A stretch of 34,105 nucleotides of DNA from Luteitalea sp. (GTDB lineage Bacteria; Acidobacteriota; Vicinamibacteria; Vicinamibacterales; Vicinamibacteraceae): contig WHTT01000069.1 in NCBI GenBank assembly GCA_009377605.1, forward strand, positions 1 to 34,105, read 5' to 3'. The position numbers and the translations under genes were made by a program. Each line of letters opens with the position of its first letter. Position 1 is the stretch's first letter. Shown here piece by piece: positions 1 to 34,105 of this stretch. Below the pieces are notes generated by a model. It searched no databases. It saw nothing but the letters and a program-made list of their open reading frames with translations, and was not told where the DNA came from.

Positions 1-42
1 GCCGGGCGAAGGTAAACCCCTGCGGCCCCATCTCCGTCGAAT

Positions 43-61
43 CTCCCAGTCCCTGGGAGGG
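43..61 (+). promoter_or_regulatory. Hairpin covering the ribosome-binding site of the first permease gene
   Basis: CTCCCAG (43-49) and CTGGGAG (53-59) are perfect reverse complements around a TCC loop. The purine-rich Shine-Dalgarno stretch GGGAGGG (55-61) lies largely in the 3' arm, so the folded RNA would hide it. It is spaced 8 bases before a GTG codon, which supports that codon as the start. Whether the hairpin matters in the cell is inference. Confidence 0.4.
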
Positions 62-69
62 ACGCCGTT

Positions 70-2496
70 GTGATCATGCAGTGGATTTCGGACTTCCGTC
101 ACGCTTGGCGGGCGCTCGTCCGCACGCCGGGCTTTCTCGTCACCTCCGTCGCCACCCTCGCTCTTGCCATCGGGGCGGTGGTCGGGATGTTCAGCGTCGT
201 CAATACGGTCCTGCTCCGGCCGCTACCGTTCCCGGATTCAGACCGCCTCGTCGTCGTGGCCGGCACGGCGCCGGGGTCGGACCTCCCCGAGCGTTTCGGC
301 CTCGGCCAGGAGTTCTACGTGCATTACAAGGAGCGCTCGCAGCTCCTCGACGGCATCTTCCTGTTCGGTGGGGTGGGGACCTCGACGCTGCGTACGGAGG
401 ATCGCGTCGAACGGATTCCGATGGCGTTTCCGACGAACGACATCTACGCCACGCTCGGCGCCCGGCCGCAGGTCGGGCGGCTCCCAGTCTCAGACGACGC
501 AGATCGGGTCGTTCTCATCAGCGACCGGCTCTGGAGCACCTGGTTCGGCCGCGATCCCGCAGTGGTCGGGAAGACGTACTTCATCGCTGACGAGATGCGC
601 CAGGTTATCGGCGTCATGCCGCCGGAGTTCAGCTTCCCCACCGAGGGGACGCTGCTCTGGGTGGCCGGAGAGGTCCGGCCGGCCGAGGTTCGCCCCGGGC
701 AGTTCGGGGCGCCCGTGGTCGCGCGCATGAAGCCGGGGGTCACGCGCGAGCAGCTCGGCGCCGAGCTCACGCGGCTCTCGAAGGAGCTCCCGGCGCGCTT
801 CGGCGGGTCGCCCAACTACGCGCGGATCATCGGGCAGCACAACGCGGTCGTGGAGCCGCTGCTCGACCGCCTCGTCGGTCCGACGGCCAGCACATCCCTG
901 TGGGTGCTGCTGGGGGCGGTGACGGTCGTGCTGCTCATCGCGTGCGCCAACGTCGCGAATCTCTTCCTGGTCCGCGCCGGAGGGCGTCACCGGGATCTAG
1001 CAGTGCGCCGCGCGATCGGTGCGTCGCGCGCGCAGCTCGCCCGGCTGCTAATGATTGAGGCAATTCTGGTCGCGTTGCTGGCGGGCGGGTTGGCCGTAAT
1101 CCTCAGCGTATTGACGCTCCCGCTCTTCCTGCGCGCCGCCCCCGAGGGCATCCCCCGACTCGGCCTCGTGGGGCTCGACGCGTCCACGCTGGCTGCCGCG
1201 TTCGGGCTGGTGGTGGTTGCGGCACTGGCCTGCGGTGCCATTCCTTCGCTGCACGCTTCGTCGCCCGATCTCGCTCGTCTTCGCGATGGGTCCCGCGGCA
1301 GCACCGGCCGCCGCCATCTGGGACGCGATGTTCTGGTCGTCGGGCAGACGGCGCTCGCACTGGTGCTGCTCATCTGCTCCGCGCTGCTGGTGCAGAGCTT
1401 CCAGCGGCTGCGAACCGTCGATCCCGGCTACGATACCGCCGACATCTACACCTTCCAGTTCGCGCCAGAACAGGAACGCCTCACCGACGGGCCAACCTGG
1501 GGGCGGTTCCATCTGGACTTCATGGACCGCCTGCGCGCCCTTCCCGGCGTGACCACCGTGGGGGTCGTCAACAATATCCCCCTCGACGAAGGGACCAGCA
1601 CGGAACGGTTCCTCACCGACTCGATGCCCCCGGAGGGCGGTGGGGCACTGCTCGATCAGACCTTCACCGGCGGCGACTACTTCCGCGTCATGGGGATAGA
1701 CCTGCTGCGGGGACGCCGGTTCACACCCGACGAAGCCGTCACGCCGAACAGCAGCGTCATCATCAGCCAGTCGGCGGCGATGCGGCTGTGGCCCGATCGG
1801 GATCCCCTCGGGCAGCGGATCCGTAGCACCGGCGACACGCCACAGTGGTTCACCGTTGTCGGCGTCGTGGAGGACGTGAAGCAAAACGACTGGCGGGACG
1901 CCGGCGAGGCCATCGCGTACTTTCCGCTCACGGGACCGACACCGACCACATGGGCGATGGGATCGCCGGCCTACGTCGTCAAGTCGCCGCGGGCCGCGAT
2001 GCTTGGCCGCGAAGTGCGCGAGCTCGTGCGGCAGGTGGCGCCGGAAGCGCCGGTGTACCGCGAGTACACCATGGAGTTCCTGGCGCAGCGGTCCATGGTC
2101 CAGCTGTCGTTCACCATGCTGACGCTTGCCGTCGTCGCGGCGTTGGCGCTGATTCTGGGAGCGGTAGGATTGTACGGGGTGCTGGCGTACGTCGTCGCCG
2201 AGCGGACGCGGGAGATCGGCGTGCGCGTGGCGCTCGGTGCAACCCCCGGCGCGGTGCGGCGCTTGGTGGTGTCGCAGGGGGCGAAGGTGGTGCTGGTTGG
2301 CGCTATCGTGGGCGTCGCGGCGGCGCTGGCGTCGACGCGCCTCCTGGATGCGCTGCTATACGAAGTCAACGCGGTGGATCCCGTGGTGTTCGTTGCGATG
2401 TCGGTCATGATGATCGGGATCGGCATGCTGGCGAGCTACGTGCCCGCGCGCCGCGCGAGCAACGTGGATCCGATTGAGGCGCTGCGGAATGACTAG
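70..2496 (+). CDS. ADOP-family FtsX/MacB-like ABC transporter permease, intact
   Basis: An 808-residue inner-membrane permease of the acidobacterial duplicated orphan permease type: two MacB/FtsX modules in one chain and no ATPase gene beside it. After a short start (DFRHAWRALVRTPGF) comes a first membrane segment around residues 22-45, a periplasmic MacB core domain, and a three-helix FtsX domain near 275-400 containing CANVANLFLVRAGG and LAVRRAIGAS. A second core domain follows, then a second FtsX domain after about residue 680 with the hallmark REIGVRVALGATPG, ending PARRASNVDPIEALRND. It lacks the roughly 80-residue N-terminal prefix helix domain that the copy at 7652 carries. The GTG start is chosen from the purine-rich site; ATG at 76 is the alternative. 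Substrate is unknown. This is the only one of the window's ADOP copies with every module present, so it is the reference for judging damage in the others. Confidence 0.9.
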   Translation: MIMQWISDFRHAWRALVRTPGFLVTSVATLALAIGAVVGMFSVVNTVLLRPLPFPDSDRLVVVAGTAPGSDLPERFGLGQEFYVHYKERSQLLDGIFLFGGVGTSTLRTEDRVERIPMAFPTNDIYATLGARPQVGRLPVSDDADRVVLISDRLWSTWFGRDPAVVGKTYFIADEMRQVIGVMPPEFSFPTEGTLLWVAGEVRPAEVRPGQFGAPVVARMKPGVTREQLGAELTRLSKELPARFGGSPNYARIIGQHNAVVEPLLDRLVGPTASTSLWVLLGAVTVVLLIACANVANLFLVRAGGRHRDLAVRRAIGASRAQLARLLMIEAILVALLAGGLAVILSVLTLPLFLRAAPEGIPRLGLVGLDASTLAAAFGLVVVAALACGAIPSLHASSPDLARLRDGSRGSTGRRHLGRDVLVVGQTALALVLLICSALLVQSFQRLRTVDPGYDTADIYTFQFAPEQERLTDGPTWGRFHLDFMDRLRALPGVTTVGVVNNIPLDEGTSTERFLTDSMPPEGGGALLDQTFTGGDYFRVMGIDLLRGRRFTPDEAVTPNSSVIISQSAAMRLWPDRDPLGQRIRSTGDTPQWFTVVGVVEDVKQNDWRDAGEAIAYFPLTGPTPTTWAMGSPAYVVKSPRAAMLGREVRELVRQVAPEAPVYREYTMEFLAQRSMVQLSFTMLTLAVVAALALILGAVGLYGVLAYVVAERTREIGVRVALGATPGAVRRLVVSQGAKVVLVGAIVGVAAALASTRLLDALLYEVNAVDPVVFVAMSVMMIGIGMLASYVPARRASNVDPIEALRND

Positions 2497-2657
2497 CAAG
2501 GGTCGTCACCGGCATTGGCGGAACGACGGCCACGGTACAGGGTGTCGATGTGCGGGTAGGCACCAGAAACCAGACAGCGCTGGGACTCGAGCTCTGCTAG
2601 GCCACGCCGCGGGACGTACGTCTCGCCGCCGGTCGTGGTTGCCTCAATCGCTTGCAT
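2493..2657 (-). CDS. Possible small protein downstream of the YdcF gene (54 aa)
   Basis: An ATG-initiated reading frame of 54 codons begins 24 bases after the stop of the same-strand DUF218 gene, with a purine-rich AAAGGCGG stretch about 6 bases upstream of the start. It contains GGETYVPRRGLAELESQRC and ends DDPC. Its stop shares bases with the stop of the permease on the other strand (a CTAG palindrome). I do not recognise a family. It could be a gene remnant or chance; nothing else occupies this gap. Confidence 0.22.
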   Translation of the reverse strand: MQAIEATTTGGETYVPRRGLAELESQRCLVSGAYPHIDTLYRGRRSANAGDDPC

Positions 2658-2681
2658 GATCAGCCGCCTTTCCGCATGCCG

Positions 2682-3281
2682 TCACGGTCTCGACCAGAGA
2701 AAACGCAGCAGGCGGTAGCGGAAGAGGCGGGACACGGTGAACCAAGTCAGGCTCCAGCCTTCGCGTGACAGCCACCACGTCCACGCATGCCAGTGACCGA
2801 TCGATCGTGCGTGACAGTCGTAGATCGCGAGGCGTCGCCCGATCCAAGCGCGCCGGGCCGTGAGGTGCGCGCGGATGCCTTCGAAGTCGGACATCACGAG
2901 GACGACGCTCGAGAATCCGTGGCGCTCGAGGACCGCCAGCGAGAGCTCCACGTTCTGCGCGGTGTTGGTCGCGCGGTTCTCGACCAAGATCCGATTCGCG
3001 GCGACGCCGCCCTCCATCAATTGGATTCGCAGCCACTCGGCCTCGGTCATCGGGTCGCTCTTCATCAGCGGCGCGCCGCTGACGATGAAATGGCGGACCA
3101 GCCGGTGTCGGTCGAGCCAGAGCGCCATGTCGACGCGACTCGCCGCTTTCCACGGCACGCCGGTTCCAAACACGAGCGCGGCGTCGACGGGGGACGGAGG
3201 AATACGTCGGCGGTCGATAAATCGTCCGAGGCCGATCGCTAGAGCGGGCGGTAGCGCGAGAAGGAGGAAGCGGAGATCCAA
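2682..3281 (-). CDS. YdcF-like protein, DUF218 domain
   Basis: A DUF218 (YdcF/SanA/ElyC-type) protein, a family tied to envelope functions but without a settled reaction. A hydrophobic stretch at the N-terminus (FLLLALPPALAIGL) suggests a membrane anchor. The domain shows the family marks in order: AALVFGTGVP, HFIVSGAP, an acidic helix TEAEWLRIQLMEGGV, then ILVENRATNTAQNVELS and a VVLVMSDFEGIRAHLTARR segment. The open frame continues upstream to 3413, but that extension is basic and not family-like. A TTG at 3281, with AGGA 7 bases before it and the anchor straight after, gives a 199-residue protein of usual length, so I prefer it with modest certainty. It diverges from the DUF4038 gene; the 213 bases between presumably hold both promoters. 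Confidence 0.72.
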   Translation of the reverse strand: MDLRFLLLALPPALAIGLGRFIDRRRIPPSPVDAALVFGTGVPWKAASRVDMALWLDRHRLVRHFIVSGAPLMKSDPMTEAEWLRIQLMEGGVAANRILVENRATNTAQNVELSLAVLERHGFSSVVLVMSDFEGIRAHLTARRAWIGRRLAIYDCHARSIGHWHAWTWWLSREGWSLTWFTVSRLFRYRLLRFLWSRP

Positions 3282-3494
3282 GCGGTAGTCCTGGCAGGGT
3301 CTGTAGGTCCCGAAGATTCGACACACTCCGTGTGGCAGTTTATGCGAAATTCGGCCCGACCCGACTGTGGTGGCGGCCGGGCGATGGCGTAAGCTTCCTT
3401 GTCCGGCAGACATCGACGCGGCCGCCTCGCCAGACGCAGGCCGTCGCTGCGCGTTCAGTGCTGACCAGCGCGTCTGCCGCGCGAGAGGACGTCT

Positions 3495-4994
3495 ATGGGA
3501 AAAGTCAACACGATCGGCGCGCTCGTGATGCTCGGCTGCAGCGTGGCCGCTGCCGCGTTATCCCGGACCGGCCTCCGGCCTCCGCAGCCCGGGTCGGCAC
3601 ACGCGGCGCGGATGCCGCTGCCGCGACTCGCCGTGCATGCGGACCAGCGCTATCTGGTTCAGCAGGATGGAACCCCGTTTCTGTATCTCTCCGACACCGC
3701 TTGGGAGCTGTTCCATCGAGCCGATCAGGAGCAGGTCCGCGAGTACCTCGATCTTAGGGCGCGGCAAAAATTCACGGTCATTCAGGCCGTCGCCCTCGCC
3801 GAGTTGAACGGGATCGACGATCCCAACACGTACGGCGACTTGCCACTCATCGACAAGGATCCCGCGAGGCCTGCGACAACGCCAGGGGCGAACCCAGCCA
3901 ACGCCGAGGAGTACGACTATTGGGATCACGTCGACTACGTGGTCGACGAAGCGAACCGGCGCGGCCTGTATGTCGCCTTTCTGCCCACGTGGGGGCGATG
4001 GCTGGGCGTCAACCCGCGGGACGAGCAAGTGATCACCGCGGCCAACGCACAGCCGTACGGAGAGTTTCTCGGAAAGCGGTATGCAAAGAAGGGCATCATC
4101 TGGGTGCTGGGCGGCGACCGGACTGGCCAGGGCTTCGAAGACGTCTGGCGTGCCATGGCGCGAGGGATCGCGATCGGCGCGTCCGGGCGTGAGAACTACG
4201 ATGCCGTGCTGACCACGTACCATCCGGGTGGCGGCCACACGTCCTCCACGTGGTTTCACGGCGATCCCTGGCTGGACGTCAACATGCAGCAGACGGGACA
4301 CGGGCCCGCGGCGACCGCCCGACCCTGGGAGAAGATCGCCGCGGACTACGCGCGCACGCCGGTCAAGCCGGTGATTGAAGGCGAACCGCTCTACGAGGAC
4401 CACCCGATTGGATTCGCGCGTGGCGTCCGGGAGAACGGCTTTTCGTCGGACAACCACGTGCGTCAGCGCGCGTATTGGACGTTGTTTGCCGGCGCAGCGG
4501 GCGTGGCCTATGGCCATCACTCGGTCTGGCAGATGTACGCCCCGGGCCGCCGGCCGGTCAACGGTCCGCTCTATTTCTGGACGGAGGCGATCCATCGCTC
4601 GGGCGCGTCGCAGATGCAACATGTCCGCACGCTGATGGAGTCGCGCCCGATGCTCTCCCGCGTGCCCGATCAGTCATTGATCGTTGACGTGCTGGACGGC
4701 CGAGAGCGCATCCAGGCCATGCGTGCTCCTGATCACGTCTTCGTCTATACGGGATCGGGGATTGCCTTCACCGCCAATCTTGGCAGGATCTCCGGGACCC
4801 ATGTGAAGGCGTACTGGTACAACCCGCGAAACGGGACGTCGACCGACATTGGCGTCTTCGAGAACAGCGGCAGGCGCGAGTTCACGCCGCAGTACGAGGG
4901 GCTCGGCAGCGACTGGGTGCTCGTGCTCGACGATGCGTCGAAGAAGTATCGAGCCCCCGGCCGGCTCGTGGCTGGTCCACCCTCCGCGCCATGA
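3495..4994 (+). CDS. DUF4038 glycoside hydrolase (GH140 apiosidase-like), exported
   Basis: A 499-residue secreted enzyme with a DUF4038 TIM-barrel and a C-terminal beta domain of the kind annotated as a putative collagen-binding domain. Characterised relatives in GH140 release apiose from the pectin rhamnogalacturonan II; the substrate here is not proven. The N-terminus carries a signal-like stretch with a weak lipobox (VMLGCS). Barrel marks are DGTPFLYLSDTAWELFHR (about 58-75), DYWDHVDYVVDEANRRGLYV, and two candidate catalytic acids: D208 in WVLGGDRT and E295 in PVIEGEPLYED. The tail after about residue 400 (AYWYNPRNGTS, GSDWVLVLDDA) is the beta domain. AGAGGA six bases before the ATG supports the start. 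A decayed close paralogue lies at 31.3 kb; this copy keeps both candidate acids. Confidence 0.88.
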   Translation: MGKVNTIGALVMLGCSVAAAALSRTGLRPPQPGSAHAARMPLPRLAVHADQRYLVQQDGTPFLYLSDTAWELFHRADQEQVREYLDLRARQKFTVIQAVALAELNGIDDPNTYGDLPLIDKDPARPATTPGANPANAEEYDYWDHVDYVVDEANRRGLYVAFLPTWGRWLGVNPRDEQVITAANAQPYGEFLGKRYAKKGIIWVLGGDRTGQGFEDVWRAMARGIAIGASGRENYDAVLTTYHPGGGHTSSTWFHGDPWLDVNMQQTGHGPAATARPWEKIAADYARTPVKPVIEGEPLYEDHPIGFARGVRENGFSSDNHVRQRAYWTLFAGAAGVAYGHHSVWQMYAPGRRPVNGPLYFWTEAIHRSGASQMQHVRTLMESRPMLSRVPDQSLIVDVLDGRERIQAMRAPDHVFVYTGSGIAFTANLGRISGTHVKAYWYNPRNGTSTDIGVFENSGRREFTPQYEGLGSDWVLVLDDASKKYRAPGRLVAGPPSAP

Positions 4995-5166
4995 CACGCC
5001 TTTCCCCCATAGCCGCGGCAAACTGTCGATCTCTTCGAGTGTCGTGTGAACAGGATAATCTATGTCTTGTCGCCGGACGCATCGGCTGCGAAGCCCCTGC
5101 GCCCGATTCGCTGCCTTTGCAAGACAAGGCAGCTTCTTGGAGCCACGTTCCCATGCAGACGGCCTC

Positions 5167-6429
5167 ATGATCCGACGCAATCCCACGCGGCGCTCGTTCC
5201 TGAAGGCATCAACCGCACTGGCGGGGAGCCCCTTGCTGTCGCCTTTCTTGCCCCGGGCGGAACCGGGCGAAGTCGCCGCACCCCTCGTCGCCTATGTCGG
5301 GACCTTTAGCTCGCCTCTGCGCGACACATTGCCGACCCAGGTGGATCTCCCCCCCGGGAATGGCCGCGGCATCCATCTCTTCCGGGTCGATCGCGCCGCC
5401 GGCGCACTGACGTCCATCGGCATCGTCGAAATGGGCACGAGCCCGAGCTGCCTCGCCCTCAATGCCGCCGGAACACGCCTCTATTCCGCCAATGAGACCG
5501 ATCGGGTCGGCGACGACAAGCAGGGCACTGTCAGCGCGTTCGCCGTCAATCGCCGCGACGGAACGCTCGAGCTTCTCAACACGGTGCGCTCCGGCGGCGC
5601 CGGCCCCACCTACGTCAGCGTGCATCCGGGCGGACGTCACCTGCTGGTGGCCAACTACTTTGGCGGTTCGGTGGCGGTGCTCCCGATCGTGGCTGACGGC
5701 GAGCTGGGCGATCCTTCGGACGTCAAGGTCGATGCCGGCACCATCGGCCCCACCCGGGCGACCAACGCCCCGCCGGGCAGCTTCGCCGTCAGCGGTCACG
5801 ATCGGACCCACGCGCACATGATCCAGGCCGATCCCTCCGGGTGCTTCGTGCTTCACGTGGACCTCGGTCTCGACAAGATCTTCATCTGGAGGTTCGACGA
5901 ACAGCATGGCGTGCTGGCGCCGAACGACCCACCCTCGGTCTCGCTTCCTCCTGGAGACGGCCCCCGGCATTTCCATTTCCACCCCAATGGCCGCTGGTTC
6001 TACTCGATTCAGGAGGAAGGCAGCACGGTGGCGCTCTTCGATTACGACTCCGCGTCGGGGCGTCTGTCGGCGCGGCAGACGATCTCCACGTTGCCGCGCG
6101 GCTTTGCCGGCACCAATTTCTGCTCCGAGATCCTGGTGTCCGCCGACGGGCGGTACGTCTACGCGGGCAACCGGCTGCACGACAGCATCGCGATCCTCTC
6201 CGTGGGCCGCGACGGCCGCCTGACGTTCGTTGGCGAAGAATGGACGCGTGGAGACTATCCTCGCAGCTTCGCCTTCGACCCGACGGGCCGGTTCCTCTAC
6301 TGCTGCAACCAGCGCGCCGACGCCGTGACCGTCTTCCGCGTGGATCGCGCGACCGGCGCCCTCTCTTTCACCGGCCACTACGCCGCTGTCGGAAACCCTT
6401 CGGCTATCGTCTTCCTTGATCTCGCGTAG
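5167..6429 (+). CDS. Lactonase-type seven-bladed beta-propeller (6-phosphogluconolactonase-like), Tat-exported
   Basis: A 420-residue member of the lactonase propeller family (PF10282, the YbhE/6-phosphogluconolactonase fold). The chosen ATG begins a twin-arginine signal, RRSFLKASTALAG, so the mature enzyme is exported folded and a cytosolic pentose-phosphate role is unlikely. The propeller shows repeated family phrases: VAYVGTFSS, GIHLFRVDRAAGALTSIG, PSCLALNAAGTRLYSANE, PTYVSVHPGGRHLLVANY, HAHMIQADPSG, GPRHFHFHPNGRWFYSIQEE, and a last blade with NQRADAVTVFRVDRATGAL. An upstream in-frame extension to 5062 would bury the Tat motif and is rejected. The gene follows the DUF4038 enzyme 172 bases downstream on the same strand and may share its role in sugar or lactone breakdown (inference). 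Confidence 0.88.
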   Translation: MIRRNPTRRSFLKASTALAGSPLLSPFLPRAEPGEVAAPLVAYVGTFSSPLRDTLPTQVDLPPGNGRGIHLFRVDRAAGALTSIGIVEMGTSPSCLALNAAGTRLYSANETDRVGDDKQGTVSAFAVNRRDGTLELLNTVRSGGAGPTYVSVHPGGRHLLVANYFGGSVAVLPIVADGELGDPSDVKVDAGTIGPTRATNAPPGSFAVSGHDRTHAHMIQADPSGCFVLHVDLGLDKIFIWRFDEQHGVLAPNDPPSVSLPPGDGPRHFHFHPNGRWFYSIQEEGSTVALFDYDSASGRLSARQTISTLPRGFAGTNFCSEILVSADGRYVYAGNRLHDSIAILSVGRDGRLTFVGEEWTRGDYPRSFAFDPTGRFLYCCNQRADAVTVFRVDRATGALSFTGHYAAVGNPSAIVFLDLA

Positions 6430-6648
6430 ACGGCCCTTCACAGCGTGCTGGATCTTCCGTCTTGGGTGGGATCGAGTGGAGCTCACCACGCTCATGCGCG
6501 ATCGATACAGACAGGCCCGTTATTTTAAGAGACTGACAGGTTTAGCCGGAACGAGTCCACTGACCAAAGCGGGCCATCATGGCCGCCGTCAATCACCCTC
6601 CGTTGCTGCTCCTGCACCAGCGACGGTGTTGGTGATCTTCGGCGATAA

Positions 6649-7400
6649 TTGAGCCACGGTCAGCATCGCAGTCGTCACGCGGGCGGCCCTGCTGATCGCC
6701 CGGCGCAGGTCCACCTGGGCCGTCGACGAACACCTGCGCGGACAGTCGTCTGTATGTGTCGCGGTCGACCCGCGCGACTTGGCTCGTGTGTACTGCGGAA
6801 CTGCTGCTGCGGGTCTCTTCCGAAGCCGCGACGGCGGCCGGAACTGGGAACCGGTCGGACCGGGCATCGACCACCCCACGATCACGGCCGTCACCGTGGG
6901 TCACGCGCAGCGGGCTGACGGGTTCGGCATCGTCTATGCCGGCACCGAACCCAGTGTGGTGTTTCGCTCAGAGACTGGCGGGGATAACTGGGTGGACCTC
7001 GCCGGCCTGCGCGCGCTGCCTTCAGCCTCCACCTGGAGCTTTCCGCCACGCCCCCATACCCATCATGTTCGGTGGATCGAAGCCGATGTCAGCGCTGCCG
7101 ACCGCGTATTCGTTGCGATCGAGGCAGGCGCCCTCGTGCGCACGTTCGACGGCGGACGGACCTGGCATGATCGCGTTCGCCGCGGTCCGTACGACACGCA
7201 CCGGGCGGCAACGCACCCGCTTGCACCCGGCCGGGTCTACTCGGCAGCGGGCGACGGGTACTTTGAAAGCGCCGACGCCGGGGATTCATGGAGGTCGCCC
7301 GAGGATGGATTGCAACACCTCTCTCTCGTAGACCTTGCCGTGGATCCGGCGGATCCGGACACGGTGGTCGTGTCCGCGACAGATGGCCCCTTCGTCGCCT
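6649..7400 (+). pseudogene. BNR/WD40-YVTN-repeat protein, frameshifted at codon 3 and 3'-truncated
   Basis: Remnant of a BNR-repeat (sialidase-like propeller) protein of unknown substrate. Repeat phrases are clear: GLFRSRDGGRNWEPVGPGI, VVFRSETGGDNWVDLAG, LVRTFDGGRTWHDR and YFESADAGDSWRSPEDGL. The body frame is open back to 6653 and reads naturally (LRGQSSVCVAVDPRDLARV), but it has no usable start until a TTG inside the first repeat at 6779. A TTG AGC at 6649-6654 would give the expected beginning if the single C at 6655 were absent, which points to a one-base insertion in codon 3. At the other end similarity stops near 7390-7400, and the sequence runs straight into the middle of a PadR gene. 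Family members are longer, so the last blade or blades are missing. A shortened 217-residue product from 6779 remains possible. Confidence 0.7.
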
Positions 7401-7652
7401 ATCGCCCGGCGCATCGAGCAGATCAGCGGTGAGCTCCTGGCGGTGAATCACGGCACGTTGTACCCGGTCCTTGCGAAGCTCGAGCAAGAGGGGTGCATCA
7501 CCACCGAGTGGGGCGCCTCGGAAAACAATCGTCGCGCGAAGTTCTATCGCATCACGAAAGCAGGCCGACGGCAGCTCGAGTCAGCGCGACAACACTGGGA
7601 GCAGACAACTGACATCATCGCGAAGTTCTTCGCATTGAAAGTGGGGACGTGA
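7401..7652 (+). pseudogene. PadR-family transcriptional regulator lacking its N-terminus
   Basis: The last 83 codons of a PadR winged-helix repressor: IARRIEQISGELLAVNHG, TLYPVLAKLEQEGCI (recognition helix and wing), WGASENNRRAKFYRITKAG and the C-terminal helix LESARQHWEQTTDIIAKFF. PadR proteins of this group normally begin about 25-30 residues earlier with a DLLxGTLDLLxL-type helix; that part is absent and BNR-gene sequence lies in its place. The frame stays open upstream to a TTG at 7335, so a hybrid product is possible but would lack helix 1. The stop TGA overlaps the permease ATG (TGATG), the translationally coupled PadR-ADOP pairing typical of Acidobacteriota, which suggests this regulator once controlled the next gene. 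Confidence 0.75.
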
Positions 7653-10361
7653 TGAGACCTGTGCGTCGACTGTGGCGTCGCCTGTGCGAAACCCTGATCC
7701 CGTCCCCGCGAGACGACGAGCTCAGGGACGAAATCGAGCTGCACATCCGAATGCTGAGAGAGGAGAACATTCGTGCAGGCATGGAGCCCGATGAGGCACG
7801 CCGGGCGGCGGTTCTGAGATTCGGCAGCGTCGAGTCCACGAAAGAACAATGGCGTGACCAGCGCCGGTTGCCACTCATGGAAACCATCATCCGTGACGTG
7901 CGCCACGCGTGGCGCACCCTTCGACGCAATCCGGCCTTCGCGTCCGTGACTGTCGTCACACTGGCGCTAGGCATCGGGGCGACGGTGGCGATCTTCACCG
8001 TGCTCGAGGGCGTCCTCCTCCGGCCTCTCCCGTACGATCATCCGGAGCGTATCGTGTGGCTGTGGGAGAGCAGTCCGGACCGGGGCCTGGAGCGGTTCGA
8101 GGTGCTCCCCGGAAGCTTTCTCGACTGGCGCGAGCGCAGCACCGCGTTCGAGGCGCTGGCCCTCTACCGAACGACTCGTACGCTCGCCACCGCCCACGGC
8201 TCGACAGAGCGGCTTCAGATTACGTCCGGCTCGCCGGCGTTCTTCGGCGTCTTCGGCGCAGTCCCCGTCCTCGGTCGCGGATTCCTGCCCGAGGAGGGGC
8301 GGCCCACGGGAGACCGCGATCCGCGGGATTACTCCGGGCGTCTGGAGGTCGTGATCAGCCATCGGCTGTGGCAGCGGAAGTTCGCAGGCGATCCCGCCGT
8401 CATCGGCGAGCGTGTGACGCTCAACGGGGTCAGCGATCTCACGATCGTCGGCGTAATGCCCCCGGGCTTCGACTTTCCGGCCGGTACCGAGATCTGGGGT
8501 GAGGACATCCTGACGCGCGGGATGGGGCGGGGCGACCGCGGGTTCGATGCCATCGGCCGGCTGAAGCCAGGCGTGTCCATCGACCGGGCGCGCGCGGAGC
8601 TGCGCACAATTGCGCGGCAGTCGGCGGCCGACCATCCGGACACGAACGCGGGCTGGACCGTCGTCATGGAGCCCATGACGGAGGTGGTCGTCGGCAACGT
8701 GCGCCCGGCGCTCATTGCGCTCTTTGCGGCGGTCGTATGCCTGCTCCTGATTGCATGCGCGAACGTCGCGAGCGTGGTGCTTGCGCGCTCGACGGCGCGC
8801 CGGCAGGAGTTGGCGGTCCGGCTCGCGCTGGGCGCGACGCGCGGCCGCCTCGTTCGATCATCGCTTGCAGAAGGCCTGCTCACAACGCTCGCGGCGGGCG
8901 CGGTCGGCGTCCTGCTTGCGAACGTGCTGCTCGACCTCGCGCTCGCGTGGGCGCCGCCGGAGGTTCCGCGGCTGCAGGAGATTGGCATCAACTTCCGGAT
9001 CCTCGGCTTCGCGCTTGGTCTCTCGGTTCTGACCTCGTTCGTCTTCGCGCTTGCGCCCTGGCTCCTCTTCAAACGCGAGAACGCCGACGAGGGGTTGAGG
9101 AGCGGCTCGGCGCGGCTCGCCGCGCCCGGCCGCGTGCGCACGGGCGCCGTGCTGCTTGCCGCGGAGGTGGCGTTGAGCCTCGCGTTACTCTTCGGGGCGG
9201 GGCTTCTGATCCAGAGCTTCCTCCAGTTGAGAAACCGCGATCTCGGGATGGATCCATCGAACGTTTGGGTTGCGGAGCTGGCGGTCCCACTCGGCAGGTT
9301 CGCGCCGGCAGAGGGACTCCGAATCGGCGGACGGCCCGAATGGGAACGCCTAGCCGCCTTCTATCCCGAGATCCTCGACTATGTCCGGACGCTGCCGGGC
9401 GTTGGGTCGGCCGCGCTCGTCAGTGTGCCTCCCGGGGCGCGCGAGACGCCGGATTTCTTCAGGCACGGCCGCAGCTCCGGCGCTCAGCCGGACGCAGATC
9501 GCTGGCCGGCCATCGCGCAGGCCATCACGCCATGGTATTTCGACGTGCTCCGCGTTCCCTTGCTGCGGGGCCGCCGCTTCACGCCACGCGACCGCGCGAC
9601 GGAAGGCCGGCTGACCGGTACGGGACCCGTCGCGCCGGGCGTGGCGATCGTCAACGAGACCATGGCGGAGCGGTACTGGCCGGGCCGCGATCCGATCGGG
9701 CAGGACATCGTGCTTGAGGGGGAATCCTGGGTCACCTACCGCACCATCGTGGGCGTCGCTGCGGATGTCGTCCCGTCTCCCACAGCCTTCGACATTCAGC
9801 CCATCGTCTACGTGCCGCTCACCGAGCGCCGGCCGTCGCTCGCGATGACGCTGCTGGTGCGCGGCAGCCGGGACGGCGGGCCGGTGGGCAGTCTCCCGGT
9901 GGCCTTGCGGAGCCGCGATTCGGCCATGAGCGTGTCGGCCGTGCGTCCGCTCGAGAGCGTCCTGGGGCAGTCGCTCGCGGAGCATCGCTTCAGCACGGTG
10001 CTCGTGTTCGCCTTCGGTGTGCTCGCGCTGTTTATCACCGCGTGCGGCGTGTACGGCGTCGTGGGGTTCATCGTCTCGCAGCGGACGCGTGAGATCGGCG
10101 TGCGCGCGCCGGGAGGACGTGCTGGCACTGGTCGGCCGATACGCTGCACGCCCCGTGATTGGCGGCGTGCTCATGGGCCTGCTGGCGGCTTCCTGGGTGA
10201 GCCGGATCGTGGCAGGGTTCGTGTCCGGCGCTAAGACCGTCGATTCACTGGTGCTCGCCGCGACGGTGGTCGTGATTCTGCTCGTCGCCGCCCTGGCCGT
10301 GATCGCCCCGGCACGCGCCGCCGTCTCCGTAGACCCAATTCGGACGCTGCGCAGCGAATGA
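7652..10361 (+). pseudogene. ADOP-family permease, frameshifted in the C-terminal FtsX motif
   Basis: A full-length duplicated orphan permease with the N-terminal prefix domain (DDELRDEIELHIRMLREEN, RRAAVLRFGSVEST), then RHAWRTLRRNPAF, the first membrane helix, periplasmic core, first FtsX module (CANVASVVLARSTARRQE, LAVRLALGATRGRLV) and second core. In the last module the frame reads VVGFIVSQRTREIGVRA and then breaks. Sequence resumes in another frame with REDVLALVGRYAARPVIGG and finishes VDPIRTLRSE at 10361. Compared with the usual GVRxALGAxxxDVL wording, about 14 bases are missing near 10102-10110, removing the MALGA-type residues. Read as is, the protein ends at 10234 with a nonsense tail and lacks the last two membrane helices. 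GTG at 7649 is an alternative start. It overlaps the PadR remnant by one base. Confidence 0.82.
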
Positions 10362-10427
10362 CCTTGGAACCGAAAGCGTCTTTGCCCGGTAACCATTCGT
10401 GTGCCGGGACGTAGGTCGCCAATGAGT

Positions 10428-10466
10428 GGCACAAGACTTTGTGCCTAACTGGCGCCGCGGCCAGTT
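10428..10466. repeat. Two adjacent short hairpins after the broken permease
   Basis: GGCACAA (10428-10434) pairs with TTGTGCC (10439-10445) over a 4-base loop. One base later AACTGGC (10447-10453) pairs with GCCAGTT (10460-10466) over a 6-base loop. There is no U-tract, so a classic terminator is not supported. They are the only notable structure in the 293-base gap between the two permease genes. Confidence 0.45.
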
Positions 10467-10654
10467 CTTGCGAGCTGAGACCCTACGGGCCTCACCCCGC
10501 GACGCTCACTTGGCGCACGTTCGTGCCCCAAGAGTTGATTGAGTCGATCTGTATCAACCTCCAGTGGCACGCAGCCCAGAATCAGCTTGTTCCATTCTAT
10601 TATTCACGTGGCATACCGTGACTTGGCTCGAATCCCTGCCGATGAGGCAAGACG

Positions 10655-12898
10655 ATGACCTCATTCCTTCGAAGATTCCGCCGCGACCTGGGCCATGTGA
10701 GATCGCGGTGGGAAGACGCTCGTACTCTCCCGGCATGGTCCCTCCTCGAGCAGCTCGCCCAGGACGCCCGATACACTCTACGCTCCCTGCGGCGCTCGCC
10801 CGGTTTTGCGTCGGTGGCGATCCTGACACTCGCGCTTGGCATCGGCGTGAATACCGCTATCTTCAGCGTCATCAACGCAGTGGTCCTGCGGCCGCTGCCG
10901 TACCGCGATCCCGCGACTCTCGTCCTCGTTGACACGGGCCCGCTGAGTCTGGCGCCTACCTGGCTGACGACGGCGTGGCGTGACCGTGCGCGGACGCTGA
11001 GCGACTTCGCGGGGTTCAATGGCCCGCGGGCGGCGACGCTGGTCCATGGGGGCGCGTCGCAGCAGATCGACGCGGCGGAGGTGACGTGGAACTTCCTGTC
11101 GCTGCTGGGCGTGACCCCCATCATTGGCCGCGATTTCGCCGCGACCGATGGGGGTCGCGGAGCTCCGGCGGTCGGCATGCTGAGTCACGACTTCTGGCGA
11201 CGCGCGTTTGGGAGCGACCCGGCAATTGTCGGCAAGACGCTGACGACCACCGGCAACCCGGTGACCATCGTCGGCGTGGCCCCCGCGGGATTCCTCTTCC
11301 CAGCGGGAGGCTCACTCCCTGCCACGGGAATGCCAACCGATACTCAGCCGGATGTTCTGCGCGTTGCCAACCTCGACGCCTCCGTCAAGGTGATCGGACG
11401 GCTGGCGCCAGGGAGCACGCCTGCGTCGGCCACCGGTGAGCTCCTGGCGATCTTCAAGCAGGAGGCTGGCATCCAGTTTAGCGGCGATGCCATCGAGCGC
11501 TGGGAGCTCAATGCCGCGCTGCTACACGACCGCCTCGTCGGCAACGTCCGACAGCGCCTCTGGCTGGTCATGGGCGCTGTGGGGTTCGTCATGCTCGTCG
11601 CCTGCGCGAACGTCGCCAGTCTCCTGCTCGCCCGCGCGTCGACACGACAGCGCGAGCTGGTCGTGCGGATGGCATTAGGGGCACGCTGGGGCAGGCTCGC
11701 GCGGCTCGTCCTCACCGAAAGCCTCCTGCTGGCGCTGCTCGGCTCGGCCGTCGCCCTCCTGCTCACCTACACGACCCGCGGTGTCGCTCGCACCCTGCTT
11801 GCCGATCGCCTGCCGCACGTTGACGCCATACCGATCGACGCGAGCGTGTTCATCTTCAACGTGGCGATCGCGGTCGCCACAGGGATGCTGTGCGGCCTCG
11901 TCTCGCTGCCGGGTGTCAGGCCAGTCAGCATGGCTAGTATTGTCGGCAGCGGCGCGCCCACAGTCACTGGCCGAAACCGCGTTCGCCGTGTGCTGCTGTC
12001 CGCAGAAACGGCCGTGACGTTCGTCCTGGTGGTCGCCGCCGCGCTATTCGGGCAGACGTTGTGGAATCTGAGCGCTCAGGATCGAGGCTTTGACGCCGAT
12101 CGGCTACTGACTGTGCGCGTGTCCCCTGGCCTGCCGGCGGAGATCGATCAGGACGACTTCCAGGCGGGGTCGACATTTTTTGCCCTGTTCTTCAGCGACC
12201 TGCGAGACCGCCTGGAGCGGATACCAGGCGTGGCGTCGGCCGCCGCCATTTCGCTCGGGCCGCTTGACGGAATCGGTGCTGGTTTCGGCAATCTCGCGGT
12301 CGACGGACGGACGGTTTCTGCGGAGGAATCCCGGGTCCCGGTCGCGTTCGTGACGCCCGGCTACTTTCGAACCCTACGCATTCCCCGCATCCGTGGTCGC
12401 GACTTCACCGAGCGTGATCGGGCGGGCGCCCGCCTCGTCGCCATTGTCAACGAGGCGTTCCAGCGACGATTCGTGCCGAATGGCGACATCCTTGGCGCGC
12501 GCGTCACGTCGGGGTCGGGCCCCGAGGTCTTTACCATCGTCGGCGTATCTCAGGACGTTCCCGACCGCTCGCTTCGCCAGCCGCCGGAGCCGCTCCTTAT
12601 TGCGCCGCTTTCGCAGATGCCCGGCGTTCACATCTCCTGGCGCACGCTGACATTCGTCCTGCGAACCGCCGAGAGTGATCCGCTCCGCCTGGCGCCCGAG
12701 GTGCGGCGAACGATCTGGGCCATCGATCCCAACATCGTGATCAAGGAGCTTGCCACGATGAACGCGCGGATCGCTGTGGCCATGCGCGGCGAGCGCGACA
12801 GCGCGCTCCTATTGGTGAGTGTTGCGCTGGCGGCGACCTGGATGCCAGCACGGCGAGCGGTCCGGATCGATCCTCTTAGGGCGCTCAGATACGAATAG
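10655..12898 (+). CDS. ADOP-family permease with the second FtsX membrane domain deleted in frame
   Basis: A 747-residue duplicated orphan permease with a short prefix (SLLEQLAQDARYTLRSLRR), first membrane helix, periplasmic core, first FtsX module (CANVASLLLARASTRQRE, LVVRMALGARWGRLARLV) and second core domain (GYFRTLRIPRIRGRDFTE). At the end the text passes from TMNARIAVAMRGERDSALLL directly to VALAATWMPARR and VDP-type terminal residues RIDPLRALRYE. Roughly 100 residues that normally lie between these phrases (two helices and the REIGxRxALGA signature) are missing, with the frame preserved near 12805-12825. The product would be translated in full but with half its C-terminal membrane anchor gone, so normal function is doubtful. 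The ATG has GAGG 7 bases upstream. Confidence 0.82.
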   Translation: MTSFLRRFRRDLGHVRSRWEDARTLPAWSLLEQLAQDARYTLRSLRRSPGFASVAILTLALGIGVNTAIFSVINAVVLRPLPYRDPATLVLVDTGPLSLAPTWLTTAWRDRARTLSDFAGFNGPRAATLVHGGASQQIDAAEVTWNFLSLLGVTPIIGRDFAATDGGRGAPAVGMLSHDFWRRAFGSDPAIVGKTLTTTGNPVTIVGVAPAGFLFPAGGSLPATGMPTDTQPDVLRVANLDASVKVIGRLAPGSTPASATGELLAIFKQEAGIQFSGDAIERWELNAALLHDRLVGNVRQRLWLVMGAVGFVMLVACANVASLLLARASTRQRELVVRMALGARWGRLARLVLTESLLLALLGSAVALLLTYTTRGVARTLLADRLPHVDAIPIDASVFIFNVAIAVATGMLCGLVSLPGVRPVSMASIVGSGAPTVTGRNRVRRVLLSAETAVTFVLVVAAALFGQTLWNLSAQDRGFDADRLLTVRVSPGLPAEIDQDDFQAGSTFFALFFSDLRDRLERIPGVASAAAISLGPLDGIGAGFGNLAVDGRTVSAEESRVPVAFVTPGYFRTLRIPRIRGRDFTERDRAGARLVAIVNEAFQRRFVPNGDILGARVTSGSGPEVFTIVGVSQDVPDRSLRQPPEPLLIAPLSQMPGVHISWRTLTFVLRTAESDPLRLAPEVRRTIWAIDPNIVIKELATMNARIAVAMRGERDSALLLVSVALAATWMPARRAVRIDPLRALRYE

Positions 12899-12998
12899 CG
12901 GCGGCCCGAGGGTTCGCTTCTATGAGCGTCAGGTACTCCTTCGGATCCTTGGAGCGCGCGTCCAAATAGCACAAATCAGTGAGGTGAATACTCTTCGC

Positions 12999-13121
12999 GA
13001 AGCGGGCGAGCACGCGTACACCGCGTCCAAGCTGTGCAGCCTCCTCACCGCACGAGCGCTGTCCGAGCACCGCGACGTCCAGACCCGGCGACTCACTGTA
13101 GTCGCCTACGATCCAGGGCAG
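12999..13121 (+). pseudogene. Short-chain dehydrogenase fragment
   Basis: About 40 codons read EAGEHAYTASKLCSLLTARA followed by RRLTVVAYDPGQ. This is the catalytic helix region of the SDR family: YTASK is the YxxxK motif, and AYDPG is the strand and loop after it in the protochlorophyllide-reductase-like group. No Rossmann glycine motif precedes it and no C-terminal part follows, so it is an internal scrap with no start or function. It sits between the truncated permease and the SRPBCC gene. Confidence 0.55.
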
Positions 13122-13125
13122 GTTG

Positions 13126-13569
13126 CTAATCCGGAATCTCCGCCTCGACGAGCTTCGCCAGCAGCGTCAGCGACTCTTGCCAACCGAGGTAGCACGCCTC
13201 TGGCGGGATCACATCCGGCAGGCCCTCCTGCACAATATGAACCTCGGTCCCGACAGACACCTTCTTCAACGTCACCGTCACCTGCATCTCGCCCGGTAGA
13301 TTTGGGTCGTCGAATCTGTCCGTGTGTCGAATGCGCTCGTTTGCCACGAGCTCGAGGTACTCGCCACCGAAGGAATGGCCTTTGCCCGAGGTGAAGTTGG
13401 TGAACGACATCTTGTACGTGCCGCCCACTCGTGGCTCCAGATGGTGGACCTTGCCCGTGAAGCCGTTCGGGGGCAGCCACTTCACCATGGCGTCGGGGTC
13501 GAGGAACGCTCGATAGACTCGGTCCGGCGTGGCTTGCAGCACCCGGTGGAGCCGAACAGTGCTTGGCAT
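13126..13569 (-). CDS. SRPBCC/AHSA1-domain protein
   Basis: A 147-residue START-like (SRPBCC, activator of Hsp90 ATPase homologue 1) protein; the fold binds hydrophobic ligands and the specific role is unknown. Typical wording runs through the chain: HRVLQATPDRVYRAFLDPDA, MVKWLPPNGFTGKVHHLEPR, VGGTYKMSF, HTDRFDDPNLPGEMQVTVTL and the last helix GWQESLTLLAKLVEAEIP. Length is normal for the family. The ATG is preceded by GAGGAG at a good distance, which decides it over the longer frame to 13638. It stands alone among gene fragments and is the one gene between 6.6 and 14.7 kb that looks undamaged. Confidence 0.85.
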   Translation of the reverse strand: MPSTVRLHRVLQATPDRVYRAFLDPDAMVKWLPPNGFTGKVHHLEPRVGGTYKMSFTNFTSGKGHSFGGEYLELVANERIRHTDRFDDPNLPGEMQVTVTLKKVSVGTEVHIVQEGLPDVIPPEACYLGWQESLTLLAKLVEAEIPD

Positions 13570-13646
13570 CAATCTCCTCCTCAGTCGGCACCGCAGTGCC
13601 GTGTTTGTCTGATCCTTGGACGGCGCGTCGCGTCCCAAATCATCGG

Positions 13647-13800
13647 TGGCCGCCGGGCTACTTCCAGACTATCAAAACGCCCGTGGTCGAAGGATCGGGA
13701 CTCGCGCCGAGCCCACGTCCGGCCCCTCCGAACCTGGTGGTCGTGAGCGCGCCGCTGGCTCGCCGCCTTTTCCCTGGCGAGAGTCAGTCGAGCAAGGACA
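13647..13800 (+). pseudogene. ADOP permease scrap (periplasmic core)
   Basis: One frame reads GYFQTIKTPVVEGSGLAP and then NLVVVSAPLARRLFPGES. This matches the part of the second periplasmic domain that in the intact permease at 70 reads DYFRVMGIDLLRGRRFTP and SVIISQSAAMRLWPDRDPLG. Only about 50 codons survive, with nothing permease-like on either side. It is the fourth ADOP trace in the window. Confidence 0.5.
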
Positions 13801-13949
13801 CTTCGCGTTCTCAATCCGTGTCTCGACCCCCGCTTTCGTGCGCATCGTGCGAATCGCGAGGATTCCGAAAATGCTATAAGTTATTTGTTTCCAATAGGTC
13901 TCCCGGCTCCGAATCGCACCCTCTCCGTCATATTAGGTCGCCGAAAACA

Positions 13950-14333
13950 ATGAATTATCCGTACGCCAGCTTGACGCGTGCGCTGGATGGATTCTTCTAC
14001 GGCACCACCCCGTCGAGCGAGATCTTCAGAATCTCGCCGGACGGCGAGCTCACGCTCGTGCATCAGTTCGTCGAACAGGACGATCCCCAGAACATGCGGG
14101 CCGCCCTCGTGCTGGGAACCGACGGGGCACTGTACGGCACCGCGCCGACCACCCTTACCCTCCGTGGCGGCCCGGGAGCGATCTTTCGCGTGAGCCTCGC
14201 GGGGGACGTGGAGGTGCTCCATCGATTCGCGTTCGTTGGCAGTCCGCCCGACATGCCCTTTGATCCTTATCCGGAGGGCGAGGGCTCCCGCGGCGAGCTG
14301 GTCGAAGGACCCGACGGTGGGCTCTACGGCGTC
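13950..14333 (+). pseudogene. GloVer-repeat protein fragment, truncated at the 3' end and probably at the 5' end
   Basis: About 128 codons carry the 'choice-of-anchor tandem repeat' GloVer pattern: YPYASLTRALDGFFYGTTPS, EIFRISPDGELTLVHQF, RAALVLGTDGALYGTAPTTL, AIFRVSLAGDVEVLHRF and ELVEGPDGGLYGV. Full proteins have a signal peptide and many more repeats. Here the frame starts within a repeat, at an ATG without a signal sequence. At about 14331-14336 the repeat text stops, exactly where reverse-strand YncE-type coding begins. The rest of the open frame to 14618 is antisense to that fragment. Confidence 0.6.
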
Positions 14334-14719
14334 AACGTCGACCGTGCCGTCGGGCTTGTAGAGCGAGTTCTGACCGGCGGTGAGGATCGCCAGCGTTTTG
14401 CCGGCCGGGCTGAGCTGCGACCGCACGGCCTCGCCTACGATGAAGTTCGGGTAGGCGGCCAAGCCAGGATTCAGATACTGCTGGACCGCATTGCGGAGAG
14501 CGGTCGGCGTGACGAATTGGCCGCTGGGGAGCTGGACGATGCGACGCGACTTCCCACGATCGTCATCGTCATGGTTGCGCCACGGTCCTGGTCTCGATGC
14601 CGAGAATCCCGATCTTGATGATCCTGATCGCGTTCCTATAGATGGACTCGCGCAGGCAGCGCGATGAGGGCTGCCGACGTGAGCAGACCCAATGCGAGAT
14701 GTAGCACTGAGCGCGTCAT
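14334..14719 (-). pseudogene. YncE-like beta-propeller protein, N-terminal fragment with a frameshift after the signal peptide
   Basis: The start is well formed: AAAGGA seven bases before an ATG, then a signal peptide MTRSVLHLALGLLTSAALIA, but a stop follows at VHL. In another frame the mature protein appears (DDDDRGKSRRIVQLPSGQF, then VTPTALRNAVQQYLNPGLAA, SQLSPAGKTLAILTAGQNS, LYKPDGTVDV). This is the usual beginning of large proteins that combine a YncE-type propeller with an alkaline-phosphatase-type domain. One indel therefore breaks the junction of signal peptide and mature part. The gene then ends abruptly near 14334 against the GloVer fragment, so several hundred residues are missing. 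Confidence 0.6.
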
Positions 14720-14965
14720 GGTGAATCCTTTCTGAGTTGGGTCGGACCACTTCTCGAGCGATGCAACGGATACAATTCAAGGTGACCCGTTCGCAGACGC
14801 AACGGGGGGCAGGCTCTGCGGAGTACGGAACGGGTCGAACAATACGCTTGGTGTGTGACCGTACCGCGACCAGCGAGACAAGCGCGTGTAAACAAGCGTG
14901 GGGGTATGGTTCGGCTCGTAGCCGCGTTGAACGGGGTAATTGTCGAGTCGCAGCCGATGGTCGAG

Positions 14966-16129
14966 TCAGTCTGATCGACGGCGCGCGATTTGGCTCAGCA
15001 GCGCGATGAGCCCGAAGTTCACGGCGACCAGCACGAAGACCCCTCGAAGGCTGATAGCCTCCGCCAACCGACCGGCCAGCCAGGGCATCGTCATGCCCCC
15101 GGTCAGCGCGGCCGTGAACAACAGCCCGAACAGGCTGCCCGAGCGCTCCGGGAATACTGAACCGGCCACACCCAGCACCGTTGGAAAGATGCCCGCTAGC
15201 GCCGCGCCGGTCAGGACCACACCGGCGATCGCCGCGGCTGGTGTGCGAGCGGAGGCGATCACGAGCGCGCCGACGATCGAGAGCAGGGCCGCGCCGAGGA
15301 TGAGCGCGTGCGGACTGATCCGAAGTAGCAGGCCGCTGAGCCCCACGCGCGAGAGCATCAGCGCACCCCAGTACGCAGCCAGCACGTACGACGCGGTGTC
15401 GACGCCAAGCGCCAGGTCGCGCGTCATGAACGCGGCGGTGTACCCGCCGAGCATGAACTCGTTCCCGGACTGAAAGAACAAGAGAACAGCCATCGTCACG
15501 ACGAGTGGCGAGCGAAAGAGCCGCGGGATGTGGGCAAGAGGCCATCCACGAGCCTGCTTGGGCGCGGGAAAACGAACGGACGCGATACCGAGTGCCGTCA
15601 GGGCGCAGAGGCCCGCCGTTCCCACGAGGAGTCCCGCGAACCCAAGCCGCGACAAGAGCGCACCGAGACTGAACGGCAGGAACACGGCGCCCACGCCGAA
15701 GAAGACGCCGAGGAGGTTGAGCGCGGCGGACTTCTGGCGAGGGTCCTCGTAGAGATCCGCGATGAGGGTATTGGTGCCGCCGTTCAACGCAGCCCCGCCT
15801 AAGCCCAGACAGACAGCGGCCGGCATCAGGTCGACAACGCGTGCGGCCGAGGCGATGGCGACGAGCGCCGCGGCCACCAGCGCGGATCCCACGACCAAGG
15901 GGAGCTTCAACCCGAAGCGGTCCACGGCCAACCCGACCAGCAGGCTCGTGACCAGCATCGCGCCGTTCATCACGAGAAACAGCGTGCCGATACCCGCCAC
16001 GTCCAGGTCGAGCCGTTCCGCAAGCATCGGCGCCACGGCCCCGACGATCGCCATGACGATGCCGAACAGGAACATGCCGGCACAGGCGGACGCAGTCAGC
16101 GCCGAGCGAGCCGCCGGAAGCGCAGGCAT
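14966..16129 (-). CDS. MFS transporter
   Basis: A 387-residue major facilitator with about 12 hydrophobic helices. The loop between helices 2 and 3 has the MFS motif A pattern, AVDRFGLKLPLVVGSALV. Further marks are GLGGAALNGGTNTLIADLYED in the first half and GAALAGIFPTVLGVAGSVFP in the second. The ATG overlaps the stop of the SIS gene (TGATG), so it is probably translated by coupling; GTG at 16165 would lengthen it inside that gene. As the last gene of the GntR-led operon it is the likely inner-membrane importer for the sugar the operon handles. The substrate cannot be read from sequence. Confidence 0.87.
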   Translation of the reverse strand: MPALPAARSALTASACAGMFLFGIVMAIVGAVAPMLAERLDLDVAGIGTLFLVMNGAMLVTSLLVGLAVDRFGLKLPLVVGSALVAAALVAIASAARVVDLMPAAVCLGLGGAALNGGTNTLIADLYEDPRQKSAALNLLGVFFGVGAVFLPFSLGALLSRLGFAGLLVGTAGLCALTALGIASVRFPAPKQARGWPLAHIPRLFRSPLVVTMAVLLFFQSGNEFMLGGYTAAFMTRDLALGVDTASYVLAAYWGALMLSRVGLSGLLLRISPHALILGAALLSIVGALVIASARTPAAAIAGVVLTGAALAGIFPTVLGVAGSVFPERSGSLFGLLFTAALTGGMTMPWLAGRLAEAISLRGVFVLVAVNFGLIALLSQIARRRSD

Positions 16130-16899
16130 CAGCGGACGACCGGATCTGGGTGTCGCTCGTACCACCTGCGTGTGTACTCGTCGAAGACCAGTCGGTTGTG
16201 ATCCTTTGCGACACCCGTGACATTCGGTGACACGAACGTCGTGAGATCGAAGCCCCTGGCGGCGAGCTGGGCACCGGTTTCTGCGACCAGCGACATCGCG
16301 ATGAAGACGGCGGCGATGGTCGAGCCCGCGGCGATCTTCTCGGGACGACCGACTTCTACCTGCGCGTCCTCCGGCGACACGCAGTTATCGAGGGCGAGGT
16401 CGGCGACATCGGACAGCGCTTTGCCGCTGGAATGGGTCACAGCGGCAACCTGTCCGTTCTCCAGGGAGGACACGGTGATCACCCGGGCGCCGCGCTCTCG
16501 GGCGTAGAGGGCCGCCTCGATGGGCGCCGCGTTCAACCCACCATGTGAGAAGACCACCATGCAGTCCTGTGCGCCGATCGGATAGCTTTGGAGGAACTGG
16601 GCGATGTACCCTTCGCACCGTTCAATCCACAGCAGCTCTCGGGCGCCGTGCGGGCCGATGACATTCGACCACATCAACCGCGGGTCGTACAGCGGATAGA
16701 AGCCGACGAAGCTGCCGTAGCGCGGAAAGACATCCATCACCGGGATGACCGAATGACCGCTGCCGAACAGGTACACACGGCCTCCGTTGGCAATGGTTGT
16801 TGCCAACATCTCCCCCGCGTGCCGCAGCGTCTCGAGCTCGGAGGTATGAATCCGTTCAAGAATGGCCGTGATACGTTCGTAATATCGTGTGCAAGACAT
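16129..16899 (-). CDS. SIS-domain phosphosugar protein (UPF0309-like)
   Basis: A 256-residue single SIS-domain protein resembling the UPF0309 group. Features in order: an N-terminal helix (YYERITAILERIHTSELETL), the nucleotide-like loop GGRVYLFGSGHSVIPVMDVF, the second SIS strand MVVFSHGGLNAAPIEAALYA, ITVSSLENGQVAAVTHSSGK, DVADLALDNCVSPEDAQVEV, and a C-terminal SPNVTGVAKDHN. SIS domains bind phosphorylated sugars as isomerases, etherases (MurQ) or regulators. Here it probably acts on the product of the neighbouring ROK kinase. A MurNAc-6-phosphate etherase-like role is attractive given the NamZ genes but unproven, since it does not look like canonical MurQ. It lies 17 bases downstream of the kinase gene and overlaps the transporter gene. 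Confidence 0.83.
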   Translation of the reverse strand: MSCTRYYERITAILERIHTSELETLRHAGEMLATTIANGGRVYLFGSGHSVIPVMDVFPRYGSFVGFYPLYDPRLMWSNVIGPHGARELLWIERCEGYIAQFLQSYPIGAQDCMVVFSHGGLNAAPIEAALYARERGARVITVSSLENGQVAAVTHSSGKALSDVADLALDNCVSPEDAQVEVGRPEKIAAGSTIAAVFIAMSLVAETGAQLAARGFDLTTFVSPNVTGVAKDHNRLVFDEYTRRWYERHPDPVVR

Positions 16900-16916
16900 G
16901 GTTAGGTCCGTTTATC

Positions 16917-17789
16917 TTAGATAGCGCCTCCGCGACAGGTGTCTAGCGCAAGACGCGCGGCTCCGAATAGCCCCGCGCGTCCGCCGAGCGCGCTCAGCTC
17001 AATCCGACAGTGAGCGGAGGCAATCGGTTGCGCCCAACGCGTCACCTCGGCACGAATCCGATCGAGCATCACATCCCCTGCACCTTCAATGAGCCCACCA
17101 CCAAGCACCACCATCTCCGGGTTGAAGGCGCTGACGAGATTGGCGACGCCCATGCCCGTGTAGCGGGTCGCCCGGTCCAGAATCTGGCAGGCCGAGCCGT
17201 CGCCGGATCGTGCGGCGGTCACCACCGGCTGTGCGTCGGTCGCACCCGCCGCGCGCGCCACAGCCGGACCAGCCGCTTCTGCCTCCCAACACCCGGTCGT
17301 TCGGTAGACGTCCTTCCATTCAGCGTCGAGCGCGAACCAGCCAGCCGCGCCCGCGATGCCGCGGGCGCCCCGGAGCAGTGCGCCGTCAGCGAGAATGCCG
17401 ACGCCGATGCCCGTCCCGATCGAGACGAACACCACGTGGCGCAGCCCGCGCGCGACGCCGAGCCAGGTCTCACCGAGCACGTAGCCTGACCGGTCGCTGT
17501 CGATGACGACCTTCGTGCGGAGCGCGCCCAGTAGCGCCTCCCGCAACGGGACTTCGCCCGTGCCCCAGAGATTCGGACACCACGCATAGCCGGTGTCCGG
17601 TGTGTAGATCCCTGGCACGATCACACCCACGGCAGCGACGTCACCTGACGTGCTGGCGATCGCGGTCACAGTCTCGTCGAGCGTCCGCGCGGACGGCAGC
17701 GTTCGGTGATGCGAGAGGCGTCCCTGCGCATCGACGCGCGCGATCGCTGTCTTGGTGCCTCCGACGTCCACCGCCAGCACGGTCGTCAC
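16917..17789 (-). CDS. ROK-family sugar kinase lacking the usual zinc motif
   Basis: A 290-residue ROK (actin-fold) kinase that would phosphorylate a hexose or amino sugar with ATP in the cytoplasm. The first phosphate loop is DVGGTKTAIARVD (8-20). The catalytic aspartate is probably D99 in VIDSDRSGYVLGE. SIGTGIGVGILADGALLRGA is the second nucleotide segment. In most ROK proteins the next part is EIGH followed by a CxCGxxGCxE zinc site. Here it is AGAAGWFALDAEW and then TTGCWEAEAAG, so the His and most Cys ligands are gone, as in some zinc-free ROK subgroups. The GTG start overlaps the glycosidase stop by three bases, so the two are coupled. An N-acetyl amino sugar is the guessed substrate from context. 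Confidence 0.85.
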   Translation of the reverse strand: MTTVLAVDVGGTKTAIARVDAQGRLSHHRTLPSARTLDETVTAIASTSGDVAAVGVIVPGIYTPDTGYAWCPNLWGTGEVPLREALLGALRTKVVIDSDRSGYVLGETWLGVARGLRHVVFVSIGTGIGVGILADGALLRGARGIAGAAGWFALDAEWKDVYRTTGCWEAEAAGPAVARAAGATDAQPVVTAARSGDGSACQILDRATRYTGMGVANLVSAFNPEMVVLGGGLIEGAGDVMLDRIRAEVTRWAQPIASAHCRIELSALGGRAGLFGAARLALDTCRGGAI

Positions 17790-20107
17790 GGTTCGCCGAT
17801 CCTCAGAACCTGGACGGCCGAGGGCTCGAGCGTGACGTTGAATCGGATGCCGTCCTCGTTGCGGCTCAGCGCGACAGGGCGCTCGGTCTCGAGATTCGTC
17901 CCGATGTGCTCGCCCGGCGGCAGGTGAAGCGACACGATGCCGGTCGCCGTCTCGTTCCCGTGATTGAAGACGAACACCAACACGTCGCGACCACTTTCCA
18001 GGTAGCGGACCTCGATCTCCGCGCCGGACACTGCGACGGGCCTCGTGACGCCAGCCCAGTCGAGCAGCCCATTGTAAAAGCGTTCGACCGGCTCGGTCGG
18101 TGTGCTCTGATAGGCGGCGCTCACATACGATCCCACCATCAACGTCTCGCCGGTTCCATATGTGTTCGCGATCCCGGCGGACCGACCATCGGCAAACTTC
18201 GCAACGACGCGGGCGTCGGGTCCGAGCGGCGCCAGCGTTTCTTCGTACCACCGGGCTGGCAGCGCGTCGCCCGGCTTGACGCCTGACACCTCAGAGCTCG
18301 TCCACCGGATGTCGGTCCGACCGTCCTCGGCCGTCTGGACCGCTATCTCTCGGCACCCCATCACCTCCGACAGCCCAAGCCCTGGAATGCGCTCGGCGGC
18401 GAAGCCACGCTCGTTGTTCCACGCGAGGCGGGCTTCGGCCACCAGTCGGCCGCCGGTACGGACGTACTCACCGAGCACTGCCGCCGAGGCCTCGGGCACC
18501 ATCAGCGGGTAGGGAAAGATCACGAGCTTGTAAGGCCGGAGCTTCTCCGGCGAGACGTAATCGATGTGGACGTAGTCGAGTGGCACGTTCTGATGAAAGA
18601 GCGCGCGATGAACACCCAAGAGCGAGTCGCGTTCGATGCCAATCATCTCCCCTTGCGGGCCACCGTACTGCGTGGCCCGCTGCCGGCCGCCCACGAAATG
18701 CGACAGCGGATTGTAGACAACGGCCACCTCCGTTCGAGGCGGACGCGCTTCGAGGAAGTACTGCTGATACCGATCCACGACACGTGCGACGGCGCCAGCC
18801 GCCTTCGCGCGATCGGTAATCGTCCCGTCGAGCTGAATCAGCCCGAAGCCCCCCGATTCATAGCCGGAGCTCATTGGATACCACGCGTAGTAGTTGATGC
18901 CCTTGGCGCCGCGCGCGATGGCCGACCACGTCCACACCCGGAGGTCATCTGGCGTTACCGTGGGACTGACGTTGACGGCGATGGTGCCAAAGCCACCTTG
19001 CAGCTCACCAACCCAGAAGCCCTCGCGACCGTCGTCATAGCCGAAGGAGCGGGCGAAGTCGAGCAGCGCGGCGCGCCACGGCACGTCGCGATCAACGAAG
19101 GCCGAGTGCTTCGGATAGAACGACGTCCCATAGAAGTCGACGTGCTGGGCCATGGTCCAGTCATCCGCCTGGCCTTCCCAATGATGCGGAGACGCGAACA
19201 AGCCGACCCCGGCGGCATGACTGGTCACGACGGTACCGGGCGCCACCGCCTTGACCGCGTCGTAGCGGTCCTTCAAGTCTTCACCGAGCTTGTCGACGAT
19301 GAAGGCTTTCCAGTCGATGTAATCCGCGAATGACAGGATCGTGCTGATGCGGCTGGGCTCCACCTCTGCCCACGCAGAGAACCGCCGGTACCACGCGTCG
19401 TTCAACGCGTCGAGCGATCGATACTTCTTCCGGAGCCACTGGCGGAAGCGTCGCTTCGTGTGGGGGCAGAAGCAGAACTCGGGATTCGGGATCCACGTGG
19501 GGTTGGCCCAGTTGATGACATGCGGCTCGCTCCACAGGTCGAACCCGAGGAAGGCCGGACTCTGGACCGCCCGTTTCGCCAGCGCCGCATAGAAGGCGAC
19601 ATCCGCCGCGCGCACGCCCGCGTGGTCGCGACAATAGCCGGGTGAAGACTCCGGGTGTATCGCTTGGCCGTTGGAGGAGACGAACAGCGAATCGGGATAC
19701 TTCGCTCCGACCCATTCCGGTGCGGAATCCATGTACACCTGGAGCACGAGTTTCAACTGTTGTTCTTCGGCAAGCTCCAGCAACACGTCGAGCGTCTCGA
19801 AGCGATAGGTGCCTTCGACCGGCTCCCCGGACGCCCAGTCGATCCACGCCCGTACGGTGTTGAAGCCGAGCGTCTTGATGTGCCGGACGTCCTCGCGCCA
19901 GCGCGGCTTCTTTGCTCGTGCATCGCGCTCGAGCATGGGGGCGCGCGCCCGGCCGCCGCCGTACCACACCGCCATTGGAAAGAAGCGTGACGTCGACGAG
20001 CGGGTCGCGTTGCGCACGTTCTGGGGGACGCTCGCGGTCATCGCCCGGGCGCCGATCGTGGTGGGGACCATGGCGGAGAGCTTCAAAAAGTCGCGCCGTG
20101 GGATCAC
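17786..20107 (-). CDS. GH42-type beta-galactosidase-like glycoside hydrolase, Tat-exported
   Basis: A 773-residue exo-glycosidase of the GH42 fold. It begins with a twin-arginine signal (IPRRDFLKLSAM), so it acts outside the cytoplasm. The TIM barrel (about 40-430) contains the acid/base candidate E194 in DLWSEPHVINWAN, cysteines in EFCFCPHTKRRFRQWL that resemble the GH42 metal cluster, and the nucleophile candidate E368 in FWVGELQGG. A trimerisation-type Rossmann domain follows (LVIFPYPLMVPEASAAVLGE, VRTGGRLVAEARLAW), then a small beta domain with VFVFNHGNETATGI. The GTG start has GGAGG five bases upstream and sits two bases after the regulator stop. GH42 enzymes mostly cleave beta-galactosides; with NamZ next door another linkage is possible. 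Confidence 0.86.
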   Translation of the reverse strand: MIPRRDFLKLSAMVPTTIGARAMTASVPQNVRNATRSSTSRFFPMAVWYGGGRARAPMLERDARAKKPRWREDVRHIKTLGFNTVRAWIDWASGEPVEGTYRFETLDVLLELAEEQQLKLVLQVYMDSAPEWVGAKYPDSLFVSSNGQAIHPESSPGYCRDHAGVRAADVAFYAALAKRAVQSPAFLGFDLWSEPHVINWANPTWIPNPEFCFCPHTKRRFRQWLRKKYRSLDALNDAWYRRFSAWAEVEPSRISTILSFADYIDWKAFIVDKLGEDLKDRYDAVKAVAPGTVVTSHAAGVGLFASPHHWEGQADDWTMAQHVDFYGTSFYPKHSAFVDRDVPWRAALLDFARSFGYDDGREGFWVGELQGGFGTIAVNVSPTVTPDDLRVWTWSAIARGAKGINYYAWYPMSSGYESGGFGLIQLDGTITDRAKAAGAVARVVDRYQQYFLEARPPRTEVAVVYNPLSHFVGGRQRATQYGGPQGEMIGIERDSLLGVHRALFHQNVPLDYVHIDYVSPEKLRPYKLVIFPYPLMVPEASAAVLGEYVRTGGRLVAEARLAWNNERGFAAERIPGLGLSEVMGCREIAVQTAEDGRTDIRWTSSEVSGVKPGDALPARWYEETLAPLGPDARVVAKFADGRSAGIANTYGTGETLMVGSYVSAAYQSTPTEPVERFYNGLLDWAGVTRPVAVSGAEIEVRYLESGRDVLVFVFNHGNETATGIVSLHLPPGEHIGTNLETERPVALSRNEDGIRFNVTLEPSAVQVLRIGEP

Positions 20108-20109
20108 GC

Positions 20110-20856
20110 CTACCTCCGTGCTCGTGGAGTCGTCAGCTCCAGGACAACCTTGTATCGGTCGCCTCGCATGACTGACTGGACGTACTCGAGCGGTCGCCCG
20201 CTGGCCAGATAGGTTACTCGCTCAGCGACAAGACCTGGCGAGCCAGGCGCGACGCCGAGCAGCTCTGCCTCCCAGGTGCTGATGAGCACCGCAACGTGGG
20301 TTTCCCGTGCGCGTGCGGGGTAGAGGCTGTAGCGGGACGAGAGGAGCGCGTACAACGAGACGGATGGGGCGAAGTTGATCTCCTCGATGCCAGGAACCGA
20401 GGCCATAGGAATGTACGCGGTCTGGACTCCCATCGGCTCCCCGTCTGCGAGGCGCAGTCGACGGAGGCGGAAGACCGGCTCGCTGGAGGACATTCCCAGC
20501 GTCGCGGCGACGTCTGCAGGTACCTCGATCGCGCCCTGGTCGAGCACTTCGGAGGTTGACGGCAGCCCGCGGCGGCGCATTTCGTCGGTAAAGCTCGTGA
20601 GCTCACGGGGCCCCTGCTCGAGCGGAGGGCGCTGAACAAACGTCCCGCGGCCCTGCTCGCGGCGGATATAGCCGTCGTGGGCGAGCTCTTGCAGCGCCTG
20701 CCGTACGGTGATCTTGCTCACCTGAAACCGAGCCATGAGCTCCTGTTCGGTCGGGAGCTGGTCATCCGGCTTCCAACGCCCGGCATCTATCTCCTTCAAA
20801 ACCAACGTCTTGAGTTGGTGATATAGGGGAATCGGCGCGTTGCGGTTGACAGTCAT
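20110..20856 (-). CDS. GntR-family regulator, HutC subfamily (UTRA sensor domain)
   Basis: A 248-residue repressor or activator. Residues 9-75 form the GntR winged helix (PLYHQLKTLVLKEIDAGRW, LPTEQELMARFQVSKITVRQ, GYIRREQGRGTFVQRPP). Residues 85-240 are a UTRA ligand domain (VFRLRRLRLADGEPMGVQTA, TYLASGRPLEYVQSVMRGDR), which in NagR/DasR-type proteins binds sugar phosphates such as GlcNAc-6-P. It is the first gene of the reverse-strand operon, two bases ahead of the glycosidase gene, and it diverges from the first namZ-like gene. A perfect inverted repeat overlaps its own ATG, which predicts autoregulation together with control of the opposite arm. The effector is probably a phosphorylated product of the pathway (inference). 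Confidence 0.9.
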   Translation of the reverse strand: MTVNRNAPIPLYHQLKTLVLKEIDAGRWKPDDQLPTEQELMARFQVSKITVRQALQELAHDGYIRREQGRGTFVQRPPLEQGPRELTSFTDEMRRRGLPSTSEVLDQGAIEVPADVAATLGMSSSEPVFRLRRLRLADGEPMGVQTAYIPMASVPGIEEINFAPSVSLYALLSSRYSLYPARARETHVAVLISTWEAELLGVAPGSPGLVAERVTYLASGRPLEYVQSVMRGDRYKVVLELTTPRARR

Positions 20857-20878
20857 TATATCGTCCGCTTATTATAAT
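20846..20878 (+). promoter_or_regulatory. Sigma70-like promoter for the first namZ-like gene
   Basis: TTGACA (20846-20851) matches the -35 consensus exactly. TATTAT (20870-20875) follows after 18 bases, and the consensus TATAAT (20873-20878) after 21 bases. The first spacing is the more usual. The patch is strikingly AT-rich against its surroundings. The eight bases ATTATAAT (20871-20878) are a palindrome, so a -10-like element also faces the regulator gene. Confidence 0.55.
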
Positions 20879-20881
20879 GAC
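20852..20881. promoter_or_regulatory. Probable operator: perfect 9-bp inverted repeat between the divergent arms
   Basis: GTCATTATA (20852-20860) and TATAATGAC (20873-20881) are exact reverse complements separated by 12 bases, so arm centres are about two helical turns apart. The left arm overlaps the ATG of the GntR gene (20854-20856). The right arm covers the -10 region of the namZ-side promoter. A dimeric GntR/UTRA protein bound here could shut off both arms. Binding is inferred from position and symmetry. Confidence 0.6.
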
Positions 20882-20927
20882 ATATTCTAATTTGCGTCCA
20901 GAGTTTTGGTAGGGCGAGGCTGAGACG

Positions 20928-22154
20928 TTGAGCGCGCCCGGCACTGCCATGCACCGTCTGTTCATTCTGGGCTTGCTTGCGCTTCAGCTGTTCTCGAGCC
21001 GAGCGGCTGCTCCGGCCCCGAGCCGCGTCAAGACGGGCCTTGACGTTCTGGTTGAACGGCGCTTCGCGCCGCTGGCTGGTCGCCGTATTGGGCTGCTGAC
21101 GGCTGAAACGGCCATCACACAGGATCGGCGACGAGCGATTGATGTGCTGGCGGAGGCGCCGAACGTGACGTTGGTCGCGATCTTTGCGCCCGAGCACGGA
21201 CTCTCCGCAACGCGGACCGGGGACATCGACGACAGCGTGGATCAAGCGACGGGTGTTCGCGTTTACAGCCTGTATCAACGGGGACGCGGCCGGCCTACTC
21301 CCGAGATGCTGAAAGGTCTGGATGCGCTCGTGTACGACATCCCGCAGTTCGGTGCGCGGTTCCTCACGCGAATAACGCTACTCGGCTATGGCATTGAGGC
21401 CGCTGCGCGACAGCGCATTCCCGTCTATGTGCTCGACCGGCCTAACTTTATCAATGGCGTGGACGTGGCGGGGCCGTTGCTGGACGACAACCATACATCG
21501 TTTGTCGGCTACATGCGCCTACCTATCCGCCACGGTATGACGGCTGGTGAGCTCGCGTTGATGGCCAACGGAGAAAAGCAGCTTGGCGCCGATGTGCGCG
21601 TCATTCGGATGGAAGGGTGGAAGCGGGCGATGTGGTACGACGAGACCGGGCTGGAGTGGATCAATCCGTCTCCGAACATCCGGAATCTCACGCAAGCCAT
21701 CCTGTATCCCGGCGCGTGCCTGCTGGAGTCGGCGCACGTTTCGGTCGGTCGAGGTACCGATACGCCGTTCCAGATCGTGGGTGCCCCGTGGTTTCGCGCG
21801 AAAGAGATCGCGGCTTATCTGAATGGCCGACAGCTGCCAGGTGTGCGTTTCATGACGAGGCGATTTCGCCCGTCAGCGTCGGTGTACGCCGGTGAGGAAT
21901 GCGAAGGGTTGGACATTCTGTTAGTGAATCGGGAGGTGTTCGACCCGGTGCTGATGGGATTGGAGCTGCTTGCCGCTGTGCTCAGATTTCATCCCGGCGA
22001 CTTTCAGCTTGCGTCGGTGATGCGCCTTCTGGGGAACGACGAGGCAGCCGCTCGGCTTCTGCGCGGTGAGACGGGGCGCGAGATTCTCACCGCGCAGCGT
22101 CACGAGCTCGACGAGTTCCTGCGCATCCGCGCCAAATACCTGTTGTACGAGTGA
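20928..22154 (+). CDS. namZ: NamZ-like exo-beta-N-acetylmuramidase (DUF1343, GH171), paralogue 1
   Basis: A 408-residue exported DUF1343 protein. The characterised member, Bacillus NamZ, removes terminal MurNAc from peptidoglycan chains. After a signal peptide (FILGLLALQLFSSRAAA) come the conserved FAPEHGLS (E89-H90), SLYQRGRGRPTPEML, VYVLDRPNFING, LPIRHGMTAGELALMANG, WINPSPNIRN and HVSVGRGTDTPFQIVGAPWF (270-289). Two family segments are altered: the usual DIQDVGxRFYTY is DIPQFGARFLTR (137-148), and the GLFG after EHG is GLSA. So the GRGT loop is kept and the DIQDVG loop is lost, the reverse of paralogue 2. TTG is the likely start, with GAGG eight bases upstream; ATG at 20949 is the alternative. 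It leads the forward arm. Confidence 0.87.
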   Translation: MSAPGTAMHRLFILGLLALQLFSSRAAAPAPSRVKTGLDVLVERRFAPLAGRRIGLLTAETAITQDRRRAIDVLAEAPNVTLVAIFAPEHGLSATRTGDIDDSVDQATGVRVYSLYQRGRGRPTPEMLKGLDALVYDIPQFGARFLTRITLLGYGIEAAARQRIPVYVLDRPNFINGVDVAGPLLDDNHTSFVGYMRLPIRHGMTAGELALMANGEKQLGADVRVIRMEGWKRAMWYDETGLEWINPSPNIRNLTQAILYPGACLLESAHVSVGRGTDTPFQIVGAPWFRAKEIAAYLNGRQLPGVRFMTRRFRPSASVYAGEECEGLDILLVNREVFDPVLMGLELLAAVLRFHPGDFQLASVMRLLGNDEAAARLLRGETGREILTAQRHELDEFLRIRAKYLLYE

Positions 22155-22185
22155 GTCTCGCATGCGTGCGCGTGCGGACCGCCCA

Positions 22186-22224
22186 GTGACATGGCGCTGT
22201 GACATGATGCTGTGACACGGCTTC
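22186..22224 (+). repeat. Three tandem 13-bp repeats upstream of the TonB receptor
   Basis: GTGACATGGCGCT, GTGACATGATGCT and GTGACACGGCTTC follow one another without a gap. A further GTGACA appears at 22246, where its GTG is the receptor start codon. The units are direct repeats, not inverted ones. They fill much of the 91-base gap after the first namZ-like gene and may be a regulatory array or a slippage product. Confidence 0.6.
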
Positions 22225-22245
22225 GGTGGGAGGGGGGGTAAGACG

Positions 22246-25200
22246 GTGACAAGGAGAGATGTCCAAACAGTCTTCGGTGCCTTCGTGGTGACCGCGACCT
22301 GCGCCGTTACGTTGCACGCACAGTCGATCACCGGCACCGTCACGGGCAATGTCAGCGACACGAGCGGCGCCGTTGTCCCGAGAGTGGAAATGAGTCTGAT
22401 CAACGCCGATACAGGCGTGGTGCGAACCGCCAGCAGCGACGAGCGTGGAAACTTCCGATTTCTGTTGGTGCCGCCAGGAGAATATGCGGTTGAGGCCTCG
22501 CTGCCGGGCTTCAGGGCGTTCCGCCGAGCGGGCATTGTGGTGGAAGCGGACCGCTCCTTGGCAGTCCCCGTTCAACTGGAGGTGGGCGAGCTCGAGCAAA
22601 CGATTGAGGTGCAAGCTGGCACGCCGCTGCTCGAGACCAACACCTCCTCGCTGGGCACGGTCGTCGATGAACAAAAGATCGAATCCTTGCCGCTGCTGGG
22701 GCGCAACCCGACGGGCTTGGCGAACCTGCTGCCCACCGTACGAGGCATTGGGTTCTTCGGCGGGCCGGTGCTCTCCACGTGGCGCCTCGCGGGCGTGACG
22801 ATTGGCGGCGGCGATCCGCTCTCGAGCAGCACCCTCGTCGACGGCATGGCCATGGACAAGATGCAAGATGGCGGCGCGCTGGTCCTGCCGACGGTTGAGG
22901 GCACCCGGGAATTCAAAGTCGTGACCAATGCCATGTCAGCCGAATTCGGGCGCACGGCGGGCGGCATCATGAGCATCATCACGAAGGCGGGAACCAATGA
23001 CTTCCACGGGAACCTCTTTGAATATCTTCGGAACGACGCGTTCAACGCGAACGAGTTCTTTGCCAACAAGAATGACCAACCCAAACCGAGGCTTCGCTGG
23101 AACCAGTTCGGGGGGAGCCTTGGAGGGCCCGTATTCAGAAACCGCCTCTTCTTCTTCGGAACCTACGAGGGTTATCGCGAGCGGCGACAACAGCAGACGA
23201 CGCTGACAGTCCCCACCGAACGCCAACGCCGAGGAGACTTCTCGGACACCCGCGCGAGCAATGGCGATCCCATCGTCATTTACGACCCGTTGACCACACG
23301 GCCCGATCCCGAACGCCCAGGCAACTTCATCCGTGACCCGTTTCCGCGGAACGTCATTCCCGAGGATCGTCTGGACCCCGTCGCCCAGGCCGTGCTGGAT
23401 TTCGTTCCATTGCCGAATGTCCCTGGGTTACCGGTGACCGGAGCGGAGAACTTCTTCGCGAGCGCCGGCGTGCCGATTGACAAGCACAGCATCAACGTAA
23501 GACTGGACTATAACCTGACGTCTTCTCGCAGGCTGAGCGGTCGATACATCTACGAGAAGATTGACTGGGGTTTCGCCAACTTCTTTGACACGATCGCCGG
23601 CGAAGATGGGCGGAACATTCTCGTCCCCCGCCACAGTCCGTTCCTTCAGTACACCGACACGCTGTCTCCGACGTTTCTGATCGACGCCAAAGTTGGCTTC
23701 ACCTATGAGAACGAGCATTGGACCGTGCCTGCGGCCGGCTTCGATGTCACCTCCATTGGCATGCCGGTGCAGTTCCAAAACGACAGGCAGAAGAACGGCG
23801 ACGGCTTTCCGCGATTCAGCATTGCTGACGCCACTACCTTTGGCAGGCCGAATGCCGCTGGAAATCCTTCCACGACCGGCACTGCGAGTGTGGCGCTGAC
23901 CAAATTGTTTGAGAGGCATAGCCTGAAGTTTGGCTACGAGCATCGAGTGTACCGGAGGAACGAGCAGATCACGTCGAACCCCTCTGGCACGTACAGCTTC
24001 ACGCGGGGGTTCACACAGGGTCCCGATCCACTCCAGGCAAGTGTGACGGCAGGGTATGGCGTGGCGTCGTTCCTCGTGGGCCTTCCAGCGAGCGGCTCGG
24101 CGGGATGGAGCACGGATACGACCAGAAGCTTGCACTATGACGCGGTCTTCATCCAAGACGATTGGAACGTCTCCCCCACGGTGACGTTGAATCTGGGTCT
24201 ACGGTGGGAATATGAAGGGCCAGTCAAGGATCGCTTCAATGTGCTGTCGAATTTCGATCCCACGATCCCCTCGCCGTTGGAAGTTCCTGGGCTTGACGTG
24301 GCGGGAGGTCTCGTCTTTCCAGGCGAAGACGTCCCGAGGGGACTGACGGAACCGAGCTATACGAATGTCGGCCCTCGATTCGGCTTCGCGTATCATCCCT
24401 TCGAGAAATCGGTCCTGCGCGGTGGCTATGGAATTATGTACATTCCAACAACCGGCACAGGTTATCCGACCACCGGGTTTAGCATTACCACACCAATGGT
24501 CACCACCCTCGATGGAGGAGTGACGCCACACGACGATCTCAGTGACCCATTTCCCGATGGCATTATCAGGGCGCCTGGGGCGAGCCAGGGCGTGCTGACC
24601 GGCATCGGGACCAGTGTGGCGGGTCAGCTGCGGGATGTGCAGCGTGGCTACTCGCAGCAGTGGAACCTCACGATTCAGCATGAGCCGTGGGACGACTGGC
24701 TTATCGAGGTTGCGTATATTGGCAACAAAGGGACACGTCTACAACGCTCACAGGCGCTGAATTTCCTGTCGGAAGAAGACCTCGCCCTCGGCAATCAGTT
24801 GGTGGAGTCGGTGCCGAATCCCTTCTTCGGCATCATCGAGACCGGACCGTTGAATGGGGAAACCGTTCCTCGAGAGCAACTGTTGCTGCCCTTCCCGCAG
24901 TTCACGGGCGCGTCGGGCGGCGTGGCCTTCCGCGGCAACTCGATCTATCACGCAGGGACCCTGAAAGTGGAGAAGCGCTTCTCAGATGGCTTCTCGCTCC
25001 TCATGGCCTACACGAAGTCGAAGCTCATTGACGACGGCAGGATCGCGAGCCGCCCGGGATCGACCGCGGGGACCGGCGTGCAAAACTGGAACAATCTCCG
25101 GGCGGAGCGCTCGAAGAGTCTCGAGGATGTGCCACAGAGAATGGTCCTGGCGACGAGCTGGGCGCTGCCGTTCGCGCAGGACGGAGATGGTATCCTGCGC

Positions 25201-25650
25201 CATCTCGTGGGTGGGTGGCAGATCAACACGATCACGACCATCGAATCGGGGAGGCCGATATCGCTCAGCGCACCGGTGACCGGACCAGGTACGCGGCCGA
25301 ACGCCGTCCCCGATGCGGAGGCGAAGCTGGACGACCCCACCCTGGAGCGCTGGTTCAATACCGACGCCTTTGCGCTGCCGGAGCCATTTACCTTTGGCGA
25401 TGCCCCAAGAACGTTACCAGACGTGCACAGCGACGGATTGTTCAGGATCGACCTCTCGTTGTTCAAGACCTTTCCGATCGCCGACCGATACAGACTGCAA
25501 TTCCGGGCCGAGGCGTTCAACCTCACGAATACGCCAACCTTCGATACCCCTGGGCGGAGCCTTACGGGTACGACGTTTGGCGTCGTCACGGCAACGACCA
25601 TGGAAGGCAGACCGAGAGAGCTGCAGTTTGCGCTGCGCCTGGACTGGTAA
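22246..25650 (+). CDS. Oar-type TonB-dependent receptor with carboxypeptidase-regulatory domain
   Basis: A 1134-residue outer-membrane transporter. The signal ends around TLHAQS. Residues of about 28-115 form a CarboxypepD_reg-like beta-sandwich (GTVTGNVSDTSGAVVPRVEM, GNFRFLLVPPGEYAVEASLP). A TonB plug follows (LGTVVDEQKIESLPLLGRNP, MSAEFGRTAGGIMSIITKAG), then a long beta-barrel with repeated girdle motifs (NLFEYLRNDAFNANEFF, LNLGLRWEYEGP, RFGFAYHPFEKSVLRGGYG). It ends FALRLDW with the aromatic residue expected for BAM assembly. There is no SusD-like lipoprotein nearby, as usual for this acidobacterial type. The GTG start follows a G-rich ribosome site. It sits between two NamZ-like genes, so its ligand is probably a large glycan or muropeptide fragment they work on (inference). 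Confidence 0.9.
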   Translation: MTRRDVQTVFGAFVVTATCAVTLHAQSITGTVTGNVSDTSGAVVPRVEMSLINADTGVVRTASSDERGNFRFLLVPPGEYAVEASLPGFRAFRRAGIVVEADRSLAVPVQLEVGELEQTIEVQAGTPLLETNTSSLGTVVDEQKIESLPLLGRNPTGLANLLPTVRGIGFFGGPVLSTWRLAGVTIGGGDPLSSSTLVDGMAMDKMQDGGALVLPTVEGTREFKVVTNAMSAEFGRTAGGIMSIITKAGTNDFHGNLFEYLRNDAFNANEFFANKNDQPKPRLRWNQFGGSLGGPVFRNRLFFFGTYEGYRERRQQQTTLTVPTERQRRGDFSDTRASNGDPIVIYDPLTTRPDPERPGNFIRDPFPRNVIPEDRLDPVAQAVLDFVPLPNVPGLPVTGAENFFASAGVPIDKHSINVRLDYNLTSSRRLSGRYIYEKIDWGFANFFDTIAGEDGRNILVPRHSPFLQYTDTLSPTFLIDAKVGFTYENEHWTVPAAGFDVTSIGMPVQFQNDRQKNGDGFPRFSIADATTFGRPNAAGNPSTTGTASVALTKLFERHSLKFGYEHRVYRRNEQITSNPSGTYSFTRGFTQGPDPLQASVTAGYGVASFLVGLPASGSAGWSTDTTRSLHYDAVFIQDDWNVSPTVTLNLGLRWEYEGPVKDRFNVLSNFDPTIPSPLEVPGLDVAGGLVFPGEDVPRGLTEPSYTNVGPRFGFAYHPFEKSVLRGGYGIMYIPTTGTGYPTTGFSITTPMVTTLDGGVTPHDDLSDPFPDGIIRAPGASQGVLTGIGTSVAGQLRDVQRGYSQQWNLTIQHEPWDDWLIEVAYIGNKGTRLQRSQALNFLSEEDLALGNQLVESVPNPFFGIIETGPLNGETVPREQLLLPFPQFTGASGGVAFRGNSIYHAGTLKVEKRFSDGFSLLMAYTKSKLIDDGRIASRPGSTAGTGVQNWNNLRAERSKSLEDVPQRMVLATSWALPFAQDGDGILRHLVGGWQINTITTIESGRPISLSAPVTGPGTRPNAVPDAEAKLDDPTLERWFNTDAFALPEPFTFGDAPRTLPDVHSDGLFRIDLSLFKTFPIADRYRLQFRAEAFNLTNTPTFDTPGRSLTGTTFGVVTATTMEGRPRELQFALRLDW

Positions 25651-25699
25651 GGGACGGTCAACGTTGAAGAGCGTTTGAGAGCAACGTGGAGGACGAGGG

Positions 25700-26917
25700 A
25701 TGAGGCCAAAGAGCGTCAGCGTTATGGGGCTGCTTGCGTTTCTCGCGCTCGGCACCGCAGCCCTGGAGAGTGCCGACCCGGTCAAGACCGGTCTTGATGT
25801 GCTGGTCCAGCAAGATTTGGCGCCGCTCAAGGACAAACGCGTCGGTGTGATTACGAACCACACGGCCGTCACCGTCGACCGCCAGCACATCGTCGATGTG
25901 CTGGCGAACGCGCGCGACGTGAGCCTCGCCGCGATCTTCACGCCGGAGCACGGGTTGTTCGGCGACCGCCAAGGGGCAATCGAATCGGGTGTCCACAAGC
26001 CGACCGGTGTGCCGATCCATAGCCTCTACCAGACTGGCTCGCACCGTCCCACGCAGAAAATGCTGAAAGACATTGACGCGTTGGTTTTCGACATCCAGGA
26101 CGTCGGCGCGCGCTTCTATACCTACATTACGACGCTGGGGTACGCCATCGAAGCGGCTGCAGAGGCCGGGATACCGATCTACGTGCTGGACCGGCCGAAT
26201 CCCATCAATGGTCTCAGCGTGGAGGGGCCGCTCGCCGACGAGCACCATCTGCGCGAGAGGCCGTTTGTCGCCTACATGTCCATGCCCATCCGCCACGGGA
26301 TGACCGTGGGGGAGCTGGCCCGCATGTTCAACGCGGAGCAGCAAAGTGGCGCGGATCTTCAGGTCGTCGCCATGAAGGGATGGAGGCGAAGCATGTGGTT
26401 CGATGAGACCGGCTTGGAGTGGGTGAACCAATCGCCCAACATCCGAAGCCTGACCCAGGCGACACTCTACCCGGGCGTCTGTCTCCTGGAAGGCCGGATC
26501 GTCTGGGTGAAAGGTGGCGCCGGGACCCCATTCCAGATGATCGCAGCCCCGTTCTTCAACGCCCGCGAGCTCGCCGCCCACCTGAACGAGCGCGGCATCG
26601 CCGGTGTTCGCTTCGTGCCGCGTCGCTTTCGGCCCACCGATGGCGTGTGCGCGAATCAGGTCTGTGATGCGATTGAGATACTCCTGCTTGACCGCAATGA
26701 TCTCAACGCTGTGACGCTCGGCATTGAGCTCTTGGCGGCGGTGACGCGTTTCCACCCAGACCAGTTCGACATCACGGCCATCGACCGGCTCCTCGGCAAC
26801 GAGGCCGCCGCGCGCCGCATCAAGGCGGGCGACGACCCCCGCAGCATCGTGGCCAGTTGGGAAGGCGACCTGACCGCGTTCCGGAAGCTGCGATCCAAAT
26901 ACCTGCTGTACCAATAA
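25700..26917 (+). CDS. namZ: NamZ-like exo-beta-N-acetylmuramidase (DUF1343, GH171), paralogue 2
   Basis: A 405-residue exported DUF1343 protein that starts 49 bases after the receptor, with GGAG and GAGGG just upstream of the ATG. The first half is canonical: FTPEHGLFGDRQGAIESGV (E83-H84), HKPTGVPIHSLY, DIQDVGARFYTYITTLGYA (131-149), YVLDRPNPING and PIRHGMTVGELARMFN. In the second half WVNQSPNIRS and LYPGVCLLEG are normal. The family loop that reads VSVGRGTDTPF in paralogue 1 is VWVKGGAGTPF here (268-278), so the Arg and the GRGT sequence are gone through several point substitutions. Both chains end RxKYLLY. Activity of either paralogue alone is uncertain; joint action or divided substrates are possible. 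Confidence 0.87.
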   Translation: MRPKSVSVMGLLAFLALGTAALESADPVKTGLDVLVQQDLAPLKDKRVGVITNHTAVTVDRQHIVDVLANARDVSLAAIFTPEHGLFGDRQGAIESGVHKPTGVPIHSLYQTGSHRPTQKMLKDIDALVFDIQDVGARFYTYITTLGYAIEAAAEAGIPIYVLDRPNPINGLSVEGPLADEHHLRERPFVAYMSMPIRHGMTVGELARMFNAEQQSGADLQVVAMKGWRRSMWFDETGLEWVNQSPNIRSLTQATLYPGVCLLEGRIVWVKGGAGTPFQMIAAPFFNARELAAHLNERGIAGVRFVPRRFRPTDGVCANQVCDAIEILLLDRNDLNAVTLGIELLAAVTRFHPDQFDITAIDRLLGNEAAARRIKAGDDPRSIVASWEGDLTAFRKLRSKYLLYQ

Positions 26918-27000
26918 TCGGGTCGGCGCAGGAATAGCATCGCCTCGGTATTCCACTCTGGTCGAGGGGTTGTGGATACCGCAGTGGAGGTCTTTTGCTC

Positions 27001-27697
27001 ATGTCATCAAAGGTCATGGCTATTGCCGCTCACCCTGGCGATGCCCTGTTTACAATGGGCGCCCCCGTGGCCAAGAGCGTCCATGACGGCGGCGCAGGCG
27101 TCTTCGTGAGCCTGACGGTGGGAGAGAAGGGGAACCCTGAGAGCATCCCCTCGGACAAGTATGGCGACATGCAACGGGACGCCACCGAGAAGGCTGCCAA
27201 AGTGCTTGGTGCGGAAGTTGAGTTTGCTTGGGTACCCCGACGCTGAGCTGCCAGCTGACGAGGGGGCGGCCCTCAAAGTCTGCAATGTGATTCGTAAACA
27301 CAAGCCGGCCGTGGTCATCACTCACTGGAGTGGTAGCTGGCACAAGGACCACCAGAACTGCCACATAATCGTGCGAGACGCGGTGTTTTACGCGGCGCTG
27401 CCAAGGATCGTTCGCGCCCAGCCCCCGCATCGGGTCGAGAAGCTGTTCTTTGCCGAGAACTGGGAAGACGCGTCGAACTTCGAGCCGGATACGTACCTGG
27501 ACATCACCCGGGTCTACCAGACGTGGTTCGACGCCTGTGACCTGTATCCCATGTGGCGTGGACAGACCGGCTTTTTTCGGTATCACGACTATTACGCCAG
27601 CCTCGCGACCATGCGCGGATGTCTTGCGGGATTCAAGTACGCAGTGGCACTGATGCGTGATCCGAACCAGCGGCGGTCTAGCGTGCAGTCGCTGTGA
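27001..27697 (+). pseudogene. PIG-L/LmbE-family deacetylase, interrupted by a single-base frameshift
   Basis: A zinc-dependent N-deacetylase of the PIG-L/LmbE family; members act on GlcNAc-type sugars. The first frame gives MAIAAHPGDALFTMGAP (the AHPxD metal motif), VSLTVGEKGNPES and AAKVLGAEVEF, then runs into a stop at 27246. The second frame continues seamlessly with LGYPDAELPADEGAALKVC, VVITHWSGSWHKDHQN (zinc histidines in HKDH), IIVRDAVFYAALPR and FFAENWEDASNF, stopping at 27697. Removing one base, most simply the G at 27226, restores a full enzyme of about 230 residues. The ATG has GGAGG 10 bases upstream. It follows the second namZ-like gene by 83 bases on the same strand. Sequencing error would be an equally simple explanation. 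Confidence 0.8.
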
Positions 27698-27700
27698 TCA

Positions 27701-27728
27701 GGATTCAGGATTCGGGATTCGGGATTCG
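27701..27728 (+). repeat. Four tandem GGATTC(A/G) heptamers
   Basis: GGATTCA is followed by three exact GGATTCG units and then a G run, directly between the deacetylase stop and the M28 peptidase start. A short tandem repeat of this kind can change length by slippage and so alter the leader of the peptidase gene. Confidence 0.75.
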
Positions 27729-27733
27729 GGGGT

Positions 27734-29842
27734 ATGCGCGAAGGGGGTCTGGTGACACTCAGACTGCTGTGCTCGTTTCTACTGGGCGTCTCTGTCCTGC
27801 TTCCTCCTACGTTGCCGACAGCGCAAACGCTGAGGGCGGATCCTCAACTCGAAAAGATCGTTCAGGAGGTCCGGGCAGAGATCAATCCGAGCGAGGCCAT
27901 GAGCTTCGTACTTCGGACCAACGAGACCGATCGGTGGTTTACCTTCCCGAAATTCCATGAAACGGCCAGGTACTTGGAAGCGACCATGAAGGCCATCGGT
28001 CTCCATGACGTGGAACGGCTTGCGGCACCCGCTGATGGCATGACGCAGTTCGGCTTCTGGACAATGCCTCTGGCATGGGACGTCAAGGAGGCGGTCCTGG
28101 AGATTGTTGAACCGGCACATGCCGACACGCGTGGTGTGCTGGCCGATTACAGGAAGACCCCGGCATCGCTGGTGATGTGGAGCGGACCGACGCCTCCCGA
28201 CGGCATTATCGCGGACGTCGTGGAGCTGACGTCCTTTCGTCCCGACGACATTGATCGCGATCGTGTGAAGGGGAAGATGGTGCTGGCCGAGGTGCCACGT
28301 GACTTGGCGCTGAGGGGCTGGCTCAAAGCGAGACTGTACAAGATGGGAGCGGCCGGGCTGATCAGCGACGCGACCGAGAATCCGCAACTGGTTGACGGTC
28401 ATTACTGGATCAATGCCTGGGGTGATCATGGCTGGGGTTTTACGAAGACATCCAGCCCGCTCGTCGGCTTTTCGATCACGCCGCGGCAAGGTGCCTATCT
28501 TCGTAGGCTGCTCGCCGAGCATGGCCGTGTGCGCCTCAAGGCCGTCGTGGACAGCCGCTACTACTCTGGCTCGTATCCCTACGCGACCGGCATTCTACAA
28601 GGCAGTGGTTCGGAGGAGGAAGAGGTTCTCCAACTCGGTCATACCAGCGAACCTGGTGCAAACGACAATGCGACAGGCGTTGCCGCGATGCTTGCGTCGG
28701 TGGCTGCGCTGAATCGCCTCATCGACTCCGGGACGCTGACCCGTCCGCAGCGCAGCATCCGGATTCTGGCGATGCCGGAAGATTACGGCTCCATGGCCTA
28801 CCTCGCGACCCACCCAGGCCGCGTGGCGCGCACGATCGGTGCGATCTGCGTGGACACGGCCGCTGGCCCGTATGATGCCGCCGGCACGGCGTACCGGTTC
28901 CACCTGAACCCTGACGTCGCGCGCTCCTATCAGGATGCCTTGATCATGCGAGTCGCGGAGAGCTATTACGCCGGGCTGGACGGCCGCGTTCCTCGGTGGG
29001 CCCCGTATCGCCCGGTCAGTGACAGCTTTCTGAGCGACCCGCTGATCGGTATTCCGACCATCATGCCGCGCGCCGGCACGGGTGTTGACGTCCACCACAA
29101 CAGCGCCGATACCGTGGACCTCGTGGACCCACGATCGCTTCGTGACCTCAGCTCGATACTGGCCATCTATACCTACTACCTGGCCTCGGCTGACGAGCAG
29201 GACGTCGCCTGGCTCGCCGAGATCACCGCTGATCGTGGCTACAACAATATCCTGCGCGCGGCCGAGCCGTACCTAAGCCGTGTCGCAACGTTGCCTGACG
29301 GCGATGCCCTCGGTCGGGAACTGTCTTCAGGGCTGGCGAAGATCACATACGAAGCCGACCGTGACCAGGACGCTGTGCTGTCGACTCTCCAGCTGGCGCG
29401 CGAGGGCCGTCGGAAGGAGATTCGGGCCTCGCTCGAGCCCTTGCTGCAGAATCTCCAGCGCTTCGCCGACGAGCAGTCGGAGAGACTGCGGCGTGCGGTC
29501 AACCGGCGCGCAGGGGAAGTGGGAGCGGCAGGGCCGGTCGAAGCTGCAGCGCCACCCGTGAATTCAACCCGCGCGCGCGCAGCGCACATGGTTGTGAAAC
29601 GAAAGCGAATGGGGACCATCACCCTTGACGACCTGCCGGTCGATCAGCGGGACGGGTTTCCCGGGTTTGGCGCAGAGGTGCCGATACTGGCGATCCTCAA
29701 CTGGGTTGACGGGGAGCGGACGCTCGAGGAGGTCATCCGGCTCACGGAGCTGGAACGGGGGCCGATGGATTTCGATTTCGTGGGCTATTTCGAGTTCTTG
29801 GCCCGGCACGGGTACGTCGACATCGTGAGCGTGAACCCATAG
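27734..29842 (+). CDS. M28-family zinc aminopeptidase with PA-like insert
   Basis: A 702-residue exported metallopeptidase. A signal peptide (LLCSFLLGVSVLLPPTLPTA) is followed by a helical region with ETARYLEATMKAIGL, a PA-type domain at about 120-270 (RDRVKGKMVLAEVPRD), then the M28 catalytic domain: H303 and D311 in LGHTSEPGANDNATG, E349 in AMPEDYGS, D374 in CVDTAAG and the last ligand in VDVHHNSADT. A C-terminal helical tail ends in a small winged-helix-like domain (ILNWVDGERTLEEVIRL). M28 enzymes release N-terminal amino acids; here it could trim peptides from muropeptides (inference). The ATG lies close to the heptamer repeats. GTG at 27752, with AAGGGGG ahead of it, is an alternative start. 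Its 3' end overlaps the MBL gene on the other strand by 58 bases. Confidence 0.87.
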   Translation: MREGGLVTLRLLCSFLLGVSVLLPPTLPTAQTLRADPQLEKIVQEVRAEINPSEAMSFVLRTNETDRWFTFPKFHETARYLEATMKAIGLHDVERLAAPADGMTQFGFWTMPLAWDVKEAVLEIVEPAHADTRGVLADYRKTPASLVMWSGPTPPDGIIADVVELTSFRPDDIDRDRVKGKMVLAEVPRDLALRGWLKARLYKMGAAGLISDATENPQLVDGHYWINAWGDHGWGFTKTSSPLVGFSITPRQGAYLRRLLAEHGRVRLKAVVDSRYYSGSYPYATGILQGSGSEEEEVLQLGHTSEPGANDNATGVAAMLASVAALNRLIDSGTLTRPQRSIRILAMPEDYGSMAYLATHPGRVARTIGAICVDTAAGPYDAAGTAYRFHLNPDVARSYQDALIMRVAESYYAGLDGRVPRWAPYRPVSDSFLSDPLIGIPTIMPRAGTGVDVHHNSADTVDLVDPRSLRDLSSILAIYTYYLASADEQDVAWLAEITADRGYNNILRAAEPYLSRVATLPDGDALGRELSSGLAKITYEADRDQDAVLSTLQLAREGRRKEIRASLEPLLQNLQRFADEQSERLRRAVNRRAGEVGAAGPVEAAAPPVNSTRARAAHMVVKRKRMGTITLDDLPVDQRDGFPGFGAEVPILAILNWVDGERTLEEVIRLTELERGPMDFDFVGYFEFLARHGYVDIVSVNP

Positions 29843-30603
29843 CCTGGATACGCGGCGAGCATCATCTCTTCGTACTTCTTCTTGGAGTCGTCCGTGAACA
29901 CGGCGCTGCCTCCCGTTGCTTCGAGTACGGCAGTACTTGCGGTTTCGAAGTACTGTTGCTGCTTTCGAATCAGCGCCTGATCGGACGCCGGGCCGTGGCC
30001 AACGTAGAGGGTGGCGTACTTGCCAAGGAGCTCCCCGAATCGCTCGAGATTTGCGATCCAGCGGAGAATGCTTCCATCCATCATGTACGCGTGGTTGTCG
30101 CTGTAGAGGAAGTCACCGACAAAGGCCGCCAGGTTGTCGTTCTCCAACAACCAGATCGAATTCGCGTCAGAATCGCCCCCAGCGCCCACATCAACGACGG
30201 TGAACGTCAACCCCGCCACTGTCACTCGCTCTCCCGGCGCGACGATCGTGTTGGGATACACCCATTTCGGGACCCACTCGTCCTTGAACAGCGCGGACCA
30301 CTGTTTGTGCTTGGCTTGTTCGCTTGCTTTCATGACGTCATGCACCGAACGCAAGGCGTAAATGGGCATCTCGCCCCTTGGAGCGATGTTCGTCGTGCCG
30401 GCGATGTGGTCGGGGTGGCCGTGAGTCAACAGAATGCCAGCAACAGGCTTGCGGAGACTATTCGCCATCTGCTTCAGTGCCTTACTGTCGCTCATCGTCA
30501 AGGTCGTATCGACAATGACCAGTTCTTCGCCAGCCTCGACGACGAAGGCATTGGGTCTGACCATCGGTTCCTTCGACACGTAGGTGTGAATGCGAGGTGT
30601 CAT
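29785..30603 (-). CDS. MBL-fold metallo-hydrolase
   Basis: A 272-residue metallo-beta-lactamase-fold protein. The metal motif is THGHPDHIAGTTN (H61, H63, D65, H66 from the chosen ATG). Further ligands are expected around VVDVGAGGDSDANSIWLL, AFVGDFLYSDNH and LYVGHGPASD. It opens with MTPRIHTYVSKEPMVRPNAF and ELVIVDTTLTMSDSK, as in a glyoxalase-II-like or quinolone-response-type group. No signal peptide is seen, so it is cytosolic; the substrate is unknown. GGAG ten bases upstream favours ATG 30603 over GTG 30618. The last residues (TMSTYPCRAKNSK) are coded antisense to the M28 C-terminus, so this end may be a read-through extension. Confidence 0.83.
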   Translation of the reverse strand: MTPRIHTYVSKEPMVRPNAFVVEAGEELVIVDTTLTMSDSKALKQMANSLRKPVAGILLTHGHPDHIAGTTNIAPRGEMPIYALRSVHDVMKASEQAKHKQWSALFKDEWVPKWVYPNTIVAPGERVTVAGLTFTVVDVGAGGDSDANSIWLLENDNLAAFVGDFLYSDNHAYMMDGSILRWIANLERFGELLGKYATLYVGHGPASDQALIRKQQQYFETASTAVLEATGGSAVFTDDSKKKYEEMMLAAYPGYGFTLTMSTYPCRAKNSK

Positions 30604-30701
30604 GTGTGGGCGCTCCACTCAAGATTCAGTGTCATCGGAACGATTCCGGTGCCGTTCACTCTCTAGCTCCTCGACCAGCGAACGGACATCGGCTACGTTC
30701 C

Positions 30702-30910
30702 CTATCGAACGACTTCAATGTTGAACGCGGCAGTGCCCAGCGACTTCCATAGGGACAGCCACAGCGGAAGGTAGCTCTCGGTGGCTCTTGCCGTGGTGAT
30801 ATCGCCAAGATCGATCATGTCCTTCCACCCAAACGACTCCAGAAGCTCCCGAACGATCTTCTTTGCGTTCGGATCGTTCCCACTCAGAAACACCGTGTGC
30901 GTCCCTGGAG
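30702..30910 (-). pseudogene. NADPH-dependent F420 reductase-like fragment (C-terminal end only)
   Basis: About 65 codons match the end of the F420-dependent NADP reductase/NAD-binding family: VFLSGNDPNAKKIVRELLES, FGWKDMIDLGDITTARATES, then YLPLWLSLWKSLGTAAFNI and EVVR. The Rossmann part with the dinucleotide loop, which should precede it, is absent. Upstream in frame there are only a few unrelated codons and a stop. A 63-residue product from an internal GTG is conceivable but would have no cofactor site. Confidence 0.68.
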
Positions 30911-30928
30911 CAGAGCCGGCACAACTAG

Positions 30929-30990
30929 AGGCATTCCGTTTTCAGCCATTACCGGCGAGACCATTGAGATGAGGCCTGAAGGGAATGCCT
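30929..30990. repeat. Imperfect inverted repeat beside the reductase truncation point
   Basis: AGGCATTCC (30929-30937) and GGAATGCCT (30982-30990) are exact reverse complements. Inside them TTCAG (30941-30945) pairs with CTGAA (30976-30980). Together they form an interrupted stem with a 30-base loop, about 20 bases past the point where the reductase similarity ends. It could be a REP- or MITE-like element or a recombination scar. Confidence 0.45.
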
Positions 30991-31285
30991 GGACCAGTCG
31001 CCTGGAGCCGTACCAGGTGCTCGTAGGGAGAATCAATTAACCTCGGCTTCAGCACCGCCTGTGCTGTGTGACTTTCCGCAATCGACGCCCCGCCGAAGGC
31101 GCTCATCTTCGACCTCACGCGTGCCGCGCCAGATGCAAGTGTCGCTGCGGATTCAGTTCTGATCTCGAATCACGCCGACGACCATCGTCGCAGCTCTCTG
31201 GTTACACTGGCGGTGGGCTGATGGACCGAGCGACGTGGTGCGAACCCTGTCGGGGCGCACGCGCCAAATCCAAGCAGGAGGACCG
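30991..31285. other. Stretch without recognisable genes
   Basis: I see no protein similarity on either strand and no convincing promoter or terminator here. It ends with AGGAGG at about 31275-31281, the ribosome site for the decayed DUF4038 copy. Confidence 0.4.
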
Positions 31286-32241
31286 ATGCAGAAGGCGAAG
31301 AGTCTCCCCCTGGTCCTGGTACTCGCGTGTGCCACGGCGACAGCGGGCCAATCCGACCCTGCCCATCCTCCAGCCGGTTCCGAGGCCCAGCAAACATCGC
31401 AGGAGACGCTGCCGCCGCTGAAAGTCCACCCGGACCGCCGCTATCTCATTCGTGCGGATGGTACGCCGTTCCTGTATCTGTCCGACACGGCCTGGGAGCT
31501 GTTTCATCGGCCGAGTCGAGAGCAGGTTCGAGCATACCTCGAACTGCGTGCTCAGCAGCGCTTCACGGTGATCCATGCCGTTGCGCTCGCGGAGTTGGAC
31601 GGCATCCACGACCCCAATGTGTACGGTGACCTTCCCTTGATAGATAAGGATCCCGCGCGCCCGGCCGTCACGCCTGGAGCGAATCCGCAGAATCCACAGG
31701 AGTACGATTACTGGGATCACGTCGACTACATCGTGGACGAGGCGAACCGGCTCGGCCTGTACGTGGCGTTCCTCCCGACCTGGGGACGGTGGCTGGGCGT
31801 CAACCCACAGCGCGACGAGAAGATCCTCACGGCGCAGAATGCGCAGGCCTACGGCGAGTTCCTGGGAAAGCGCTACGGCAAGAAAGCGATTATCTGGGTG
31901 CTCGGCGGTGACCGGACGGCGCAGGGATTCGAAGACGTCTGGCGCGCCATGGCAAAAGGGATCGTCATCGGCATCGCCGGACGTGAAGACTACGACACCG
32001 CGCTCACCCCGGCGGTGGCCACACCTCGTCCACCTGGTTCCATACAGACCAATGGCTGGACGTCAACATGCAGCAGACAGGGCGATGCCCCGTGCCCTCC
32101 GTTTTTACGGAGCTCATGCGTGAGGTGCTCGCCTTCCGTCCGTACCGCAGCACCTCGAGCCAGCCTCACTTGGCACTCGCGAGCCTCTCGCGTCCCTCCA
32201 CCGAATACTCGCTGTTCGTGTTCGCCGAATTGCACGTTTGA
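31286..32241 (+). pseudogene. DUF4038 glycosidase, second copy, frameshifted and truncated
   Basis: A close paralogue of the enzyme at 3495, with a strong AGGAGG site, a signal peptide with a lipobox-like LVLAC, and a nearly identical barrel start (DGTPFLYLSDTAWELFHR, YWDHVDYIVDEANRLGLYVA, WVLGGDRTAQGFEDVWRAMA). After REDYDTALT the frame breaks. The same protein continues in another frame as GGGHTSSTWFHTDQWLDVNM then QQTG. By comparison with the intact copy, ten bases (coding for part of TYH) are missing near 32006-32008. Similarity stops for good at about 32082, so the second half, including the region of the candidate catalytic glutamate (E295 in the intact copy), is gone. The shifted frame ends at 32241 with unrelated residues. 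Confidence 0.8.
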
Positions 32242-32697
32242 TACACGACCGCGTCTGAGCTTACGACCCGCGCCAGATTAGGGTGAGTTCCTCCAGTTCT
32301 ATTCGCGTGAGTTGCCGCTTGGTCTCGCGCGGGCCCAGCCGAAACAGGTTCAAGGACCTTGCGTGCAGTGCCGGCAAGTGATAAGCTCATGCGCATAAAC
32401 AACATAGAACTATAAATACGCGGTGGTTCGCCTGTCCGGCAGGGCGGAGCGCACGTCGCCGGCACCGTTGCGCAGTACGTAGGCGACCGGGCCGGGCGCG
32501 CGGTTCGACCAGCGGTGATACGGCCCGGGGCAGGCACTTCCAGCCACTCGATGCGCGAACGCGTCCGGGCGCCAACGCGTCCGACCGTCTCGTCTCTCTT
32601 CACTCTCGAGAAACGCGGGAAGAAAGACGTCTCGGCCGCTCGACGCCGTCCCAGCACCCGACGGACCACGGGCTCAGATCGGAGGGAGGGTTCGATC
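32242..32697. other. Intergenic region ahead of the second TonB receptor
   Basis: No coding sequence is recognised in these 456 bases. An AT-rich patch at about 32380-32420 contains TATAAA (32411-32416) and may hold the receptor promoter, but I cannot pair it with a good -35. A strong GGAGGGAGGG ribosome site lies just before the receptor ATG. Confidence 0.4.
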
Positions 32698-34105
32698 ATG
32701 AGAAAGGTGGCGTTGCTCGGCACGGTCTTCGCCGTGCTCGGCTTGGCGGTAGCGGCCGGGGCGCAGACGGCCACGGGCCAGATCAGCGGCACGGTGAAGG
32801 ACGTGACCGGCTCGGTCGTGCCCGGAACCACGGTCACCATTCGCAGTGAGCTGACAGGCTCCGAGCGCACGACCACGACGGACGAGAGGGGGGACTACGT
32901 ATTCGCCCTCCTGCAGCCCAGCACGTACTCGGTGACGGCGGAGCTGCAGGGATTCCGCACCGCCCGCGAGGCCGGCATCCGGCTCCTGGTAGATAACCGG
33001 ATCCGCGTCGACCTGACGCTGGCGCTCGGCGAGATGACCGAGACCATCGAGGTCCAGGCGGGCGCCGTGGCGCTCGAATCCGAAAGCGCGAGGATCGGCC
33101 AGACGCTCACCGAGAAGCAGATCACGGAGCTGCCGTTGGACGGGCGGAACTTCCTGTCGCTCCTGTTCTTGAACGCGGGAGCGGTCGAAACGAGCGGCGA
33201 GCAGGGTGGCATGCGGTCGGGCGTGGGGAATGCGATCAGTATCCAGGGCGCGCGGGCGACCTCGAACAACTTCATGATCGACGGTACGGCCAACATCGAC
33301 ACCGCGCTCGGCACACCCGCCGCGATCCTCTCCGTGGACGCGATGGAGGAGTTCACGCAGCAAAACAAAACCTACTCCGCGGAGTACGGCTTCAGCGCGA
33401 ACCAGATCAACCTGATCAGCAAGTCCGGCACGAACCAGTTCCACGGCACCGCGTTCCTGTTCGGCCGCAACGAGGCCCTCGACGCCAGGAACTTCTTCGA
33501 TCCGCCCGACCAGGCCAAGCCCGAGCTCGACCAGAAGCAGTTCGGGGGGACCTTCAGCGGCCCGATCATCCGGAACAAGACGTTTCTGCTCTTCAACTAC
33601 GAGGGCACGCGGATCGACCGAGGTAACAGCGGCTTTGCCATCGTCCCCACGGCGGAGATGCTCGAGGGGCGCTTTCCGGAGACGATCACCGACCCACGTA
33701 CCGGCCAGCCGTTCGCGAACAACACCATCCCGGGCGATCGCTGGTCGCGCATGGCCCGACTCGCCGTCGACCAGGGCTGGTTCCCGGCGCCGAACACCGA
33801 CGCGCCGCAGGGCAACTACCAGTTCGTCACCACGCTCCCCCAGGAACAGAACCAGTTCAACGTCCGCGTGGATCAGGATCTGAGTCGTTTCGGGAGGGCC
33901 TTCTTTCGATACACAAAGACGACGTTCGACAACGAGACCGGCGGCGACATCTGGCAGGGTGGACGACGCGTCTTCGAGCAGGACACGACGAACTGGCAGG
34001 TCTCCCACACCTGGCCCATCGAGTCCAACATCGTGAACGTCTTTCGCCTCGGCCGGGTCGACGCCCGCGCGGACCAGCATGGAATCCCCTGTCCCCAGGA
34101 CCAGG
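32698..34105 (+). CDS. Oar-type TonB-dependent receptor, cut by the window edge
   Basis: The frame stays open to the last base, giving 469 residues of what is probably a 1000-residue-plus outer-membrane receptor. The signal peptide VALLGTVFAVLGLAVAAGAQ is followed by a CarboxypepD_reg-like domain (GQISGTVKDVTGSVVPGTTV, GDYVFALLQPSTYSVTAEL), the plug (LTEKQITELPLDGRNFLSLL, NFMIDGTANIDT, MEEFTQQNKTYSAEYGFSAN, NLISKSGTNQFHGTAFLFGR) and the first barrel strands (FLLFNYEGTRIDRG, FNVRVDQDLSRFGRAFFRYT). It is the same architecture as the receptor at 22246 but clearly divergent in sequence. The long reverse-strand frame over it is a composition shadow. The substrate is unknown; enzymes that would show it probably lie beyond the edge. 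Confidence 0.88.
   Translation, partial: MRKVALLGTVFAVLGLAVAAGAQTATGQISGTVKDVTGSVVPGTTVTIRSELTGSERTTTTDERGDYVFALLQPSTYSVTAELQGFRTAREAGIRLLVDNRIRVDLTLALGEMTETIEVQAGAVALESESARIGQTLTEKQITELPLDGRNFLSLLFLNAGAVETSGEQGGMRSGVGNAISIQGARATSNNFMIDGTANIDTALGTPAAILSVDAMEEFTQQNKTYSAEYGFSANQINLISKSGTNQFHGTAFLFGRNEALDARNFFDPPDQAKPELDQKQFGGTFSGPIIRNKTFLLFNYEGTRIDRGNSGFAIVPTAEMLEGRFPETITDPRTGQPFANNTIPGDRWSRMARLAVDQGWFPAPNTDAPQGNYQFVTTLPQEQNQFNVRVDQDLSRFGRAFFRYTKTTFDNETGGDIWQGGRRVFEQDTTNWQVSHTWPIESNIVNVFRLGRVDARADQHGIPCPQDQ

Follow-up and report, generated by a model that had tools for sequence, protein, structure and literature searches.

The locus described here raises the question of why two NamZ paralogues that flank one outer-membrane receptor gene have each lost near-invariant loop residues that the other retains. 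The window, the whole stretch of 34,105 nucleotides analysed, is contig C69 of a Luteitalea sp. genome of 6.79 Mb that carries five NamZ genes in total. A preliminary description of this DNA had proposed reciprocal motif loss between the two paralogues, P1 and P2, and we find both reading frames full length with the motifs as quoted: read from the sequence, P1 carries DIPQFGARFLTR together with VSVGRGTDTPF, and P2 carries DIQDVGARFYTY together with VWVKGGAGTPF.

Two NamZ genes around a receptor gene

P1 (408 amino acids; 20928..22154, + strand) and P2 (405 amino acids; 25700..26917, + strand) are ~54–55% identical and are full-length members of the NamZ family (GH171, DUF1343), which comprises NamZ_N (PF07075) and NamZ_C (PF20732). 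In both proteins the Pfam matches lie above the gathering cut-off and span the whole of each profile, with 238.4 bits for NamZ_N and 145.6 bits for NamZ_C in P1, and 264.1 and 130.9 bits, respectively, in P2. The start codon of P1 is TTG, with an alternative ATG at 20949. On the same strand, between the two genes, lies a TonB-type outer-membrane receptor gene of 1134 codons with CarboxypepD_reg and OMP_b-brl_4 domains (22246..25650, + strand; OMP_b-brl_4 768.6 bits), separated from P1 by 91 nt and from P2 by 49 nt. No terminator-like sites above chance are found between the three genes. Among the ten best matches to the receptor, this gene counted, none has a NamZ gene within ~1.5 kb except the one in the window.

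Both proteins begin with a signal-peptide-like segment, and neither sequence shows a lipoprotein cysteine there. The short gaps on either side of the receptor, together with the loss of near-universal residues from each copy, could mean that P1 and P2 are both non-catalytic glycan-binding proteins serving the receptor, SusD-like in role, not by homology. We consider this improbable, given that neither N-terminus has a lipoprotein cysteine and that both proteins retain the invariant carboxylates along with most of the site.

Loops altered in one copy and intact in the other

For comparison we used NamZ proteins from 60 relatives and then a phylum-wide sample picked to include weak scorers; the resulting 184 sequences also take in three relatives from viral contigs and two solved structures, with P1, P2 and their closest relative, L161, excluded. 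The NamZ_N loops TNHT, DxQDxGxRxYTY, DRPNP and xEGP are intact in P2 and altered in P1 at N59A, D140Q, Y146L, P174F and E181A. In the first loop (TNHT to TAET), Ala59 (21102..21104, + strand) replaces an asparagine present in 156 of 182 sequences; the column is otherwise mostly histidine, and alanine occurs nowhere else. The second P1 loop, DIPQFGARFLTR (residues 137–148; 21336..21371, + strand), has Gln140 and Leu146 where 168/184 and 172/184 sequences have aspartate and tyrosine, both replacements being unique against the 184, and its P2 counterpart, DIQDVGARFYTY (residues 131–142; 26090..26125, + strand), is intact. The preliminary description had treated the whole DIQD change in P1 as loss; the aspartate and tyrosine substitutions bear this out, whereas the accompanying change of glutamine to proline (DIPQ) is nothing unusual, with proline in 9 of 185 sequences. 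Further along, in the P1 segment DRPNF...VA (residues 170–181; 21435..21470, + strand), the unique Phe174 stands in place of the DRPNP proline, which is invariant in all 184 other NamZ, and Ala181 in place of the xEGP glutamate (167/184).

Conversely, the xSxGRGTxxPF loop is intact in P1 (VSVGRGTDTPF, residues 271–281; 21738..21770, + strand) and is VWVKGGAGTPF in P2 (residues 268–278; 26501..26533, + strand), altered at S269W, G271K, R272G and T274A. Trp269, Lys271 and Gly272 of P2 are unique among the 184 NamZ and fall at columns at least 90% conserved. Where P2 has Lys, Gly and Ala, the GRGT glycine, arginine and threonine are present in 182, 181 and 181 of the 184 others, and four residues past PF, Ala282 (26543..26545, + strand) replaces a near-invariant glycine (182/184). 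A few natural NamZ that belong to a different subfamily also lack the GRGT arginine (4k05/BF0371, L165 and L194). Compared with the NamZ exo-β-N-acetylmuramidase, both copies share the two domains, the fold, the invariant D/E/H/R set, PEHG, RHGMT and SPN; P1 differs in NamZ_N loops that lack the Asn, Asp, Tyr, Pro and Glu, and P2 in lacking the GRGT Gly, Arg and Thr and the glycine that follows. The first-loop Asn, the DRPNP Pro and the xEGP Glu missing from P1, and the Gly at 282 and the GRGT Thr at 274 missing from P2, lie beyond the motifs first reported, and the domain-wise reciprocity extends past the original two.

That the loops are constrained is evident from near-universal columns such as the proline (184/184) and the arginine (181/184), and alignments of 106 and of 184 relatives rule out free variation. 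The retention of PEHG, RHGMT and SPNIR by both copies was also correctly observed, but that of PEHG says little, because its column (P2 residue 83) reads PQHG in 74/184 sequences, a large stand-alone NamZ subfamily, and the glutamate is therefore not universal. The odd motifs of P1 and P2 are in-frame substitutions. No alternative frame restores a lost motif, so a compensated frameshift or sequencing error is ruled out as their origin.

The losses partition by domain. With the NamZ_N boundary set at P2 residue 251 and columns at least 90% conserved in the 184 NamZ, losses private to P1 number six in NamZ_N and none in NamZ_C, against two and six for P2 (Fisher p = 0.0097, on 14 columns only). 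The order-level set gives 7/1 for P1 against 3/6 for P2 at 90% columns (p = 0.05) and 5/0 against 0/4 at 97% columns (p = 0.008), while stricter thresholds in the phylum-wide set return the same pattern at p = 0.07–0.08, the rise reflecting the few columns left. Nearly all other invariant columns are kept by both proteins, and the carboxylates invariant in the family (D131, D164, E205 and E264 in P2 numbering) are all present in P1 and P2, so neither can be called dead from sequence; P1, which retains each of them, may be active.

AF2 models of the two proteins were built from five-row alignments (pTM 0.77 and 0.73, with low pLDDT in the motif loops). Both match the solved DUF1343 proteins over their whole length (335–373 residues, Z 31.6–38.2): P1 matches 4k05 at Z 37.4 and 4jja at Z 32.3, and P2 matches them at Z 38.2 and 31.6. 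All other VIA-align matches are of the common Rossmann-like kind only, and the N-terminal part (~41–248) resembles Rossmann-type domains at Z 8–9.5. Strands of the P2 model end at 52, 81, 131 and 163, just ahead of TNHT, PEHG, IQD and RPNP. On this model, the positions altered in P1 are thus predicted to sit in loops after parallel strands, the place of ligand binding in Rossmann-like domains, and the GRGT loop is located at the start of NamZ_C. Mueller et al., in the 2021 founding paper on NamZ, reportedly placed the active site in the cleft between the two domains. To our knowledge, neither the catalytic residues of GH171 nor what each domain contributes is yet well defined.

Complementary losses in different domains are also what one would expect if P1 and P2 assembled into a heteromeric enzyme, each supplying the half-site that the other has lost. 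This seems quite improbable, as each chain has both domains and the models match single-chain structures, and trans-complementation would need a composite site, not known in the NamZ family.

Descent of the pair and its nearest precedents

The closest relative of both P1 and P2 is L161, the single NamZ of a genome from another class of the phylum (G383), which is 58–60% identical to them. The three proteins form one clade (support 100/99; pairwise identity 54–60%). In contrast to P1 and P2, L161 has every motif intact: it keeps TNHT, PEHG, DIQDIGARFYTY, DRPNP, VEGP and VSVGRGTDTPF, and it has no loss at any of the 47 columns conserved at 95% or more. It follows that the ancestor had the motifs intact and that P1 and P2 have since lost different sets of residues. 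Inside the trio, P1 groups with L161 at support 93/48, and a grouping of P1 with P2 is not rejected (p-AU 0.69). The L161 gene (278–1606 of its 3.3-kb contig) adjoins a neutral ceramidase-like gene, not a receptor.

No orthologous P1/P2 pair was found in 162 genomes of the order, 193 of the class, 396 of the phylum or 38 of the class of L161, and we therefore reject the idea that the pair forms a more widely conserved cassette; a wider scan of genome contigs returned one short fragment only. The other three NamZ genes of the Luteitalea genome are intact and come from ordinary vertical subfamilies, so the window pair would have been free to diverge. In one of the NamZ genes of this genome (L001/L245:6077-8641), a serine β-lactamase-like domain (PF00144) is fused to NamZ, and the long NamZ frames (~800–1000 amino acids) present in most of the order's genomes seem to share this fusion. 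The fusion gene in this genome adjoins another outer-membrane-type receptor-like reading frame, and receptor–NamZ linkage may thus recur.

The presence of three intact NamZ genes elsewhere, the lack of an orthologous pair in the 162 order or 193 class genomes and the frameshifted genes nearby (see below) would each fit relaxed selection, or the early decay of a redundant and possibly acquired pair. Such decay is nevertheless very unlikely: both reading frames are intact over ~400 codons, and the losses are clustered and complementary, not scattered, with most invariant columns kept. The retention in both proteins of the other invariant columns, the invariant carboxylates and a full-length fold argues for continued selection, and the location of the losses in different halves suggests that an ancestral job was split or changed. 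The functional divergence of the duplicated pair put forward in the preliminary description is well supported by the complementary domain-wise losses, the intact ancestor and the conservation of the rest of both proteins.

Bacteroides fragilis likewise has two NamZ in its genome, BF0379 (4jja) and BF0371 (4k05), with close locus-tag numbers. As with P1 and P2, the GRGT loop is intact in one (BF0379) and altered in the other (BF0371, VGVGY, with the arginine lost). The B. fragilis pair differs in that BF0371, a member of a divergent subfamily, has further changes (SPH, LYGLT) and keeps its NamZ_N loops, and in that BF0379 gives no sign of reciprocal loss. Two NamZ occur in Tannerella forsythia as well; we are not aware that its NamZ1 and NamZ2 show complementary motif losses of the P1/P2 kind. 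NamZ1 and NamZ2 are reported to have distinct substrate specificities (title of reference 8 of PMC10465942). The B. fragilis and T. forsythia pairs come closest to a precedent for a possible division of labour between two NamZ.

Neighbouring genes and the probable roles of the two copies

Divergent from P1 runs a set of genes on the − strand: a GntR/UTRA regulator (20110..20856; UTRA 139.7 bits, GntR 71.4 bits), a GH42-type glycoside hydrolase (17786..20107; Glyco_hydro_42 170.4 bits), a ROK-family sugar kinase with an approximate start (16917..17960; ROK 153.8 bits on 16917–18251), a SIS protein of the NagS/UPF0309 subfamily (16129..16899; NF002805 245 bits, cut-off 135) and an MFS transporter (14966..16165; MFS_1 97.5 bits). 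The best PDB match of the ROK kinase is glucokinase 3vgk, with N-acetylmannosamine kinases lower in the list. The SIS protein is not MurQ (MurQ model 21.9 bits vs 302), and no MurNAc-6P etherase lies next to the window NamZ genes. It aligns with NagS (PDB 9eol), and in that alignment the essential NagS residues His53, Arg64, Glu94 and Asp179 (PMC12680351) appear to be conserved. NagS orthologues have been described as restricted to Streptomycetaceae (PMC12680351); the window SIS protein is a NagS-type homologue outside that family. In this genome MurQ maps to a different contig, where its neighbours are a glucosamine-6-phosphate isomerase-type gene, a BadF-type kinase and an SSF transporter. 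With a NagS-type SIS protein here and MurQ elsewhere, the locus in the window is one for amino sugars, though not the canonical locus for MurNAc.

The divergent promoter region between the GntR gene and P1 holds a perfect inverted repeat, GTCATTATA-12-TATAATGAC (9-12-9; 20852..20881), of which no equivalent arose in 100 shuffles of the window. The repeat overlaps the start codon of the GntR gene, as well as promoter-like sites of either strand, which makes it a candidate GntR operator and suggests joint control of both sides by the GntR protein. On the far side of P2, a PIG-L type deacetylase gene (26918–27697) lies in two frames that change near 27240, owing to a pseudogene or an assembly error. 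An apiosidase-like gene (31235–32281) and an ABC-permease-like gene (7649–10234) have apparent frameshifts near their 3′ ends, and the contig may accordingly contain indel errors, or several of its genes may be decaying.

The reading we favour, tentatively and with a probability of roughly 45%, is a subfunctionalised, secreted and receptor-linked NamZ pair within a locus for amino-sugar scavenging. On this view P2 is probably a glycosidase whose recognition has changed, and P1 is probably impaired or serves only in binding. The two copies diverged from one intact ancestor and would now be exported and co-expressed with the outer-membrane receptor in a putative operon. Because P2 keeps the strand-end loops of NamZ_N and has a rebuilt GRGT loop, in which the lysine one residue earlier may supply the charge of the lost arginine, it most likely remains a glycosidase, one that recognises the acidic or aglycone part of its substrate differently. 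P1, with its NamZ_C loop kept and several NamZ_N loops disrupted, is most likely catalytically impaired, and would either help to capture glycans or act on another substrate. The released sugar, presumably an amino sugar, would enter via the receptor and be handled by the products of the divergent MFS, ROK kinase, SIS and GH42 genes under the GntR regulator. The tight spacing, the divergent promoter region, the perfect 9-12-9 repeat and the amino-sugar neighbours (NagS-like SIS protein and ROK kinase) are in favour of this subfunctionalised pair.

The same carboxylates, present in both proteins, also allow P1 and P2 to be two active exo-glycosidases of differing specificities, for instance for peptide-free versus peptide-bearing substrates or for non-muramic amino-sugar glycans. 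Natural NamZ with an altered GRGT arginine (4k05, L165, L194) would fit this, as would the T. forsythia pair, so far as the title of that work goes; so would the NagS-like SIS protein and the siting of the MurQ cluster on another contig, from which the window substrate may not be MurNAc. We regard two active enzymes as possible, if doubtful, since the change in P1 of a proline invariant in 184/184 NamZ, with several neighbouring loops altered, exceeds a typical specificity shift. A bolder version of the subfunctionalised pair, which we think unlikely, would have the two proteins repurposed as obligate partners of the TonB-type receptor, one a glycan-binding pseudoenzyme of GH171 fold and the other a glycosidase with a rebuilt recognition loop that acts on a non-muramic amino-sugar glycan. 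If true, the receptor module would be of a capture-and-cleave kind distinct from SusCD.

P1 and P2 are a real and clean natural experiment inside a known family. A pair with complementary near-invariant losses, alongside an intact close relative, offers a ready test of which NamZ loops serve catalysis and which recognition, and of how receptor-linked glycan uptake loci evolve.
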